DNA from: Aquimarina intermedia
Lineage (GTDB): Bacteria; Bacteroidota; Bacteroidia; Flavobacteriales; Flavobacteriaceae
NCBI RefSeq assembly: GCF_008124785.1
Contig: NZ_VNHU01000004.1
Location: 62,001-126,000 of the forward strand
Direction of reading: 5' to 3'
DNA length: 64,000 bases
Shown: positions 1 through 64,000 of the stretch, in pieces
Layout: every line of letters starts with the position of its first letter
How positions within the stretch are numbered: the first letter of the stretch is position 1
Notes under the pieces: model-generated
Seen by the model: the letters and a program-made list of their open reading frames with translations, nothing else
The model's database searches: none
What the model was told of the DNA's origin: nothing
Translations under genes and position numbers: made by a program

Positions 1-257
1 GAATCCGGATACGAGTTGGATATATCATCTAAGATACTGTTTAAACCCGCTTCCGACTCTTTTTTTATCAAATCCTGGAAAAATCCAATCCGTTGTGAAC
101 TTAAGGTGGTAGCTAATTGTGAAGGATGTACATCATAGACATGAACAATATCAAATTGACATGAGCTGCCTTTATACAATTGCATCGCATACACAATAGT
201 GTTCCATGCATTATCAGAAAAATCTGTTGGAATCAATATTCTTTTATCAGTTTGCAT
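1..257 (-). CDS. Universal stress protein (UspA family), 3' part cut by window edge
   Basis: The reverse strand starts with ATG at 257-255 and reads MQTDKRILIPTDFSDNAWN, the N-terminal signature shared with the two Usp genes upstream; the frame stays open to base 1, so only about 85 residues are visible. Usp domains are cytoplasmic alpha/beta nucleotide-binding folds induced by growth arrest or low oxygen. It lies 5 bp after the stop of the preceding Usp gene and is probably the third gene of one transcription unit driven from the promoter at 2019-2061. The ATP-binding loop and any second Usp domain lie outside the window, so its full architecture is unknown. Confidence 0.85.
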   Translation of the reverse strand, partial: MQTDKRILIPTDFSDNAWNTIVYAMQLYKGSSCQFDIVHVYDVHPSQLATTLSSQRIGFFQDLIKKESEAGLNSILDDISNSYPD

Positions 258-262
258 AAGCT

Positions 263-1120
263 CTAGGATGATTGTAACCGCTTTTCTGACGGAATCACTA
301 AAAACGGAATATTTGTATGGTAAGCGATTTGATTAATTACCGGTTTAAAAAGCAAGTTTTCAAAGAAGGAATGACGATTATGGATCATAATCAACAGATT
401 AATCTTTATTTTTTTCTGAAAATCTTCAACAGCTTCCATCACATCCATACCGTCTGCAATATGAAATATATGGGCATTTGTTTTGAAATAGTCGTCTAGA
501 TATGCTTTCACTTCTTCTTGATGTGCATCTAACTTAACCCCGTAATACGCATTTAAAATATTCAATCGGGATCCGTGATCTTCACAAATATCTTTGATTA
601 GCGGTAAAAATTCATTGGTAGTGTGCAGATTAAAGTCCGTAGGAAACAGTATTTCAAGTGGTTTTTCATATTCAAAATTATCAGGAACTGCTAACACAGG
701 GCATTTAGCTTTCTTAATTGTATACATTGTATGCGTACCTATAAAAACTTCCTTCGCACCGGTAGCTCCCTTAGTGCCCATAATGATAAGATCTATAGAA
801 TATTTATCTATCATCTCCTTAATCTCACCTATCAACGTATTAAATGCAGAACATCGCACAAATGTAAAGTTTGAAGTATCAAATTCTTCTTTTATCTTAT
901 CTTCTGTTCGCTCGATATCCCGTTTAGAATTCATCATAGCCACATCCTCCATTCCATATAAGGTTGGATTTTCTATCAAATAGCCTGTGTGGTAAGATAC
1001 CGGTGTAAATGTATTTAGTAAATAAAAAGTAACTTCTTCCTTCTTCAACAACTGCATAGCATAACGAATGGCGTTCATCGCATTGTCAGAAAAATCAGTG
1101 GGTAATAAAACATTTTTCAT
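263..1120 (-). CDS. Tandem-domain universal stress protein
   Basis: A 285-residue protein made of two Usp domains of about 140 residues each. The N-terminus MKNVLLPTDFSDNAMNA is the classical first strand and helix. The first domain has the ATP-binding pattern G-x2-G-x9-G-(S/T) around residues 115-130 (GTKGATG, then GTHT); the second domain (from about residue 155, 'EILFPTDFN') lacks that pattern, as is common for the degenerate half of tandem Usps. There is no signal peptide, so it should be cytoplasmic. It lies 24 bp downstream of another Usp gene and 5 bp upstream of a third. I infer co-transcription from the TGA-N6-TCA promoter at 2019-2061. The specific ligand and role are not visible. 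Confidence 0.9.
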   Translation of the reverse strand: MKNVLLPTDFSDNAMNAIRYAMQLLKKEEVTFYLLNTFTPVSYHTGYLIENPTLYGMEDVAMMNSKRDIERTEDKIKEEFDTSNFTFVRCSAFNTLIGEIKEMIDKYSIDLIIMGTKGATGAKEVFIGTHTMYTIKKAKCPVLAVPDNFEYEKPLEILFPTDFNLHTTNEFLPLIKDICEDHGSRLNILNAYYGVKLDAHQEEVKAYLDDYFKTNAHIFHIADGMDVMEAVEDFQKKIKINLLIMIHNRHSFFENLLFKPVINQIAYHTNIPFLVIPSEKRLQSS

Positions 1121-1144
1121 AAATTTAGATTTAAAATTACGTAG

Positions 1145-1990
1145 TTATCTGCTTAGATTCTGCATAACGAAAAAAGGAACTTTTAAATGCAATCCTATTT
1201 TATCTATCGTTGATTGATATAATATACTTTCCAGATACGAATGTCTTGAGTTAATCATAACAAGCATTTGAGCTCCGTAATCATCAATACATGTATTGAT
1301 TGCCGTTGTTAAATCATCAGAATCTCGTGTATGAAATTTTATTTCATTATCAGACAACGCTTCCTCTAGAAAAGCCTTATTATCTTCTTGACGAATAGCT
1401 AATTTTTCAAATTTGGATACATATAAGCAATGGATAATAGATCGATAACTCTTTGATAAAGAATGCAAAATTTTCAACTCTCTACGCTTATAAGGCAACC
1501 TAAAATCAGTAGGAAACAGAATGGTTTTAGGCCGGATATAGTTATATCCTGAAGGTATGGCCAACACAGGACATTTTACATATTTTAATACCTGAAGGGT
1601 ATGACTTCCAAAAGTGATTTTACGGTCATCGGTTTTACCGCGAGTTCCCATAATAACCACATCAATATTTTGTTCGTCTACCAACTCATTAGTCTCATCT
1701 ACCAAGTTGCCAAATCTGGACAAGGTCTTATAGGTATGTCTCGGATTAGGTGATATTTCAGCGAGTTTTTTAAGTAATGCAGCTAGCGCGTTTTCAGACG
1801 TTTGAAGCACCGAGGCCTTATAATCATCTAATAGCTCACGTGAGATTACACTGTTATTATCATATACCTCATCAGCATAAGCATGCATAATAAAAAACTC
1901 ACATCGTTCATACTTAAAAAGTTCTACAGCATAGTGTAAGGCGTTCAATGCGTTATCAGAAAAGTCAGTGGGAACTATAATTTTTTTCAT
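1145..1990 (-). CDS. Tandem-domain universal stress protein
   Basis: 281 residues, two Usp domains. MKKIIVPTDFSDNALNAL opens domain one; its nucleotide-binding loop GTRGKTDDRKITFGSHT fits G-x2-G-x9-G-S. Domain two begins near residue 155 (TILFPTDFR) and has no intact loop. This is the first gene of a three-Usp operon. A strong predicted promoter sits 29-71 bp upstream: a TAGATTTG -7 box (reverse strand, 2019-2026) with a TGACTTTTATCA site centred 33 bp further upstream. In other bacteria Usp genes next to cbb3 oxidase genes are often induced by low oxygen; that this one is too is an inference from the promoter. Confidence 0.9.
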   Translation of the reverse strand: MKKIIVPTDFSDNALNALHYAVELFKYERCEFFIMHAYADEVYDNNSVISRELLDDYKASVLQTSENALAALLKKLAEISPNPRHTYKTLSRFGNLVDETNELVDEQNIDVVIMGTRGKTDDRKITFGSHTLQVLKYVKCPVLAIPSGYNYIRPKTILFPTDFRLPYKRRELKILHSLSKSYRSIIHCLYVSKFEKLAIRQEDNKAFLEEALSDNEIKFHTRDSDDLTTAINTCIDDYGAQMLVMINSRHSYLESILYQSTIDKIGLHLKVPFFVMQNLSR

Positions 1991-2018
1991 CAGGCAGATT
2001 TTAAAACGACGTTGGTTA

Positions 2019-2061
2019 CAAATCTATGGGTATCTGTACTGCTTAACTATGACTTTTATCA
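2019..2061 (-). promoter_or_regulatory. CRP/FNR-type promoter of the three-Usp operon
   Basis: Reverse-strand -7 box TAGATTTG at 2019-2026 matches Bacteroidota TAnnTTTG. The 12-mer TGACTTTTATCA at 2050-2061 (TGA-N6-TCA) is centred 33 bp upstream of the box centre, the same spacing as at the other promoters of this set. That geometry places an activator near -40 (class II). Regulator identity is inferred. Confidence 0.7.
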
Positions 2062-2162
2062 GCTTCGCAAATACAATCAGTAACCGCTTACTTTTATCAT
2101 AACTTTATAAATAAACCCTGCTGAAATCCTTAACTTTAAAAAGAACATCAAAGTTTAAAGAA

Positions 2163-2387
2163 ATGCGTACCATTACAAAAGCTGTGATATCATTAGCTAC
2201 CCTGCTGCTTTTACTTGTAGTAATACTATCGGCCTATAATGCTCCATTCTTCTGGGTATATATAACGGTCTGCTGCGGACACCTATTTTTTATCTGGATG
2301 GTATATTATATTCTAACAGATAAACGTACGTCCACGAAGACTTTTGATGATTGGTATGAAGATCACACAATAAAGGATATAGAATAG
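2163..2387 (+). CDS. Small membrane protein of unknown function
   Basis: 74 residues. Two hydrophobic segments (about 9-28 and 30-52, the second rich in aromatics: FFWVYITVCC and FFIWMVYYIL) are followed by a short charged tail ending DWYEDHTIKDIE. I do not recognise the family. It precedes ccoI by 74 bp, but a separate predicted promoter (2403-2445) lies between them, so it need not be part of the oxidase operon. A possible -7 box TAACTTTA is at 2131-2138. A role in cbb3 assembly is possible from position only. Confidence 0.6.
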   Translation: MRTITKAVISLATLLLLLVVILSAYNAPFFWVYITVCCGHLFFIWMVYYILTDKRTSTKTFDDWYEDHTIKDIE

Positions 2388-2402
2388 ATAGTTACTTTTT
2401 AC

Positions 2403-2445
2403 TGATATATATCATATTATACTATTCGATTTCCTTGGATTTTTG
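2403..2445 (+). promoter_or_regulatory. CRP/FNR-type promoter of the cbb3 oxidase cluster
   Basis: The palindrome TGATATATATCA at 2403-2414 is centred 33 bp upstream of GATTTTTG (2438-2445), one mismatch from TAnnTTTG. The ccoI ATG follows at 2462. The same 12-mer occurs in the promoter of the kinase/regulator operon at 21457-21468. Confidence 0.7.
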
Positions 2446-2461
2446 CATATAAAAGTTCTTT

Positions 2462-4900
2462 ATGAGCGATTCCTTATGCTATCATTGCGGAGATTCTTGT
2501 GATACGACGCCTATTCAATTTGATGAAAAAATATTCTGCTGCTCCGGTTGTAAAACCGTCTACGAGATATTTACTGATAATGACCTTACCTGTTACTATG
2601 ATTTAGAACAGACCCCGGGTAGTACACCTGTTGATATTAAAGGGAAGTACGATTACTTAGATTCTAACGAAATTATTCATAAACTTTTAGACTTCACCGA
2701 TGAAACTACGCAGGTAGTAACCCTGTATATCCCAAAGATTCATTGTAGCTCATGTATCTGGATCCTCGAAAATTTACATAAGCTAAAAAGTGAGATCAAA
2801 AATTCTCAAATCGATTTTCCAAAAAAAACAGTTAGAATCACCTACGACGCAGTTAATTTTTCACTCAAAGAGGTGGTTTTACAACTGAGTTCTATTGGGT
2901 ACGAACCCTATATTAGTCTTGACGATCATGCGACAATAAAAAAAAGTATAGATCGCAGTTTATATTATAAATTGGGTGTTGCGGGTTTTGCTTTTGGCAA
3001 TGTGATGTTCTTGTCTTTTCCCGAGTATTTTGAAGTATCCGAATTTTGGTTAGATCAATACAAGTACGTTTTTAGGTATCTCATGCTGGCATTTTCGATA
3101 CCGGTAGTTTTTTATGCCGGTCAGGAGTATTTAGTTTCAGCGTACAAAGGCATACGTGCAGGTGTGCTCAACATTGACATTCCGATTGCACTGGGAATTA
3201 TAGTACTCTTCACTCGCAGCACTGTTGAGATACTTATGGATTGGGGAACGGGCTTCTTCGATAGCCTGACCGGACTTATTTTTTTCTTATTACTTGGTAA
3301 GTTTTTTCAGCAGAAAACCTATTCTTTTCTGTCGTTTGAAAGGGATTATAAATCCTACTTTCCTATTGCAGTTACCAGAATTACTTCCGACAGGTATAAG
3401 AAAGAAGAAACTATTCAAATCTATGATATTAAAAAAGGCGATCGATTGCTTATTCGTAACCATGAACTTATTCCGGTAGATAGCATTTTAATTGAAGGGG
3501 ATGGTCAAATCGATTATAGCTTTGTCACAGGAGAAAGTAATTTGGTTCATAAAGAATTAGGAGACTCACTATTTGCCGGAGGCCGTCAAAGTGCAGGAGC
3601 ATTGCAAATTGAAGCCTTAGAATCCGTAGAACAGAGTTATCTGACGCAACTATGGAGCAACGATGTATTTAATCAAGATAAAGACTCGCGGTATACTAAT
3701 ATCACCGACACCGTTAGTAAATATTTTACAATCACGATACTTATGATTGCTTGTATAGCTACTGCTTATTGGATATATGCAGATGCCAGTCAGGCAGCAC
3801 AAGTATGTACCGCCATTCTAATAATCGCATGTCCGTGTGCACTAGCGCTAGCCAGACCTTTTGCACTGGGTAACATGCTACGCATTTTTGGAAAGCAAGG
3901 TTTTTTCCTCAAAAACAGTACTGTAATAGAGCGTTTATCTCAGTTGGACACGCTTGTTTTTGATAAAACCGGGACCATGACTACTAACACCGGAGATGCC
4001 GTATTCTATACCGGTAAAGATTTGAATGCTGATCAATCGGTCTTATTAAACACAGCACTTAGAGCCTCCAATCATCCTTTGAGTAGGTCATTATATGCTG
4101 CTTTGAACGCTAATGAAGTTGTTTCCTTAGATGCTTATAAAGAATATCCCGGTGCCGGTATTGAGGCCATCTATAAAGATATAATCCTTCGTATTGGATC
4201 GGCTTCTTTTACAGGGGTACAAACCTCTTATTCGCATCTGGATACGACAGTACATATTGCTATTGATCAGGACTACAAAGGACACTACACCTTTCACAAT
4301 ACTTATAGACAGGGCTTATCTACCCTTTTCTCAAAATTAATTGGAACGCATCGCTTATTTATACTGTCAGGGGATAATGCCGGCGAAGCTTCTTATTTAA
4401 AACGTTTGCTGCCTACAGGTATACAGACATACTTTGATCAAAGGCCAAAAGATAAACTAGACTTTATTCAAAAACAGCAACAGGAAGGTAAAAAAGTTGG
4501 GATGATTGGCGACGGACTCAATGATGCCGGAGCCTTGGCTCAAAGTGATGTTGGTATTGCTATATCCGAAGATATCGCCGTGTTCTCCCCCGCTTGTGAT
4601 GCCATTATGGATGCTGCTCAATTTGATAGAATTGACTATTTCACTTCCTTATCCAAAAAAACGATTACCATCATCAAGAGTAGCATTATACTCTCTTTTC
4701 TTTACAATATCGTAGGCTTATACTTTGCCGTTACCGGTCAATTATCACCGCTTATCGCAGCTATATTGATGCCTCTTAGCTCTATATCTGTCTTAGTCTA
4801 TGTGACGCTACTCACCAATTGGGTGGCAAAGAAAAGAATCAAGATACGACCAGTCGCTCCACTCGAAAATCACAAAAAGTCATTTTCATTCAATAGCTGA
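2462..4900 (+). CDS. ccoI: Copper-translocating P1B-type ATPase CcoI for cbb3 oxidase assembly
   Basis: An 812-residue inner-membrane P-type ATPase that supplies copper for the CuB centre of cbb3 oxidase. In order: an N-terminal Cys-rich metal-binding segment (CYHCG at 6-10, CCSGC at 26-30), an HMA domain with CSSC at 95-98, transmembrane helices, the TGES actuator loop, the CPC membrane metal site (ACPCALALARP, about 456), the phosphorylation motif DKTGT (Asp near 501), SNHP of the nucleotide domain, and GDGLND in the hinge. All catalytic motifs are intact. The N-terminal Cys-rich extension followed by a degenerate HMA is typical of CcoI/FixI rather than of copper exporters. ccoS follows, which supports the CcoI assignment. 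Confidence 0.95.
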   Translation: MSDSLCYHCGDSCDTTPIQFDEKIFCCSGCKTVYEIFTDNDLTCYYDLEQTPGSTPVDIKGKYDYLDSNEIIHKLLDFTDETTQVVTLYIPKIHCSSCIWILENLHKLKSEIKNSQIDFPKKTVRITYDAVNFSLKEVVLQLSSIGYEPYISLDDHATIKKSIDRSLYYKLGVAGFAFGNVMFLSFPEYFEVSEFWLDQYKYVFRYLMLAFSIPVVFYAGQEYLVSAYKGIRAGVLNIDIPIALGIIVLFTRSTVEILMDWGTGFFDSLTGLIFFLLLGKFFQQKTYSFLSFERDYKSYFPIAVTRITSDRYKKEETIQIYDIKKGDRLLIRNHELIPVDSILIEGDGQIDYSFVTGESNLVHKELGDSLFAGGRQSAGALQIEALESVEQSYLTQLWSNDVFNQDKDSRYTNITDTVSKYFTITILMIACIATAYWIYADASQAAQVCTAILIIACPCALALARPFALGNMLRIFGKQGFFLKNSTVIERLSQLDTLVFDKTGTMTTNTGDAVFYTGKDLNADQSVLLNTALRASNHPLSRSLYAALNANEVVSLDAYKEYPGAGIEAIYKDIILRIGSASFTGVQTSYSHLDTTVHIAIDQDYKGHYTFHNTYRQGLSTLFSKLIGTHRLFILSGDNAGEASYLKRLLPTGIQTYFDQRPKDKLDFIQKQQQEGKKVGMIGDGLNDAGALAQSDVGIAISEDIAVFSPACDAIMDAAQFDRIDYFTSLSKKTITIIKSSIILSFLYNIVGLYFAVTGQLSPLIAAILMPLSSISVLVYVTLLTNWVAKKRIKIRPVAPLENHKKSFSFNS

Positions 4901-4958
4901 TAAATGTCATTAATTAAGAAAACTTTCACAAGTATTTTTGAATCCTAAACAAAAAAGT

Positions 4959-5147
4959 ATGGGAGTTATTTATGTCTTACTTACGATTAGTATTCTTGTA
5001 GCGATTGTGTTTTTTATAGCGTTTATCATATCCATCAAAAACGGCCAATATGATGACACCTATACCCCCTCGGTACGAATGTTATTTGATGACGAATTAA
5101 TTAAAACTCCCGTTGAACCCTCAACTTCCAATAAAAAACAATCCTGA
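4959..5147 (+). CDS. ccoS: cbb3 oxidase maturation protein CcoS
   Basis: 62 residues from ATG 4959 (MGVIYVLLTISILVAIVFF). An upstream in-frame TTG at 4938 would add seven residues, but family members normally begin at the MxVIY motif, so the ATG is preferred. There is one transmembrane helix followed by the CcoS signature GQYDDTYTPSVRMLFDDEL. CcoS is required for loading haem b and copper into CcoN. It sits between ccoI and ccoNO with 4 bp to the next start, consistent with one operon. Confidence 0.93.
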   Translation: MGVIYVLLTISILVAIVFFIAFIISIKNGQYDDTYTPSVRMLFDDELIKTPVEPSTSNKKQS

Positions 5148-5151
5148 TACT

Positions 5152-7356
5152 ATGGAAATGGAAAAATTCTACTACGATAATCAAATCGTAAAAAAATTCT
5201 TGTACGCTACAATGCTTTGGGGTATTGTTGGCATGTCAGTCGGGCTACTGCTGGCATTTATGTTCTTATTCCCCAATCTGACCGATGGCATCTCATGGCT
5301 TAGTTTTGGTCGCTTACGTCCGTTACATACCAATGCTGTTATTTTTGCCTTTGTGGGTAATGCGATTTTTGCAGGAGTCTACTACTCTACGCAGCGCTTA
5401 CTCAAAACCCGTATGTTTAGTGACGCACTAAGTAACATTAATTTCTGGGGCTGGCAATTGATTATTGTGGGAGCTGCTATTACGCTTCCTCTCGGGTACA
5501 CCACCTCAAAGGAATATGCAGAACTCGAATGGCCTTTCGATATTGCTATTGCAGTAATTTGGGTAGCTTTTGGTTGGAATCTTATCGGCACAATCTTAAG
5601 GCGTAGACAACGGCACATGTATGTGGCTATATGGTTTTATCTCGCCACTTTTGTTACCGTAGCCGTACTTCATATATTTAATAGCTTAGAACTGCCCGTA
5701 AGTGCCTTAAAAAGCTATTCAGTATATGCCGGAGTACAAGATGCACTGGTACAATGGTGGTATGGTCATAATGCTGTAGCCTTCTTTCTTACTACGCCTT
5801 TCTTAGGCTTGATGTATTATTTCATTCCAAAAGCTGCAAACAGGCCTATTTATTCCTACCGCTTATCGATTGTGCATTTCTGGTCACTAATTTTTATCTA
5901 TATCTGGGCAGGGCCACATCATTTACTATATTCTTCGCTACCTGATTGGGCGCAAAATCTGGGGGTTGCCTTTTCTATCATGCTGATCGCTCCCTCTTGG
6001 GGCGGTATGATCAATGGATTGTTGACGCTGCGTGGTGCCTGGGATAAAGTGCGAACAGATCCTGTGCTCAAATTTATGGTGGTGGCTATCACCGGATATG
6101 GTATGGCCACATTTGAAGGGCCTATGTTATCGCTTAAAAATGTAAATGCTATTGCTCATTTTAGTGACTGGGTCATCGCACACGTACATGTAGGAGCACT
6201 TGCCTGGAATGGTTTCTTGACCTTTGGGATGGTATACTGGTTAGTACCGAGAATGACAAAAACTAAACTATGGTCTGTCGGACTCGCTAATGTTCATTTT
6301 TGGATTGGTACACTGGGAATCATAATGTATGCCTTACCGATGTATGTTGCAGGTTTTGTGCAAGCGTCCATGTGGAAACAATTTAATCCTGATGGAACCT
6401 TAACCTACGGTAACTTTCTAGAAACTGTCAATGAAATCATTCCCATGTATTGGATGCGCGCCATTGGCGGAAGTCTTTTTATCCTGGGTGCGTTTGTCAT
6501 GTTGTACAACGTAATCATGACGATACGTAGTGGTAGTAAGGTTACAGATGAACTGGCTGAAGCTGCTCCCTTACAACGTGTTACCAAACATAGGACTGTG
6601 GGCGAAGGCTATCATACCTGGCTGGAGCGTAGACCAGTAAAGCTTACCATATTTGCTACCATCGCAATTCTTATTGGGGGTGCTGTACAAATTGTGCCTA
6701 CCCTACTTGTGGAGTCTAATATTCCAACCATCACAAGTGTCAAACCTTATACGCCCTTAGAACTGGAAGGAAGGGATATTTATATCAGAGAAAGTTGTGT
6801 TTCTTGTCACTCGCAGATGATTCGGCCTTTCCGTAGTGAAGTAGAACGCTATGGGGAATATTCAAAAGCGGGAGAATATGTATATGATCACCCTTTTTTA
6901 TGGGGAAGTAAACGTACCGGTCCGGATCTCTTCCGCGTAGGCGGAAAGTATTCTGATAACTGGCACCTTAATCACTTCTATGATCCGCAAAGTACGTCTT
7001 CCGGATCAATTATGCCAAGCTATAAATGGTTGATAATTGACGAGTTGGATCGTACCAATACAGAGACCAAAATGGAAGCTATGGTAACGCTGGGAGTTCC
7101 TTACACCATAGAAGAAATTAATCGTGCACAACAATGGATGGACGAACAGGCAACGCAAATAGAGAAAAATCTGTACAGTGATCCTGATTTTGCTAAAGCT
7201 TACGACGCAGACAAAAAGTTTGCTCAGGAGAACGGTGAAGAGTTTGTCGAGATGCGCAATCGAGAAGTCGTGGCGCTTATTGCTTATATCCAACGCCTAG
7301 GTACGGATATAAAAGTGAAAAATAAAGAAATGATTGTTGAATCTAACGCTAACTAA
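5152..7356 (+). CDS. ccoNO: Fused cbb3-type cytochrome c oxidase subunits I and II (CcoN-CcoO)
   Basis: About 734 residues from ATG 5152; an in-frame TTG at 5113 overlapping ccoS would add 13 residues and is less likely. The first ~480 residues are the haem-copper core: HTNAVIFAF (low-spin haem ligand), WWYGHNAVAFF (CuB His), AGPHHLLY (CuB His pair), and AHVHVGALAWNG (haem b and b3 ligands). After a last helix (TIFATIAILIGG) the C-terminal third is CcoO: ESCVSCHSQMIRPF supplies the haem c CxxCH, and SGSIMPSYKW the distal Met. The N-O fusion is typical of Bacteroidota. It catalyses oxygen reduction at high affinity, with proton pumping, in the inner membrane. Confidence 0.96.
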   Translation: MEMEKFYYDNQIVKKFLYATMLWGIVGMSVGLLLAFMFLFPNLTDGISWLSFGRLRPLHTNAVIFAFVGNAIFAGVYYSTQRLLKTRMFSDALSNINFWGWQLIIVGAAITLPLGYTTSKEYAELEWPFDIAIAVIWVAFGWNLIGTILRRRQRHMYVAIWFYLATFVTVAVLHIFNSLELPVSALKSYSVYAGVQDALVQWWYGHNAVAFFLTTPFLGLMYYFIPKAANRPIYSYRLSIVHFWSLIFIYIWAGPHHLLYSSLPDWAQNLGVAFSIMLIAPSWGGMINGLLTLRGAWDKVRTDPVLKFMVVAITGYGMATFEGPMLSLKNVNAIAHFSDWVIAHVHVGALAWNGFLTFGMVYWLVPRMTKTKLWSVGLANVHFWIGTLGIIMYALPMYVAGFVQASMWKQFNPDGTLTYGNFLETVNEIIPMYWMRAIGGSLFILGAFVMLYNVIMTIRSGSKVTDELAEAAPLQRVTKHRTVGEGYHTWLERRPVKLTIFATIAILIGGAVQIVPTLLVESNIPTITSVKPYTPLELEGRDIYIRESCVSCHSQMIRPFRSEVERYGEYSKAGEYVYDHPFLWGSKRTGPDLFRVGGKYSDNWHLNHFYDPQSTSSGSIMPSYKWLIIDELDRTNTETKMEAMVTLGVPYTIEEINRAQQWMDEQATQIEKNLYSDPDFAKAYDADKKFAQENGEEFVEMRNREVVALIAYIQRLGTDIKVKNKEMIVESNAN

Positions 7357-7358
7357 TC

Positions 7359-7544
7359 ATGTTGAAATTTATAAAAGGACATATGGAAAGTATCGACGGT
7401 ATCGAGATCTATCCAATGATCTCACTACTCATCTTTTTTATATTCTTTACAGTGCTCTTTTGGTGGATATTCACTGCAAATAAAGCTTATATCAAAGAAG
7501 TAAGTAACCTACCATTAGAAACTAAAAATCAAGATATTACATGA
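7359..7544 (+). CDS. ccoQ: CcoQ-like small subunit of cbb3 oxidase
   Basis: 61 residues with one transmembrane helix (about 19-42, MISLLIFFIFFTVLFWWIF) followed by a short hydrophilic tail. The length, single helix and position between ccoNO and ccoP fit CcoQ/FixQ, which stabilises the complex; the sequence itself is weakly conserved, so the name rests largely on context. It starts 2 bp after the ccoNO stop and overlaps ccoP by 4 bp (ATGA), so the genes are translationally coupled. Confidence 0.85.
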   Translation: MLKFIKGHMESIDGIEIYPMISLLIFFIFFTVLFWWIFTANKAYIKEVSNLPLETKNQDIT

Positions 7545-8428
7545 GAACACTATCATCCTACCTTAGAGTACTGGCATTTGTCTGCATCACCTATATTTTA
7601 ATTCTGTTGACTCAAGACAGCGCCAGGGAAAACTCGTTAGTCACGCAGCCGGTTTTTTGGGTGGTTATGAGTATCGTATTGCTAATCGCTGTAGCTATTG
7701 AGATTTGTGTGGCTGCTTTACAAAGCATCCTTTTCAGATCGCTTAAACCGGAAGCACAAGAACGGTATTTAACAACCGAAAGCGAACGTAAAGCAAAACA
7801 ATTTGTCTGGATAAAACGAACCTATCTCAAATTGGTAGATAGCACTCCTGTTGACGAAGAGGAAGAAATAATCCTGGACCATAATTATGATGGTATCAAG
7901 GAGCTTGATAATAACCTACCCCCATGGTGGGTCTATGGTTTTTATGCTTCCATCGTGTTTGCTGTTGTATATATGGTTCGTTTTCATGTCTTTGATGATT
8001 ATACACAAGCCGAGGAATACGAAACTGAAGTTGCCGAAGCCAAAGTTGCTATTGCGGAGTATAAAAGAACTGCCAAAAATTTTGTGGATGTAAACTCGGT
8101 AGTCATACTGACAGATCCCGCTGATTTAAAAGCTGGTAAGGCTGTATTCGAAAGCAATTGCGTGGCTTGCCATAAAGCAGATGGCGGCGGTGGTATCGGA
8201 CCCAATCTAACGGATGCGTATTGGATTCTAGGCGGCGGAATCAAAAATGTATTCAATACCATATCTGAAGGTGGACGCGATGGTAAAGGTATGGTCGCCT
8301 GGAAACAAATTCTTAAACCGGCAGAAATGGCGCAGGTCTCAAGTTACGTGCTTTCACTTAATGGCACTACGCCGTCAGAACCCAAAGAGCCGCAAGGTGA
8401 ACTTTGGACAAAAGTGGTTGGGAAGTAG
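7541..8428 (+). CDS. ccoP: cbb3 oxidase cytochrome c subunit III (CcoP), single-haem form
   Basis: 295 residues. Two N-terminal transmembrane segments (about 7-25 and 40-64) precede the usual CcoP anchor NLPPWWVYGFYASIVFAVVY (about 128-147). The periplasmic domain has a single haem site, NCVACHKADG, followed by GIGPNLTD and the axial Met region GKGMVAWKQ. Proteobacterial CcoP carries two c-type haems and one helix; the extra N-terminal pair of helices and single haem are known from Bacteroidota. The subunit passes electrons to CcoO. The stop codon TAG (8426-8428) runs directly into a heptanucleotide repeat. Confidence 0.94.
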   Translation: MRTLSSYLRVLAFVCITYILILLTQDSARENSLVTQPVFWVVMSIVLLIAVAIEICVAALQSILFRSLKPEAQERYLTTESERKAKQFVWIKRTYLKLVDSTPVDEEEEIILDHNYDGIKELDNNLPPWWVYGFYASIVFAVVYMVRFHVFDDYTQAEEYETEVAEAKVAIAEYKRTAKNFVDVNSVVILTDPADLKAGKAVFESNCVACHKADGGGGIGPNLTDAYWILGGGIKNVFNTISEGGRDGKGMVAWKQILKPAEMAQVSSYVLSLNGTTPSEPKEPQGELWTKVVGK

Positions 8429-8497
8429 ACAAGAGACAAGAGACAAGAGACAAGAGACAAGAGACAAGAGACAAGAGACAAGAGACAAGAGACAAGA
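8428..8497 (+). repeat. Ten perfect tandem copies of heptamer GACAAGA
   Basis: Ten identical 7-bp units run without interruption from the last base of the ccoP stop codon to 8497 and then decay into GAAAAGAGAAGAG-type sequence to about 8530. All purines except the C are on the + strand. Such arrays are prone to slipped-strand length change. The array lies outside both reading frames (ccoP ends at its first base; ccoG starts at 8602). Confidence 0.97.
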
Positions 8498-8601
8498 GAA
8501 AAGAGAAGAGAGTAGAGAGCAAAGAGCAAAAACTAAGAACTAGTGGCTCGTGGCTAAAACAACTTGTGCCTAGAGCCTAGAAAAACTATAAAGAAAAAAC
8601 A
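8498..8601 (+). repeat. Decayed purine tract followed by ACTAGTGG/CTAG-type short repeats
   Basis: After the heptamers the sequence is degenerate purine-rich (AGAGAAGAGAGTAGAGAGC) and then holds short related words: AACTAGTGGCTCGTGGCTA, ACTTGTGCCTAGAGCCTAG. The same two-part composition, a purine tract then ACTAGTGCCTA words, recurs between ccoG and ccoH (10027-10166). No gene is seen here. A Bacteroidota promoter is not obvious, so ccoG is probably read from upstream. Confidence 0.7.
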
Positions 8602-10026
8602 TTGGATACACCGACAAATGAAAAATTCAGAGATAGCATAGGTACCGTGACCGACGAGGGGAAACGTGCTTGGGTATATCCAAAAAAACCAAGTGGTAAG
8701 TTTTATACGTATCGTAAATGGGTAAGCTATCTATTGCTGATCTTTCTTTTCTCTGCTCCTTTTATCAAAATCAATGGTAATCAGCTCTTTCTCTTCAATG
8801 TGCTCGAGCGACGCTTTAATACTTTTGGTGCACCCTTCTGGCCACAGGATTTCCATTTATTCGTTATTTCCATGCTCATCGGAGTTGTATTTGTCACCTT
8901 GTTTACGGTTGGATTTGGTCGCATTTTTTGTGGATGGATTTGTCCGCAGACCATCTTTATGGAGATGGTTTTTCGGCGTATCGAATATTGGATTGACGGA
9001 GATCGTGGTTCGCAAATTCGGTTAGATAAACAGCCATGGAATGCAGAGAAGATTAAAAAACGTCTACTTAAATGGTTTATATTTTTTGTTATCTCATTTC
9101 TCATCGCCAACGTATTTCTGGCGTATCTCATCGGCAGTGACCAACTCATACAATACATCTTTATAAATGGTCCCTTTGCGCATGTGAGTACGCTGATCTC
9201 TCTGGTGATCTTTACACTGGTTTTTTATTTTGTCTTTGCTTGGTTTCGTGAACAAGTATGCATCATAGCTTGCCCCTATGGACGCTTACAAGGGGTGCTG
9301 TTGGATTCAAAATCAATTGTGGTGGCCTATGATTATAAGCGAGGAGAAAAAGAAGCTGGAAGGGCTAAATTTAAGAAAAATGAAGGTCGCCCAGCTACAG
9401 GAAAGGGTGATTGTATTGATTGTTTTCAATGTGTTCACGTATGTCCTACCGGTATAGACATTCGCAATGGTACCCAATTAGAGTGTGTGAATTGTACCGC
9501 CTGTATTGATGCGTGTGATCATATGATGGAAAAAGTGAATCTGCCAAAAGGCCTCATTCGCTACGCGAGTGAAGAGAACATTGCCAAAAAAGCAAAGTTT
9601 ACGTTTACTCCGCGGTTAAAGGGAAATACTGCTGTTTTAGTGATTCTTACCGGAATTTTAAGCGGTATGTTGTTTCTGCGCAATGATATAGAAGCGAACA
9701 TCTTGCGACTCCCCGGACAACTCTATGAACATAAAGAACATAACATTATAAGTAATGTATATACGTTTAAACTAATAAACAAAACAACCGAAGCTATCCC
9801 GGATGTACATTTTAAATTATTATCGCATGAAGGTACTATCAAAGTCGTAACTCATAAAAATTTTATCGTTCCCAAACAGGGACTGGCAGAAGGTACTTTA
9901 TTTATAGAGATTAATAGTGCTGCCCTTAGCGGCGATAAAGATAAACTTCGCATCGGCGTCTATAGCTCAGATACATTGATAGAAACCACCACCACCGCGT
10001 TTCTCGGTCCGCGTAGTTATCGGTAG
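8602..10026 (+). CDS. ccoG: Cytochrome c oxidase accessory protein CcoG (membrane ferredoxin)
   Basis: 474 residues. The start is TTG 8602 (MDTPTNEKFRDSIGT), chosen because family homology begins here and there is no suitable ATG. There are several transmembrane helices in the first 220 residues and near 340. Redox motifs: FCGWICPQT, CIIACPYGRLQG, and a two-cluster ferredoxin section with CIDCFQCVHVCPTG and CVNCTACIDACDHM. A C-terminal immunoglobulin-like periplasmic domain follows. CcoG (RdxA/FixG) is a Cu(II) reductase that helps deliver Cu(I) to cbb3 oxidase. It is in line with ccoNOQP and upstream of ccoH. Confidence 0.94.
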   Translation: MDTPTNEKFRDSIGTVTDEGKRAWVYPKKPSGKFYTYRKWVSYLLLIFLFSAPFIKINGNQLFLFNVLERRFNTFGAPFWPQDFHLFVISMLIGVVFVTLFTVGFGRIFCGWICPQTIFMEMVFRRIEYWIDGDRGSQIRLDKQPWNAEKIKKRLLKWFIFFVISFLIANVFLAYLIGSDQLIQYIFINGPFAHVSTLISLVIFTLVFYFVFAWFREQVCIIACPYGRLQGVLLDSKSIVVAYDYKRGEKEAGRAKFKKNEGRPATGKGDCIDCFQCVHVCPTGIDIRNGTQLECVNCTACIDACDHMMEKVNLPKGLIRYASEENIAKKAKFTFTPRLKGNTAVLVILTGILSGMLFLRNDIEANILRLPGQLYEHKEHNIISNVYTFKLINKTTEAIPDVHFKLLSHEGTIKVVTHKNFIVPKQGLAEGTLFIEINSAALSGDKDKLRIGVYSSDTLIETTTTAFLGPRSYR

Positions 10027-10166
10027 TCAACAAGGAAAAAGTGAAGAGGCAAAAGGCATAAGAGCGTGAAGAACAGAGAGAAGAGAACAATGAGAAGAGA
10101 GAACAGAGAGAAAAACCTAACAACTAGTGCCTAATGGCTACTAACTAGTGCCTAAAAAAAGTAACT
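10027..10166 (+). repeat. Intergenic purine tract with ACTAGTGCCTA repeats
   Basis: Between ccoG and ccoH: a GA-rich stretch (GAACAGAGAGAAGAGAAC-type words, 10069-10110) followed by AACAACTAGTGCCTAATGGC (about 10117-10136) and ACTAACTAGTGCCTA (about 10140-10154). It resembles 8498-8601 in both content and order, so I treat the two as members of one repeat type. No coding potential is seen. Confidence 0.7.
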
Positions 10167-10613
10167 ATGAAAATTAATTGGGGAACAGCAATTGTACTTG
10201 CATTTATAGGGTTTATATCCTTTATTTTATTCTTTGTGATTCGGATGAATACGAATACGGCATACCAACATGATTTGGTTACCGAAGAATATTATAAAAA
10301 AGAACTGGCGTTTCAAGAAGAGATTACTGCTCAGGAAAAAGGCAACGCTCTTACTACCAACATTACCATCGCCAAAACAGTAGAGGGTATAGTTATCAAC
10401 TTTCCCGCGGATATTCAATTCAAAGAAATTACGGGGATTGTTACGCTGTACCGTCCGTCAAATAAGAAGTTAGATTTTGAGATCCCAATAAAACTAGTCA
10501 GCCCCACCCTACTGATCCCTAATTCAGAATTAATCGACGGTCGGTGGAATGTGGATGTCAACTGGACGCATCAGGGAACAAACTACTTATTCAAACAACA
10601 TATCACTTTGTAA
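10167..10613 (+). CDS. ccoH: FixH/CcoH family protein for cbb3 oxidase assembly
   Basis: 148 residues. There is one N-terminal transmembrane helix (about 7-27), then the FixH-type segment HDLVTEEYYKKELAFQEEI (about 35-54) and a beta-rich periplasmic domain ending RWNVDVNWTHQGTNYLFKQ. CcoH binds the CcoIS/NOP assembly intermediates and stabilises the oxidase. The gene ends 3 bp before the next start, so the two are likely translated together. Confidence 0.88.
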   Translation: MKINWGTAIVLAFIGFISFILFFVIRMNTNTAYQHDLVTEEYYKKELAFQEEITAQEKGNALTTNITIAKTVEGIVINFPADIQFKEITGIVTLYRPSNKKLDFEIPIKLVSPTLLIPNSELIDGRWNVDVNWTHQGTNYLFKQHITL

Positions 10614-10616
10614 GTC

Positions 10617-11318
10617 ATGTATCTTTCGGCAATCATATTAGGTTTATTGGGTAGCTTCCACTGCATTGGGATGTGCGGTCCTATTGCTTTTATGCTTCCG
10701 TTAAATCATCGTGAGCCCGTTAAAAAATTCTTTCAGCTATCCCTGTATCATATGGGTCGGCTGTTGGCATACGGGATTTTAGGGTTATTTTTTGGTGCCA
10801 TTGGCGAACGCTTATACCTTTTCGGCTTACAACAAAAATTATCCATAGTGATAGGGTTGTTAATGATTGTAGTGATAATACTGCCAACCAAAACCTTTAC
10901 CAAATACAACCTTTCAAAACCTATATATCGTCTCCTATCCAAGCTAAAAACCGCCCTGGGCAAGGAATTAAAAAAGAAGACCCCTGATACATTTTTGACC
11001 ATTGGATTTTTAAATGGTTTACTGCCCTGCGGACTCGTATATATGGCGGTATTTGGTGCGATGGCGGGTGCTTCTATACTGGAGGGTAGTGTATATATGA
11101 TGCTGTTTGGTGTAGGTACTATCCCGTTAATGACGATTGCGGTCTACGCCGGAAGTATGCTGAATGTAAAAGTACGTGCACGTCTGCAAAAAATGATTCC
11201 GGTGCTGGTGATTATCATCGGGCTCCTTTTTATCGTAAGAGGCCTAGGTTTGGGCATTCCTTATGTATCACCTAAAGCTCCCGTAGCTGAAGTAAGTGCC
11301 GACATGGAGTGTCATTAG
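10617..11318 (+). CDS. TauE/SafE-like membrane protein of the cco cluster
   Basis: 233 residues with six or so predicted transmembrane helices. The N-terminal motif GSFHCIGMCGP and a later LNGLLPCGLVYMA carry the paired cysteines typical of the DsbD/UreH-like 'sulfite exporter TauE/SafE' family that often closes cbb3 clusters in Bacteroidota. These Cys motifs suggest a redox or copper-handling role rather than sulfite export; that is an inference. It is the last gene of the operon, and a GC-rich palindrome follows at 11385-11408. Confidence 0.85.
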   Translation: MYLSAIILGLLGSFHCIGMCGPIAFMLPLNHREPVKKFFQLSLYHMGRLLAYGILGLFFGAIGERLYLFGLQQKLSIVIGLLMIVVIILPTKTFTKYNLSKPIYRLLSKLKTALGKELKKKTPDTFLTIGFLNGLLPCGLVYMAVFGAMAGASILEGSVYMMLFGVGTIPLMTIAVYAGSMLNVKVRARLQKMIPVLVIIIGLLFIVRGLGLGIPYVSPKAPVAEVSADMECH

Positions 11319-11660
11319 AATCTTTTAGCAAATATTCTTTATAGCCAATACTCTTGTTATTATTTATTGATGTTGACCCCATCTTGATAAGGGGGGTACC
11401 CCCTATCACCTACCCCCTTGACCCCTCACCGAAGTAATTCGATGAATGCTTTTAATAACTATTACCCCTCTCCACATAGACTATTTGGCCTTCATTAAAG
11501 GTTTTATGGGGTTCATTATGGCCTTATAGCCCATTTGATGACCCTTTTTTGGGTTCATACCAGGGGTTACAGGCCTTAACACAAGGCTTCGAAGTACTTA
11601 AAGCAAGGCTCGAGATAGTTTGGGAACACCTATAAGGGTGTTAAAGAGAGGCTATAAGCA
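11319..11660. other. Gene-free stretch after the cco cluster
   Basis: About 340 bp with no supportable ORF. It holds the palindrome at 11385-11408 and scattered G/C-runs (TACCCCCTTGACCCC, TATGGGGTTCAT, TTTGGGTTCAT, CCAGGGGTTAC). The words GGGTTCAT occur twice. It looks like decayed or repeat-derived DNA; I see no RNA gene. Confidence 0.5.
11385..11408. terminator. GC-rich palindrome after the cco cluster
   Basis: TGATAAGGGGGGT followed at once by ACCCCCTATCA gives an almost perfect hairpin with one unpaired A and one extra G in the left arm. It lies 67 bp after the last cco gene. There is no following T-run, so a Rho-independent terminator is not certain; it could be a transcript-end stabiliser or a protein site. 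Confidence 0.4.
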
Positions 11661-11666
11661 CAAAAA

Positions 11667-11684
11667 AACCGCATCACTGCGGTT
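11667..11684 (-). terminator. Terminator of the first paralogue
   Basis: Stem AACCGCA/TGCGGTT with loop TCAC. Read on the reverse strand it is followed by a run of seven T, as expected of a Rho-independent terminator for the gene at 11720. A near-identical copy follows the second paralogue at 12312-12335. Confidence 0.85.
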
Positions 11685-11719
11685 CTTTCTCTTAACGTAA
11701 GGGTAAATGGATAAAATCG

Positions 11720-12202
11720 TTATTCCGATGGATCGGTATCCTCGTTTGAATGCTTTCTGTTAAAGAGTTTTTTCATATCCTCGTACACCGTTTTTGCTCC
11801 GGGTTCATTTTCTTTAGATAAATAACGCACCATACGATAAAAACTCAAGGCATTGTTGTAATTATCATGATCCAATAGTGTTTTAGTATCTATGAGTTGT
11901 TGCGTTAGATTTTCCATCAAATGTACACGATCCTCGATCTGCTTGCGTACTGCATAATCACGATCAAACTCCTCTTTATCTATGAAGTTGGGCACCCACT
12001 CCGGGTTTTGCTCCATATAGTTTTTTACTTTGTCAACGATCAATTTGTTTTGATTGGCAATACGACCATATTGCTGTCTTTGATCCGCAGATATATTCAC
12101 GGTTTTTCCTTTAAGGATCGTTTTAAAAGCGTTTAAATGTGTGTCGAGATCTTTTAATTCTTTGTCAGAGAAGCTGACACTAATTAGGTTTTCTAAAGCC
12201 AT
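11720..12202 (-). CDS. Unknown helical protein, tandem paralogue A
   Basis: 160 residues, hydrophilic and predicted all-helical, with no signal peptide or membrane segment. Recognisable landmarks shared with the neighbour at 12363 are SFSDKELKDLD near the N-terminus, WVPNFIDKEEFDRDY near residues 75-90, LTQQLIDTKTLLDHDNYNN at 104-122 and SFYRMVRY. I do not recognise a named family; similar proteins occur in other Bacteroidota genomes as hypotheticals. The acidic C-terminus NEDTDPSE differs from that of the paralogue. The ATG at 12202 gives MALENLISVSFSDKEL and is unambiguous. Confidence 0.75.
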   Translation of the reverse strand: MALENLISVSFSDKELKDLDTHLNAFKTILKGKTVNISADQRQQYGRIANQNKLIVDKVKNYMEQNPEWVPNFIDKEEFDRDYAVRKQIEDRVHLMENLTQQLIDTKTLLDHDNYNNALSFYRMVRYLSKENEPGAKTVYEDMKKLFNRKHSNEDTDPSE

Positions 12203-12311
12203 TGTTAGGTTTTTTGGTTATACTTACCAAAGCTACTACCTATAAATGGATTTTTATCAGGGGAAAAATACCCTTTTTTTATGCGCATGAATTTCTTCTG
12301 AAAAATAAAAA

Positions 12312-12335
12312 AAACCGCATCACTGCGGCTTTTTC
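12312..12335 (-). terminator. Terminator of the second paralogue
   Basis: Same core as the terminator at 11667 (ACCGCATCACTGCGG). Read on the reverse strand the hairpin is followed by a long T-run. The gene and its terminator appear to have been duplicated together. Confidence 0.85.
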
Positions 12336-12362
12336 TGAAAACTAAGGGTAAAAGGAAAATTT

Positions 12363-12821
12363 TTAATCTGCAACCATCATGTTTTCATCCATGATCACGT
12401 TGCCAAATAATTTCTTTATGTCTTGATATACGGTGTGAGCTCCCGGTTCATTTTTGGTCGCATAGTAGCGCACCATTCTGTAAAAACTCAAGGTGTTGTT
12501 ATAATTGTCATGATCCAATAACGTCTTGGTATCGATTAACTGTTGTGTTAATTCTTGTAGTAAAGTAATACGTGCCTCGATGTGTTTGCCCACCAAATAA
12601 TCACGATCAAATTCTTCTTTATCGATAAAGTTGGGAACCCACTTAGGATGCTTCCCCATATAGGTGATAACTTGATCTACTATCTGCTTATTACGATCAG
12701 CAATGTCGCTATAATGTATTCGTTGCTCTGACGATAGTGCAAAGGTTTTTGCTTTTATAATGTTTTGGATCCCTTGAATATGCGCGTCCAGTTCGTTTAA
12801 CTCTTTATCCGAAAAATTCAC
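12363..12821 (-). CDS. Unknown helical protein, tandem paralogue B (start uncertain)
   Basis: Paralogue of the gene at 11720, in the same orientation with 160 bp between them. Shared segments include NFSDKELNELDAHI, WVPNFIDKEEFDRDYLVG, LTQQLIDTKTLLDHDNYNN and SFYRMVRY. Homology to paralogue A starts near GTG 12821 (MNFSDKEL), giving about 152 residues. The frame is open further up to an ATG at 12938, but that extension (MRKQPFQKGVLS...) has no counterpart in paralogue A. The bases aligned to the ATG of paralogue A are no start codon, and a run of seven T lies there, so a small 5' frameshift is possible. Function unknown. Confidence 0.65.
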   Translation of the reverse strand: MNFSDKELNELDAHIQGIQNIIKAKTFALSSEQRIHYSDIADRNKQIVDQVITYMGKHPKWVPNFIDKEEFDRDYLVGKHIEARITLLQELTQQLIDTKTLLDHDNYNNTLSFYRMVRYYATKNEPGAHTVYQDIKKLFGNVIMDENMMVAD

Positions 12822-13176
12822 ATGAATTGATTTAAAAAAATAATTAGTAGTCCGTTTTATAAGTTGGAGCAAAACTATGATCTTTATTCGAAAGTGGTAA
12901 GGGGATAAAACCCCTTTTTGAAAGGGTTGCTTTCGCATTTTGTTTTAGGGTATCGACATGAGGTTATGTGGTTTAGGGGTAAATCCTGAAGAGCACGTAC
13001 TTATACGTTTTATAATATTTGGGTACTTACGCTCTTTTATCTACACCTTAATAATCTGATCTTTATACTATAGAATAAGAATTGATTGTGGGTGGAAAGA
13101 ATTATAGCTTTTAGCATACCAGTACTAAAGGACCTCACAATAGCTTGAATTTGTTTAACAATTAAAGATAGAAAAA

Positions 13177-13554
13177 ATGAAAGAGCAAGATTTTAAAAAT
13201 CCGGAGGAAGCGATGAAAGCGCTGGCTAGTGGCGAAGTGGAGACAGCTAAAGCAGCATCACAAGCAACCGTGGGATTAGGTCCAAATCAAAAAGGTTGGT
13301 TTACCTTATATTGGGAGGCCACTGCAGTGGGCAAGTACGATTGGATTGGATTATATGAAAACGTAAATAAAACGGATACTGAGTATATAACAGGTAACAA
13401 CTGGCAGTGGGCCAGCAAAGGGAATGAATATGTGACCAATACGGCTTGTCAACCGGGGTACGCAGCGCGATACCTTATTTGGGATACCAATACTGAAAAA
13501 TATAAAGCCATCGCTAAAACAGGCGCCTATCCAAAAAAGATTAGTTCTAAGTGA
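13177..13554 (+). CDS. Small unknown protein with Trp-rich beta-type domain
   Basis: 125 residues, no signal peptide. After a short Lys/Glu/Ala-rich N-terminus (MKEQDFKNPEEAMKALASGE) comes a compact aromatic domain with GWFTLYWEATA, YDWIGLYENV, WQWASKGNEYV and ARYLIWDTN. The spacing of YDWIGLY and the later beta strands resembles SKICH-like or similar beta-sandwich domains, but I cannot assign it with confidence. It stands alone, with its own terminator at 13579-13612. The start ATG follows TTAAAGATAGAAAAA; a poly-A leader of this sort is usual in Bacteroidota. Confidence 0.65.
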   Translation: MKEQDFKNPEEAMKALASGEVETAKAASQATVGLGPNQKGWFTLYWEATAVGKYDWIGLYENVNKTDTEYITGNNWQWASKGNEYVTNTACQPGYAARYLIWDTNTEKYKAIAKTGAYPKKISSK

Positions 13555-13578
13555 ATATGTAATTTCCGTTTGAATAAG

Positions 13579-13612
13579 CCTATATCGTTTAAGATGATAT
13601 AGGTTTGTTTAT
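13579..13612 (+). terminator. Rho-independent terminator
   Basis: Perfect stem CCTATATC (13579-13586) / GATATAGG (13596-13603), then TTTGTTTATTTT. It lies 25 bp after the stop of the gene ending at 13554. Confidence 0.85.
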
Positions 13613-13710
13613 TTTGGTTTTTTAAAACGAGAAAATAAACGTAGTACATCGTATACCCTTTATCGATTTAATTCACCGATGATTTAAAGATTATATTTTC
13701 TTTTTTGATA

Positions 13711-13897
13711 TGGGATCACATATGGAATTAAGACCATAGCGATCTTGATGAGATCTTTGGCTTCATCTACGACATAGATAATTTTATATTGATTGTCTGT
13801 AAGCGAACGATAGGTAATCTTAGCGTGTTTCACAAAGGAAATGACCTTCCAGTCTAGAACTACACTTTACTCTGATTTCATAAATAATTTTGTACAT
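13711..13897 (-). pseudogene. Relic of a ParE/RelE-type toxin
   Basis: On the reverse strand 13822-13735 translates as KITYRSLTDNQYKIIY followed by VVDEAKDLIKIA. This matches the intact ParE-like toxin at 16122-16424 (KITYRSLTANQYKIIY, TVDEAKDLIKIA) almost residue for residue. Upstream of this the similarity fails: an ATG at 13897 (MYKIIYEIRVKC...) runs to a stop after about 25 codons in a different frame, and the middle of the toxin is missing. No antitoxin is present. The relic is on the same strand as the intact copy and lies on the other side of the DUF262-HNH gene. Confidence 0.85.
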
Positions 13898-13915
13898 AGG
13901 TTTTTTTCATTCCAG

Positions 13916-14269
13916 CTAATTGAATTTTTCTGCATCTTTAAGACCGAAGTACATTGGATATTCAACAGTTGTGTCTTTTTTAAATAAAAATAACTCATTT
14001 GAATTTGCAGGTTTTGAAATCGAATCTCCCTTCTCAATAAATTTTATATTCGAAGAACCAATTTCCAAATCAATAAAGTCTTCAATATCATATATTTTAA
14101 CTAAAATTCCGCTATTAGATCGGAATTTGTACTCGACAATTCCGTTCAGTGAGTTTTGATAGTATTCCTTCGTATGCCAATACGAATTCCAAAAAATAAA
14201 AACAAATAGTCCAATACCAATAGTAAGAAATATTCCTTTTTTTAGTTTTAGAAAATGATGGATTATCAT
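13916..14269 (-). CDS. Small membrane-anchored protein of unknown function
   Basis: 117 residues. One N-terminal transmembrane segment (about 12-28, KGIFLTIGIGLFVFIFW) is followed by a periplasmic or outward-facing beta-type domain (GIVEYKFRSNSGILVKI, DLEIGSSNIKFIEKGDSISK). It is AT-rich compared with its neighbours. Its 3' end abuts the ParE relic. I do not recognise the family; single-helix proteins of this size beside nuclease genes can be immunity or accessory factors, but nothing in the sequence proves that. Confidence 0.55.
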   Translation of the reverse strand: MIIHHFLKLKKGIFLTIGIGLFVFIFWNSYWHTKEYYQNSLNGIVEYKFRSNSGILVKIYDIEDFIDLEIGSSNIKFIEKGDSISKPANSNELFLFKKDTTVEYPMYFGLKDAEKFN

Positions 14270-14503
14270 AAAGTTAAATTTAGTTTTAGCTTTTCAACTT
14301 ACGTACAACATTTAGCTATTATTAGTATGGAATTTCAAAGCAGCAAACTTTTTGTTAATTATTAAAGTAATTTTTTTGGTTTGTTTAAATTTTTCTTTTT
14401 CAATAATAAATCAAAAGATTTATCGACTTTACAAATAGACATAAACTTTTTGATTACACTCTAATGGCCCAATTTGCTATACAATAGTTTTGGACATAGC
14501 TAT
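14270..14503. other. AT-rich gap between the small membrane protein and the DUF262-HNH gene
   Basis: 234 bp, strongly AT-rich, without a supportable ORF. It should hold the promoter of the 13916-14269 gene (reverse strand) and the 3' untranslated part of the DUF262-HNH transcript. No clear terminator is seen. Confidence 0.4.
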
Positions 14504-16051
14504 TTAGTTTTTATAAGTCGTATTACAATAAGGATGGGTTATTTGTCCGTTTTCAGGATTTCCTTGTCCTCCGTCTTGTTTTCTGTCAATGTGGTCAATA
14601 GTAATTGAATTTTTATGAATAAACCCATTGCAAATTTTACATCTAACACCATTTTTCAATGCTTCTTTAATAAATACTTCAGATTTGGAATCAGTCGTAA
14701 AGTTGCTGAAAATTTCTTTAGACTCAGGCGTTGATTGTAAAGTTATATAATCAAATCTGGTAATTTGAATTATCTCTTTAACACTTTCTTTTACAGACTT
14801 ACCTTCTAGTAATTTTTTATTTATTTCAGTGTAAAATTCCACTACGTGTGGGATAGCTTTAAATGCAGTTCTATATTTCCTTGAAATTTGTTGAATGATA
14901 TATTCATAACCAAGTAAAAATTCTTCAAATTTCTCTCTGGTTTGTATAAAGTCGTTATACTTGTTTCTTTTGTCTAGTTCTTTTACATAAGCTAACGTGA
15001 AATAAAACGAAGCTGGTTTATGTTTGCCTTCTATTGAATAAAAATATACAATTGGATGCAATCCAAGAGAAGAAGGATGTACACTATTTAAACGCCAAGC
15101 TAATTTCCTCACATTTTTTAAATATCTCAAAGTTTGTGAGCCATCTATATCATCATTTAGATTTTCTGAAAAATTTGGGCCTATGTTACTGCTCATATTT
15201 ACAAACTCCAAAATTAGAGGTAAACTTTGGGCCGAAGCTAGTTTCCCACCAATTGGAATATCTAAAGTCTTTACTGGTGTTTTTAATGTAGGATTGTAAA
15301 TTATATTATGAATTTCTTTTGATATTTTTTGGATCTCAGCTTGAATTTCAGCCGAAAAATCTGACCAATATTTGTGTCCTTGTCCACCTCGGATAATCGC
15401 TCTTGCGGCTATACAATTTCCTTTTTTTCTCGATTCAAGTATTTTTAATTCAGTTGGGTCTATTTTTGAAGGTTGTTGATTTATTTTGAAGAATGATTTC
15501 TCGGCTTTTTTAGCATCCCCATCCACCCATTGAACTTGAATTGAAAAAGCACCTAAATTTTTAGCCTTTTGAATTAGGTCCTCATTTCCATTTTCTTGAA
15601 TTGGTGCGTTTATAATATCCTCATATTTACCAATTCTCTTACTTATTAATTTCCGTGTTTTTTGCGCTATATCTTTAAATTCCTCGTTTAAGCTATCTCC
15701 AAACAATTTTTGCGAAATTTCTCCATCTCCATAATCATCCTTAATCCATGAAATTAATGCACTGAGCCTATGTGCACCATCGATAACAAAATACAAACCA
15801 GTATTATTTCTCCATAAAATAATTGCAGGTATTAACTCTCCATTGATAAAACTCTCAATAAATTCAGCAATTTTTTTTGCATCCCATTCATTAGTCTCTC
15901 TTTGAAAATCAGGTTTTCTCAAAAATGGATAAAAGAATCCACCTGTAAAATTAGAAATTGATATTGAGTTGAATAAATTAGTTGAGTTTTGGCTCCCAAT
16001 TACTTCGAAATCTTCTCTTGGTATTATTGCATCTAAATTTACCTTTGCCAT
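14504..16051 (-). CDS. DUF262 domain protein with C-terminal HNH endonuclease motif
   Basis: 515 residues, cytoplasmic. The N-terminal ~180 residues are a DUF262 (ParB/Srx-like NTPase-nuclease) domain: YPFLRKPDFQRETNEWD at 41-57 and VIDGAHRLSALISWI with the D-G-x-x-R element at 91-95. A long helical middle part follows. The last ~45 residues form an HNH zinc finger: CKICNGFIHK, TIDHID, and HPYCNTTY. DUF262-HNH/DUF1524 proteins include the type IV, modification-dependent restriction enzymes GmrSD and BrxU, so a role in phage defence is likely but not proven. Base composition is more AT-rich than in flanking core genes. It is flanked by two copies (one broken) of the same toxin gene. Confidence 0.85.
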   Translation of the reverse strand: MAKVNLDAIIPREDFEVIGSQNSTNLFNSISISNFTGGFFYPFLRKPDFQRETNEWDAKKIAEFIESFINGELIPAIILWRNNTGLYFVIDGAHRLSALISWIKDDYGDGEISQKLFGDSLNEEFKDIAQKTRKLISKRIGKYEDIINAPIQENGNEDLIQKAKNLGAFSIQVQWVDGDAKKAEKSFFKINQQPSKIDPTELKILESRKKGNCIAARAIIRGGQGHKYWSDFSAEIQAEIQKISKEIHNIIYNPTLKTPVKTLDIPIGGKLASAQSLPLILEFVNMSSNIGPNFSENLNDDIDGSQTLRYLKNVRKLAWRLNSVHPSSLGLHPIVYFYSIEGKHKPASFYFTLAYVKELDKRNKYNDFIQTREKFEEFLLGYEYIIQQISRKYRTAFKAIPHVVEFYTEINKKLLEGKSVKESVKEIIQITRFDYITLQSTPESKEIFSNFTTDSKSEVFIKEALKNGVRCKICNGFIHKNSITIDHIDRKQDGGQGNPENGQITHPYCNTTYKN

Positions 16052-16121
16052 TATTTAATTTTGATTTTAACAGGATTACTTTAATTTTACTCAACACTCA
16101 TATTCAGCTCATATATCCTCT

Positions 16122-16424
16122 TTAGATAACAGGATCACGTCTCGTATTATAAACCGTAGCGATCTTGATAAGATCTTTGGCTTCATCTACGGTATAAATA
16201 ATTTTATATTGATTGGCTGTGAGTGATCGGTAGGTAATCTTATCACGTTGTAAAGATTCTTCTACACTCCCTAAAAAAGGTTCTTCGATAAGAAGGTTTA
16301 CTTCGCCTATGATAGTATGTATCACCTTTTTTGCCGCTTTAAGACTGGAGCGCTTAATATGCTGCTCGTATACTTGTTCTAACTGATTCTCAGCCAAGGC
16401 GGACCATATAATTTTATTTACCAT
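16122..16424 (-). CDS. ParE/RelE-superfamily toxin
   Basis: 100 residues with the ParE/RelE-type core: IIWSALAENQLEQVYEQHI, SSLKAAKKVIHTIIGEVNLL, ITYRSLTANQYKIIYTVDE and LIKIATVYNTRRDPV at the C-terminus. The C-terminal 'R-x-x-P' ending is typical of the family in Bacteroidota. The ATG overlaps the antitoxin stop by one base (TAATG), so translation is coupled. Family members poison DNA gyrase (ParE) or cleave ribosome-bound mRNA (RelE); which applies here cannot be told from the sequence. Confidence 0.88.
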   Translation of the reverse strand: MVNKIIWSALAENQLEQVYEQHIKRSSLKAAKKVIHTIIGEVNLLIEEPFLGSVEESLQRDKITYRSLTANQYKIIYTVDEAKDLIKIATVYNTRRDPVI

Positions 16425-16657
16425 TACTTAAATTTTGAAATTAATGCTGCCATGGGCACGTGCTTACCATTTTGAAAGTCATGCGCTGCTTGATCAATCA
16501 TCTCCTGCAAGGTAGTAAGGGACATGGGTACCAAGGTCTCTTCGATAGCAAAGGCGTTTTCATTCTTGAGTACGGTCTCAAGTCGGGCAATAATCTCTTC
16601 GTCCTGTAGTTTTAAAAACTCCTGAACGAAGGTAATTTTTCTTGATGACAAATCCAT
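16424..16657 (-). CDS. Antitoxin of the ParE-type module
   Basis: 77 residues, acidic N-terminal helix (SRKITFVQEFLKLQDEEIIARLETVLKN) and a C-terminal segment (TTLQEMIDQAAHDFQNGKHVPMAALISKF) that would wrap the toxin. The pattern is that of the small Bacteroidota 'addiction module component' antitoxins that precede ParE/RelE toxins. It is the first gene of the pair, with a predicted -7 box TACTTTTG (reverse strand, 16675-16682) 18 bp upstream of its ATG. Such antitoxins usually autorepress. Confidence 0.8.
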   Translation of the reverse strand: MDLSSRKITFVQEFLKLQDEEIIARLETVLKNENAFAIEETLVPMSLTTLQEMIDQAAHDFQNGKHVPMAALISKFK

Positions 16658-16674
16658 ATACAGTTGGTTTTACT

Positions 16675-16682
16675 CAAAAGTA
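16675..16682 (-). promoter_or_regulatory. -7 box of the toxin-antitoxin operon
   Basis: TACTTTTG on the reverse strand fits TAnnTTTG exactly. There is no TGA-N6-TCA site 33 bp upstream, so this promoter is not part of the CRP/FNR-type set. Confidence 0.55.
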
Positions 16683-16764
16683 CAAAATTAACTGTCACCA
16701 TAATTAGAAAAAACAAGTCACTCCCTTTATCTTATAAAACATTGATTGATTAGCAATATGTTTA

Positions 16765-18129
16765 TCAAACTGTCATAGAAAACAGTTGTGTCTTGGGTTG
16801 ATGGGCTTGTAACCGCAAGTCAAAAGCCATACAAATATTACGTACAAAGGGTTTTCCTTTTTCTAAGATCGTAATCCCTTCGGTATCCAATTCCAGTAAT
16901 CCATCATTTTGCAGCGGTGCAAGTCTTTCTAAGACTTCATCCAAATTTTGGATTTTCAAGGTGCCTTCGTCCCATCGTGTTTGCATACGACACATAAGAT
17001 CTAGAATATGCTGACGCACACTCTCATCTACCTCGGTCAAAAGATGTCCTCTAAACACTGGAAGAATCTGTTCATTAACCAAATGCTTGTATTCTTCAAT
17101 TCCTTTTACATTTTGCGCAAATCCATACCAACTGTCACCAATGGCTGAGACCCCGAGGCCAACCATCAATTGTGTTTTTGATGCGGTATACCCCATAAAA
17201 TTACGGTGCAAGCTCTTGTTTTCCATAGATTGATATAATGCATCTGTGACAAGTGCAAAGTGATCCATACCTACCTCAACATATCCAACACTTGCCAGGA
17301 GTGCTTTACCAAGTTCGTATTGTGCCCGTTTATCTGCCGGTGCCGGCAAATCACTGTCTTTAAATCCTCGTTGTCCGTTCCCCTTTTGCCATGGCACATG
17401 GGCATAACTATAAAAAGCCAAACGATCCGGCATGAGTTCTTTTGTTTTCAAAATTGTATGGCGAACATCCTCCTGCGTCTGAAAAGGTAAGCCAAAGATA
17501 ATGTCATGTCCTACCGAGGTATAACCTATCTCTCTGGCCAGCTGCGTTACTTGCTGTACTTGCTCAAACGTTTGGGTACGATGAATCGCATTTTGTACTT
17601 TTTCATTATAATCTTGCACCCCAAAGCTTACACGGCGAAAACCCAGATCATATAAGGTCTGTAAATGTAATTTAGTAGTATTGCCAGGGTGTCCTTCAAA
17701 ACTGAACTCAAAATCGTCAGCTAAGGTTGCAGTTCTTAAAATACCTTTGATCAGATACTCCAAATTTTCTGGCGAAAAAAAAGTGGGTGTACCTCCACCT
17801 AAATGTAATTCTTTAATTCTGGGCTTGGTTGCAAAAAACTTTAGATATAGATCCCATTCTTTGAGTAAGGTATTTATATAAGGCAATTCTACTTCGTGAC
17901 GCTTGGTTATACGTTTATTACAGCCGCAAAACGTACACAAGGACTCACAATATGGTAAGTGGATATATACGCTCAATCCTTCACTCCTATTTGATTCGAT
18001 ATAGGACTGACGAACAGTATTTTTATACTCGCCCAATGAGAATGTTTCGTTATCCCAATAAGGAACTGTTGGATAACTGGTATAACGAGGTCCGGGAATA
18101 TTATTTTTATTTACTAAGGATTGACACAT
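16765..18129 (-). CDS. hemN: Oxygen-independent coproporphyrinogen III oxidase HemN
   Basis: 454 residues, close to the usual HemN length. The radical-SAM cluster motif is YCESLCTFCGC at 60-70 (Cys 61, 65, 68 plus Cys 70, as in E. coli HemN), preceded by GPRYTSYPTVPYW. GGGTPTF, SFEGHPGNTT and the HemN C-terminal domain (NRNFMGYTASK, GLGVSAIGDSWYGF, LMCRMQTRWDEG) are present. It converts coproporphyrinogen III to protoporphyrinogen IX without oxygen and so supports haem synthesis for the cbb3 oxidase when oxygen is low. It lies 53 bp downstream of a Usp gene whose promoter has a TGA-N6-TCA site, and I infer co-transcription. Confidence 0.95.
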   Translation of the reverse strand: MCQSLVNKNNIPGPRYTSYPTVPYWDNETFSLGEYKNTVRQSYIESNRSEGLSVYIHLPYCESLCTFCGCNKRITKRHEVELPYINTLLKEWDLYLKFFATKPRIKELHLGGGTPTFFSPENLEYLIKGILRTATLADDFEFSFEGHPGNTTKLHLQTLYDLGFRRVSFGVQDYNEKVQNAIHRTQTFEQVQQVTQLAREIGYTSVGHDIIFGLPFQTQEDVRHTILKTKELMPDRLAFYSYAHVPWQKGNGQRGFKDSDLPAPADKRAQYELGKALLASVGYVEVGMDHFALVTDALYQSMENKSLHRNFMGYTASKTQLMVGLGVSAIGDSWYGFAQNVKGIEEYKHLVNEQILPVFRGHLLTEVDESVRQHILDLMCRMQTRWDEGTLKIQNLDEVLERLAPLQNDGLLELDTEGITILEKGKPFVRNICMAFDLRLQAHQPKTQLFSMTV

Positions 18130-18182
18130 AGAATAAGTTTTACTTTACAATTAGAAATGAAATGGTTGTATTGGGGTTGATG

Positions 18183-19034
18183 TCACTCATGGAGGACTAA
18201 AAACGGAATATCGGTATGGTAGCTAATTTCTTCAACTAAGGGATGAAATAATATACGCTGAAAGAAATTGAGATTCTTAGCCACCATCGTAATCATATCA
18301 ATATCCCTGCTCTCCACAAAACACTGCACAGCATGTTCAATACTGGAATTGGATAAAAAATGAAAACTATGCGGAATGGTATCTCCCAGGTGCCGATCAA
18401 GAAAATCTTTATTGTTCTGTTGATTGTCAGAGAGCGTCTCATCCTTTTTGGCCACATGTAATACGCGTAATGCTGCACTTTTATCAACTAATAATTGTGT
18501 CAGCGTGTCCAAAACTCTTGTTTTATAATTTATGTTATAATCAGTAGGAAATGCTATTTCTTTTGGACGCTTATAGGTTGCATTTTCTGGAATTACCAGT
18601 ACGGGACATTTTACTTTGGTAATGACATCTCCCGTATTGCTGCCAATAGCTCGTTTTAATGCATTGGTAGCTCCCTTGGTCCCCATAACAATAAAGTCAA
18701 TTTGCTTATCTACAATGTTTTTACGTATCCCATCGACAAAAAAGATGTATTCTAACAGGGGTTCAAAAGTATGTTTTGTGTTAAGCGGGAGTTTTTCTAT
18801 ACGTTTTACAAGGGATTTTAGCTGATTTTTTGCATCACTTGTCAGGTTGTCGGTAAGTAGCGCTTCATGTTCGTTCTCTACTTGAAACATAGCATCATCG
18901 ATAACAACATCTTCTGCTGATGCTACGTGCAATAGATAAAATGTGCACTGTGTTTTTTTAAAAAAAGCAACCGCATACTGAATGGCATTCCATGAGTTTT
19001 CAGAAAAATCGGTTGGTATTAGTATTTTTTTCAT
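18183..19034 (-). CDS. Tandem-domain universal stress protein upstream of hemN
   Basis: 283 residues, two Usp domains. MKKILIPTDFSENSWNAIQ opens the first; its nucleotide loop GTKGATNALKRAIGSNT fits G-x2-G-x9-G-S. The second domain starts near 157 (EIAFPTDYN) without a loop. The promoter at 19056-19098 has a perfect TACTTTTG -7 box and TGATAAAAATCA centred 33 bp upstream. The gene leads into hemN, tying a stress protein to anaerobic haem synthesis. Confidence 0.9.
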   Translation of the reverse strand: MKKILIPTDFSENSWNAIQYAVAFFKKTQCTFYLLHVASAEDVVIDDAMFQVENEHEALLTDNLTSDAKNQLKSLVKRIEKLPLNTKHTFEPLLEYIFFVDGIRKNIVDKQIDFIVMGTKGATNALKRAIGSNTGDVITKVKCPVLVIPENATYKRPKEIAFPTDYNINYKTRVLDTLTQLLVDKSAALRVLHVAKKDETLSDNQQNNKDFLDRHLGDTIPHSFHFLSNSSIEHAVQCFVESRDIDMITMVAKNLNFFQRILFHPLVEEISYHTDIPFLVLHE

Positions 19035-19055
19035 GGAGTATACTTTGATTATTTA

Positions 19056-19098
19056 CAAAAGTATAGTCCTCAATGAATGAAAAATATGATAAAAATCA
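19056..19098 (-). promoter_or_regulatory. CRP/FNR-type promoter of usp-hemN
   Basis: Reverse-strand TACTTTTG at 19056-19063, and TGATAAAAATCA at 19087-19098 centred exactly 33 bp upstream. The same 12-mer recurs at 32808-32819 before the Mla operon. Confidence 0.75.
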
Positions 19099-19118
19099 GA
19101 TTGCTCCAAAAAGTAGCC

Positions 19119-20174
19119 TTAGTCTACCATTTTTAAAGCCTGAAGGTCTAAAATTTTAATATTACGCCCTTCTATTGCAATGAGTCCGTCTTTTTTAAAT
19201 CCTGATAAGGTTCTGATTAAACTCTCGGTTGCAATACCCGCAACACTTGCAAGGTCATTGCGAGAAATCTTTATATCATCTTCGGGTTTTTTATTAAGTA
19301 CCGCTGCAAATTGTAAGATGGTTTTGGCCGTCTTCTTACGCACTGAACTATAAGCCATCTGCAACAGCTGATTTTTGACTTCGCTTAAGTTATCGGTAAG
19401 TAATTCCATTAATTCCAAAGAAACCGTGGTACTTTTTTCCAAAATTTGTTTTAGTTCTTTCTTAGTTACCATGGCTAACTCAACATCCTCTACCGCAGTC
19501 GCCGTTTCCTTATAACTAATAGTTTCTAAAAACGTAGTAAAACCTAAAAAATCATCGGCCTTATACAAAGCTGTGATCAAGTCTTTACCATTTTCATCCA
19601 TGGTATGCGTTTTGACCACCCCTTTAAGTAGCAGAAAAATATTATTTGAATGTTCGCCTTTTTTATATACCGTATCGCCTTTCGCTACTGAAAGTAATTG
19701 ACCATTATCGTCAAAAAAATTCTTCAGTTCATTAAGATTTCTTAAACTATCCTGAGTATCAGTGTCGTTTTGCTCTTCTTCCTGATCCCTATCCAGATTA
19801 AGCAATACTGATTTTGCAAGCCTACTTTCTATAGCACTTAGCAAGTCTTCTTCATCAAATGGCTTCGTTAAGTAATCATCAGCTCCCAAGTCCATCCCCT
19901 TTCTTATTTCTTTGTGCTCAGTCTTTGCTGATAAAAAAATAAAAGGAATATTTCTTGTCTTATTACCCTTCGATAAGGATTCCAACACTCCGTAGCCATC
20001 AATCTCCGGCATCATAATATCACATACCACAATATCAGGAAACACTTCTTTTGCTTTTTGTATTCCAATTGTACCATTTGGTGCGGTAATGACCTTATAA
20101 TCGGATAACTCAAGAAGTTCTGCGGTATTTTCTCGTAAAGCTGCATCATCCTCGATAAGCAAAATAGTTTTCAT
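19119..20174 (-). CDS. Receiver-CRP/FNR fusion transcription regulator
   Basis: 351 residues. Residues 1-125 are a receiver domain: acidic pair E8-D9-D10, phospho-acceptor D52 in VVCDIMMPEIDG, Ser of FIFLSAKTE, and Lys of DDYLTKPFD. Residues ~150-265 form a cyclic-nucleotide-type effector domain (GDTVYKKGEHSNNIFLLLKG). Residues ~270-351 are the CRP winged helix with recognition helix TESLIRTLSGFKKDG; E317 and R321 align with CRP E181/R185 and FNR E209/R213, the residues that read TGA. The only cysteine in the protein is C51, so there is no FNR-type Fe-S sensor; control should come by phosphorylation. It is 10 bp downstream of a PAS kinase gene. Overall it looks like FixJ and FixK joined in one protein. 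Confidence 0.9.
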   Translation of the reverse strand: MKTILLIEDDAALRENTAELLELSDYKVITAPNGTIGIQKAKEVFPDIVVCDIMMPEIDGYGVLESLSKGNKTRNIPFIFLSAKTEHKEIRKGMDLGADDYLTKPFDEEDLLSAIESRLAKSVLLNLDRDQEEEQNDTDTQDSLRNLNELKNFFDDNGQLLSVAKGDTVYKKGEHSNNIFLLLKGVVKTHTMDENGKDLITALYKADDFLGFTTFLETISYKETATAVEDVELAMVTKKELKQILEKSTTVSLELMELLTDNLSEVKNQLLQMAYSSVRKKTAKTILQFAAVLNKKPEDDIKISRNDLASVAGIATESLIRTLSGFKKDGLIAIEGRNIKILDLQALKMVD

Positions 20175-20184
20175 AATGAATTCG

Positions 20185-21420
20185 TTAATGTGTTTCTGTA
20201 GTACTTATGGGTAAACTGATTTCAAATGTAGTTCCAACACCTTCGGTACTGGTAAAGGTAATGGATCCTCCTAAATTCTCAAGATGACTCTTCACTATAT
20301 TGAGTCCGATACCGGTTCCTTGATCCAATAAAGCATTCTCTGCTCTAAAATAGCGTTTGAAAATAAATTTCTGCTCTTTCTCAGGGATTCCGATGCCCTC
20401 ATCTTGTATGGTAAACTTAAAGCATTCCTTCAATTTTGTCACCTTAAGATCAATGGTTGTATGCTCTCCGGAATATTTTACTGCGTTATGGACAAGATTA
20501 GACAAAACAAGTTCCAATATTTTTTCATCAAAATGTACAGTGAATTCATCCGCATTTTGTGGATATACAATTTTTTGTCCGTCCTTAAGAAGCATATTCG
20601 CATTATAAATAACTTCGTTGATCACCTTACTCAGAGGAAAGGAAGTAAATTTATAGGATACTTTACCCGTCTCCAAGCGTTCTATAGATAAGAAATCATT
20701 AAGAATATTATCCAGATACTTTACTTTGCTTTTAATAGTATCCAAATGTTTTTCACGCTTATCCTGCTGTTGTTCCTTGGTATATTTACCTGCTAAGGTT
20801 GCAGATGTTAGAATTCCGCTCAGTGGTGTTTTAAATTCGTGAGAAACCAGTGACAAAAACTTTGTTTTTAATTCATTGAGTTCACGCTCTTTCTTAAGTG
20901 ATTCTGTGATTCTTTCTTCTGCCTCTTTCCTAAGTTTAACTTCTTCTTGCAAAGCAGAAATAGTTGTGTTGAGGTCCTTGGTGCGGACAGCAACCTTTTG
21001 TTCTAAGCTTTTATTTAGCTCTTGTATTTCTCGCTCTTGTTTCTTACGATTGGTAATATCAATAACAAGTGCCATGACATAATTATTTCCATAAATTGTA
21101 AATGGATTGAGACCTGCCTCAACGGCAAACATAGATCCATCCTTACGCACCCCGTGTAAATCGCGCCCGTGACCCATCTGACGCTTTTCTGAATGCTCTA
21201 CAAAACGTTCAAAATGCCCCTTGTGCGCATGATGATACTCACGGGGTATTAGAATATTAAGGGACTTGCCAATTAATTCATCTTTTAAGTATCCAAAAAG
21301 TTGCTCTGCCGATCCATTCGTAGCAACGATAGTTTGCTGCTCATTTACCACAATAATCCCTTCGGACACTGCTTCAGCCAGATTGGTAAATACATTGTTG
21401 CTTTTTTCAAATACTTTCAT
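20185..21420 (-). CDS. PAS sensor histidine kinase, FixL-like
   Basis: 411 residues, no transmembrane segment, so cytoplasmic. Residues ~10-130 are a PAS domain. The stretch from I58 to R86 aligns without gaps to the haem pocket of Bradyrhizobium FixL: H66 falls on haem-ligand His200 and R86 on distal Arg220; FixL Arg206 and His214 are not conserved. A coiled coil (~135-185) follows, then HisKA with SHEFKTPLSGI and HATPase_c with NLVHNAVKYSG, DEGIGIPEKE and GTGIGLNIVKSHL. The gene is paired with the receiver-CRP regulator (10 bp gap). Many non-haem PAS domains also carry a His at the H66 position, so oxygen sensing is a hypothesis. Confidence 0.88.
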   Translation of the reverse strand: MKVFEKSNNVFTNLAEAVSEGIIVVNEQQTIVATNGSAEQLFGYLKDELIGKSLNILIPREYHHAHKGHFERFVEHSEKRQMGHGRDLHGVRKDGSMFAVEAGLNPFTIYGNNYVMALVIDITNRKKQEREIQELNKSLEQKVAVRTKDLNTTISALQEEVKLRKEAEERITESLKKERELNELKTKFLSLVSHEFKTPLSGILTSATLAGKYTKEQQQDKREKHLDTIKSKVKYLDNILNDFLSIERLETGKVSYKFTSFPLSKVINEVIYNANMLLKDGQKIVYPQNADEFTVHFDEKILELVLSNLVHNAVKYSGEHTTIDLKVTKLKECFKFTIQDEGIGIPEKEQKFIFKRYFRAENALLDQGTGIGLNIVKSHLENLGGSITFTSTEGVGTTFEISLPISTTETH

Positions 21421-21424
21421 AAAC

Positions 21425-21499
21425 CAAAAATAGGAATTTACTATAACTATAAGAAGTGATATATATCATAAAACAAATGACTGAATTACTATATTTTTA
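21425..21499. promoter_or_regulatory. Divergent promoters sharing one CRP/FNR-type site
   Basis: TGATATATATCA at 21457-21468 lies between the kinase gene (reverse) and the gene at 21526 (forward). Forward box TATTTTTA at 21492-21499 is centred 33 bp away; reverse box TATTTTTG at 21425-21432 is centred 34 bp away. One regulator dimer could serve both, which would make the kinase/regulator operon autoregulated. Confidence 0.65.
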
Positions 21500-21525
21500 A
21501 TTTTAAATTATTAAAAATAAATACA

Positions 21526-21921
21526 ATGAGCACAACTAGTATAACGATCTATCAAAATTTAGGAAAATTGTTCTATGCTATTGCCGCCATTGATCGTGTA
21601 ATTCGCGCTAAAGAATATGCAAAGCTAAAGGAGTTGGTTAAAAAGGATTGGGTGGCTGTGGATCAATTAACGGATGAGTTCAAAACAGATGCTGCATTTC
21701 AAATAGAAATTGTTTTTGATTGGCTTGAGAATGAAGACAAAGACCCTAATGAATGCTATGACGATTTTGAATCATATTACAAGGAAAACACAGCGCATTT
21801 TGATACCACTATAAAAAAACTAATATGGAAAACCGCCAATGAAATTGCCAATGCATTTTCCGGAAGAAATAAAGCTGAGGTTATACTGCTTACAAAATTA
21901 AAACTATTACTTGCATCATAA
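21526..21921 (+). CDS. Small helical protein, possibly TerB-like
   Basis: 131 residues, predicted all-helical, cytoplasmic. The start YQNLGKLFYAIAAIDRVI followed by REYxKL-type residues (RAKEYAKLKELV) resembles the 'l..lfyaIAaaDg.i...E...L' pattern of TerB-like domains, and acidic segments (DWLENEDKDPNECYDDFESY) follow. The match is weak and no metal-site motif is complete, so the family is uncertain. It shares a TGA-N6-TCA promoter with the kinase/regulator operon, which suggests that it belongs to the same response. Confidence 0.7.
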   Translation: MSTTSITIYQNLGKLFYAIAAIDRVIRAKEYAKLKELVKKDWVAVDQLTDEFKTDAAFQIEIVFDWLENEDKDPNECYDDFESYYKENTAHFDTTIKKLIWKTANEIANAFSGRNKAEVILLTKLKLLLAS

Positions 21922-21928
21922 CGCTTTA

Positions 21929-21971
21929 TGATATGCGTCATATTTTATACGTCATAATACAACTACGTTTG
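21929..21971 (+). promoter_or_regulatory. CRP/FNR-type promoter before the DUF3298-like lipoprotein
   Basis: TGATATGCGTCA at 21929-21940 is centred 33 bp upstream of a perfect TACGTTTG -7 box at 21964-21971. The identical 12-mer occurs before the decayed LolA-like gene at 59737-59748. Confidence 0.72.
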
Positions 21972-21990
21972 TCCCTAAAAACTAATACTT

Positions 21991-22869
21991 ATGAAATTTC
22001 AATCCCTGCTATTCCTTATGTTATTGCTTGCATCCTGCAAAAATAGAAATCAAAAAGAGACGATTAAAGCAGATAATCGGGTTACCACAACAGAAGTTAT
22101 GAAGGATACTTTTGAGAGTCAGCAAACTTTCTCTGAAGATAAATTAACTCCTGATTATAACAAAACGCAACGGTTTAAAAGAGAAAAGCTTTTAGCTCTT
22201 GAAGATAAAAAAGAAGCATTAAAAGACCTTGTGAGTACAAAAACATTTAGTAAAGAAACCGATGACTATATTTTAAACTATCGATACCCTTATCTAAATG
22301 AAGAAATGAATGCTTCGTATAAAACGTTCAATAATTATATTAAAGAAACCTATCTAAACATCGCCGCTACCGAAAACGAAATTTTAGAAGATAAAGCGTT
22401 ATTATGCGATACACTTAATATCAAAAGATTTATGGATAAGCGTACTATTGATTATAAACTGTTTTCGGCAAAAGACAATCTGGTGAGTGTGGTGCTTTAT
22501 AAAGAAAATTATTATTCGGGCACCGTACATTCAGTCTATAGCTTTGATTGTATAAATTATAATACAAATACATCAGAGTTTATGACATTCAACGATATCT
22601 TTATTCCGAATGCCGAATCAGAAGTACTTACTATTATCAACCATACTATTACTCAAGGATTAGCATCGGGTGAGCTTTATTATGAGTGCTGGGAACTTTC
22701 TCCCGGAGATTTCCAAGTATATAAAAACAATTTTGTTATAAATGAAGCGCTGATTACTTTCTATTTTGATGATTGTGTGGTGTGTCCTTCGTATACGGGT
22801 ACATATAGTATTGAAATTTCCACAGCTCGTTTTAAAACACTCCTCAAAAAAGATAATATTTTGTTATAA
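21991..22869 (+). CDS. Lipoprotein with DUF3298/DUF4163-like region
   Basis: 292 residues. Signal peptide with lipobox LLLASC (Cys near 16), so it is a predicted lipoprotein. The mature protein has an N-terminal charged region and a C-terminal part resembling DUF4163/DUF3298 (RsiV-like) proteins: YSGTVHSVYSFDCINYN, FMTFNDIFI, then a long helix and ALITFYFDDCVVCP with the strand YTGTYSIEIS. The conserved 'Y-apya-G' end of DUF3298 is altered to DDCVVCPSYTG, a CxxC. Function unknown. It has a class II-type TGA-N6-TCA promoter and may be the first gene of a unit with trx, deoC and deoD. Confidence 0.7.
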   Translation: MKFQSLLFLMLLLASCKNRNQKETIKADNRVTTTEVMKDTFESQQTFSEDKLTPDYNKTQRFKREKLLALEDKKEALKDLVSTKTFSKETDDYILNYRYPYLNEEMNASYKTFNNYIKETYLNIAATENEILEDKALLCDTLNIKRFMDKRTIDYKLFSAKDNLVSVVLYKENYYSGTVHSVYSFDCINYNTNTSEFMTFNDIFIPNAESEVLTIINHTITQGLASGELYYECWELSPGDFQVYKNNFVINEALITFYFDDCVVCPSYTGTYSIEISTARFKTLLKKDNILL

Positions 22870-22944
22870 CTCTGTTGTTTATTTTCTAAATCTGATCTGA
22901 CAAAAAATGATTTTGTGTATCTTTCTGCTACTTTAAAACAATAA

Positions 22945-23247
22945 ATGATGAAAAGTAACTTTAATAAACTTATAGACTCCCCTACACCCGTTCTTATTGA
23001 CTTTTTTGCAGATTGGTGTGGTCCTTGTAAAATGTTGGGACCCATTTTAAAAGAAGTAAAAGAAGATCTCGGAGATGAAGTTAAAATAATTAAAATCGAT
23101 GTAGATGCCAATCAAAACCTTGCTTCTCAATATCAAGTGAGAGGCGTTCCTACCATGTTATTATTTAAAGACGGAAAACAAGTTTGGCGACAATCTGGAG
23201 TTCTGCAAAAAAATGACATTATACAGGTCATTAATTCACATAAATAA
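22945..23247 (+). CDS. trxA: Thioredoxin
   Basis: 100 residues, classical thioredoxin: VLIDFFADWCGPCKMLGPIL with the active-site pair C25/C28, the cis-Pro loop VRGVPTMLLF and the GG-type end near VLQKNDIIQ. There is no signal peptide, so it is a cytoplasmic disulfide reductase. Two ATGs stand side by side (22945 and 22948); either could start. The gene lies 75 bp after the lipoprotein gene and 5 bp before deoC. Thioredoxin would also serve the several peroxiredoxins of this window. Confidence 0.95.
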   Translation: MMKSNFNKLIDSPTPVLIDFFADWCGPCKMLGPILKEVKEDLGDEVKIIKIDVDANQNLASQYQVRGVPTMLLFKDGKQVWRQSGVLQKNDIIQVINSHK

Positions 23248-23252
23248 CAATT

Positions 23253-23903
23253 TTGAATATCAATCAATACATTGACCATACGCTACTGAAACCGCAAGCG
23301 GTAGCTGATGATATTAATACTTTATGTGAGGAAGCCATAAGCCATAATTTTTATGCGGTTTGTTTAAATGGATGTTATGTTGCCCAAGCAGTCAAACTAC
23401 TTCAACATACCGCTGTTAAAGTAGCGGCCGTCATTGGATTTCCTCTTGGAGCAATGGCAACCAAAGCTAAAGTTTTTGAAGCGACACAAGCGATAGCAGA
23501 TGGTGCTGACGAAATTGATATGGTTCTTAACATTGGCTGGCTTAAAGCTGGTGATCATGACTCGGTCGAAAAAGAAATAAAAGAGATCAAAACAGCTATT
23601 GGCGAAAAGGTCTTAAAAGTAATTATTGAAACCTGTTTCCTGAACGGTACTGAAAAAAAAGTAGCCTGTCAATTATGTGTCAATGCCGGTGCGGACTTTG
23701 TGAAGACTTCAACTGGTTTTGGTACCGGCGGAGCAACCATGGATGACATAGAATTGATGAAAGAAGAGGTTGGAAATATGGTTAAGATAAAAGCCTCTGG
23801 CGGAATTAAAGATTATGCCACTGCAAAAGCTTATGTCGACCTTGGAGTTTCCAGAATCGGAACCTCATCGGGTGTTGCCATTATGTTAGCAAGTAAATCA
23901 TAA
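23253..23903 (+). CDS. deoC: Deoxyribose-phosphate aldolase
   Basis: 216 residues. DHTLLKP near the N-terminus, VAAVIGFPLGAMATKAKVFE, DEIDMVLNIGWLKAGD, VKVIIET-type strand (LKVIIETCFLNG), the Schiff-base lysine segment FVKTSTGFGTGGAT and KASGGIKDYA are all DeoC hallmarks. It cleaves 2-deoxyribose 5-phosphate to glyceraldehyde 3-phosphate and acetaldehyde. The start is TTG 23253, 5 bp after trxA; no ATG is available at this position. It is followed by deoD, making a small deoxynucleoside salvage unit. Confidence 0.95.
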   Translation: MNINQYIDHTLLKPQAVADDINTLCEEAISHNFYAVCLNGCYVAQAVKLLQHTAVKVAAVIGFPLGAMATKAKVFEATQAIADGADEIDMVLNIGWLKAGDHDSVEKEIKEIKTAIGEKVLKVIIETCFLNGTEKKVACQLCVNAGADFVKTSTGFGTGGATMDDIELMKEEVGNMVKIKASGGIKDYATAKAYVDLGVSRIGTSSGVAIMLASKS

Positions 23904-23906
23904 ACT

Positions 23907-24605
23907 ATGAGTATCCATATAAACGCCCAACCGGGAGATGTTGCCGAAACCGTATTATTACCAGGAGATCCAATGCGGACCAAGTGGATTGCAGAAACTT
24001 TTCTTGAGAAGGTTATATGCTATAATGAAGTTCGCGGAATGCTAGGCTATACCGGTTATTACCAAGGCAAGCGTGTTTCGGTACAAGGAACAGGTATGGG
24101 TATTCCGTCTGCGCTTATTTATGCTCACGAATTAATCACCGACCATAAAGTAAAAAATCTGATTCGTGTTGGCTCCGCAGGTTCCTATCAAAAGGGTTTA
24201 AAGCCACGTGATATCGTGATCGCTATGTCTGCATCATCCACGTCGGGCATTAATAATGCCCGATTTAACAATTCGGATTATGCACCCACTGCCAATTTTG
24301 AGTTGTTGATGAAAGCGGTAGGTTATTGTCAGAAGAATACTATTGCTTTCAAAGCCGGCAATGTCCTCTCATCTGATGAGTTTTACGAAGACAACAAAGA
24401 TTCCTATAAAAAATGGGCTGATTTTGGTGTTTTATGTGTAGAAATGGAAACTGCAGGACTCTATACCATCGCAGCTAAACACAACGTAAATGCCTTATCC
24501 ATTTTAACCATTTCAGATTCATTGGTTACAGGAGAAGAATTATCAGCAGAGGATCGGGAAACCGGTTTTAGTACTATGGTAAATATTGCATTACATACAC
24601 TATAA
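23907..24605 (+). CDS. deoD: Purine nucleoside phosphorylase DeoD
   Basis: 232 residues, the usual length of hexameric DeoD. Motifs: LLPGDPMRTKWIAETF (phosphate), GTGMGIPSALIYAHELI, IRVGSAGSYQ, VEMETAGLYTIAAKHNVNAL (ribose site) and TISDSLVTGEELSAEDR with the catalytic Asp. It splits purine (deoxy)nucleosides with phosphate; the deoxyribose 1-phosphate produced reaches DeoC after isomerisation. It starts 3 bp after deoC and is followed by a strong terminator. Confidence 0.96.
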   Translation: MSIHINAQPGDVAETVLLPGDPMRTKWIAETFLEKVICYNEVRGMLGYTGYYQGKRVSVQGTGMGIPSALIYAHELITDHKVKNLIRVGSAGSYQKGLKPRDIVIAMSASSTSGINNARFNNSDYAPTANFELLMKAVGYCQKNTIAFKAGNVLSSDEFYEDNKDSYKKWADFGVLCVEMETAGLYTIAAKHNVNALSILTISDSLVTGEELSAEDRETGFSTMVNIALHTL

Positions 24606-24607
24606 AA

Positions 24608-24638
24608 AAGGAGAAAATCTATGATAGATTTTCTCCTT
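24608..24638. terminator. Bidirectional terminator between deoD and usp
   Basis: A 14-bp perfect stem, AAGGAGAAAATCTA (24608-24621) and its complement (24625-24638), with a 3-base loop. It separates convergent genes ending at 24605 and 24658. Confidence 0.85.
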
Positions 24639-24657
24639 CTCATTGTGTATTTTCTCT

Positions 24658-25494
24658 TTATATTTTAAATGTGAGCACTGGTAATTCTGAATGGTTGGCG
24701 ATACGTTCTGTAATGCTTCCGCTAAAGAAATGGGCTATTCCGCGTCTGCCGTGGGTGGGTAATGCTATGATATCTGCTCCGATTTTATCGCTATACTTAA
24801 AAAGTGCACTTTCAACAGAATAATCGTTCAAATAAACTACCTTATCCATAACACTCAAATCTCCTGACTCAGCTTTGAATAAAAACTCACTTACATGCTC
24901 TTCTATTTGTGAAGTACTCTTAAAAGTTTCGTCCGGCAAGTTCACATATACCAAACGAACATTTGAACCCAGTAGCTTAAAAAGTTTCATAGCTTTATGA
25001 TACACGCCAATATTCTCCATTTTGAAATCACATGCAAACACTACTTCCTTTACATTGAAGTCTTTTGCTCTATGTTTAATAACCAAAACAGGAACGTCAG
25101 AAGTTCGCACAACTTTTTCTGTATTCGAGCCCACAAAAACTTCTTCAAGACCACTTGAACCATGAGAACCCATGACGATTAGATCAACATCGTTTTCATT
25201 TACCACGGTATTGATTTCGCTAAAAATCTTATAATTCTGCACCATTTCGCTAACTTTTATACCTTTTAAATAAGGCTTATCCAAAAACGTATTAAATCGT
25301 TTTTCGGCGAGTCGCATATAAAACTGTGCTTCAGTAGCTTCTTGAGCTTCATCCTTGGTAAGAATAGCTTCAGACAATCCCATCATATGTAAAACTATGA
25401 TTTCAGAATTATTTTGTTTAGCTAATGTAGCTGCAACCTCTAATGCATACTCCGAGTATTTTGAAAAATCAACAGGGACAAGTAATTTCTTCAT
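24658..25494 (-). CDS. Tandem-domain universal stress protein
   Basis: 278 residues, two Usp domains. MKKLLVPVDFSKYSEYALEV starts the first, whose loop GSHGSSGLEEVFVGSNT is complete. Unlike the other Usps of the window, the second domain also retains an almost complete loop (PTHGRRGIAHFFSGS, only the first Gly replaced by Pro). It therefore belongs to a different Usp subgroup. Its promoter (25514-25556) has the perfect TACTTTTG box and TGATAAATATCA at the 33-bp spacing. Confidence 0.92.
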   Translation of the reverse strand: MKKLLVPVDFSKYSEYALEVAATLAKQNNSEIIVLHMMGLSEAILTKDEAQEATEAQFYMRLAEKRFNTFLDKPYLKGIKVSEMVQNYKIFSEINTVVNENDVDLIVMGSHGSSGLEEVFVGSNTEKVVRTSDVPVLVIKHRAKDFNVKEVVFACDFKMENIGVYHKAMKLFKLLGSNVRLVYVNLPDETFKSTSQIEEHVSEFLFKAESGDLSVMDKVVYLNDYSVESALFKYSDKIGADIIALPTHGRRGIAHFFSGSITERIANHSELPVLTFKI

Positions 25495-25513
25495 AATGTA
25501 TAAAATTTATACT

Positions 25514-25556
25514 CAAAAGTACTATCTGGTAAGGTTTTGAACTATGATAAATATCA
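25514..25556 (-). promoter_or_regulatory. CRP/FNR-type promoter of usp at 24658
   Basis: Reverse-strand TACTTTTG at 25514-25521, and TGATAAATATCA at 25545-25556 centred 33 bp upstream. Confidence 0.75.
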
Positions 25557-25591
25557 TAAGTGCATCAGATTCAATTTCAAAGTATTATACA

Positions 25592-25634
25592 TGATAATTC
25601 TCATTTTTTTGCTCGTTGTTCCTAAGTACTTTTA
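25592..25634 (+). promoter_or_regulatory. CRP/FNR-type promoter of the peroxiredoxin gene
   Basis: TGATAATTCTCA at 25592-25603 (TGA-N6-TCA, second half weaker) is centred 33 bp upstream of TACTTTTA at 25627-25634. The ATG is at 25659. Confidence 0.6.
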
Positions 25635-25658
25635 AAATCTCAATTTAAAAAAAAACAA

Positions 25659-26324
25659 ATGGAAACAATCACACAAGAGGTACACGGTATGCCAAGAATA
25701 GGAGATGATGCACCGGACTTCGAAGCTACAACGACGCATGGAAATATGAAATTCTCAGAATTTGCTGACTCCAAATGGGTTATTTTATTTTCTCATCCAG
25801 CCGATTTCACACCCGTTTGTACCACAGAACTTAGTGGTTTTGCACAGCGCAAAAATGATTTTGAAGCATTAAATACTAAACTAATCGGATTAAGTATTGA
25901 TAGCATACACTCCCACTTAGCGTGGGTAAACAATGTGCATGAAAAGACGGATGTTTATCTCGATTTTCCAATCATTGCTGACATTGATATGAAAGTTGCC
26001 AAGTTATATGGTATGTTACAACCTAACGAAAGTGAAACTGCTGCTGTACGCGCAGTATTTTTTATTGATCCATATCAGAAAATACGACTTATAATGTATT
26101 ATCCGCTTAACGTTGGTCGCAATATGGATGAAATTTTAAGAGCGTTGGAAGCATTGCAGGTTTCGGATGAACATAAGGTTGCGTTACCGCTGAACTGGAA
26201 AAAAGGCGATAAGGTAATTGTACCTCCACCTAAAACCTTACAACAAATGGAGCATAGAATTAAAGATACATCCTGTGAAAAAATTGATTTCTATTTAGCC
26301 AAAAAAGATTTAAAACTAGCGTAA
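25659..26324 (+). CDS. Peroxiredoxin, 1-Cys (Prx6) type
   Basis: 221 residues. The peroxidatic cysteine is C54 in SHPADFTPVCTTELSGF. The long C-terminal half (LPLNWKKGDKVIVPPPKT) is typical of Prx6/1-Cys peroxiredoxins, which reduce hydrogen peroxide and organic peroxides. A further Cys lies near the C-terminus (DTSCEKIDF). The protein is cytoplasmic. It has its own TGA-N6-TCA type promoter, so peroxide defence seems to be tied to the same signal as the cbb3 oxidase. Confidence 0.92.
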   Translation: METITQEVHGMPRIGDDAPDFEATTTHGNMKFSEFADSKWVILFSHPADFTPVCTTELSGFAQRKNDFEALNTKLIGLSIDSIHSHLAWVNNVHEKTDVYLDFPIIADIDMKVAKLYGMLQPNESETAAVRAVFFIDPYQKIRLIMYYPLNVGRNMDEILRALEALQVSDEHKVALPLNWKKGDKVIVPPPKTLQQMEHRIKDTSCEKIDFYLAKKDLKLA

Positions 26325-26418
26325 GGAGAATACTTTAAAAAGTATGCATTTTGAGAGCTAATGGATGCATTGGTACGCCTTTCGGTTTAATGGTCATGGG
26401 GGTAAGATAAAATAGTGC

Positions 26419-26559
26419 TTGCAGTATTTGAATTTAAAAAAGTTTACTCCGGATCCTAAATTGAAACGGCTTTTTATTAAAGATTCCTCCAAAGAGCACT
26501 GGAGACTCTGGATTATAAGAAAATATATCCTTCCCTTCTGGTACGGAATAAAATGCTAA
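26419..26559 (+). other. Short open frame in a 287-bp gap, coding status unclear
   Basis: Between the peroxiredoxin and exporter genes a frame of 46 codons opens at TTG 26419 (LQYLNLKKFTPDPKLKRL) and ends at TAA 26559; it contains the aromatic stretch HWRLWIIRKYILPFWYG. It may be a remnant of a larger gene or a small protein; I recognise nothing. The rest of the 26325-26611 gap holds no other feature I can support. Confidence 0.25.
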
Positions 26560-26611
26560 AAGGCAAGGAAGTATAATGCATCCTTGTCAAATTAAATAAT
26601 AAATAAAAAAC

Positions 26612-27697
26612 ATGAACAGAACCTTCTGTATATTCTTCCTCTTGCTGAATCTTCACCTATCGTGTGCCCATAAAAAGGAGGCTATATTTCCGTCTAGAGG
26701 TCTCATTACAGAATCAGTATATTCATCGGTAACTGTACAACCAGACAGTCTCTATCAGGCGTATGCTACTGTTCAGGGAATACTAGACGCAAATTTGGTT
26801 GAGGAAGGCGATCTGGTATCCAAAAATGAAGCTATACTAAAAATAACCAACACCGCACCAAGGCTCAATGCCGAGAACGCAGCCTTAACGTATCAATTAG
26901 CTAAAGAAAATTATCAGGGAAACGCACAGTTACTTAAAACACTAAAAAATGAAATAGAAGCTGCAACCTTAAAGATCAATAACGATTCTATCAATTATTA
27001 CAGACAAAAGAACTTATGGAATCAAAGTATTGGTTCCAAAATTGAATATGATACAAAGTATTTAACCTATCAACTCTCATCTAATACCCTTAAACAATTA
27101 AAAACAAAATATCAGCAAACAAAAAATGAACTGAGTACACAGGTTAAACAATCCAAAAATTTATATGAGAATGCTACTGTTTTACTAAAAGATCATACGA
27201 TAGTAAGTAAAATTGACGGTAAAGTCTATGCAACATATAAAAACCCAGGAGAACTCGTGAATACAATGGAACCACTTGCCACAATCGGTAACGCAACGGT
27301 ATTTGTTCTCGAAATGCTGGTGGACGAAGTTGATATCGTTAAAATTAAAAAAGGCCAGAGCGTCCTTGTTACTCTAGATGCGTATAATCAAAAGGTATTT
27401 GAAGCCAGCGTACATAAAATCTATCCTAAAAAAGATCAACGAAATCAAACCTTTACGGTGGAAGCATATTTTAAAAACCATCCTGAAATATTATACCCGG
27501 GATTGTCAGGAGAGGCAAATATTATTATCGCTTCCAAAGATAATAGTCTCTATATTCCTAAAGAATATCTTATAGAAAACCAGCGAGTCAGCACTGAAAA
27601 TGGAGAAATTAAGATAGTGAAAGGAATAGAAAATATGGAATATGTCGAAATAGTATCAGGATTGGAAGAAACTACGCAAATCTATAAACCAGATTAA
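26612..27697 (+). CDS. HlyD/RND-type periplasmic adaptor lipoprotein of an ABC exporter
   Basis: 361 residues. A signal peptide with lipobox HLSCA (Cys near 19) suggests a membrane-anchored lipoprotein. A split lipoyl/biotinyl-like domain frames a coiled coil (~85-190: long KxxN/Q-rich helices LKTLKNEIEAATLKINNDS), followed by KIDGKVYATYKNPGELV, a beta-barrel part (VDEVDIVKIKKGQSVLVTL) and a C-terminal membrane-proximal domain. This is the membrane-fusion component of a MacA-like system. The permease gene starts 1 bp after its stop. Confidence 0.88.
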   Translation: MNRTFCIFFLLLNLHLSCAHKKEAIFPSRGLITESVYSSVTVQPDSLYQAYATVQGILDANLVEEGDLVSKNEAILKITNTAPRLNAENAALTYQLAKENYQGNAQLLKTLKNEIEAATLKINNDSINYYRQKNLWNQSIGSKIEYDTKYLTYQLSSNTLKQLKTKYQQTKNELSTQVKQSKNLYENATVLLKDHTIVSKIDGKVYATYKNPGELVNTMEPLATIGNATVFVLEMLVDEVDIVKIKKGQSVLVTLDAYNQKVFEASVHKIYPKKDQRNQTFTVEAYFKNHPEILYPGLSGEANIIIASKDNSLYIPKEYLIENQRVSTENGEIKIVKGIENMEYVEIVSGLEETTQIYKPD

Positions 27698-27698
27698 A

Positions 27699-28958
27699 AT
27701 GAACTGGACGGTAATCCTACATATAGCAAAGACTCATCTGGTGACCAAAATTAAACAAACGGCCACCGCTGCTTTAGGTGTTACCTTTGGTATAGGTGCG
27801 TATATCACCTTGGTATGTTTTATGACAGGACTCAATAGTATGCTTGATGATCTAATTCTCAACCAAACTCCGCATATTCATATTTTCAACGAAATTGAAC
27901 CTTCAAAAAACCAACCCATCGATCTGTATACTAAAATTGAGAGTTCTTTGAATATGGTGCACTCTATCAAACCAAAACAAAGCCAAAAAAAAATTCACAA
28001 TGCACTCCCCTTATTAATATATCTTAATAACGACGCGAAAGTCAGAGGTGCCACTCCTCAAATAAAAACTCAGATTTTTTACATGGCAGGGTCTATAGAA
28101 TTAGGAGGTAATTTGACGGGCATTAAAGTTTTGGAAGAAGCTCGTCTGTTTAATTTTGAAGATTATATAATTAATGGAACTACCCTGGATTTGCAAAATA
28201 CAGACAATGGTATTCTATTAGGAGCGGGTATTGCAGATAAAATGTCTTTGGATATTGGGGATCGAGTCTTGGTGAGTACAATAAAAGGCGATATTTTTCC
28301 ATTAAAAATTGTTGGAATGTTTCAAAGTGGTATCGCTGACATCGACAATATACAGAGTTTTGTAAAATTAAAAACGATACAACGTATTTTGGGGGAAGCC
28401 GAAAATTATATTACTGATATCAATGTAAAACTTTATGATCTTGCAGAAGCTATACCCATGGCACAACGTATTGAAGCTCAATTTAATTTGAAAGCTATTG
28501 ATATAACCACCGCAAATGCTCAATTTGAAACGGGTACAACGATACGAAATCTGATAACCTACGCAGTCTCCATTACACTATTAATTGTTGCCGGTTTTGG
28601 TATTTATAATATTTTAAATATGTTGATTTATGAGAAGATGAATGACATTGCGATTCTTAAAGCCACCGGCTTCTCGGGAAAAGACGTTCAGATGATATTT
28701 ATGAGTCAGGCTATCATCATCGGACTTGTCGGAGGTTTTTTAGGGCTCCTGATCGGGTACGTACTCTCGTCAATAATTGATCGAATTCCATTTAATACCG
28801 AAGCGCTTCCTACGGTTACTACCTATCCTATCAACCATAACATCTGGTTTTATGTGATCGGGATTACTTTTGCCATGCTTTCGACTTTTCTAGCCGGATA
28901 CCTTCCCTCCCAAAAAGCAAATAAAATAGATCCCGTTCAAATTATCAGAGGTCAATAA
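27699..28958 (+). CDS. ABC exporter permease, LolC/MacB-like FtsX family
   Basis: 419 residues. One N-terminal transmembrane helix, a large periplasmic domain (~50-280), and three C-terminal helices in the FtsX arrangement (ITYAVSITLLIVAGFGIYN, MSQAIIIGLVGGFLGLLIGY, WFYVIGITFAMLSTFLAGY) ending with the conserved ANKIDPVQIIRGQ. The cytoplasmic coupling segment YEKMNDIAILKATGFSGKDV is typical. Together with the adaptor and ATPase it forms a tripartite-like exporter, substrate unknown. No outer-membrane TolC is encoded here. Confidence 0.92.
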   Translation: MNWTVILHIAKTHLVTKIKQTATAALGVTFGIGAYITLVCFMTGLNSMLDDLILNQTPHIHIFNEIEPSKNQPIDLYTKIESSLNMVHSIKPKQSQKKIHNALPLLIYLNNDAKVRGATPQIKTQIFYMAGSIELGGNLTGIKVLEEARLFNFEDYIINGTTLDLQNTDNGILLGAGIADKMSLDIGDRVLVSTIKGDIFPLKIVGMFQSGIADIDNIQSFVKLKTIQRILGEAENYITDINVKLYDLAEAIPMAQRIEAQFNLKAIDITTANAQFETGTTIRNLITYAVSITLLIVAGFGIYNILNMLIYEKMNDIAILKATGFSGKDVQMIFMSQAIIIGLVGGFLGLLIGYVLSSIIDRIPFNTEALPTVTTYPINHNIWFYVIGITFAMLSTFLAGYLPSQKANKIDPVQIIRGQ

Positions 28959-28967
28959 CTTACTCCC

Positions 28968-29645
28968 ATGAATCCAGTCTTAGAAGCAAAAAATATCAAT
29001 AAATATTTCGAAAAGCCTGTATCTTTTCATGTGTTGAAGGACATTAATTTTAAAATAAAAGAAGGTGAGTTCGCTTCGATAATGGGTAAATCAGGCTGTG
29101 GCAAGTCTACATTGCTCTATATTTTATCTACTATGGATACGGACTATCAAGGTCAACTGTTCTTGAATAATGAATTAATTACGGGACAAAAACGAGATAT
29201 CCTTTCACGCATTAGAAATAAACATATCGGCTTTGTATTTCAGTTTCATTATTTACTTTCAGAGTTTTCAGTTTTAGAAAATGTGATACTGCCTGCCAAA
29301 AAACTTGGAGAAAAATCGCTACCTGAGATTAAAGCCTATGCTATGGAAAAGTTAAGAATTTTAGATATCCATACATTGGCTGACAAAAAAGCCTCAAGAA
29401 TATCCGGAGGAGAAAAACAACGGGTAGCGATTGCACGTGCTCTAATAAATGATCCTGCTATCATTATGGGTGACGAGCCCACGGGGAATCTGGATAGTCA
29501 TAATTCTGAAAATGTGTTCAATATTTTCAGACAGCTTTGTGATGACCAAGGCTTATCATTATTGGTGGTTACACACGACAAAGATTTTGCGGATAAGACA
29601 GATCGCATTATTGAGATGGAGGATGGGAGAATCATTCATAGTTAA
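28968..29645 (+). CDS. ABC exporter ATP-binding protein, LolD/MacB-like
   Basis: 225 residues with a complete nucleotide-binding domain: Walker A GKSGCGKSTLL, Q-loop FVFQFHYLL, signature RISGGEKQRVAIARAL, Walker B IIMGDEPTGNLD and switch VVTHD. It starts 9 bp after the permease gene and powers that exporter. Its family (LolD/FtsE/MacB-type) works by mechanotransmission, moving lipoproteins, peptides or macrolides from the inner membrane. Confidence 0.95.
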   Translation: MNPVLEAKNINKYFEKPVSFHVLKDINFKIKEGEFASIMGKSGCGKSTLLYILSTMDTDYQGQLFLNNELITGQKRDILSRIRNKHIGFVFQFHYLLSEFSVLENVILPAKKLGEKSLPEIKAYAMEKLRILDIHTLADKKASRISGGEKQRVAIARALINDPAIIMGDEPTGNLDSHNSENVFNIFRQLCDDQGLSLLVVTHDKDFADKTDRIIEMEDGRIIHS

Positions 29646-29646
29646 A

Positions 29647-29673
29647 ACTCAAAAACCAATACGGTTTTTGAGT
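29647..29673 (-). terminator. Hairpin overlapping the stop codon of the 29649 gene
   Basis: An 11-bp perfect stem, ACTCAAAAACC (29647-29657) and GGTTTTTGAGT (29663-29673). On the reverse strand it is followed by TTTT. It begins inside the last codons of the gene at 29649-30137 and contains its stop codon. It would end the Mla-type operon transcript. Confidence 0.7.
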
Positions 29674-30137
29674 GAAGGCACTTCCCATTGAATCATTTCT
29701 TTTAAAAATTCATCTACCTTTTCAACGATCAGTTTTTCTGAAATATCGGTAGGTTTAAAAACACCAAGTTCTTGAATATTACTTTCCTGACTTGAACTTT
29801 CGACTAGAGGAAACATAATAAAAATATATACATCTCCATTATGCATTTGTGAAAAGACTAACGCGCTACCTCCAATAAATTGATATGCCGGAATTTGATT
29901 GGTACAGTCAATCAGTTCTGGCGGAAAAGCATAAAAATTAATATTTACTGCTTCGTTATTGCCAATCCAACTAAGTTCTTGTACCTCCCATCCTATCGGA
30001 TATTGATTTTCAATTGTCGTTAAAATGCTATGAATTAGCTTTTTTGTTGTTTGTTTCCACACAGTCTTCTTTTCTACAACCGTACGTATCGATTCCTTAT
30101 AATCGTTCACGCGTTCTTCTAGATGTTCGATTTTCAT
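29649..30137 (-). CDS. Unknown protein downstream of the Mla operon
   Basis: 162 residues, cytoplasmic. The N-terminal helix is charged (MKIEHLEERVNDYKESIRTVVEKK), then comes a mixed alpha/beta part with GWEVQELSWIGNNEAVNINF, YQFIGGSALVFSQMHNGDVYI and FIMFPLVE, and a final helix. I recognise no family. It starts 51 bp after mlaD and shares its strand, so it may be the last gene of that operon. Its C-terminal codons form part of a terminator hairpin. Confidence 0.65.
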   Translation of the reverse strand: MKIEHLEERVNDYKESIRTVVEKKTVWKQTTKKLIHSILTTIENQYPIGWEVQELSWIGNNEAVNINFYAFPPELIDCTNQIPAYQFIGGSALVFSQMHNGDVYIFIMFPLVESSSQESNIQELGVFKPTDISEKLIVEKVDEFLKEMIQWEVPSLKNRIGF

Positions 30138-30188
30138 AATAATCTGTAGTATTTATAAATAATAATCAATAAGAATATAGGTCCTCAA

Positions 30189-31172
30189 TTATTCTTTTTT
30201 TTCTTTTAACCGCTCTTGCTTTTTAAAATAACCTCTCAAAAGAAAATTATGCTGCAAAGCTTCCATGCTTTGATTAAACTTATAAGTTCCTTCCTTGATA
30301 TAGAATAATGTTGAATCAATGGACCGAACTACTGAAGCATCGTTTGTTAGGTAATTAAGTACACCATCCGCGTCTTTTAGCTGCTCAAAATAATTAGTAA
30401 GATCTGTACTCATTTGCTTTATCTTCATGCTGGATTCGTCCAGATTAGCTAACAAATTTTTAATTTGCGTACCTGATACTGTATCAAATGCAATCGTATT
30501 TATTACTGAGTTGTTGCTTTGGATCGTCTTGAACGCAGCATTGGTTTCTCTTAAAACCTGAGATGCCTGAGCACTAGCTAATTTAAGATTATTCATTGTT
30601 TTTTTGAGATCTTTAGCAACTAAGGAGTCGTTGATAAGCATACCCAACGTTCCTTTACCATTCAATATCTTAGTGGTTAACTTCAATAAATCGGCGGTAA
30701 GAAGGGCAGCGTTTTCATTAGTAACATTCAGTGTAGTTAGCATATCATCTGCACCTATTCTACTATAGGTACGAATGGTATCGCCGCTTTTTACTATTGT
30801 TCCATCTCCCGATTGCGGAATAATATTGATGAGCATATTACCCACCAACCCATCAGATCCAATCGTAGCAATTGCGTTTTGTTTAATGTGTTGGCTCAAA
30901 TCTTCTTGGATTGACATTCCTACGACAATTCTGGAATCATTAATCATTAAAATTTTATTGACAACCCCTACATTAATACCGGCATGTCGTACATTATTAC
31001 CTAGTTGCAAACCATTTAAGTTTTTAAACTCCGCGTACAATGTGATAGTATTACTAAATAGATTTTGTCGTTTTCCTATAAAATACAACGCTGATATCAG
31101 AATAAGGGTGCCTAAAACAACAAAAACACCAAGTCTAAAATTTTGAGAACTACTATTTTTTATGCCACTCAT
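30189..31172 (-). CDS. mlaD: MCE-domain lipid-binding protein (MlaD-like)
   Basis: 327 residues. One N-terminal transmembrane anchor (~14-31, LGVFVVLGTLILISALYFI) and an MCE domain (LYAEFKNLNGLQLGNNVRHAGINVGVV, about 42-68; GSDGLVGNMLINI). A long helical C-terminus follows. MCE proteins form rings that carry phospholipids between membranes as part of an MlaFEDB-like ABC system. The gene is 8 bp downstream of mlaF. The periplasmic partners MlaC and MlaB are not encoded here. Confidence 0.92.
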   Translation of the reverse strand: MSGIKNSSSQNFRLGVFVVLGTLILISALYFIGKRQNLFSNTITLYAEFKNLNGLQLGNNVRHAGINVGVVNKILMINDSRIVVGMSIQEDLSQHIKQNAIATIGSDGLVGNMLINIIPQSGDGTIVKSGDTIRTYSRIGADDMLTTLNVTNENAALLTADLLKLTTKILNGKGTLGMLINDSLVAKDLKKTMNNLKLASAQASQVLRETNAAFKTIQSNNSVINTIAFDTVSGTQIKNLLANLDESSMKIKQMSTDLTNYFEQLKDADGVLNYLTNDASVVRSIDSTLFYIKEGTYKFNQSMEALQHNFLLRGYFKKQERLKEKKE

Positions 31173-31180
31173 ATCAATGA

Positions 31181-31930
31181 TTATTTAAAAAATGCTTTTA
31201 CCAAAGGATCTGTAGACTGCACCAATTGTTTGTAAGTACCCTCGATATAGTTTACGCCGTTGATCAATAAAATTATCTTGTTAGAAATTACACGCGCACA
31301 ATCCACATCATGGGTAATAATCAACGATGAAGTACTGTATTTTTTCTGAATAGTTCTCATGAGCTCTATAATTTCTTTGGCAGTTATCGGGTCCAGTCCT
31401 GTCGTAGGTTCGTCATAAAGAATAATCTTTGGTTTTAATATCAAGGCTCTGGCGAGTGCCACTCTACGTTTCATTCCACCAGAAAGTTCAGCAGGCATTA
31501 AATCAATTGCCTCCGATAAGCCCACATTCTCCAGCGCTTCTTTAACTAAATTTATGTTTGATTCTCTTATTCTCAATCGCTCCTTATGTCGTCTCAGAGG
31601 AAACTCCAAATTCTCTCGAACTGTCATAGAATCATATAAGGCACTACCTTGAAACAAAAACCCTATCTCTGTTCTCAATATATCTAATTCTTGTGGTCTC
31701 ATCATGGTTATATCTTTGCCCCTGATAGTTATTGTACCACTATCTGCGTGCATCAAACCAACCAGGCACTTGATCATTACCGATTTTCCTGATCCCGATT
31801 TTCCCATGACTACCAAGTTCTCACCCTCATACAATTTCAAGTTAAAACCATTCAATACCCTATTGTTACCAAAGCTTTTCACCAGACTATCTATTTGTAA
31901 GACCGGATCTGTATTTATTTCGTGTTTCAT
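31181..31930 (-). CDS. mlaF: ABC transporter ATPase of the Mla system (MlaF-like)
   Basis: 249 residues: Walker A GKSGSGKSVMIK, Q-loop FLFQGSALYDSMTVREN, signature ELSGGMKRRVALARAL, Walker B IILYDEPTTGLD, switch IITHDV. The FQ-x-ALYDSMTV and EPTTGLDPI pattern is typical of MlaF-type importer/retrograde transporters. The start overlaps the stop of mlaE by 4 bp, so translation is coupled. Confidence 0.94.
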   Translation of the reverse strand: MKHEINTDPVLQIDSLVKSFGNNRVLNGFNLKLYEGENLVVMGKSGSGKSVMIKCLVGLMHADSGTITIRGKDITMMRPQELDILRTEIGFLFQGSALYDSMTVRENLEFPLRRHKERLRIRESNINLVKEALENVGLSEAIDLMPAELSGGMKRRVALARALILKPKIILYDEPTTGLDPITAKEIIELMRTIQKKYSTSSLIITHDVDCARVISNKIILLINGVNYIEGTYKQLVQSTDPLVKAFFK

Positions 31931-32709
31931 ATTTCAAAAAATATATCGGTCACAAAAACAGCGATAAAATCTATTATGAATAAGAGCATAGAACTATAAA
32001 CTACTGCCGCGTTTGAGGCTTCACCTACCCCAACGGTTCCTTTTTTACAAAAATATCCTTTATAACACCCCACAAGACCAATGGCAAAGCCGAAAAAAAA
32101 TGTTTTGATCGTGGCTGGTATAAGGTCGTTAAAGTGTAAAGCATTAAAAACTTTACCAAAGTATAATTGATAAGATACTGCACCTTTTAGGTTCTCGACT
32201 ATGGCTGAACCTATCAAAGCGATCGCATCTCCAAAAATTACAAGAATCGGTAACATTAGAGTAGCGGCCGTTATTCTGGTAATCACTAAATATTTGAATG
32301 GATTAGTCCCCGAAACCTCCATCGCATCAATCTGTTCTGTTACTCGCATGGAACCCAATTCTGCTCCAATTCCGGAACCTATTCTACCTGCACAAATTAA
32401 TGCAGTAATCACAGGACCTATCTCTCGCACTATCGATATACTTACCATAGATGGCATCCAGGACTCTGCTCCGAATTGCATTAATGTCGGACGAGACTGT
32501 AAGGTAAATACCAGCCCCAGTATAAACCCTGTTACCCCAACCAGTAACAATGATTTATTTCCAATTTGATAGCATTGTCTTAATAGCTCTTTAAATTCGA
32601 AAGGCGGTGAAAAGACTTCTTTGAAATAACGGTGTGCAAAGAAAGAAAGTTCTCCTATTTCGATAAAAAAGTTTCTAAAACGAGCTAATACCTCTTGCGA
32701 ATATGCCAT
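31927..32709 (-). CDS. mlaE: Mla-type permease (MlaE)
   Basis: 260 residues, about five membrane helices, MlaE/DUF140 family: ALICAGRIGSGIGAELGSMRVTEQIDAMEVSGTNP is the family's core motif region (about residues 107-141), preceded by SISIVREIGPVI. The C-terminus has GCYKGYFCKKGTVGVGEASNAAVV, also typical. It is the first gene of an operon E-F-D whose promoter (32777-32819) carries a TGA-N6-TCA site. The system probably keeps the asymmetry of the outer membrane by moving phospholipids. Confidence 0.93.
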   Translation of the reverse strand: MAYSQEVLARFRNFFIEIGELSFFAHRYFKEVFSPPFEFKELLRQCYQIGNKSLLLVGVTGFILGLVFTLQSRPTLMQFGAESWMPSMVSISIVREIGPVITALICAGRIGSGIGAELGSMRVTEQIDAMEVSGTNPFKYLVITRITAATLMLPILVIFGDAIALIGSAIVENLKGAVSYQLYFGKVFNALHFNDLIPATIKTFFFGFAIGLVGCYKGYFCKKGTVGVGEASNAAVVYSSMLLFIIDFIAVFVTDIFFEI

Positions 32710-32776
32710 GATCTCTTGAGTTCCTTAAATGTCTACACGACCCAGTCATTTATCGTTTTACCATACTTAAAGCATC

Positions 32777-32819
32777 TAAAACTAAAGATAAGCACGTTGA
32801 TGAACTATGATAAAAATCA
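32777..32819 (-). promoter_or_regulatory. CRP/FNR-type promoter of the Mla operon
   Basis: Reverse-strand TAGTTTTA at 32777-32784, one mismatch from TAnnTTTG; TGATAAAAATCA at 32808-32819 centred 33 bp upstream. The 12-mer is identical to that before usp-hemN. Confidence 0.68.
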
Positions 32820-32948
32820 TCAGTTCCCTTGTCTGACTTTCAACCGGACACCGAAATCTTGAAATAATAGAAAAGAGAAAGTTCTTCTTTAAAGTTGATA
32901 TTTAAAAAATATAAATATCTTTAGCCTAACAATCTAAACTTTTAATTT

Positions 32949-33551
32949 ATGAAAAAATTAGTTATTCTAGTCTTAGTACTCACAACCACAATTGCTTCTG
33001 CTCAAAAAAGAAAGGACAAAGAAGGAAGTATTAAAAACCTCAAAGGAATTACAGCTTATAATTTGGTTTTCGATTATGAAAATCTCAAAGTTGATAAATT
33101 TGATACTGAAGAAGAGTTTCTTGAAGATAAGATGGGTAAGCGAGAAGAGAAAGAGGCCGGCAAAGGAGAAGAATTTAAGAAAAATTGGTTTGCCGATCGT
33201 GAAAATCGCTATGAGCCAAAATTCATTGAATCTTTTAATAAACGGTTTGACGCTGATGAGATGAAAGCCGACAAAAACTTAGCTGAAGCAACCCATACCA
33301 TTAAAATTAAAACAACTTGGATTTACCCCGGCTACAATGTTGGTGTAATGCGTCAACCAGCAAAGTTAAATGCTACCATAAGCGTATATGCGAATGACAA
33401 TCCTGATAAAATTTTATATAAAACTGATTATATAAAAGCACTAGGTAACGGAGCTATGGGATACGATTTTAACTCGGGGTATAGAATCTCTGAGAGTTAT
33501 GCAAAACTAGCTAAAACCTTTGCATCACATATTAAGAAAAAGGCAAAATAA
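32949..33551 (+). CDS. Secreted protein of unknown function
   Basis: 200 residues with a signal peptide (MKKLVILVLVLTTTIASAQ, cut near 19). The mature protein is Lys/Glu-rich (GKREEKEAGKGEEFKKNWF) with a later beta-type region (THTIKIKTTWIYPGYNVGV, NATISVYANDNP). Proteins of this layout are common in Bacteroidota but have no assigned function that I know. It stands alone between the Mla promoter and a bidirectional terminator. A TATCTTTA box lies upstream at about 32916-32923. Confidence 0.7.
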   Translation: MKKLVILVLVLTTTIASAQKRKDKEGSIKNLKGITAYNLVFDYENLKVDKFDTEEEFLEDKMGKREEKEAGKGEEFKKNWFADRENRYEPKFIESFNKRFDADEMKADKNLAEATHTIKIKTTWIYPGYNVGVMRQPAKLNATISVYANDNPDKILYKTDYIKALGNGAMGYDFNSGYRISESYAKLAKTFASHIKKKAK

Positions 33552-33570
33552 GAAATAAGTTGAAATTAAA

Positions 33571-33606
33571 AAGTCGGTTGTATTAAGGTACAACCGACTT
33601 TTTTAT
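33571..33606. terminator. Bidirectional terminator between convergent genes
   Basis: A 12-bp perfect stem AAGTCGGTTGTA/TACAACCGACTT with a 6-base loop, followed by T6 on the + strand and preceded by A-run sequence. It serves the gene ending at 33551 and the ccsBA gene ending at 33622. Confidence 0.88.
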
Positions 33607-33621
33607 AAAAACTTTTCTTGA

Positions 33622-36600
33622 TTATATTTTCTTTGAATGCAGACGGTATCGCCAAAAGGAAACGCCACCAAGGATTACTAAAAACAAAATAGAATAATAT
33701 ACTGAGCTTGGAGTGATTACCTTATCACCACTAGCATACGAATGCAACCCTTTTAGATAAAAGTTAACTCCAAAATAAGTCATCAGAATACTATAAACAG
33801 CCAATATAGAGGCAAAATTGTACCACCACTTACTTCGTAATCCGGGAACCAGTCGCATGTGAATAACAAAAGCATATACCATAATACTAATTAGTGCCCA
33901 CGTTTCTTTAGGATCCCATCCCCAATAACGACCCCAACTTTCATTAGCCCACATACCGCCTAAGAAATTACCGATAGTAAGCATCACTAAACCAATGGTT
34001 AAAGCCATTTCATTAATAATAGTGATTTCTCTAATATTGAGATCCATTTTCTTTTTATTGGACTTGGTTGTCAAGATTATCAATATCAGTGCAAGTATTC
34101 CCAAAATTGCTCCAACAAAGAAGGGACCATAGCTGGCTACAATTATAGAAACATGAATGAGTACCCAATATGAATCCAAAACAGGCTGCAAATTAGCGAT
34201 CGCCGGATCTGTCCAGTTTTGGTGTGCAAAAAATAATATGATCGCTGCTACAAAGGTAGTTGCTGCAATTGTAAGGTTACTTTTTCGACCAAATGCTAAT
34301 CCCAGTGCCAATGTTGCCCATGCCACATAAATCATGGACTCATATGCATCACTCCAGGGAGCGTGACCCGATACATACCATCGCATAATTAGACCTGCTG
34401 TATGTAAAGCAAAAAGCAAAATAGTAAGCCCTATGACTCCGTAGATTATACCACGTATTGCTTTTTTATCCTTAAAAATTCTCACAATCACAAAAACCAT
34501 CAATAACAAACCAACGACCCCATAATATTTATATAGGGAACGAAAAATATCATATTTATTAAGTGCTATTTCAGTTTTGATTTTATTATCAGAAGGAAGG
34601 ATATCAGCACCAAATTTTTGTTGAAAGCTTTTGATACTTTCTACATATTGATCGGGTTTGCTATAATCTCCCGTGGCACGTGCCTCTTGCAACGACTGAC
34701 GATAAATTGCAAGTATTTGACGGGTATAAACAGAATCCATACCTTTAAATCCTGCCTCATTAAGCTCTGGTACCGAAACCCATTTCTTATTCTCATCATT
34801 TGGAATCGGAAAAACCCGCAGAATTCCGCCACCCAGGGCTTGATTCAATAAGTAAAATTTTTCATGTGTTTTTAAGAAGTCCTTATCAAAACTAGAAGGT
34901 GTATTTGTAGTACTGGCAGCTTCCAAATAAGGATCTAATTTATACGAACCATCCGGCTCAAATAAATCTATCAGCGAAATTCTACGTTCTGTTTTGGGTA
35001 CGCCTAGAATTTTACGAATACTATCATTCTCTTTTTGTATTTCAATAATAGGCACACTGTACCATATAAATGGATTTTCAAGCATCGAAACAAACACCTG
35101 ATCTGCATTCAGCCCTTCATATGTATCATTTTTACTCAATTTTCTAAGCAGTTCTGAAGAAAAGGTGTTTACAGGCTTCATACGTCCGCGCTCATCCTGA
35201 ATTACTATGCTTCCGAATTTTGCTGCGTGTTCTTTAGGTACCAAATTAGCTTTTATAACAGAATCCAACTCAGCTTTGCTTGGTAAGGTTTGCAACGGAC
35301 CCGCTACATGCCCAGGTTCTGTCTGAGCAAAAGAAAAACCAGTACATAGTAGGGCCAATAAAACGGTTAACCTTTTCTTTTTATTTTTCACCTTAGAAAG
35401 CATTCCATCCAAATCTTTAAAACGGGAACCTTTCGTAAATAAAATCAACATCATGCCAAGGTATAAAAGCATATACCCTGCATAGGTAATATAGGTTCCC
35501 CAGAAATCGTGATTTACTGAAAGAATAGTTCCTTTTTCATCAGGATCAAAAGACGCCTGAAAAAAGCGGTACCCTTTGTGGTCCAAAATATGATTCATAT
35601 AAATGTCATAGGGAGTTGAGCTGTTACCTTCAACAATTTCTACTTTACTCTTGTACGATTTATAAACTTTTTCAGTTCCAGGATATTTTTCTGCAATAAA
35701 ATCATTGAGTTTTAATGCGAAAGGTAATTCTAGACGTTTTGAACCATAACTAAAATACATCTCAAGACCGCCCAAAGAAATTTTTTCCATATCATTTGCA
35801 TAACCCTTACCCCCTAACAACTTAACTTCTCTGGTCTCACCATTCGTTGTGACGGCAATAGTAAGTGCGTCTTGTTGTCCTTTCTCTTTCTCCTCAGTAG
35901 GTACAATATCATACACACCTTTAATTACGGGATCCGGAATCACGAACTGCATTCCGGCAGTTTGATATAAGGAACGTAACATCAACGGTTGCTTTTCACC
36001 TTTAGTCAAAGTTCCTTGTAATTGATCTGCCATACGCATGTAAGTTCCATCAAATGGAGAATCAATAAAATACTCATCATTCTCATAGGTGATATTAATA
36101 GCACCCTCGGTAGGCTTATTAAAAGCAATTAGTACATTATGAATGTTGGATACTTCACCGGCTTCTAGAAAATGGTCATGCCGATTACCATCTCCGGCTT
36201 CAACAATCTTAAGATACTCAGTTCCTTCGTCTGATGGAACAAGTCCTAACTCAGCACCGTTTACAAAATTTTTGTAATCAATAATGACCTCTTGTTGATT
36301 ATAATCTGTCTCAATAGTAAAATCATTCTTGGTCGCCTCAGCTAACTCTAAATCTTCAGAAACAACGCGTCTTCTCGGTTCTCCATTAATTTCACCATCC
36401 ATAAAAACGGTTAAATATGTTTTTTCTGATAAAAATGTAGACGTGGTCTCCCCTTCTCTAATTGGCATAACGCCTTCATAACTGATATATCTGGTGACAA
36501 AAGCACCTAAAAGAATCAAAATAAAGGATAAGTGAAGCAAAAGTGTTGCCCATTTTTCTCTTTTATATAATTTATAGCGTACGATATTTCCGCAAAAGTT

Positions 36601-36780
36601 AATAACAAAAAAAGCCATTATAGCTTCAAACCACCAGGTGTTATACACCCAAATACGCGCAGCTGTAGTTCCATAATCATCTTCTAAGAAAGTTCCTACC
36701 CCCATAGAAACTGCAAATACTATAAACAAAAGGGCCATTATACGTGTGGAGAACAAAATACTAAGCAATCTATTTTGCAT
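33622..36780 (-). CDS. ccsBA: Fused cytochrome c maturation protein CcsB-CcsA (ResBC)
   Basis: 1052 residues. N-terminal ResB/CcsB half: membrane helices near 14-30, 51-65 and 80-98, then a large periplasmic domain (~105-440) and a helix near 420-440. The linker includes a second periplasmic section (~490-740). The C-terminal ~300 residues are CcsA, with several helices and the haem-handling WWD motif GGMWANESWGRYWGWDPKE; conserved His residues flank it (ALHTAG, VIHMR). This system II protein exports haem and joins it to CxxCH motifs, as needed by CcoO and CcoP. The fused form is common in Bacteroidota. Confidence 0.94.
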   Translation of the reverse strand: MQNRLLSILFSTRIMALLFIVFAVSMGVGTFLEDDYGTTAARIWVYNTWWFEAIMAFFVINFCGNIVRYKLYKREKWATLLLHLSFILILLGAFVTRYISYEGVMPIREGETTSTFLSEKTYLTVFMDGEINGEPRRRVVSEDLELAEATKNDFTIETDYNQQEVIIDYKNFVNGAELGLVPSDEGTEYLKIVEAGDGNRHDHFLEAGEVSNIHNVLIAFNKPTEGAINITYENDEYFIDSPFDGTYMRMADQLQGTLTKGEKQPLMLRSLYQTAGMQFVIPDPVIKGVYDIVPTEEKEKGQQDALTIAVTTNGETREVKLLGGKGYANDMEKISLGGLEMYFSYGSKRLELPFALKLNDFIAEKYPGTEKVYKSYKSKVEIVEGNSSTPYDIYMNHILDHKGYRFFQASFDPDEKGTILSVNHDFWGTYITYAGYMLLYLGMMLILFTKGSRFKDLDGMLSKVKNKKKRLTVLLALLCTGFSFAQTEPGHVAGPLQTLPSKAELDSVIKANLVPKEHAAKFGSIVIQDERGRMKPVNTFSSELLRKLSKNDTYEGLNADQVFVSMLENPFIWYSVPIIEIQKENDSIRKILGVPKTERRISLIDLFEPDGSYKLDPYLEAASTTNTPSSFDKDFLKTHEKFYLLNQALGGGILRVFPIPNDENKKWVSVPELNEAGFKGMDSVYTRQILAIYRQSLQEARATGDYSKPDQYVESIKSFQQKFGADILPSDNKIKTEIALNKYDIFRSLYKYYGVVGLLLMVFVIVRIFKDKKAIRGIIYGVIGLTILLFALHTAGLIMRWYVSGHAPWSDAYESMIYVAWATLALGLAFGRKSNLTIAATTFVAAIILFFAHQNWTDPAIANLQPVLDSYWVLIHVSIIVASYGPFFVGAILGILALILIILTTKSNKKKMDLNIREITIINEMALTIGLVMLTIGNFLGGMWANESWGRYWGWDPKETWALISIMVYAFVIHMRLVPGLRSKWWYNFASILAVYSILMTYFGVNFYLKGLHSYASGDKVITPSSVYYSILFLVILGGVSFWRYRLHSKKI

Positions 36781-36906
36781 AATCTATTTTCTTTTTTAGC
36801 TCGGCAAATTTAATGATTTTAAGAAGATTTTAAGCCATGAACCTATAGTATATATTCGCTTTTAACAGAACTCGTTTTCTAAGGTGACAATTTGTTTTAA
36901 CTTCCT

Positions 36907-36914
36907 TATTTTTG
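36907..36914 (+). promoter_or_regulatory. -7 box immediately before the DUF2520 gene
   Basis: TATTTTTG matches TAnnTTTG exactly and ends only 4 bases before the ATG at 36919, so transcription would begin at or next to the start codon. Confidence 0.5.
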
Positions 36915-36918
36915 CGGA

Positions 36919-37683
36919 ATGATACGGGTAATACTTCTTGGTTCTGGTAATGTGGCTGTTCATTTATATGAAGCCATACAAGCTATGAATACATTTACTG
37001 TGATTCAATGCTACAACAGACGCGGGATGTTGCTCCATCCTAATCAGGAACCCGGAGTTGTGACCTCTGATTTTTCAAAAATAAAAGAGGCTGATCTATA
37101 TATTATCGCAGTAAGCGACACTGCTATATCAGATGTTTCGGAAAATTTACAATTTGAGAATCGCTTAGTTGTACATACCTCTGGTAGTGTAGCTATGAAT
37201 GCAATTCATGACAAGCATCGCAAAGGAGTACTGTATCCGTTACAGAGTTTCAGTATCAATAAGCCTGTGGATTTTACAACCATTCCCATGTGTTTAGAAG
37301 CGGAACAAGAAGACGATTATTACATACTTCAACAATTGGCTGAAGGTTTATCACAACACGTATATGCCATCACATCAGCGCAGCGTAAGACCATTCATCT
37401 AGCAGCGGTATTTGTAAATAATTTTACCAATCACTTGTACCAAATTGGAAAAGAAATTTGTGATCAGCATCAGGTTCCCTTTGAAATATTACAACCTTTG
37501 ATACAGGAAACATCGGCTAAGATAGTTTCGACTTCGCCATTAGAGGCACAAACCGGTCCGGCCAGACGTTATGACCAGGCTACCATACGAAAACAATTAG
37601 AAGCTTTGACAAACCCATTGTATAAAGCGCTTTACGAAAATTTTACTAAATCTATTCAAAATACACATGGAGAAGAGTTATAA
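36919..37683 (+). CDS. Rossmann-fold DUF2520 family protein
   Basis: 254 residues. An N-terminal nucleotide-binding fold (VILLGSGNVAVHLYEAI, GxGNxA) is followed by VVHTSGSVAMNAI and GVLYPLQSFS, then a helical C-terminal domain typical of DUF2520 (HLAAVFVNNFTNHLYQIG, TGPARRYD). Related proteins are NADP-dependent oxidoreductase-like (ProC/F420 reductase superfamily), but no substrate is known. The 3' end overlaps the KdsC-like gene by 17 bp, a usual arrangement in flavobacteria. Confidence 0.88.
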   Translation: MIRVILLGSGNVAVHLYEAIQAMNTFTVIQCYNRRGMLLHPNQEPGVVTSDFSKIKEADLYIIAVSDTAISDVSENLQFENRLVVHTSGSVAMNAIHDKHRKGVLYPLQSFSINKPVDFTTIPMCLEAEQEDDYYILQQLAEGLSQHVYAITSAQRKTIHLAAVFVNNFTNHLYQIGKEICDQHQVPFEILQPLIQETSAKIVSTSPLEAQTGPARRYDQATIRKQLEALTNPLYKALYENFTKSIQNTHGEEL

Positions 37684-38194
37684 AGAATATTTACAACATA
37701 TTACAACGTTTATTTTTGATGTAGACGGGGTGTTAACTAATGGCAATGTCGTAGTTCACACTGATGGACAATTGTTACGAACAATGAATATCAAAGATGG
37801 ATATGCCTTAAAAACAGCAGTTCAAAATGGATTTAATGTTTGCGTTATATCAGGCGGTACCAATGAAGGGGTTAGACAACGTCTAAGAGGTTTAGGAATT
37901 ACGGATATTTACCTTGGTGCGCACCATAAAGTGGATCAGCTGGATGAATATATGGATATCTACAATATTAAAGCCGAAAACGTCCTGTATATGGGCGATG
38001 ATATTCCCGATTTACCGGTAATGGAAATGATTGGTTTACCAACTTGTCCGCAAGATGCGGTTCCAGAAATCAAGGCCATATCTAAATATGTATCGAATAA
38101 AAAAGGAGGTAAAGGATGTGTACGTGATGTAATTGAGCAGGTGTTAAAAGTACAAGGCAAATGGATGAATCAATTTGATGCCAAATATGATTAA
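37667..38194 (+). CDS. HAD-family phosphatase, KdsC-like
   Basis: 175 residues. HAD motif I is FDVDGVLTNGNVV (nucleophile Asp), motif II near CVISGG, motif IV GDDIPDLPVM. The protein has no cap domain (C0 type), as in KdsC, the 3-deoxy-D-manno-octulosonate 8-phosphate phosphatase; KGGKGCVRDVIE at the C-terminus also fits. This suggests a role in LPS Kdo synthesis, though cap-less relatives act on other sugar phosphates. Confidence 0.9.
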   Translation: MEKSYKEYLQHITTFIFDVDGVLTNGNVVVHTDGQLLRTMNIKDGYALKTAVQNGFNVCVISGGTNEGVRQRLRGLGITDIYLGAHHKVDQLDEYMDIYNIKAENVLYMGDDIPDLPVMEMIGLPTCPQDAVPEIKAISKYVSNKKGGKGCVRDVIEQVLKVQGKWMNQFDAKYD

Positions 38195-38225
38195 TGATCA
38201 AACATAATTAATTTTACTGCTACCT

Positions 38226-38807
38226 ATGAAAATTGTTTTTGCCACCAATAACCCAAATAAGTTAAAAGATATTCAGTCTATTGTTCCGGATTCCATTACT
38301 ATTGTAAGTTTAAAGGATATTGGATGTGATGAAGATATTCCTGAAACTTCACCAACTATTGAAGAAAATGCCGTTCAAAAAGCAACCTATGTTAAAGAAC
38401 AGTATGGGTATGATTGTTTTGCCGATGATACAGGTTTAGAGATAATAGCACTAAACAATGAACCAGGTGTATATTCTGCTCGTTATGCCGGCTCAGCTAG
38501 GGATTCTAAAGCCAATATAGCTAAGGTCCTCACTAATCTCAACAGTATATCAGATCGATCCGCGCGTTTTAAAACTGTAATTGCGTTACAGCTTGGAGAA
38601 ACTACACACACCTTTACTGGTATCTGTGAAGGTTCAATTAACCAAGATCCAAAAGGCGATCAGGGCTTTGGGTATGATCCTATTTTTATTCCTAAAGGAT
38701 ACAAGGAAACGTTTGCCGAACTACCCGCTTCCTTAAAAAACAAAATAAGCCATCGGGCAAAAGCTATGCAGAAGCTACTTACCTTTATAGAAGAAGATTT
38801 GTCATAA
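38226..38807 (+). CDS. rdgB: Non-canonical purine NTP pyrophosphatase (RdgB/HAM1)
   Basis: 193 residues. Signature parts: FATNNPNKLKDI, ENAVQKATYVKEQYG, FADDTGLEIIALN, PGVYSARYAG, and GFGYDPIFIPKGYKETFAEL with SHRAKAMQKL near the end. The enzyme hydrolyses dITP, ITP and XTP to keep them out of nucleic acids. The gene follows the KdsC-like gene by 31 bp and ends at a clear terminator. Confidence 0.95.
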   Translation: MKIVFATNNPNKLKDIQSIVPDSITIVSLKDIGCDEDIPETSPTIEENAVQKATYVKEQYGYDCFADDTGLEIIALNNEPGVYSARYAGSARDSKANIAKVLTNLNSISDRSARFKTVIALQLGETTHTFTGICEGSINQDPKGDQGFGYDPIFIPKGYKETFAELPASLKNKISHRAKAMQKLLTFIEEDLS

Positions 38808-38836
38808 TTTATATTTTACTTTCTCAGCAAATAAAA

Positions 38837-38862
38837 AAAGCCTCTGGGGCTGAGGCTTTTTC
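38837..38862 (+). terminator. Terminator after rdgB
   Basis: AAAGCCTC / GAGGCTTT stem with a 7-base loop, then TTTC. It lies about 30 bp after the rdgB stop. Confidence 0.87.
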
Positions 38863-39167
38863 GTTTCGGGGTAATTAATAATGTAAACTTGTAGGCAAAA
38901 AAAATTCAAACAAACAATTAAAAAACAACTACAATATCTCTCTTACTTTTTCTTTGATCAAATATACTTTTGTTATACACAAAATATTAAAAATGAAAAG
39001 CAATGAATTGTTCAAAAGCCGATGAAAAGCAATATTGATCGATAAAGTGTTTTTATTGTTTTTTTATCTTCCATTTGCTCAAAAAAAAATACGGCTAAGC
39101 TTATAGTTTCGTTGCATACTTTTCAAGATTATTGTAACATTACGTCGTAAAATTTCTAAACACATTC
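38863..39167. other. AT-rich gap before nhaC
   Basis: About 305 bp, very AT-rich, with no supportable ORF. It should contain the nhaC promoter; TACTTTTC at about 39117-39124 is the best -7 candidate. TGATCGATAAAG near 39034 is not a TGA-N6-TCA site. Confidence 0.4.
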
Positions 39168-40655
39168 ATGAAAAGTCAAGCTAATTCTTCTAGTGCCCCA
39201 GAAAATGATGAAATTATTGAAAATAGAGAATTAAGTATTTGGGAAGCCATACTCCCAATTATCATATTGGTGGGTATGTTATTTTATAACGTAGCATTTG
39301 CCTTTGGTGATGATGCACTAAGTGGAAGTAATCAGTTTATTTTACTTCTGGGAGCAGCGGTAGCAGCTATAGTGGGATTTTTTAATAAGGTTTCTTATAG
39401 CACAATGATGGAGGAAATCGCAAAAAATATAAAATCTACTTCCAGCGCACTTCTGATTTTGTTAATGGTAGGATCCCTTGCCGGAACTTGGTTAATTAGT
39501 GGAATCATACCAACAATGATCTATTACGGCTTACAAATTTTAAACCCTACTATTTTTTTGGCAGCTTGTGTGGTAATATGTGCCATAATTTCTATTGCGA
39601 CCGGGAGTTCATGGACCACCTCGGCTACGGTAGGTATTGCATTGATCGGTATTGGTGATACTTTAGGAATTTCATTAGGTATGACTGCGGGAGCTGTAAT
39701 TTCCGGAGCCTATTTCGGTGATAAGATGTCCCCCTTGTCTGATACCACAAATTTAGCTCCTGCCATGGCTGGTGCTGATTTGTTTACTCATATAAAATAT
39801 ATGATGTACACTACCATCCCAACTGTTACAATTACACTTATTGTTTTTACGATCATTGGGTTTACTATAACTACCACGGGAGCACCGGAGATCAGTGGTC
39901 AGCTTGCAGCAATTGATAGTGCGTTCACTATTACTCCGTGGCTATTTTTGGTACCTGCGCTGGTTATATTATTGATCATAAAAAAAACACCCCCATTAAT
40001 AGCATTGCTTGCGGGAACACTTCTAGGAGCGATAGCTGCTATTATTGCTCAACCCGATATTGTTATGAATATTGCCGGTAGTAAAGTATTAGATTTTAAT
40101 GCGGCTTATATCGGAGTAATGAAAGCTATAACCGTTGATACAGCGGTAGAAACTTCAAGCACTCAGTTAAATGATCTTTTTGCTTCTGGCGGAATGGCAG
40201 GGATGTTGGGCACAATATGGTTGATAGTGTGCGCTATGGTTTTTGGTGGAGTCATGGATGCTATAGGAGCACTTGCCCGTATCAGCAAGGCTTTGCTTAG
40301 CTTATTTGATTCTATCTTTGGGTTATTTGCAAGTACTGCTTTAAGCTGTGTGGTGCTTAACGCCACTGCTTCTGATCAATATTTGGCTATTGTAGTACCT
40401 GGCAGAATGTATGCCAAAGCATTTAAAGATAAAGGTCTTGCACCCGAAAATCTTAGTCGAACTTTGGAAGATTCGGGTACGGTAACTTCGGTATTGATTC
40501 CATATAACACTTGCGGTGCCTACCAAAGTGGTGTATTGGGCGTGCCGGTTGCAGAATACTTTGTATATGCCATCTTTAATTGGCTGAGTCCCTTTATGAC
40601 CCTTTTCTTTGCGGCCTTTAGTATAAAAATAAGGAAGTTAGTTACTTCAAATTAG
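39168..40655 (+). CDS. nhaC: Na+/H+ antiporter, NhaC family
   Basis: 495 residues, about eleven or twelve membrane helices. NhaC-type motifs: GSSWTTSATVGIALIGIG, SGAYFGDKMSPLSDTTNLAP (about 181-200) and GTVTSVLIPYNTCGAYQ near 440. The inner-membrane transporter exchanges Na+ for H+ and probably serves Na+ and pH homeostasis in a marine setting. It is a single gene; the next gene is on the other strand. Confidence 0.93.
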   Translation: MKSQANSSSAPENDEIIENRELSIWEAILPIIILVGMLFYNVAFAFGDDALSGSNQFILLLGAAVAAIVGFFNKVSYSTMMEEIAKNIKSTSSALLILLMVGSLAGTWLISGIIPTMIYYGLQILNPTIFLAACVVICAIISIATGSSWTTSATVGIALIGIGDTLGISLGMTAGAVISGAYFGDKMSPLSDTTNLAPAMAGADLFTHIKYMMYTTIPTVTITLIVFTIIGFTITTTGAPEISGQLAAIDSAFTITPWLFLVPALVILLIIKKTPPLIALLAGTLLGAIAAIIAQPDIVMNIAGSKVLDFNAAYIGVMKAITVDTAVETSSTQLNDLFASGGMAGMLGTIWLIVCAMVFGGVMDAIGALARISKALLSLFDSIFGLFASTALSCVVLNATASDQYLAIVVPGRMYAKAFKDKGLAPENLSRTLEDSGTVTSVLIPYNTCGAYQSGVLGVPVAEYFVYAIFNWLSPFMTLFFAAFSIKIRKLVTSN

Positions 40656-40726
40656 ATTCTGGCATTTAAAGGTCATAGTTTTAAAAAATTCAGAATGGGA
40701 AAACTTGAAAACTATGTCTCAAGCTC

Positions 40727-41119
40727 TTAATCCAAAATAGGAATAGGCTTTTTATCGTGGTCAATTGCTACAAACTTGAAGTTTCCCGAAACGGCTATTT
40801 CTCGATCATAAGTATACATATCTTCCTTATAAATATCAACTTTAACCAAGCAACTTGTTCGTCCGACTTCACTTACTTTTGCCACTAGCTCTATAATGGA
40901 TCCTGCCGGAATTGGTTTTTCAAAATCAATTTTATCACTTGAGATCGTAACTACTTTTTTTCTGCTAAAACGGGTTGCACAAATAAAAGAAACTTCGTCC
41001 ATAAGTTGCAAGGCTGTTCCACCGAATAAAGTTTCATAATGATTAGTAGTATTTGGAAAAACAGCTTTAAAAATACGAGTCTCTGAGGTTTCAATAAGTT
41101 CTGTAATAGATGACATCAT
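40727..41119 (-). CDS. Acyl-CoA thioesterase, hotdog fold (YciA-like)
   Basis: 130 residues: ETRIFKAVFPNTTNHYETLFGGTALQLMDEVSFICA carries the NH-x4-FGG-x6-MDE motif of the YciA/cytosolic acyl-CoA hydrolase group, and VVTISSDKIDFEKPIPAGSIIELVAKV the central strand. It hydrolyses acyl-CoA thioesters; substrate range is not visible. A predicted -7 box TACCTTTG (reverse strand, 41154-41161) lies upstream. Confidence 0.92.
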   Translation of the reverse strand: MMSSITELIETSETRIFKAVFPNTTNHYETLFGGTALQLMDEVSFICATRFSRKKVVTISSDKIDFEKPIPAGSIIELVAKVSEVGRTSCLVKVDIYKEDMYTYDREIAVSGNFKFVAIDHDKKPIPILD

Positions 41120-41153
41120 GGTACGTATTGGTTTATATTATAAAGTATAATGT

Positions 41154-41181
41154 CAAAGGTACTTTTATCCTCTTATATTTG
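41154..41181. promoter_or_regulatory. Divergent -7 boxes
   Basis: Reverse TACCTTTG at 41154-41161 for the thioesterase; forward TATATTTG at 41174-41181 for the nitroreductase-like gene at 41205. Both fit TAnnTTTG. No TGA-N6-TCA site accompanies them. Confidence 0.6.
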
Positions 41182-41204
41182 TACTATCTATTAAAAAAGA
41201 ATAC

Positions 41205-41846
41205 ATGAATATTATTGAGAGTCTCCAATGGCGCTATGCAACTAAAAAGTTTGATCCTTCTCGACTACTTCCAAATGAAAAAATTGATATTTTGGCACAA
41301 GCCTTTAATCTTACGGCTACCTCCTATGGTCTACAACCGCTTCGGTTAGTTATTATCCAAAATAAAAAGCTACAACAGGAATTAACCAAGCATTCATGGA
41401 ATCAACATCAGGTTGCCGATGCATCACATCTACTTATTTTGTGTATTGAAAAACGTGTAGCAGAAACTTTTATAACTAAGCATTTTGAGAATGTAAAAGC
41501 CATCCGTAATACAGATGACACAATTCTGGATCCTTTTAAGCAACAATTAATAACCTCTTTTAAGGATAAGCCAAAAGAAGATATTACAAATTGGGCAGCC
41601 AAGCAAGCTTACCTCGCTATGGGAAATTTACTAACTGTATGCGCTACAGAACAAATAGACGCATGCCCCATGGAAGGCTTTATTCCTGAGAAGTACGATG
41701 AAATTTTAAATTTAAGCGAAAATGATCTTTCTTCGGTACTCGTCTTACCGGTAGGTTATCGAGCGGAAGATGACATGTTTTCTAAGCTACAAAAAGTAAG
41801 ACGTAATATGGGAGAAACCGTGATCTACCACAATGCTGATAACTAA
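41205..41846 (+). CDS. NAD(P)H-dependent oxidoreductase, nitroreductase family
   Basis: 213 residues. SLQWRYATKKFDPSRLL is the usual start; TATSYGLQPLRLVII and WAAKQAYLAMGNLLTVCATEQIDACPMEGF (about 125-155) are the FMN-binding and dimer motifs, and LPVGYRAEDD closes the fold. Members reduce nitro compounds, quinones or flavins (NfsB/YdgI-like). The physiological substrate is not known. Confidence 0.92.
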   Translation: MNIIESLQWRYATKKFDPSRLLPNEKIDILAQAFNLTATSYGLQPLRLVIIQNKKLQQELTKHSWNQHQVADASHLLILCIEKRVAETFITKHFENVKAIRNTDDTILDPFKQQLITSFKDKPKEDITNWAAKQAYLAMGNLLTVCATEQIDACPMEGFIPEKYDEILNLSENDLSSVLVLPVGYRAEDDMFSKLQKVRRNMGETVIYHNADN

Positions 41847-41899
41847 GTTTTCAATATTCAAAAAACAATATAAATTGGAATGAATCACCTTCTTTTAGG

Positions 41900-41907
41900 T
41901 ATTTTTG
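41900..41907 (+). promoter_or_regulatory. -7 box of the DegT-family gene
   Basis: TATTTTTG matches the consensus; the ATG follows at 41972, leaving a leader of about 60 nt with a short CCGT/ACGG hairpin. Confidence 0.5.
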
Positions 41908-41971
41908 CCAATAGCAATACCGTACACTATATATACGGATTATACTATAATCACTTTTAAAACAAAACTGG

Positions 41972-43162
41972 ATGCCAGGATTTGAATTATTTGGAGCAGA
42001 AGAAAAAAAAGAGGTACAAGATGTATTAGACAATGGTGTCTTAATGCGTTATGGTTTTGATGGCATGCGTAATGGTCATCATAAAGCGCTGGAGCTAGAA
42101 CAAGCTTTAGCTAAAAGAATGGAGTCAGATTATGCTCAAGTTGTATCAAGCGGAACCGCTGCGTTAACAGTTGCATTGGCCAGCGCGGGTGTTGGTCATG
42201 GTGACGAAGTTATTGTACCTACATTCACATTTGTAGCTAGTTTTGAGGCTGTCTTATCCGTAGGTGCTATTCCTATCTTATGTGATATAGATGATACATT
42301 AACACTAAAACCTGAAGCAGTAGAAGCGGCTATCACTAAAAATACTAAGGTTATTATGCCTGTACACATGTGTGGCTCTATGGCAGATCTTGATGCCCTT
42401 CGAGAAATTTGTGATACGCACGACCTTATATTATTAGAAGATGCTTGTCAGGCCATTGGAGGTACCTATGATAATAAGCCACTGGGAAGTATAGGAGATC
42501 TAGGGTGTTTTAGTTTTGATTATGTAAAAACCATAACCTGTGGTGAAGGCGGAGGTCTCATTACTAATTCTAAAGAGTATGCTGAGCGTGCACATAAATA
42601 TCAGGATCACGGACATGATCACATTGGTAATGATCGTGGAGCTGAATCGCATCCATTCTTAGGGTACAATTATCGCTTATCAGAATTAAATGCTGCTGTT
42701 GGTATCGCACAATTGAGAAAATTGGATGAAACCTTAGCAAAACAGAAAAGAACTTATACAGTTTTACGTGACGCTCTAACCACTATTCCTGAAGTGACTT
42801 TTAGAAAAGTTCCTTTAAAAGGAGAAGAAAGCTACGCTTTTTTGAATATTTTCTTACCCACTGAAGATTTAGCTAGAAAAGCACATAAAGCTTTGGGAAG
42901 TCATGGGGTTGATGCGTGTTTCTATTGGTACGATAACAACTGGCATTATTACAAAAAATGGGAGCATTTGTTGAATCCGAGTACGTTGGTCCGATTCTCT
43001 GATACAATAAACAAACGTCTCAAAGACAATAACAGAAGCTTCGAGGAGAGTGATGCCTGGATGGGACGAACAGTTTCATGCCTAATAAAGGTTGGATGGT
43101 CTCCAGAAGAGGTTCAGGAAAGAGCTGAACGCATGGTATCAGCCATTCAAAGTGTTTTGTAA
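41972..43162 (+). CDS. DegT/DnrJ/EryC1/StrS-family PLP aminotransferase
   Basis: 396 residues. PLP Lys is K186 in CFSFDYVKTITCGEGGG, with D157 in LLEDACQAIGG and the phosphate-binding SSGTAALTVAL at 59-69. The family transaminates nucleotide- or keto-sugars for polysaccharides and antibiotics. The C-terminal part with YWYDNNWHYYKKWEHLL is unusual for sugar aminotransferases in general but seen in Bacteroidota members. No sugar-biosynthesis neighbours are present, so the substrate cannot be guessed. Confidence 0.9.
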   Translation: MPGFELFGAEEKKEVQDVLDNGVLMRYGFDGMRNGHHKALELEQALAKRMESDYAQVVSSGTAALTVALASAGVGHGDEVIVPTFTFVASFEAVLSVGAIPILCDIDDTLTLKPEAVEAAITKNTKVIMPVHMCGSMADLDALREICDTHDLILLEDACQAIGGTYDNKPLGSIGDLGCFSFDYVKTITCGEGGGLITNSKEYAERAHKYQDHGHDHIGNDRGAESHPFLGYNYRLSELNAAVGIAQLRKLDETLAKQKRTYTVLRDALTTIPEVTFRKVPLKGEESYAFLNIFLPTEDLARKAHKALGSHGVDACFYWYDNNWHYYKKWEHLLNPSTLVRFSDTINKRLKDNNRSFEESDAWMGRTVSCLIKVGWSPEEVQERAERMVSAIQSVL

Positions 43163-43189
43163 AGAACAAATATATACTATAAATAAAAA

Positions 43190-43224
43190 TGCGTGATTCT
43201 ATTACAAGAATCACGCATTTTTTT
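43190..43224. terminator. Terminator between convergent degT-family and ribB genes
   Basis: Stem TGCGTGATTC (43190-43199) / GAATCACGCA (43208-43217) followed by T7. Confidence 0.9.
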
Positions 43225-43241
43225 ATACTATTTGAATATGG

Positions 43242-44393
43242 TTAATACGTTACATATTCCATTATTTCTAAACCATAGCCTATCATTCCAACTCTTTTTT
43301 GTTGTACTGAGTTAGAGACCAAGCGAAGCTTGTGTACATTTAAGTCATGCAATATTTGAGCGCCGATACCAAAATCCTTACTATCCATTATAATTGCAGG
43401 AGCTTTCACTACCTCTTTCCCGTTTTGTAATTCCTTGAGGTCTTTCAGACGATTAAGCAGGTTGAGGGATTGACTTTCCTGATTAATAAAAATGATAACC
43501 CCCTTGCCTTCGTTATTGATACGCTGAAACATCGCATCCAAGCGCTTATCTGCATTATTAGTCAATGTACCTAAGATATCATTATTGAACAAGGTAGAGT
43601 TCACCCGTGTTAATACAGGTTCATTATCAGCCCACTGCCCTTTGGTCAATGCTATATGGATTTGATTATTAGTAGTTTGCTTATAAGCTCTGAGACGATA
43701 TTCTCCAAAACGCGTTACTATATCAAAATCTTCTTTTTTCTCAATTAGAGAATCATGTTGCATCCTATAAGCTACCAAATCCTCGATAGAAACAAGTTTA
43801 ATATCAAATTTTCTTGCTACTTCAACCAATTGTGGCAGTCTTGCCATGGTACCATCTTCATTCATAATTTCGACAATCACACCAGCAGGCTTGAGTCCTG
43901 CCAGTCTGGCAAAATCTATAGCAGCTTCTGTATGACCTGTACGACGTAACACGCCTCCTTGTTTTGCTTTTAAAGGAAAAATATGACCTGGTCTGGCAAG
44001 TTCATGAGGTTTTGTGTTAGGATTTGTTAAAGCATTCACCGTTTTTGCACGATCGCTTGCAGAAATACCTGTTGTTACTCCTTCTCCTTTCAAATCAACT
44101 GATATTGTAAAAGCCGTTTCTAAAGGATCCGTGTTATTACCAACCATCATATTCAACTTCAGCTCTTCGCAACGTTTTTCAGTTAACGGAGCACAAATAA
44201 GTCCCCTACCATGTGTTGCCATAAAATTGATCATTTCTGGTGTCACTTTTTCGGCTGCTGCCAAAAAATCCCCTTCATTCTCCCGATCTTCATCATCGAC
44301 CACTATAATAACTTTACCTTGACGGATATCATCAATGGCTTCTTGTATAGTATTCAGTTTCAATTTGGGCTTACTTTCAGTAGTTTGAGACAT
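43242..44393 (-). CDS. ribB: 3,4-dihydroxy-2-butanone 4-phosphate synthase with degenerate GTP cyclohydrolase II domain
   Basis: About 383 residues from ATG 44393 (MSQTTESKPK); an ATG nine codons upstream is also in frame. The N-terminal half is a complete RibB: VVDDEDRENEGDFL, MATHGRGLICAPL, RTGHTEAAIDFARLAGL and EIMNEDGTMAR. The C-terminal half has the RibA fold order but has lost the three zinc cysteines: the site HSEC becomes NSTL, and RCDCGFQL becomes TNNADKRL; HRQEGR is altered to INQESQ. It therefore probably makes only the four-carbon precursor of riboflavin, and a separate RibA must exist. No FMN riboswitch is seen upstream. It follows the LptF/G gene by 46 bp. Confidence 0.92.
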   Translation of the reverse strand: MSQTTESKPKLKLNTIQEAIDDIRQGKVIIVVDDEDRENEGDFLAAAEKVTPEMINFMATHGRGLICAPLTEKRCEELKLNMMVGNNTDPLETAFTISVDLKGEGVTTGISASDRAKTVNALTNPNTKPHELARPGHIFPLKAKQGGVLRRTGHTEAAIDFARLAGLKPAGVIVEIMNEDGTMARLPQLVEVARKFDIKLVSIEDLVAYRMQHDSLIEKKEDFDIVTRFGEYRLRAYKQTTNNQIHIALTKGQWADNEPVLTRVNSTLFNNDILGTLTNNADKRLDAMFQRINNEGKGVIIFINQESQSLNLLNRLKDLKELQNGKEVVKAPAIIMDSKDFGIGAQILHDLNVHKLRLVSNSVQQKRVGMIGYGLEIMEYVTY

Positions 44394-44439
44394 ACTTTTT
44401 ATCTTATGTATTCTTGGCAAAGATACCTAAACTCTCGAA

Positions 44440-45879
44440 TTATTTGAATTTAGTACTTCTTTTTGTAAATATTTTCTTTATCGGCTGGATAAAAATATCC
44501 ATATTAAATATTTGCTGATCCGTTGTCGCTTTATAGGTTAAGAAAATACTTAACGGGAAAATTATAAAGGTAGATAACCATGATCCCACAAATGGTGGAA
44601 TCCCACCTTCTTCAGCACTATTTTTTGCAAAAACTCCGATAAAATGATAGGTAAGAAATAAGGTTACCCCTATAACGATAGGAAGTCCTAATCCTCCTTT
44701 GCGTATAATGGCTCCCAGAGGTGCTCCTACAAAAAAGAGCAACACGCAAGCAATTCCCAAGGCATATTTATCATGCAAGGACATTTCATATTTGTTTAAA
44801 TATTTTCGCTTAACCTTAAGACTGTTTTCTACGCTATTCAATCTTCTCAAAACCCCGTCAACATTAGAGTGTGCTAAACTAGCGATTTGCATCTTTTCTC
44901 GGGTATTGAATAACGAGAGAAGATTTAATCTATCCGGTGTAAATTTTTTAATACTGTCTTTTTCCAGGTTTTTACTAAGATCATCAACTCCATTACGCCT
45001 TGATACTTCGCTACGAGCGGATATCATTTCATTGTCCACTTTGGTAGAAAGCGTATCAATTTCTGCTCTCAAATCTCCAACATTGAGCATATTATGCCCT
45101 TTTCTATAATTTTGAGCATTCATGTCAACCGTTCCTAATTCTGATAGATCAATATTCAAAACGTATTCTTCAAACTGAACTTTAGCAAAAGGTAATTTTC
45201 TCTTATTTTCCCTGGAGGTCGGCTGTACTTCGTTATAATAGTTACCGTCCTTGAGAACAAGTGTAACGAGATCGGATTCGGTACTCCCTTTCAACTCCCC
45301 ATCGTTTGCTTTGATTACTACAAAGTTACCCGGTTTATCATCTTTTAAATGTATAATTACATCTCTCAGATATTGATCGTTATCACCGTATTTCTCTGCA
45401 ACCTTGATATTGAAATCCCCAAGATCATTAAATTGGTTCGCCGTTATCACCATGGCGGGCTTTACCTGTACAATATTTTTACGAAGATTAATAAATTTCC
45501 TTTCGGATGCAGGAATAACTGTGTTTGAAAAGAAAAATGCACCAATACCCACTAATACAATAAAAACGGATAAGGTTCGCATCGCCCTTTTAAGTGAAAT
45601 CCCAGAAGATTTCATAGCTGCGAATTCATAATTCTCAGCAAAATTCCCAAATATCATTATCGAACTCAGCAATATGGTTAGCGGTAGTACCATAGGAATT
45701 AACCGAGGAGACGCCAACATTAAAAATTTCAAAATAACACTGAGATCTAAATCTTTACCCGCTAACTCTGATATAAACAACCAGATCGTTTGCAGCAAAA
45801 GAATAAACATGATAATTAGAAAAAGCGGAAAAAACGTTTTTAAAAATGTAGTAAGAATATATCGATCTAAGATTTTCAA
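44440..45879 (-). CDS. LptF/LptG family LPS-export permease
   Basis: 479 residues. Start MKILDRYILTTFLKTFFPLFL and LPLTILLSSIMIFGNFAENYEFAAMKSSGISL are the family signature; one pair of helices at each end flanks a large periplasmic beta-jellyroll (~120-380), longer than in E. coli because of an inserted helical segment (~270-340). The protein forms the inner-membrane part of the LptBFGC machine that extracts LPS. It is downstream of lolA and ftsK. Confidence 0.92.
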   Translation of the reverse strand: MKILDRYILTTFLKTFFPLFLIIMFILLLQTIWLFISELAGKDLDLSVILKFLMLASPRLIPMVLPLTILLSSIMIFGNFAENYEFAAMKSSGISLKRAMRTLSVFIVLVGIGAFFFSNTVIPASERKFINLRKNIVQVKPAMVITANQFNDLGDFNIKVAEKYGDNDQYLRDVIIHLKDDKPGNFVVIKANDGELKGSTESDLVTLVLKDGNYYNEVQPTSRENKRKLPFAKVQFEEYVLNIDLSELGTVDMNAQNYRKGHNMLNVGDLRAEIDTLSTKVDNEMISARSEVSRRNGVDDLSKNLEKDSIKKFTPDRLNLLSLFNTREKMQIASLAHSNVDGVLRRLNSVENSLKVKRKYLNKYEMSLHDKYALGIACVLLFFVGAPLGAIIRKGGLGLPIVIGVTLFLTYHFIGVFAKNSAEEGGIPPFVGSWLSTFIIFPLSIFLTYKATTDQQIFNMDIFIQPIKKIFTKRSTKFK

Positions 45880-45888
45880 TGGAAGTGA

Positions 45889-46524
45889 TTAATCTAAACG
45901 GTTTATATAATAATTATCATACTTTGATTCATCAAAAACGAATAAGGTTTTTGAGAGCGGCTGATTGGTCTTAAAACTATTCACTGTAAAAGTTACATTC
46001 GTACCATTATGCTGCGTCTGAATCATTTTGTAAATATGCTTTGTTTCTTTATCTATACCAAGTAAAATTTCTTTTAATTCACTATTAGAATCTATAGGAA
46101 CTAATTTAATGAATTGAATTTTACGTCCGTTGATATCCTGAACATTGTCCATATCATAACGATAACCATCTTCATAAAAGGTAAGCATTTTGGAAGGAGT
46201 AATACTACTCTCATCTTCTTCATTCTGATTAGAGATACTAATCTCTTCATCTTCAGGTACTATTAAATGTAATTTTTTACCATCATACATTTGTTTAGTT
46301 CCCATTAAATTAAGAACATACTGATTCCCTTTTATCGTTACATCCCCTCTTGTTTCCTGAGAAACATTTTCTCTAGGATTGCTCAAAGCGTATTTAAAAC
46401 CAATAACAATATTGTCATAACTTTTTACTTTTTGCGACACCTGATCCAATAACGATTTAGCTTCTTGCGCTTGCATCGCATTTACTCCAACTACAAATAA
46501 TAGAAATACTACTAATTTTTTCAT
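45889..46524 (-). CDS. lolA: Outer-membrane lipoprotein carrier LolA-like
   Basis: 211 residues with signal peptide (MKKLVVFLLFVVGVNAMQA) and the LolA-type unclosed barrel: SYDNIVIGFKYALSNPRENVSQETRGDVTIKGNQYVL, MYDGKKLHLIVPEDEEISI, and TFTVNSFKTNQPLSKTLFVFDESKY. It carries lipoproteins across the periplasm to the outer membrane. The gene is between ftsK and the LptF/G permease gene, 9 bp from the latter, giving an envelope-biogenesis cluster. Confidence 0.88.
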   Translation of the reverse strand: MKKLVVFLLFVVGVNAMQAQEAKSLLDQVSQKVKSYDNIVIGFKYALSNPRENVSQETRGDVTIKGNQYVLNLMGTKQMYDGKKLHLIVPEDEEISISNQNEEDESSITPSKMLTFYEDGYRYDMDNVQDINGRKIQFIKLVPIDSNSELKEILLGIDKETKHIYKMIQTQHNGTNVTFTVNSFKTNQPLSKTLFVFDESKYDNYYINRLD

Positions 46525-46556
46525 TTTATGATTTTATTTTCGGTCGATTTTATTAA

Positions 46557-49022
46557 TTATTCACCATCCAATAGTTGTTTTAAAGAAACCAAATCAGTTA
46601 CTAGCACTTGCCTCGCTTTACTCCCTTCAAAAGGACCTACAATACCTGCAGCTTCCAATTGATCAATAATTCTACCAGCTCTGTTGTAACCCAATTTAAG
46701 TTTTCTTTGTAACAAAGAAGCAGAACCCTGTTGTGCAGTCACAATAACCTCGGCCGCTTCATTAAACAACTTATCGCGTTCGCTAACATCTATATCAAGA
46801 CCTGTGCCACTTTCCTCTCCAGAATACTCCGGCAACATATATGCATCCGGATATGCTTTTTGGCTTCCTATAAAATCTGTAATACGTTCTACTTCGGGGG
46901 TATCTACAAATGCGCATTGAATACGTATTAAATCATTACCCTGAGTGTATAACATATCCCCTCTTCCTATCAATTGATCTGCACCTCCGGTGTCCAAAAT
47001 TGTACGAGAATCTATCTTTGATGTCACCCTAAAAGCTATTCTCGCTGGAAAGTTCGCCTTGATCATTCCAGTAATTACATTCACCGACGGTCGTTGTGTC
47101 GCAATTATTAAGTGTATCCCAATAGCTCTAGCTAGTTGTGCCAGACGTGCTATTGGTGTTTCTACCTCCTTACCAGCGGTCATAATCAAATCAGCAAACT
47201 CATCCACAACCAACACAATATACGGCAAGAATTTATGACCATTCTCAGGATTTAATTTACGAGCTCTGAACTTGACGTTATATTCTTTAATATTACGTAC
47301 CATCGCGAGCTTCAATAAATCATATCGTGCATCCATCTCAATACACAAAGAATTGAGGGTATTGATAACCTTCGTATTATCTGTGATTATAGCCTCCTCA
47401 GTATCCGGTAGTTTGGCTAAATAATGGCGTTCTATTTTATTGAACAGCGTTAATTCTACTTTTTTAGGATCCACCAGTACAAATTTGACTTCAGCCGGGT
47501 GCTTTTTATATAATAGAGACGTCAAAATAGCATTTAAACCAACCGATTTACCTTGCCCGGTAGCCCCTGCCATTAAAAGGTGTGGCATTTTAGCTAAATC
47601 TACTACAAAGGTTTCGTTGGAAATGGTTTTACCCAATGACAATGGTAGTTCCATCTCTGCATTCTGAAACTTTGATGAAGATATAGCCGAACGCATAGAT
47701 ACAATCGTCGATTTCTTATTAGGTACTTCGATACCAATGGTTCCTTTACCCGGTATAGGAGCAATAATACGAATCCCAAGAGCTGCCAGCGATAAAGCTA
47801 TATCATCTTCAAGATTTTTAATTTTCGAAATTCGTACTCCTGCTTCCGGTACAATTTCATACAACGTAACAGTAGGTCCAACGGTTGCTTTAATCTGAGC
47901 AATTTCAATTTTATAGTTCTTAAGGGTTTCAACGATTCGATTCTTATTCTCTTCCAGTTCCCCCTGATCAATTGTTATTCCCCCGGTTTGACCCGTATAA
48001 TCCTTAAGCAATGAAATAGATGGATATTGATAATTTCCTAATTCTAAAGTAGGATCAAACTCTCCAAAATCTTTCACAAGTTTATCACTTAGATTTTCTG
48101 AAAGTTCTTCTTCAACCACACTTTCGACCTCCATTTCAAGATCTTCAGGATCATCGTTGGATTTGATGACCAGTTTTTGCATTGAATCATCCGTAGAAGT
48201 GCGTTCAGAATCCTTGGTGTATAAATCATTCAATACATTAGTTGTAGAAAGATCTTTAGTACTTTCTAAGGTAGTTGTCGTATCCTCTTCTATATTTGTG
48301 ATTTTAGCATTTATAGGATCTTTAGCTATAGTCGTTACAACAGGAGACTCAACAGTGGTATGTTTTCCATTCTTGGTGGTACTTTGAGACGTTTGATCAG
48401 TAGCATTAGTGGCAACTGTCTGCTGTGCTTGTTGTATGGAAGCTGCAATTTTCTCGGGAGTATAACGCAATCGTACAACTACATAAATTATAGCAAAAAA
48501 AGTGAGAATTAATACAGTACCTATAAACCCGACATAATCCCTTAGAAAATCATTTATCTCATAGCCAATAACTCCGGCGAGCAAACCACCTTCTTGTTTA
48601 ATAAAGCCTAGAACTATGGAGATCCAAAGCATGACTAAGGTACCCCAAAACCAAAATCCTGCCAAGCGCTTTTTGTTAAGATCAAAAAACAAATAAACTC
48701 CGGTCAGTGAGGTGAGCACAGGTATAAACAGTGCGGCTACACCAAACCCTCTAAAAATAAAAAAGTGACTGACTGAAGCCCCAAACTTACTGAGCCAATT
48801 TTTGGCAATTGCAGATCTCTTGGAGAACTGTGCAATTTCACTTTGATCAATTTTCCAGTTAAAAAAGAAAGAAATAAAAGCAAAGAACAAAGCGATTCCC
48901 AGAAAGAACAAAAAAGAACCGATAATTACCTTTTGCTGCCTGCTTAAGGATAAGTTTTTTTTTGTTTTAGCTGTAGGATTCTTAGTTGCTTTCTTTTTAG
49001 TGGTTGTTTTCTTTTTGGCCAT
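46557..49022 (-). CDS. ftsK: DNA translocase FtsK/SpoIIIE
   Basis: 821 residues. A Lys/Thr-rich N-terminus is followed by four membrane helices (~32-190), a variable linker, then the motor: FtsK alpha (TGGITIDQGELEENKNRI), Walker A MAGATGQGKSVGLNAI, Walker B IVLVVDEFADLI, and the gamma winged helix at the end (ASLLQRKLKLGYNRAGRIIDQ) that reads polar KOPS-like sites. It moves chromosome dimers and termini at the division septum. All motor motifs are intact. Confidence 0.96.
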   Translation of the reverse strand: MAKKKTTTKKKATKNPTAKTKKNLSLSRQQKVIIGSFLFFLGIALFFAFISFFFNWKIDQSEIAQFSKRSAIAKNWLSKFGASVSHFFIFRGFGVAALFIPVLTSLTGVYLFFDLNKKRLAGFWFWGTLVMLWISIVLGFIKQEGGLLAGVIGYEINDFLRDYVGFIGTVLILTFFAIIYVVVRLRYTPEKIAASIQQAQQTVATNATDQTSQSTTKNGKHTTVESPVVTTIAKDPINAKITNIEEDTTTTLESTKDLSTTNVLNDLYTKDSERTSTDDSMQKLVIKSNDDPEDLEMEVESVVEEELSENLSDKLVKDFGEFDPTLELGNYQYPSISLLKDYTGQTGGITIDQGELEENKNRIVETLKNYKIEIAQIKATVGPTVTLYEIVPEAGVRISKIKNLEDDIALSLAALGIRIIAPIPGKGTIGIEVPNKKSTIVSMRSAISSSKFQNAEMELPLSLGKTISNETFVVDLAKMPHLLMAGATGQGKSVGLNAILTSLLYKKHPAEVKFVLVDPKKVELTLFNKIERHYLAKLPDTEEAIITDNTKVINTLNSLCIEMDARYDLLKLAMVRNIKEYNVKFRARKLNPENGHKFLPYIVLVVDEFADLIMTAGKEVETPIARLAQLARAIGIHLIIATQRPSVNVITGMIKANFPARIAFRVTSKIDSRTILDTGGADQLIGRGDMLYTQGNDLIRIQCAFVDTPEVERITDFIGSQKAYPDAYMLPEYSGEESGTGLDIDVSERDKLFNEAAEVIVTAQQGSASLLQRKLKLGYNRAGRIIDQLEAAGIVGPFEGSKARQVLVTDLVSLKQLLDGE

Positions 49023-49089
49023 TATTTGGGAGTATTATCGCAAAAGTACGAATATCTATATAGGAACGTAGAAATGCTAAAAAAATTTT

Positions 49090-49458
49090 CTAGTTGAAAT
49101 AGGGAATATAGATCATTAATCCGATTATAAAAGCAGCAATTGCAGCAAAAAATACAGCCCCTGCAGCTATGTCTTTAATAAATCCAATCTTATTATGAAA
49201 ATCGGGATGAATAAAGTCTGCTATCGCCTCAATTGCAGTATTTATCGCTTCTATACTAAGTACCAGACCAATAGCAAAAATTTGTAACATCCAATCTATC
49301 TTTGATATTTCCAGATAAAAACCCATAAAAGTTACGATCAGAGCAATTGACACCTGAACCTGTATACTTGCTTCTGTTTTTAACAAGAGAAATGCTCCTT
49401 TTAGGGCATAACCGCCACCCCGAATACGACCGGATAAAAATTTAAAAATTCCACTCAT
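49090..49458 (-). CDS. dgkA: Diacylglycerol/undecaprenol kinase family protein
   Basis: 122 residues, three membrane helices, DgkA family: SGRIRGGGYALKGAFLLLKTEASIQVQ, EAINTAIEAIADFIHPDFHNKIGFIKDIAAGAVF with the catalytic EAINTAIE motif and the KD/AGAV helix. It phosphorylates diacylglycerol or undecaprenol at the inner membrane. It is 7 bp downstream of tpx. Confidence 0.93.
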   Translation of the reverse strand: MSGIFKFLSGRIRGGGYALKGAFLLLKTEASIQVQVSIALIVTFMGFYLEISKIDWMLQIFAIGLVLSIEAINTAIEAIADFIHPDFHNKIGFIKDIAAGAVFFAAIAAFIIGLMIYIPYFN

Positions 49459-49465
49459 AAGCGTT

Positions 49466-49966
49466 TTATTTCAAAGCATTTAATGCCGCAGTGTAGTCCG
49501 GTTCCTGTACAATTTCTGGCACCTGCTCTGTGTAGCGTACGGTACCTTCCTTATCCAGCACTACGATAGCACGAGAATGCAGCGCTTTTAATGGTCCGCT
49601 GGTCATCTCTACTTCATAATCTTTTCCAAACTTTCCGGTTCTAAAATCTGAAAGATTGATCACATTTTCTATTCCTTCTGCCCCACAAAATCGTTCTTGT
49701 GCAAATGGAAGATCTCTGGATATACATACCACTTTGGTATCTGTTAAAGAAGCTGCTTGTTTATTGAATTCTCGAACTGATGCCGCACAAATCCCTGTAT
49801 CCACTGAAGGGAATATGTTTAAAATTAAATTAAATCCTTCAAAATCTTTTAAAGTAGCTGTCGACAAGTCATTTTTAACTAATTCGAAGTCCGGAGCTTT
49901 GGACCCGATCTCAGGAAGTTCTCCCGCAGTTTGTAATGTATTCCCTTTTAGTGTTATTGTAGCCAT
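49466..49966 (-). CDS. tpx: Thiol peroxidase Tpx
   Basis: 166 residues. NIFPSVDTGICAASVREFN holds the peroxidatic Cys (about C60) and RDLPFAQERFCGAEG the resolving Cys (about C95), the two-Cys arrangement of atypical Tpx. MTSGPLKALHSRAIVVLD is also characteristic. It reduces hydrogen peroxide and alkyl peroxides with thioredoxin. It is one of three peroxiredoxins in the window. Confidence 0.95.
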   Translation of the reverse strand: MATITLKGNTLQTAGELPEIGSKAPDFELVKNDLSTATLKDFEGFNLILNIFPSVDTGICAASVREFNKQAASLTDTKVVCISRDLPFAQERFCGAEGIENVINLSDFRTGKFGKDYEVEMTSGPLKALHSRAIVVLDKEGTVRYTEQVPEIVQEPDYTAALNALK

Positions 49967-50042
49967 GATAGTAAACTTTATTTTGAAAGGATAAAATTAC
50001 TAAGATTATGTGGTATTTAAGCTAAATCGGAGGAAAAATAAA

Positions 50043-50064
50043 AAACCTTCCCTGGCAGGAAGGT
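50043..50064 (-). terminator. Terminator of the prx-trx cluster
   Basis: Stem AACCTTCC (50043-50050) / GGAAGGTT (50057-50064); on the reverse strand it is followed by T5. It ends the transcript of the small gene at 50074. Confidence 0.85.
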
Positions 50065-50073
50065 TAAAAAGAG

Positions 50074-50331
50074 CTATGCATCGATAGCTCCTAAAACTCT
50101 TTTCATAAAGGAATTAAGTGCTTCTTTTTTACTGGTTCCTTCTTTAATCATTTTATCTACTTCTAGCGCTCCGTACATATTAGAGATTAGCTCTCCTATA
50201 ACATCCAGCTCCTCATCTTTTAGAGAAGGAATCTCTGTGAGCGCCTCTAAGGTTTCGATGGATTCTATAATATAATCTTCATCATTTTCTTCGATGAAGT
50301 TCGTAAGATGTTTAATTACTGGTAACTTCAT
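50074..50331 (-). CDS. Small conserved protein downstream of a thioredoxin (DUF6952-like)
   Basis: 85 residues, helical and acidic: MKLPVIKHLTNFIEENDEDYIIESIETLEALTE, then SLKDEELDVIGELISNMYGAL. It resembles the small DUF6952-type proteins that follow thioredoxin genes in Flavobacteriia; function unknown. Its start overlaps the thioredoxin gene by 20 bp, so the two are translationally linked. Confidence 0.75.
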   Translation of the reverse strand: MKLPVIKHLTNFIEENDEDYIIESIETLEALTEIPSLKDEELDVIGELISNMYGALEVDKMIKEGTSKKEALNSFMKRVLGAIDA

Positions 50332-50626
50332 GAACTAAATCTTTTAAAACGTCAAATTTGTTAGTTTGTGCTTGATTTACAAAGCTTCCATTTTTAAAAA
50401 CCGCGAATGTCGGTAAGTTGTCAACAGTTGCCATTTTTCTGGATTCCGGAAACTTTTCAGCATCAGCGATTACAAAAGTAGCGTCAGTCAATTCTGAGGC
50501 CAATTTCTTAAACTTAGGCTTCATAATGCGACAGTTACCACACCATGTTGCAGAGTATTGAACAATAACTGTATCATTATCATTCACAATATTTTTTAAA
50601 TTATCTTCATTCAATTCTTGAACCAT
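50312..50626 (-). CDS. Thioredoxin-family protein
   Basis: 104 residues. Active site YSATWCGNCRIMKPKF (CGNC rather than CGPC), cis-Pro loop NLPTFAVFKNG. Cytoplasmic. It lies between a 2-Cys peroxiredoxin and the small conserved gene and is likely to be a reductant for the former. The CGNC dipeptide points to a more oxidising redox potential than classical thioredoxin. Confidence 0.9.
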   Translation of the reverse strand: MVQELNEDNLKNIVNDNDTVIVQYSATWCGNCRIMKPKFKKLASELTDATFVIADAEKFPESRKMATVDNLPTFAVFKNGSFVNQAQTNKFDVLKDLVHEVTSN

Positions 50627-50646
50627 AGTATTTTATTTAATTAATA

Positions 50647-50670
50647 CCCCTACATCAAAGGATGCAGGGG
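50647..50670. terminator. Hairpin after the 2-Cys peroxiredoxin gene
   Basis: CCCCTACATC / GATGCAGGGG with one mismatch and a 4-base loop. It lies between the peroxiredoxin stop (50689) and the thioredoxin start (50626). The T-run after it is poor, so it may attenuate rather than end transcription. Confidence 0.45.
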
Positions 50671-50688
50671 ATAAAAAATTGTATAATC

Positions 50689-51327
50689 TTAGTTAGAAGC
50701 TAAATAAGAAGCAACACCATCTCTGTTTGCAGACATAGCCTCTTTTCCTTCTTCCCAGTTAGCAGGACATACTTCCCCATTCTTTTGAACGTGAGCATAA
50801 GCATCTATCAATCTCATAAATTCTTTTACATTTCGTCCCACAGGCATATGATTCACACCTTCATGAAAAACTGTTCCTTCTTCATCGATAAGATATGTAG
50901 CTCTATACGTGACGTTATCTCCCTCTACTGTAACTAATCCGGTCTCTTCGTTATACTTTTCATCAGTGATATCTAAGATACCCAATGCATTTGCCAAGTT
51001 ACGATTAGAATCTGCTAAAATTGGATACGTTACCCCCTCAATACCGCCATTGTCTTTTGAAGTATTTAACCATGCAAAATGAACTTCTGGTGTATCACAA
51101 GAAGCTCCAATCACGATAGTATTTCTTTTTTCAAATTCTTTAAGTGCTTCTTGGAAAGCGTGTAGTTCTGTTGGACAAACAAAAGTGAAATCTTTTGGAT
51201 ACCAAAAAAGTAATACTTTCTTATTATTATTTTTTGCTTCTTCCAAAACATTTAATTTAAAAGTGTCTCCCATATCGTTCATGGCATCAACATTTAAATC
51301 TGGAAATTTTTTTCCTACAATTGTCAT
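50689..51327 (-). CDS. Typical 2-Cys peroxiredoxin (AhpC/Prx1 type)
   Basis: 212 residues. Peroxidatic Cys in YPKDFTFVCPTELHAF (about C50), resolving Cys in EVCPANWEEGKE near the C-terminus, GASCDTPEVHFAWLN between. It is a cytoplasmic peroxide scavenger of the AhpC/Prx1 group. A -7 box TATATTTG (reverse strand, 51365-51372) precedes it; this promoter has no TGA-N6-TCA site, unlike that of the 1-Cys peroxiredoxin at 25659. Confidence 0.95.
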   Translation of the reverse strand: MTIVGKKFPDLNVDAMNDMGDTFKLNVLEEAKNNNKKVLLFWYPKDFTFVCPTELHAFQEALKEFEKRNTIVIGASCDTPEVHFAWLNTSKDNGGIEGVTYPILADSNRNLANALGILDITDEKYNEETGLVTVEGDNVTYRATYLIDEEGTVFHEGVNHMPVGRNVKEFMRLIDAYAHVQKNGEVCPANWEEGKEAMSANRDGVASYLASN

Positions 51328-51364
51328 AGTTATATTTTTTTGTTATTGAACGTTTATTTCACTG

Positions 51365-51372
51365 CAAATATA
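51365..51372 (-). promoter_or_regulatory. -7 box of the 2-Cys peroxiredoxin gene
   Basis: TATATTTG on the reverse strand, 38 bp before the ATG at 51327. Confidence 0.6.
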
Positions 51373-51591
51373 ACTTAAGATATGAAGGTGGTTAAAAAGA
51401 CTAATTTTTATTCTTTATTTGATAATAGGTTTTAGCTATCATAAACACAAAGTTCATAAGGAGGAAAAATACTCATATCATTTTTTACCGTAACTTTTAT
51501 ACGGAAAATATAAGGTTAAATTCTTGAAATATCACATGGTAAGCACAATTTTTGTATTTTCGTTAATTATTATTAACTTTTTAACCACTAT

Positions 51592-53826
51592 TTGGCTACC
51601 CTTAGAAAGCATATAAGTTTATTTATTATCTTATGTTCTACTCAACTCGTTACCCCACAAGCTACTCTCAACTCTGATAGTGTTCAAAGGTACATACAAA
51701 GAGCCGAAGAACTACAGGATCAATACAAATATGAGGAGTCCTTGGAGCTTGCCAAGACTGCCTTACAAAACGCGCTTTACAATGATGATTCTAAGAGTAA
51801 AGCTCATATTTATCAGATTATTGGTAAAAATTATGAAATAAATGGTGATGACCAAAAAGCCATTCGTAACTACGTTAAGGCGTTAACGTTTTCTCAAATT
51901 TCAAAAAACAAAGTCTTAGAAACTGATATTTACAATAGCTTGGCAACACTATATGTAAAGCATGAATTTACGGTAAAAAAGGGAATTCAATATTTTGATA
52001 AATCATATAAATTAGCAAGACGTGTTGAAGACACTGTCAGAATGATCAGACCCTTGCTTAATTTGGGTTCTTTTTACATTTTAAAAAACAATTATTCTGA
52101 AGCATATTTTAATTTATCTCCTGCCAGAAAATTAATTAATGAAAATACATCGAACTTAGATAAAACTAAATTAAACAGTTTACTTGGTCGCTATTTCCTT
52201 CACCTGGAGCGTTATGATCGTGCAGAAGAGCATATAGAAGAAGCTATATCGTATGCTTTGTTAGAAATTAACAACGAGTCTATTTCTAATCAAACCAAAT
52301 CTACGTTTTATGAAGAGCTAGCCAATCTTTATAAAGCAAAATCTTCACTCCATTATGCACAAGAAGATTACAAGCGTGCAATCAATTATAATGAAGAGTA
52401 CTACAGAAGTAAGTTGAGAGCGATTGATATCAAGAATCTTATTGAATTACAACGGGCAAATATTAAATATGAAGTTGATCAATATCAAGCAAAAATAAAG
52501 CAAGCAGAATTTGATAAAGCGGAGAGAGAAATTCAAATTGTCAAATGGCAAATGAGTATTTTTTTGGGCGTAGTACTTATTCTAATCTCATTAGCTTTTC
52601 TTATTAGCTCTAACCGTAATAATCTTCAAAAGAAAAAATTAAACCAGGATTTAATAGAAAAAAATAAAGAACTCAAAAGTGCTAAAGAAACCGCAGAACA
52701 GGTTTCTACTTTAAAGTCACAATTTATATCTACTGTAAGCCACGAATTAAGAACACCACTCTATGGAGTTATAGGATTAACTTCCTTATTAATGGAAAAT
52801 CCTGATGAAAAGAAAAAGAGTGAATACTTGGAATCTTTGAAATTCTCCGGAGATTACTTACTAGCTCTCATCAATGATGTTTTGCAACTAAGTAAGATAG
52901 AAACTAACGAAATTAAACTGGAAGAGGTTACTTTTGATCTACGGTCATTAATTGAAGGTATTACAAGCTCACTGCGAACCAAGCAAAAAAGTAATCGAAA
53001 TACGGTCCATATCAATATTGATCCAAAAATTACTAATACGCTCATCGGGGATTCTGTTAGGCTATCCCAAGTACTAATCAACCTTATAGGAAATGCGCTA
53101 AAATTTACAACTGACGGAAATATTTGGGTGTCTGTTGTTTGTATGGAGCAAGATCCAGAGTATTACGTATTGCGTTTTATAGTAAAAGATGATGGTATCG
53201 GAATTCCGGATAACAAACAAAAATCTATTTTTGAGAATTTTGCTCAGGTTAAAAATCAGAATCAGGAATATGAAGGTACCGGACTGGGACTTGCTATTGT
53301 TAGAAAATTGATTCAGCTACATCAAAGTGAAATTTATGTAGAAAGTGTTGAAGGCTTAGGTTCTAAATTTCATTTTGACCTTAAGTATAAGAAAGCAATG
53401 AAGAGCGAAGAAACATTGGCTGCAACCGGTATAAATCTAAGCGTAGGAACCACTAATTTTAATATTCTTATAGTTGATGACAATAGAATCAATCAAATTG
53501 TAACTCAAAATATATTAAAGAAAAAAGGTTATACATGCGATGTGGCCAGCAATGGTATTGATGCCATTTCTATGCTTAAAAAAGAGGAATATGATCTGGT
53601 ACTAATGGATATCAATATGCCCGAACTGGACGGTCTTGAAGCCACCAAGGTGATTCGAACATTTAACTCTACAATCCCGATCATCGCGCTGACCGCCGTA
53701 GAAGAAGGCGAGGTTAAACAACAAGCTTTAGCTGTAGGAATGAATGATGTAATTGTCAAACCCTACGATACGCAACAGTTCTTTCAAACCATTATGAAGA
53801 ACATTTCTAAGGTAAAAAGCCTGTAA
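51592..53826 (+). CDS. Hybrid sensor histidine kinase with TPR sensor region
   Basis: 744 residues; the start TTG 51592 gives a signal-like N-terminus (MATLRKHISLFIILCSTQL), and no suitable ATG is near. Residues ~25-320 hold TPR-like repeats (YNSLATLYVKHEF, RAEEHIEEAISYALLEI), then a transmembrane helix (~325-345), a coiled coil, HisKA (VSHELRTPLYGVIGL), HATPase_c (NLIGNALKFT, DDGIGIPDNKQ, GTGLGLAIVRKLI) and a C-terminal receiver (LVLMDINMPELDG, VIVKPYD). The TPR-kinase-receiver order is common in Bacteroidota. The output partner is not encoded nearby; the signal is unknown. Confidence 0.9.
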   Translation: MATLRKHISLFIILCSTQLVTPQATLNSDSVQRYIQRAEELQDQYKYEESLELAKTALQNALYNDDSKSKAHIYQIIGKNYEINGDDQKAIRNYVKALTFSQISKNKVLETDIYNSLATLYVKHEFTVKKGIQYFDKSYKLARRVEDTVRMIRPLLNLGSFYILKNNYSEAYFNLSPARKLINENTSNLDKTKLNSLLGRYFLHLERYDRAEEHIEEAISYALLEINNESISNQTKSTFYEELANLYKAKSSLHYAQEDYKRAINYNEEYYRSKLRAIDIKNLIELQRANIKYEVDQYQAKIKQAEFDKAEREIQIVKWQMSIFLGVVLILISLAFLISSNRNNLQKKKLNQDLIEKNKELKSAKETAEQVSTLKSQFISTVSHELRTPLYGVIGLTSLLMENPDEKKKSEYLESLKFSGDYLLALINDVLQLSKIETNEIKLEEVTFDLRSLIEGITSSLRTKQKSNRNTVHINIDPKITNTLIGDSVRLSQVLINLIGNALKFTTDGNIWVSVVCMEQDPEYYVLRFIVKDDGIGIPDNKQKSIFENFAQVKNQNQEYEGTGLGLAIVRKLIQLHQSEIYVESVEGLGSKFHFDLKYKKAMKSEETLAATGINLSVGTTNFNILIVDDNRINQIVTQNILKKKGYTCDVASNGIDAISMLKKEEYDLVLMDINMPELDGLEATKVIRTFNSTIPIIALTAVEEGEVKQQALAVGMNDVIVKPYDTQQFFQTIMKNISKVKSL

Positions 53827-53934
53827 CATCTCTATTGGTACATTTGTTTACAAACTCTTGAAAAATAGCGAAACAATTCTCATATACTTTGCTTTTGAAA
53901 TAGTATTTTAGTTTGCAATTTCTAAGCTATTATT

Positions 53935-55098
53935 ATGCAATCAAAAAAAATGGGTTTTAACACCATATGTACACACTATGGAGAAATTGAGGACACACAA
54001 TTTCAAGGTGCTATTTCTCCTATTTACCTCTCCACGTCGTATGCTTTTGACAATGTTGACACCAAAAGGTATCCACGATATTTTAATACACCCAATCAGG
54101 AAGCACTTTGTAAGAAAATCGCTAAACTTGAGCATGGAGAAGCTGCATTAATTTTTGGTAGCGGTATGGCGGCAGTTAGCACTACCCTGTTTGCGTTCAT
54201 AAAACATGGGGACCACATAGTTCTACAACGCAATATTTATGGAGGAACTGCTAATCTGGTCAATGAAGAATTTGATAAACATGGGATTGAGTATACCTAT
54301 ATAGATGCAACCAATGCCGAGACAGTTTCAAAAGCAATTAAGAAAAATACAAAGGTTTTATATATTGAGACTCCGTCAAATCCCTTACTATCCGTTATAG
54401 ATATCGAAGCGATTGCCAATATCGGCAAAAAACATAATATACTAACTGTTATTGATAATACTTTTGCTTCCCCCGTGAATCAAAATCCGATCCTTATGGG
54501 GATTGATATTGTAATTCATTCTGCCACAAAATATTTAGGAGGACATAGTGATATTCTGGCGGGTGCTGTGGTAGCTTCTGAGGAGCATATGGACACCATT
54601 TTTCAGGTAGCTAAAAACTTTGGCGGAAGTCTTAGTGATTTTACCGTGTGGATGCTGGAGCGTAGCATTAAGACTTTAGGCATACGTGTGAAACAGCAAA
54701 ATCAAAATGCGCAAGAAATGGCCGAATGGCTACAAAATCACTCTGACATTGATCAAGTCTACTATCCGGGTCTTCCCTCACATCCGGATCATGCTATAGC
54801 AAAGAAACAAATGCGTGGTTACGGAGGCATGTTGTCTTTTGAACTACAACCTGGATTAGATGCCAGCAAGTTTCAAGCGCAACTAAGTCTTATAAAAAGT
54901 TCGATGAGTTTGGCCGGTGTAGAAAGCACAATCCTTTCTCCCACCCTCACCTCTCATGCATTGTTATCTGAGCAAGAGAGAGCTGACCAAGGTATAAAGG
55001 ATGGTTTATTACGATTTAGTGTAGGAATTGAAGAAGTGGAGGATCTTAAACAGGATATCACTGCTGCCCTAGAGGTTCTCAAAAAGGAATATGCCTAA
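53935..55098 (+). CDS. Cys/Met-metabolism PLP enzyme (cystathionine gamma-synthase/lyase or methionine gamma-lyase type)
   Basis: 387 residues. Family motifs: YTYIDATNAETV, LYIETPSNPLLSVIDI, VIDNTFASPVNQNP and the PLP lysine in HSATKYLGGHSDILAGAVV (about 198-216), with GSGMAAVSTTLFAF near 74. RYFNTPNQEALCKKIAKLEHGEAAL is the substrate-loop region. Several activities share this fold (MetB, MetC, CysA-type lyase, MegL); sequence alone does not decide, though MegL/CGL-like is likely. It is followed after 84 bp by bshB1. Confidence 0.9.
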   Translation: MQSKKMGFNTICTHYGEIEDTQFQGAISPIYLSTSYAFDNVDTKRYPRYFNTPNQEALCKKIAKLEHGEAALIFGSGMAAVSTTLFAFIKHGDHIVLQRNIYGGTANLVNEEFDKHGIEYTYIDATNAETVSKAIKKNTKVLYIETPSNPLLSVIDIEAIANIGKKHNILTVIDNTFASPVNQNPILMGIDIVIHSATKYLGGHSDILAGAVVASEEHMDTIFQVAKNFGGSLSDFTVWMLERSIKTLGIRVKQQNQNAQEMAEWLQNHSDIDQVYYPGLPSHPDHAIAKKQMRGYGGMLSFELQPGLDASKFQAQLSLIKSSMSLAGVESTILSPTLTSHALLSEQERADQGIKDGLLRFSVGIEEVEDLKQDITAALEVLKKEYA

Positions 55099-55182
55099 TC
55101 CATAAGGTCTCATTATTATATCAAAATTACCAATGTCAGGAATCCCTGTTTATTATGGTACCTTTGATCCAAAATTAGAAGA

Positions 55183-55899
55183 ATGAAGTTAGATATACTA
55201 GCAATCGGCGCACATCCCGATGATATAGAACTGAGCTGTGCAGGTACACTAGCCAAAGAGATAAGTAAAGGAAAAAAAGCGGGAATTTTAGATCTAACCC
55301 AAGGGGAATTAGGAACCAGGGGAAGTAAAGAGCTCAGAGCTGTAGAAGCAAAAAATGCAGCCGAAATTTTAGGCGTATCTATTAGAGAAAATTTAGCAAT
55401 GAAGGATGGCTTTTTCATTAATGATAAAGAGCATCAGCTTCAGGTAATCCAAAAAATAAGAAAATATCGTCCGGATATTGTTTTATGTAATGCAATCGAT
55501 GACCGACATATTGACCATGGAAAAGGAAGCCGACTGGTTAGGGATGCATGTTTTTTATCAGGATTAAGAAAAATAGAAACCCATGATGAGAACCAAGTAC
55601 AATCCCCGTGGCGACCTCGCTTGGTACTTCACTATATACAGTGGAAATCTCTGACACCTGATATTGTGGTGGATATTTCGGGTTTTATAGAGACTAAAAT
55701 GAAAAGCGTATTAGCTTATACTTCTCAATTTTATGATAAAAACAGTAAAGAACCTTCTACACCAATCTCCAGTGATAACTTTTTGAATAGTATTACATAT
55801 CGCGCAGCAGATTTAGGGCGTATTATAGGAGTCGATCATGCAGAAGGTTTCACCGTAGAACGCTATGCTGCAGTAGATTCCATTTTTGACTTAATTTAA
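55183..55899 (+). CDS. bshB1: Bacillithiol biosynthesis deacetylase BshB1
   Basis: 238 residues of the PIG-L/LmbE family: zinc motif GAHPDDIELSCAGT and DDRHIDHGKGSRLV (His), with LTQGELGTRG and LAYTSQFYDKNS, typical of the BshB1 clade. It removes the acetyl group from GlcNAc-malate in bacillithiol synthesis, the low-molecular thiol known in Bacteroidota and Firmicutes. This supports the organism assignment. Confidence 0.93.
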   Translation: MKLDILAIGAHPDDIELSCAGTLAKEISKGKKAGILDLTQGELGTRGSKELRAVEAKNAAEILGVSIRENLAMKDGFFINDKEHQLQVIQKIRKYRPDIVLCNAIDDRHIDHGKGSRLVRDACFLSGLRKIETHDENQVQSPWRPRLVLHYIQWKSLTPDIVVDISGFIETKMKSVLAYTSQFYDKNSKEPSTPISSDNFLNSITYRAADLGRIIGVDHAEGFTVERYAAVDSIFDLI

Positions 55900-55911
55900 T
55901 TTAAAAAAAAG

Positions 55912-55942
55912 TTTGCAGAATGGTTCAAATGACTTATTTTTG
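55912..55942 (+). promoter_or_regulatory. Promoter of tRNA-His
   Basis: TTTG at 55912-55915 and TATTTTTG at 55935-55942, 19 bp apart, match the Bacteroidota -33/-7 consensus. Confidence 0.75.
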
Positions 55943-55958
55943 CATCCGAATTTAAATG

Positions 55959-56035
55959 GTGGTTGTAGCTCAGTTGGTTAGAGCATTGGTTTGTGGTACC
56001 AAGGGTCGCGGGTTCGAATCCCGTCTTCCACCCCA
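55959..56035 (+). tRNA. tRNA-His (anticodon GTG)
   Basis: Cloverleaf: acceptor GTGGTTG, D-arm GCTC/GAGC, anticodon stem TTGGT/ACCAA with loop TTGTGGT (anticodon GTG), T-arm with TTCGAAT, and encoded CCA at 56033-56035. A G at 55958 provides the -1 base normal for tRNA-His. The acceptor pairs GTGGTTG with CTTCCAC, leaving two adjacent U-U oppositions at pairs 5-68 and 6-67. Confidence 0.95.
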
Positions 56036-56042
56036 TATTCTT

Positions 56043-56070
56043 AAAGACCTTGCTTTTGCAAGGTCTTTTT
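56043..56070 (+). terminator. Terminator of tRNA-His
   Basis: AAAGACCTTG / CAAGGTCTTT stem with a 6-base loop, followed by T-rich sequence. Confidence 0.88.
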
Positions 56071-56161
56071 CGTTTTTATAAAATACTTTAATTCAGAAAA
56101 GATCATAAAAAAAACCTTCATGCCATTGCATAAAGGTTTTTTTATATTTGTCTGTTTCTTT

Positions 56162-57193
56162 TTACTTTTCAACTTCTCCATCAACAACAATTCGTTGCTC
56201 ACGATTTACAAGTTCATAAGCTGTATAAAAAACGAGCTGTGCGCGCTTAGCCATAAGCTCATATTCTATTTTATCAGGTGTATCCGTAGGTTTATGATAG
56301 TCTTCATGAACTCCGTTGAAATAAAAAATAATAGGCACCCCATTTTTAGCAAAGTTATAATGATCGCTTCTAAAGTAAAAACGATTAGGGTCATTCGCTG
56401 CATTATACGTATAATCTAAGTTTAGATTCGTATACTCTGCATTAGCCTTCTCGCTTATTTCATGCAGTTCTGTACTCAGTCGATCACTTCCTATGAGATA
56501 AATATAATTCTCTTTTTCTTCTCCCTCATGATGTTTATCGATACGGCCCACCATATCAATATTTAGATTTGCTATGGTATTCGCTAAAGGGAATACAGGG
56601 TTCTCCGTGTAATATTTTGATCCGTACAGCCCTTTCTCCTCTCCGGTTACATGCAAAAACAAAATAGAGCGCTTGGGTCCGTGACCTTCATCTTTCATTT
56701 TTTGAAAAGCCTCAGCTATTTCTAAAAGACTCACTGTACCAGATCCATCATCATCTGCACCATTATAAATCTCTCCTTTACTATCTATACCTACATGATC
56801 GTAATGAGCAGACAGTACAAGCACTTCTTCAGGCTTTTCTGAGCCCTCTATAAAGGCTAAAACATTTTCTGAAGCTTTGATGTCTCCTCTAAAAAAACTC
56901 TTCGGAATCGTCTGAAAATAGCCCTCTACTCCTTCTGGAGCAGGTATATTCATTTTACGATACTGTGTTCTCAAATATTCGGCTGCTTTCTTTTGACCTT
57001 CCTCTCCGGTATCTCTGCCTTCAAAATCGTCCCCTGCAAAAACGTACAAATATGATTTTAGATCTTTTGCTGTAATGCGTTCTGCATATTCTTTTATATC
57101 AAAAGTTTTAGTAACTACCGATTGCTTTGAACTTTGAGAGGTTCCACATGAACCGATGACTAAAAAACCTAAAGCTATGATAACTTTTTTCAC
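56162..57193 (-). CDS. M28-family zinc aminopeptidase-like lipoprotein
   Basis: 343 residues. Lipobox VIGSCGTS gives a predicted lipoprotein. The M28 metal ligands are visible: LSAHYDHVG (His, Asp), NGADDDGSGT (Asp), TGEEKGL (Glu catalytic and ligand), IDMVGR (Asp) and a final His in NGVHEDYH. M28 enzymes remove N-terminal residues from peptides; many Bacteroidota have several, in the periplasm. The gene stands alone between two tRNA genes. Confidence 0.93.
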   Translation of the reverse strand: MKKVIIALGFLVIGSCGTSQSSKQSVVTKTFDIKEYAERITAKDLKSYLYVFAGDDFEGRDTGEEGQKKAAEYLRTQYRKMNIPAPEGVEGYFQTIPKSFFRGDIKASENVLAFIEGSEKPEEVLVLSAHYDHVGIDSKGEIYNGADDDGSGTVSLLEIAEAFQKMKDEGHGPKRSILFLHVTGEEKGLYGSKYYTENPVFPLANTIANLNIDMVGRIDKHHEGEEKENYIYLIGSDRLSTELHEISEKANAEYTNLNLDYTYNAANDPNRFYFRSDHYNFAKNGVPIIFYFNGVHEDYHKPTDTPDKIEYELMAKRAQLVFYTAYELVNREQRIVVDGEVEK

Positions 57194-57441
57194 ACAATAA
57201 AAATTTAAATTAATAGTACTTTATTTTAAGGATTTGACATAAAGAAAATTTGCTGATTAGTCGAGATACTATCAATAATAAGCCATTGGAGCCTCTACTC
57301 ATAAAAAATCAAATTTTTATATTTCATCAAAAACAGAGAGCAAGATACTGATTTTGATGCATATCCCTACATGTAAAAAAAGGTTTTAAAAAAACTTTTA
57401 AATATTTTGTAAAAAACTCTTTCAATATTGAAAAAAGCTCC

Positions 57442-57449
57442 TATATTTG
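57442..57449 (+). promoter_or_regulatory. -7 box of tRNA-Ser
   Basis: TATATTTG matches TAnnTTTG exactly, 10 bp before the tRNA. Confidence 0.7.
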
Positions 57450-57459
57450 CACCCGCAAA

Positions 57460-57544
57460 GGAGAATTGGCAGAGTGGTCGAATGCGGCAGTCTTGAAAAC
57501 TGTTGAGGGTCACACCTCCGGGGGTTCGAATCCCTCATTCTCCG
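57460..57544 (+). tRNA. tRNA-Ser (anticodon TGA)
   Basis: Class II tRNA: acceptor GGAGAAT/ATTCTCC, D-arm GGCAGAGTGGTCGAATGC, anticodon loop CTTGAAAA with anticodon TGA, long variable arm, T-loop TTCGAAT. G73 is followed by CAA, so CCA is not encoded. A terminator follows. Confidence 0.95.
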
Positions 57545-57549
57545 CAAAA

Positions 57550-57582
57550 GGAAACCTACAATGGAAATTGTGGGTTTTTTGT
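57550..57582 (+). terminator. Terminator of tRNA-Ser
   Basis: AACCTACAAT / ATTGTGGGTT stem, then TTTTTTG. Confidence 0.82.
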
Positions 57583-57630
57583 TTTCTGTAGCCTTTGAAG
57601 TTTACTTCATAAAGTCGAAGGAAAACAAAA

Positions 57631-57677
57631 AAACAAACACACGTAGTGAGTTGTGGTTTCTATGCTTGCCAAAGATT
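57631..57677. repeat. 47-bp direct repeat, copy 1
   Basis: Begins AAACAAACACACGTAGTGAG and ends GCTTGCCAAAGATT. It matches copy 2 at 57814-57860 with a handful of base differences and equal length. It lies just downstream of tRNA-Ser. Confidence 0.9.
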
Positions 57678-57742
57678 ACCAATTTGGGATCACGAGCAAA
57701 GCGAGTAATCTCTGTTTTTCTTGTATAAGCATCCATCCCTAA

Positions 57743-57762
57743 CCCTTCCTTCCAAGGAAGGG
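57743..57762. repeat. Palindrome between the two 47-bp repeats
   Basis: CCCTTCCTT, two C, then AAGGAAGGG: 9-bp inverted repeat, in the context CCCTAACCCTTCCTTCCAAGG that is a frequent dispersed word in flavobacterial genomes. Confidence 0.75.
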
Positions 57763-57813
57763 CACTAACAAGAACAACACTTAATCTAATTGCATTTGCT
57801 TGTGCAAGTAACA

Positions 57814-57860
57814 AAACAAACACACGCAGTTGATTGTGGTTTCAACGCTTGCCAAGGATT
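57814..57860. repeat. 47-bp direct repeat, copy 2
   Basis: Begins AAACAAACACACGCAGTTGA and ends GCTTGCCAAGGATT; see copy 1 at 57631. Around each copy are related words (ATCACGAGCAAAGCGAG after copy 1, ATTACGAGAACAGCGAG after copy 2), so the repeated unit is longer and degenerate. No ORF is supported in 57590-57950. Confidence 0.9.
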
Positions 57861-57957
57861 TCCTCAATAGAATTACGAGAACAGCGAGCACTTTACTTTA
57901 TATTTTTACTGGACAGTATCGAAAGGTTATTTTTATAAATGATCATAATAAAAAGTG

Positions 57958-58830
57958 CTATTTTCTTTTTTTAGTATACAACCAATAATTGATTCCTACA
58001 GACCAGTAAAAAGTGTTATTCAGGTCCTCTTTAAAAGTTTGTTCTTCTGTAGTTATAGTAGCTCTGCTTTGTGGAAACGCAAATCCTGGAGTAAATGAGA
58101 AAACAAATGACTTATAAAAATAATGGAGGGGAATACTTAATTCGTAGCTCAAAATATTGAATTTATCAACCTTCTTAATATCAACTATATAGGAGTTCAC
58201 ATCTCCACTTCCTTGCCCACCACGATTACCGTTACCCTGACGATTATTTCTGTAATACTCTTCATAAAAATACTGAGACCCAGCATACAAATTTACCGAA
58301 GGCATAATCGATAGCTTTTTACTCAACACATAAAACGTTCTATTGAGATGTAAACCAACAAAAATATCAGTACCGCTATTATTATTAAAATAACTACTTC
58401 CTGTTGCTAAGAGCTCTAAAATAGTAAAGTCGTAACCCAAACTTCCGGTAAGATCAGCTACAACCTGTGATTGTACATTGTAGCTGTCTTCATCAAAAAA
58501 ATAGGCAGTTCCAGAGATTTCGGCAGTAAATCCTTTATGAGTATATTCATACCCAGCTGTAATTAAGGAAAGGTCTACTCTACCCTCATCAGATCTTGTT
58601 AAGTAAGATAATGAAGCATTGGCATAAAAACCTGATTTGTCGTAGTACCCCACAGAAGAATAAAGATATGGTGTGGCAATAGAATCACGCCTTCCCATAA
58701 AAACAGCATCACTCATATAGCTCACGTCTAGCAATAGATATGATTTATTTTTATTTTCATCATTTTGAGAAACAGCGATAATTGGCGACACTAAAAATGC
58801 CACTGTATATAAAAACATTAGATTTCTCAT
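57958..58830 (-). CDS. Predicted outer-membrane beta-barrel protein
   Basis: 290 residues. Signal peptide (MRNLMFLYTVAFLVSPIIAVSQ). The mature protein is made of alternating hydrophobic strands ending in aromatic residues (LYSSVGYYDKSGFYANASLSYL, GYEYTHKGFTAEISGTAYFF, FYWSVGINYWLYTKKRK), with a Gly/Asn-rich loop RQGNGNRGGQGSGD near 215. I infer an outer-membrane barrel of 12 or so strands; the substrate is unknown. It lies 65 bp upstream (on the - strand, downstream) of the DUF6799-like gene. Confidence 0.75.
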   Translation of the reverse strand: MRNLMFLYTVAFLVSPIIAVSQNDENKNKSYLLLDVSYMSDAVFMGRRDSIATPYLYSSVGYYDKSGFYANASLSYLTRSDEGRVDLSLITAGYEYTHKGFTAEISGTAYFFDEDSYNVQSQVVADLTGSLGYDFTILELLATGSSYFNNNSGTDIFVGLHLNRTFYVLSKKLSIMPSVNLYAGSQYFYEEYYRNNRQGNGNRGGQGSGDVNSYIVDIKKVDKFNILSYELSIPLHYFYKSFVFSFTPGFAFPQSRATITTEEQTFKEDLNNTFYWSVGINYWLYTKKRK

Positions 58831-58895
58831 TACTCAATTTTAGTATATCTGAAACGATGTAAAAATTTTGTGTATATCAATAACACTCTTCTTCG

Positions 58896-59549
58896 CTATT
58901 TAAATAGTCCTTTTTTACCTTTCTTTTTGGATACTGTAGGTTTTTTACCCCCCTTTTTCATCATTGTTTGGTTTTTAAGCAGCATTTTTCGATGCTGCTG
59001 CATATTCTGGATCTTATTCCCCTCCATATTTAAGCATTCTCCATCCTGAAGACGTAATTGTTTCCTGTCACGGTCTTGGTAACTTCCATCAGGATTTACC
59101 GTTACACCATTTGCCAGACTGAGTTGTCTTTGCAGACGGTTTTGAGATTGGTTTTTGATTTGAAGTACCTCACCATTGATGAACATAAAATGAACCCGGT
59201 TTTGATTACGCTCCTGCTTACGCGCTTCTGCCAGTCCTTTGTTTTCCTGTTTTACTTTGTACCGATATTGATATTCATTACGATATTTGATCCCATCCAT
59301 ATCGAGACATTCACCTTCTTTAAGACGCAAACGTTCTTGATTACGTGTCACATACAATCCGTCAGGATTGAGTACAGTACCATCATTTAATGTAATACTT
59401 TCTTGTAATCGCATCTGATCTTGATCCCTGATCTGTAGCATATCACCATCTACCAACATTAAACGTGTCTGATCACGATCCTGAACTTGGGCTCTTAATG
59501 CCATAGTTCCTATAAAAACTAAAGCGAAAGCCAGTACTATTTTTTTCAT
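58896..59549 (-). CDS. Secreted protein with two DUF6799-like repeats
   Basis: 217 residues from ATG 59549 (MKKIVLAFALVFIGTMALRAQ, signal peptide); an upstream in-frame ATG at 59621 would precede the signal peptide and is rejected. Two repeats, about 30-85 and 120-180, share the pattern '...L.dG..l.i.nqdq.RLq..i.L.nG..vnPDG.Y..r...RL.l.eGEcl.mdG.k', e.g. TLNDGTVLNPDGLY and SLANGVTVNPDGSY. The C-terminus is Lys-rich (KKGGKKPTVSKKKGKKG). A TGA-N6-TCA site (59605-59616) lies upstream. Function unknown. Confidence 0.75.
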   Translation of the reverse strand: MKKIVLAFALVFIGTMALRAQVQDRDQTRLMLVDGDMLQIRDQDQMRLQESITLNDGTVLNPDGLYVTRNQERLRLKEGECLDMDGIKYRNEYQYRYKVKQENKGLAEARKQERNQNRVHFMFINGEVLQIKNQSQNRLQRQLSLANGVTVNPDGSYQDRDRKQLRLQDGECLNMEGNKIQNMQQHRKMLLKNQTMMKKGGKKPTVSKKKGKKGLFK

Positions 59550-59573
59550 AATCTTTATATTTTTGAATTCTTT

Positions 59574-59616
59574 GTAATATATACTGTAGAACATTAAAAA
59601 ATAATGACATTGATCA
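59574..59616 (-). promoter_or_regulatory. Probable CRP/FNR-type promoter of the DUF6799-like gene
   Basis: TGACATTGATCA at 59605-59616 fits TGA-N6-TCA. At the expected 33-bp spacing the reverse strand reads TATATTAC, only 6 of 8 matches to TAnnTTTG. This is the weakest member of the set. Confidence 0.45.
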
Positions 59617-59736
59617 TTCAATATACTTTTTCCGACACTTTAAGGAGTAGAATCAATCTCTACTCATTACCCATTTTTCCATGAATAAGTGCCGCAAAGA
59701 AAAACTGGATTTTTTAAGCATGAATAACCTACCGCA

Positions 59737-59779
59737 TGATATGCGTCATATTATTTTTCTTTATGAGCAGTTAGCTTTA
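59737..59779 (+). promoter_or_regulatory. CRP/FNR-type promoter before a decayed LolA-like gene
   Basis: TGATATGCGTCA at 59737-59748 is centred 33 bp upstream of TAGCTTTA (59772-59779). The 12-mer is identical to that at 21929-21940. The gene it serves is broken. Confidence 0.68.
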
Positions 59780-59784
59780 ATGCT

Positions 59785-60087
59785 ATGAAAAGTATGAAAT
59801 CAACCAAATCATTTATACCGATCATTATTATAGTAATGCCCATTTCATCGATTCAAAGCCAGCAAGACCTTGAGGCTTTAGGTGTGGTGAAGAAAGCTGA
59901 TGATAATATGCGTGGCAATACTTCACAGGCAGATATTGCTGTAAGAATCATAAGACCTTCCTGAGGTAGAGAAATGAATTTGAAAGCCTGGATTAAAGAA
60001 GATGACTACACCATGATCTATATTAATTCACCTGCCAAAGAAAAGGGTATTGTTTTTTGCAAGAGTACAGTAGAGTTTTTAATTTAA
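59785..60087 (+). pseudogene. Decayed outer-membrane lipoprotein-sorting (LolA-like) gene
   Basis: ATG 59785 opens with a signal-like region and then reads VVKKADDNMRGNTSQADIAV and RIIRPS, which is the start of the LolA-like 'outer membrane lipoprotein-sorting' family, but the next codon is TGA (59962-59964) where the family has a Trp. The frame continues GREMNLKAWIKEDDYTMIYI and NSPAKEKGIVF, then departs from the family and stops at 60087 after about 100 codons; intact members are about 250. So there is an internal stop plus a 3' truncation. Confidence 0.85.
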
Positions 60088-60095
60088 TCTGACTC

Positions 60096-61472
60096 TCAGA
60101 AATTATAATTGGTTATAAAATTAATTTGATGATAATTACTTCTATTAAAAATTACAGCTGGATCATTATTGTTAACATTCTTTTTATAGACATATAAAAT
60201 ATCAAAATTGAGTCCGTCAAAAAATCCTTGAAGACCTTAATGAAAGCGAGAATTCACCTGATAATACGCATCGAGATTATACTTATTGTTTTCAAATTCA
60301 TTCACTGTTGCCCCAAAAAGTCGCGTAAATTTTAATTCCATAGTACATCTGTCAGGTTTAAAATCATAACTTCCTCCTAAGGTTAAAACAGTTACATTTC
60401 CAAAACCATCCATACGTGATCTTGAAATTGAGGTAAATAATTGGTCTCTTCCCAGCTCTCGCGGAGAAAGAAACCTACCCGTATCAAACGCATGAGTAAA
60501 CGCTGCACTAAGTTTCATCTTAGTAAATTTATATTGTAATTGTGTGCTCAAAACTTGGCCATTTTCTGTATCCTGAATATATCTTTCATTATATGCCAAT
60601 TTCATTTGATAATCCAAAGGGAATTGAAGTGCATATTGAACACCCATATTCCAGTTTTTAAATAAATAATCAATTTGTAACCAAGATGTATTGATTATTC
60701 TATCTAAATGCACATTGTAAAAATGAAAAGTCCAATCTTTCACATTTCCAGAATAATTAAAAATTCCAATCCCTCTAGAATTTGTATTTTCATGATACTG
60801 CGCGACCTCCCCATTAGGTTGGAAGCCATTGTTGGTAAGTCCTATAGCCTCATTGAAATCATACCATTCTACCGTACTTCGCGGTGAAACACGATCCAGC
60901 CAACTAAGATTAAAATGATGTCCGTCCATCAATTCATAATTTAGCCACAAGCCTTTAAAAACAAAAGGTTTCATCCTGCCGTCACTTTCGTTTAGTAAAG
61001 GCGTATCTTCAATCTCCAGTTTTCCGTAGGTGAGATAACCGCGCCCAAAATTATACTTTAAATATAATTCTTCTAATCGATCCAGATCATTAAAATTATC
61101 AAAGTCATTGATATCATACAGTTCGTGTTCCCATTTTGAAATTCTTCCGGTTGTAGCATCTGGCTTATTCAAGGCTGATGAAAAAGTCTGATAGGTAAAT
61201 ATACCTTTGACCCCTAACTCAAATCCTTTAAATTCTTTAGTCTTAATTGCAATAGAACCACCTGTGGCGTTCGTATAATAGTCTTTTAAGCTATTTTGAT
61301 TACTAGTACTCATAAAGAAATTGCGAATATGACCTTCTAAATGAGCTTCTGTAAAGATTTCTTTTAAAGATGTGATCTTGTCATTATCATTAAAATTATG
61401 GCTTTGTGAATACATATTAGAACAACTTAGAAAACTTAAGAGTAAAAAAATGAAGTTTTTAATGTTTAGCAT
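60096..61472 (-). pseudogene. OprD-like outer-membrane porin with a premature stop
   Basis: From ATG 61472 a 411-codon frame reads a signal peptide (MLNIKNFIFLLLSFLSCSNMYSQ) and an OprD-like barrel (HLEGHIRNFFMSTSNQNSLKDYY, ATGGSIAIKTKEFKGFELGV, ELYLKYNFGRGYLTYGKLEI). It ends at TAA 60239-60237 after VNSRFH. Past this codon the same frame goes on for 46 codons (GLQGFFDGLNFDILYVYKKN ... NFITNYNF) to TGA at 60098-60096. The extension is strand-like and ends in Phe, as outer-membrane barrels do. I conclude that one nonsense change removes the last two or three strands. Confidence 0.82.
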
Positions 61473-61528
61473 ACCATGTTTTATTTTCTCATTTCTTTAC
61501 AAAAGAACAAGGAAATACATTTATTTTC

Positions 61529-61544
61529 AGTAACAATTGTTACT
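61529..61544. promoter_or_regulatory. 16-bp perfect palindrome, possible operator
   Basis: AGTAACAATTGTTACT lies 57 bp upstream of the OprD-like gene (reverse) and 6 bp before the short frame at 61550. The symmetry suggests a dimeric repressor or activator site, of a different type from TGA-N6-TCA. The regulator is unknown. Confidence 0.5.
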
Positions 61545-61549
61545 TTACA

Positions 61550-61666
61550 ATGCGCAATTTAAATCGTTCTTTATCCCAAATTCATTACGATGTTCTTCAG
61601 AAAAGACCGATCGATAAAATAAGACTTAAGTTTATTGAAACCAACAAAATTTTAAAACATAATTAA
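61550..61666 (+). other. Short open frame of 38 codons after the palindrome
   Basis: ATG 61550 to TAA 61666, MRNLNRSLSQIHYDVLQKRP and a basic helix. It could be a small protein or the N-terminal rest of a lost gene; no family is recognised. The remainder of 61667-61793 shows no feature I can support. Confidence 0.25.
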
Positions 61667-61793
61667 TTGATTTACAGATAAACTAAATCTTCACTAACTT
61701 AATATTGCTATTAAAATTTGAATGATTTCTTAAGTTTTTAAAAGAATGGACTAGCACTGATCTTAAGTTAAGACATATACCAGGGGCATCTTA

Positions 61794-62801
61794 TTAACCC
61801 CCTATCGCGATCATACTCCGGTTATTATGAAATGCAGGGTCTTTAAATTTTTGAAGTGTATCCATCCCGTTACGTGTGTTTTTCTTTGCGAGCACTGCTT
61901 TTTTAATGACAGCTGCTATTGGATTTCCATTACGAAGTGGTGTCAATACATCAGACTCTGTAGTTGAAAATAAACAATTTTTGAGGTGTCCATTGGCTGT
62001 TAGTCGTATTCTATTACAACTATCGCAAAAAGGATTTGTTACAGAACTGATGATTGCAAACGTACCTTTATAGCCTTTAATTTGATAGTTTTTGGCGGTG
62101 TCATTTGGTTTATCGTTTAGCCTAATAAAATCAGAAATGTCATAACGATTATATACTTGTTTCAATATATCTTCAAGAGAAACGAGCTTTTCCATATTCC
62201 ATTTATTGCCATCAAATGGCATAAATTCAATAAATCTAATTTGCAATGGTTGTTTCTTAGTTAATGCTATAAAATCAACGATTTCGTTATCATTAAAGCC
62301 TTTCATCAAGACGCAATTCAGCTTCACTTCAAATCCTTCTTTTAGTAATAACTGAATGTTATTATACACTTTTGTGAAATAATCGCGTCGTGTAATTGAC
62401 TTATTCTTACTAGCACTCAATGAATCTAAGCTTATATTAACGGTTTTAATCCCACATTTTTTGAATGTTTCTATAAATCTATCTACAAGGACACCATTAG
62501 TAGTAATTGCTAATTCTATAGGAAGTGTTGCCAGCTTTTCCATAATCAATGCAGCATCTTTCCTCACTAATGGTTCGCCACCAGTAAGTCTTATTTTGGT
62601 AACACCATTAGCTACAAATTCTTTGGCGATGGTATAGATTTCCTCATAAGTCATAATATGAGACTTAGGGGAAAGCGTTATACCAGCTGCTGGCATACAA
62701 TATGTACATCGCAAATTGCAACGTTCGGTAAGTGAGATACGCAGGTAGTTATGTTCGCGGCCAAAAGTATCTGTAAGTATGCTTTTTTTTTCGTTTTTCA
62801 T
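61794..62801 (-). CDS. moaA: GTP 3',8-cyclase MoaA
   Basis: 335 residues from ATG 62801 (MKNEKKSILTDTFGREHNYL); an upstream frame of 28 codons inside the preceding gene is rejected since the family starts here. The radical-SAM cluster is TERCNLRCTYCMPAAG; the second C-terminal cluster is NPFCDSCNRIRLTANGHLKNC. The C-terminus ends in GG (SMIAIGG), which is essential in MoaA. It forms the first step of molybdopterin synthesis from GTP. It begins 1 bp after the moaC-mogA stop. Confidence 0.95.
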   Translation of the reverse strand: MKNEKKSILTDTFGREHNYLRISLTERCNLRCTYCMPAAGITLSPKSHIMTYEEIYTIAKEFVANGVTKIRLTGGEPLVRKDAALIMEKLATLPIELAITTNGVLVDRFIETFKKCGIKTVNISLDSLSASKNKSITRRDYFTKVYNNIQLLLKEGFEVKLNCVLMKGFNDNEIVDFIALTKKQPLQIRFIEFMPFDGNKWNMEKLVSLEDILKQVYNRYDISDFIRLNDKPNDTAKNYQIKGYKGTFAIISSVTNPFCDSCNRIRLTANGHLKNCLFSTTESDVLTPLRNGNPIAAVIKKAVLAKKNTRNGMDTLQKFKDPAFHNNRSMIAIGG

Positions 62802-62802
62802 A

Positions 62803-63714
62803 TTAATTGTGTCTTGCGCCTTTGAGAATTCCAAAAACGTGTAAAAGGGAAGGAAAGATAGCATCCATCGACTCTCTTGCTCCATTGGTAGATCCTGGCA
62901 ATGCGAGAACTAGCGAATTTTTTATTGTTCCTGCTACACTTCTAGACAACATAGCATAAGGCATACGATCTTGACCATATTTTCTTATTGTTTCTTCTAT
63001 TCCAGGTATGGTTCTATCGAGTAATGGTTTCAGTGCTTCTGGTGTCACATCCCTTTGAGATAAACCAGTTCCGCCAGTATAAATTATCAAATCTGCCCCT
63101 TGAGATTGATAGTATTTTGCTTTTTCCTGAATGATTGCAATTTCGTCTGGAATACTAATGTAATCTAGTATAGCTACATCGCTGGTTTCTAATTTTGCTA
63201 TAATCGCTTTTCCTGCTTTATCTTGTTTTTCACCTGCAGAAATAGAATCTGAACAGACAATAACAGCCGCTTTTAAATCACGTCCAAATTTGTCCTTAAA
63301 ACCAGACTTACCTCCTGTTTTCTCGATGAGTTTTATATGATGAATTTCGATGCCTTTATCAATAGGTTTCAACATATCATACATATTAAGAGCAACCACA
63401 CTTGCACCATGCATTGCTTCTACCTCCACACCCGTTTTATAAATGGTTTTTACGGTTATCAATACTTTAATTTCTAATTCATCAATTATGAAATCAATTC
63501 CTGTATATTCAATAGGCAACGGATGGCAATCCGGAAGCAACTCTGGTGTTTTTTTTACTCCGAGTAATCCAGCTGCCTTACTCATAGCAAACACATCACC
63601 CTTGGGCACCGTTTTGTTCTCAAGAGCCGTAATCGTATTTTGACTACTTACCTTTACAATAGCTTGCGCTGTTGCTGTACGCAACGTAGTATTCTTATGT
63701 GTGATATCTACCAT
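62803..63714 (-). CDS. moaCB: Fused MoaC-MogA/MoaB molybdopterin biosynthesis protein
   Basis: 303 residues. N-terminal MoaC (cyclic pyranopterin monophosphate synthase): VDITHKNTTLRTATAQA, KGDVFAMSKAAGLLGVKKTPELLPDCHPLPI, VEVEAMHGASVVALNMYDMLKPIDKGIEI. From ~145 a MogA/MoaB-type adenylyltransferase: AVIVCSDSISAGEKQDKAG, IIYTGGTGLSQRDVTPEAL and LALPGSTNGARESMDAIFPSL. The MoaC-MoaB fusion is known in Bacteroidota. The neighbour moaA uses the same strand, 1 bp away. Molybdenum enzymes must occur elsewhere in the genome. Confidence 0.93.
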   Translation of the reverse strand: MVDITHKNTTLRTATAQAIVKVSSQNTITALENKTVPKGDVFAMSKAAGLLGVKKTPELLPDCHPLPIEYTGIDFIIDELEIKVLITVKTIYKTGVEVEAMHGASVVALNMYDMLKPIDKGIEIHHIKLIEKTGGKSGFKDKFGRDLKAAVIVCSDSISAGEKQDKAGKAIIAKLETSDVAILDYISIPDEIAIIQEKAKYYQSQGADLIIYTGGTGLSQRDVTPEALKPLLDRTIPGIEETIRKYGQDRMPYAMLSRSVAGTIKNSLVLALPGSTNGARESMDAIFPSLLHVFGILKGARHN

Positions 63715-64000
63715 TTGAATTTTAAATTTGGCTATTTGTTTAACCGTTTATTTGTGAGTTTCGTTATGAGTTCAATACATCTGATATTTTTCATTCTTTT
63801 CTAAATATTAGATATTCAATTTCATTGAATAAACACAGCTCACTAATAATGATAAGTTACTTTAAAACTTCCCTTAACGCACTAAAAGTTGTCTCGAAAA
63901 TGTGCTTTATTTTTATTTGTTCAACTGGATGTGCCTTCTGCTAAATATAATAGTAAGAGATAATTGAAGCTCTTCTATGTTGGTTTGTCCAACCGAATTT
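63715..64000. other. Upstream region of the molybdopterin genes, at the window edge
   Basis: 286 bp without a supportable ORF. TGATATTTTTCA at 63782-63793 resembles a TGA-N6-TCA site, but the reverse strand has no -7 box at the 33-bp position. Other -7 candidates are weak. The promoter of moaC-moaA should lie here. Confidence 0.35.

Follow-up and report, generated by a model that had tools for sequence, protein, structure and literature searches.

Porins of the OprD (Occ) family form barrels of 18 strands, have a C-terminal strand that ends in an aromatic residue, and act as channels for small anions such as carboxylates. Judged by the example of Pseudomonas aeruginosa, inactivation of a porin by a premature stop is a well-known kind of event: the consulted part of one report counts 605 genomes of that species with presumptively inactivated OprD, with 150 premature stops and 297 frameshifts (PMC10100854). 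On the assembly of such proteins, the excerpts consulted state that the final strand holds a signal that engages the BAM machinery and that internal strands hold more signals (PMC10945584), and that deleting or substituting the C-terminal residue impairs the biogenesis and assembly of outer membrane proteins, with insertion of mutant porins lacking this residue still seen at low concentration (PMC3582582).

Here, we describe an event of the same kind in the window, i.e., the whole stretch of 64,000 nucleotides of DNA from Aquimarina intermedia (Flavobacteriaceae) that was analyzed. It differs from the loss of OprD in P. aeruginosa, which is tied to carbapenem resistance in many isolates, in that it concerns one genome and another subfamily, with no known selection. 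We favor, with a probability of about 0.83, the reading that a porin gene of the OprD/Occ type, itself probably acquired, was recently hit by a nonsense mutation and that this pore was thereby lost.

The interrupted frame and the predicted barrel

The features of the locus are collected in the table. The open reading frame runs from an ATG at 61472 to the TAA, and the last residue of its product is His 411. Past this stop, another 46 codons can be read in the same frame before a TGA closes it, and the encoded tail ends in TNYNF, so that the terminal Phe sits behind the stop. This arrangement, as proposed in the first-pass annotation, was confirmed by the open reading frame and its translation. 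Reading the frame to the TGA revealed no further stop; the 46-residue tail contained no Met that could serve as a restart, and no long homopolymer was found at the TAA. A changed code for this codon was ruled out, as TAA terminates 40 of the 54 open reading frames surveyed in the window.

Table. Features of the porin locus and of the genes next upstream, in window coordinates
Feature	Position	Strand	Basis
Truncated OprD-like porin ORF, 411 aa; signal-peptide-like N-terminus at about residues 1-23 (by eye)	60237..61472	-	ORF; Pfam OprD, 34.1 bits
Premature TAA	60237..60239	-	Residue in 37 intact orthologues: Tyr 33, Phe 2, Trp 1, Ile 1
46-codon tail, homologous to barrel strands 17 and 18 plus terminal Phe	60099..60236	-	Profile match, 65.8 bits; tail identity equal to body identity; strand mapping
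TGA stop, at the endpoint of intact orthologues	60096..60098	-	Frame; orthologue alignment
moaA-like gene, next upstream of the porin, gap of about 320 bp	61794..62885	-	Pfam Radical_SAM and Mob_synth_C
MoaC and MoCF_biosynth fusion ORF	62803..63714	-	Pfam

The open length past the stop is, on its own, weak evidence of former coding, because at least 46 open codons lie behind the stop in seven of the 54 surveyed frames. Five of the other six extensions agreed in length and position in the table of open reading frames with the next gene in the same frame, and the sixth, of 73 codons behind 43242-44420, was translated and judged non-coding by eye. The tail was also compared alone with a profile built from five intact orthologues, and it matched the last 45 positions (411-455 of 455) with an E-value of 1.5e-22 for one sequence. 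It is this homology, as read from the sequence, and not the open length that lifts the porin case above chance. The earlier description of the tail as strand-like sequence is supported by the profile match and by the mapping to strands 17 and 18.

The window frame matched the Pfam OprD family (PF03573) at 2e-8, above the cut-off of 25 bits, and no second OprD match was found in the genome (3.49 Mb, 29 contigs) with either the protein's own sequence or the Pfam profile. A structure was predicted from a 32-row alignment with the Muriicola jejuensis orthologue (L034) as the first row, giving a mean pLDDT of 90.1, a pTM of 0.84, and 18 strands. When this model was searched against the PDB with Foldseek, OpdK/OccK1, OpdO, OccAB4, and other Occ porins ranked first, and the best match was OpdK (E 1.7e-20, TM 0.65/0.76). 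The likeness to the described OprD/Occ porins (PF03573; OpdK/OccK1, OpdO/OccK3, OpdP/OccD3) lies in the Pfam score and in the predicted 18-strand barrel of the intact orthologue, along with a profile match to OpdP (3syb) across a 62-position stretch (3.8e-5). In contrast, identity in the structural alignments of the intact orthologue was only about 11-17%, the clade described here belongs to Bacteroidota, and the window copy is without strands 17 and 18.

The stop aligns with residue 404 of the 450 in L034, at the end of strand 16 (395-405), and strands 17 (413-424) and 18 (439-449) lie past it. By prediction only, the stop would remove these two strands and the terminal Phe, and the product would reach strand 16 at most; the loss of the C-terminal strands and the terminal aromatic residue, already proposed from the translation, follows from this model. 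The gene is accordingly placed by profile and model in the OprD family, and its present product, with strands 17 and 18 and the terminal aromatic predicted to be absent, would not be a whole member. The model of the truncated protein itself had a mean pLDDT of 63, and was built from 6 rows against the 32 used for the intact orthologue, so its poor confidence says little.

Orthologues, constraint, and the nature of the stop

The alignment of intact close orthologues held 37 rows, i.e., 36 of 80 named loci plus L025. Excluded from it were L055, whose coordinates, identity, and scores equal those of L054; L063, which is cut by a contig end; three broken copies (L041, L064, and L074); and a further 39 loci, mostly more distant. 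The intact orthologues from M. jejuensis, M. marianensis, Allomuricauda profundi, Salegentibacter, and Galbibacter marinus shared 46-60% identity with the window protein in the best segment and the same protein end, and differ from it in being full length. The truncation called in the first-pass annotation was examined against the endpoints of these proteins: Phe is the last residue in 36 of the 37, the remaining one closes with Phe-Asn, and none ends at the residue where the window copy stops. A single base change, as first suggested, stands as the simplest reading, with the stop aligned to Tyr in most rows, no change of frame, and a tail that still matches.

Relaxed constraint or drift behind the stop was looked for in the aligned columns and in tail identity, and none was found. 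In leave-one-out comparisons, the window sequence departed from none of the 35 columns that are invariant in the other rows and from 4 of the 100 that reach 90% conservation, which places it at rank 12 of 38; in the same test, other rows departed from as many as 5 of 40 and 24 of 104 columns. Its mean identity to the other rows was 0.52 in both the body and the tail, and its tail-to-body ratio ranked 34 of 38 from the low end. In the tree, the window porin joined a supported group of 16 (97/95) that includes Muriicola, Allomuricauda, and Robiginitalea; the end branch of the window porin (0.45) was longer than the median of 0.2 and shorter than those of several intact rows. Because there is no drift behind the stop and no other decay, the stop appears to be recent, specific to the strain or, less likely, an error. 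Taken as sequence, the mutation follows the pattern of a pseudogene, with a homologous in-frame tail and orthologues that do not end there, and the marks of an old pseudogene are absent.

A body and tail that look constrained would also suit a minority variant, or a sequencing or assembly error that hides an intact porin; the frame is free of other lesions and looks under purifying selection over its whole length and tail. We consider such an error unlikely, however: the assembly, of 29 contigs, was scored 99.98% complete, the site has no long homopolymer, and substitution errors in such assemblies are generally rare. A conserved body could likewise be claimed for a shortened protein that still works, either as an adapted barrel with fewer strands or through read-through that yields some full-length product, and internal assembly signals are known from the part of PMC10945584 consulted. 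This is highly improbable, as none of the intact orthologues ends at that residue, the tail has been retained, two closing strands would be lost, TAA is the terminator of most surveyed frames in the window, and the tail offers no Met for a restart.

Under the preferred reading of a recent nonsense mutation, the 411-residue product could not close the barrel and would probably be degraded in the periplasm, because two strands are missing, and the strain would be left without this pore. The product would also be without the C-terminal β-signal used by the BAM machinery, and we infer that it is non-functional. Since insertion at a low level (PMC3582582) and internal assembly signals (PMC10945584) are reported in the excerpts of these sources, partial assembly of the truncated porin is conceivable by analogy.

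Gene neighborhood and distribution of the porin

The porin is the last gene of a run that combines sulfite-oxidase-like, SQR-like, and molybdenum-cofactor genes and that passes the right end of the window. Upstream of the porin, on the same strand, lie moaA, the moaC-MoCF fusion, moaE, a ThiF/rhodanese gene, a TauE-like exporter, and moeA; the run continues with a gene of the fatty-acid-hydroxylase family, a rhodanese, a 158-aa open reading frame without a Pfam match, and a sulfite-oxidase-like molybdoenzyme, and further on with an SQR-like flavoprotein, an amino-acid racemase, a small rhodanese, and a metallo-beta-lactamase/rhodanese fusion. The labels 'sulfite oxidase', 'SQR', and 'persulfide dioxygenase' were assigned here from domains, and the SQR-like flavoprotein was closest to type III sulfide:quinone reductase with 221.6 bits, below the model cut-off of 525. 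As mechanically listed, the moaC-MoCF and moaA frames overlap by 83 bases. On the other side, a 290-aa frame without a Pfam match (57958-58830) adjoins a DUF6799 protein (58896-59621), and relatives of the latter were seen near the sulfite-oxidase-like cluster in three of the five genus relatives fetched (L155, L157, and L158). Promoters of Bacteroidota differ from the sigma-70 type; a sigma-70 scan returned 18 sites against 12.2 expected (sd 3.1) and was not used.

Within the genus, the porin was detected in only one of 66 genomes, that of the window, and a YeeE half and the sulfite-oxidase-like gene were present in 50 and 13 of them, respectively. Because of this distribution, the porin was probably acquired by this genome; loss in the other 65 remains the alternative. 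For five of the 12 other genus genomes with the sulfite-oxidase-like gene, the surroundings were examined: the stretches covered contained no porin, and likewise no cofactor genes beside the sulfite-oxidase-like cluster. The genome's own pair of Sulf_transp (YeeE-like) frames is intact and located elsewhere (G000:C4:51856-52831), with no porin between its halves.

In wider samples, the porin was found in 19 of 299 genomes of the family draw at E-values up to 0.001, of which three were weak matches (4e-4 to 7e-4), and in 27 of 395 genomes of the order draw with the alignment as query. A query of the species-level genome collection with the single protein returned no relatives; with the alignment, it returned 110, of which 80 were analyzed. 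Plasmid records gave seven porin matches with 28-33% identity. Two diverged copies were present on different contigs of Salegentibacter salinarum (L056 and L059).

The sulfur-linked clade and its broken members

At least one of YeeE half 1, YeeE half 2, persulfide dioxygenase (PDO), and SQR was found within at most 4 kb on each side of the porin in 51 of the 80 named loci. In 15 loci (13 of the 80, plus G208 and G237), the two YeeE halves flank the porin; this is the case for the copy of G. marinus, unlike that of the window. Among the loci nearest to the window, L032-L040, L042, L043, L047, L049, and L066 had none of the four genes in their flanks, and L041 and L051 had at least one. For most of the closest orthologues, from Muriicola, Allomuricauda, and Robiginitalea, the flanks examined contained neither SQR nor persulfide dioxygenase nor a YeeE half. 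Ten flanking frames from five unlinked loci encoded an RND pump, an ABC transporter, a TauE-like exporter, a trypsin-like protease, a Na/H exchanger, a HAD protein, an AraC regulator, a sugar transporter, a Kdo transferase, and one protein without a match; in L035 and L036, a TauE-like gene lies directly upstream of the porin. These neighborhoods suggest a sulfur role for the porin clade, least so for the nearest kin of the window copy, and the lack of adjoining sulfur genes in most of the closest orthologues weakens a direct substrate link. From the gene neighbors, the intact pore might admit small anions to the periplasm, sulfur anions perhaps among them, for use in sulfide or sulfite oxidation, and its loss would lower the uptake of such a solute.

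A block of an SQR-like gene, YeeE half 1, the porin, and YeeE half 2 was observed at L054 2041-5718, L057 2104-5781, L060 339-3348, and L085 2041-5718, in hosts of different families (G. marinus, with a partial SQR, Sphingobacterium wenxiniae, Empedobacter tilapiae, and a Flavobacteriaceae isolate). The end branches of these porins were just 0.01-0.05 long. As the same block occurs in different families with such short branches, recent horizontal transfer of the block is likely. In G095 (G. marinus; L026 6825-8140), a CydA-like gene matched in two overlapping pieces, possibly a frameshift.

Breaks were surveyed in 85 loci (the 80 named plus L025, L027, and L114-L116), where 79 porins were intact, one was cut by a contig end, and five were broken: L041 (Robertkochia sp.), L064 (Salinimicrobium marinum), L074 (Moheibacter lacus), L027 (G237), and L116 (G387). 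The relative in G387 has one in-frame TGA, which may be a break or a code difference, and that of G237 (L027 9178-11504) has a stop and a frameshift and adjoins a YeeE half 1 with a stop near its start. The neighboring genes of these loci, under the same test, gave 123 intact and 2 broken (n = 125), the latter being the SQR of L060 and YeeE half 2 of L074; YeeE half 1 of L027 passed as intact by the coverage rule despite its stop. Set aside as cut by the end of a stretch were one porin, one YeeE half 1, two YeeE half 2, 15 PDO, one CydA, and one CydB; the count also leaves out four PDO hits that were partial, covering just the rhodanese part. The difference between porins and neighbors was not significant (Fisher p 0.12, or 0.064 when the window is added), and a higher breakage of the porin clade is a lead, not a result.

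This lead bears on whether the loss was adaptive, with the clade recurrently inactivated because, for example, phages or toxic solutes use the pore. Such a process would be compatible with a recent loss in the window, and five of the 85 loci carry a broken porin besides it. Nevertheless, we regard it as quite improbable, given the test against the neighbors, the stopped YeeE half of G237, which points to general decay there, and the fact that the surveyed genomes are mostly drafts. A broader proposal joins these observations: an undescribed OprD-type clade of Bacteroidota for sulfur anions, moving horizontally with YeeE halves across families and repeatedly gained and broken. In this reading, the member seen here would have been gained next to the sulfite-oxidase/molybdenum-cofactor run, away from the YeeE pair of the genome itself, and lost afterwards. 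We offer the proposal tentatively, as it is rather unlikely. Among the titles and abstract openings listed in the literature searches, none linked OprD-type porins of Bacteroidota to YeeE or sulfur oxidation, a result that speaks for those titles and openings and not for absence from print.

Taken alone, the mutation would be an ordinary loss of function, useful mainly for correct annotation. The truncation also points to a Bacteroidota OprD-type clade that is often near SQR-like, persulfide-dioxygenase-like, and YeeE-type transporter genes, and such a context would hint at the way in which substrates for sulfur oxidation cross the outer membrane of these bacteria.
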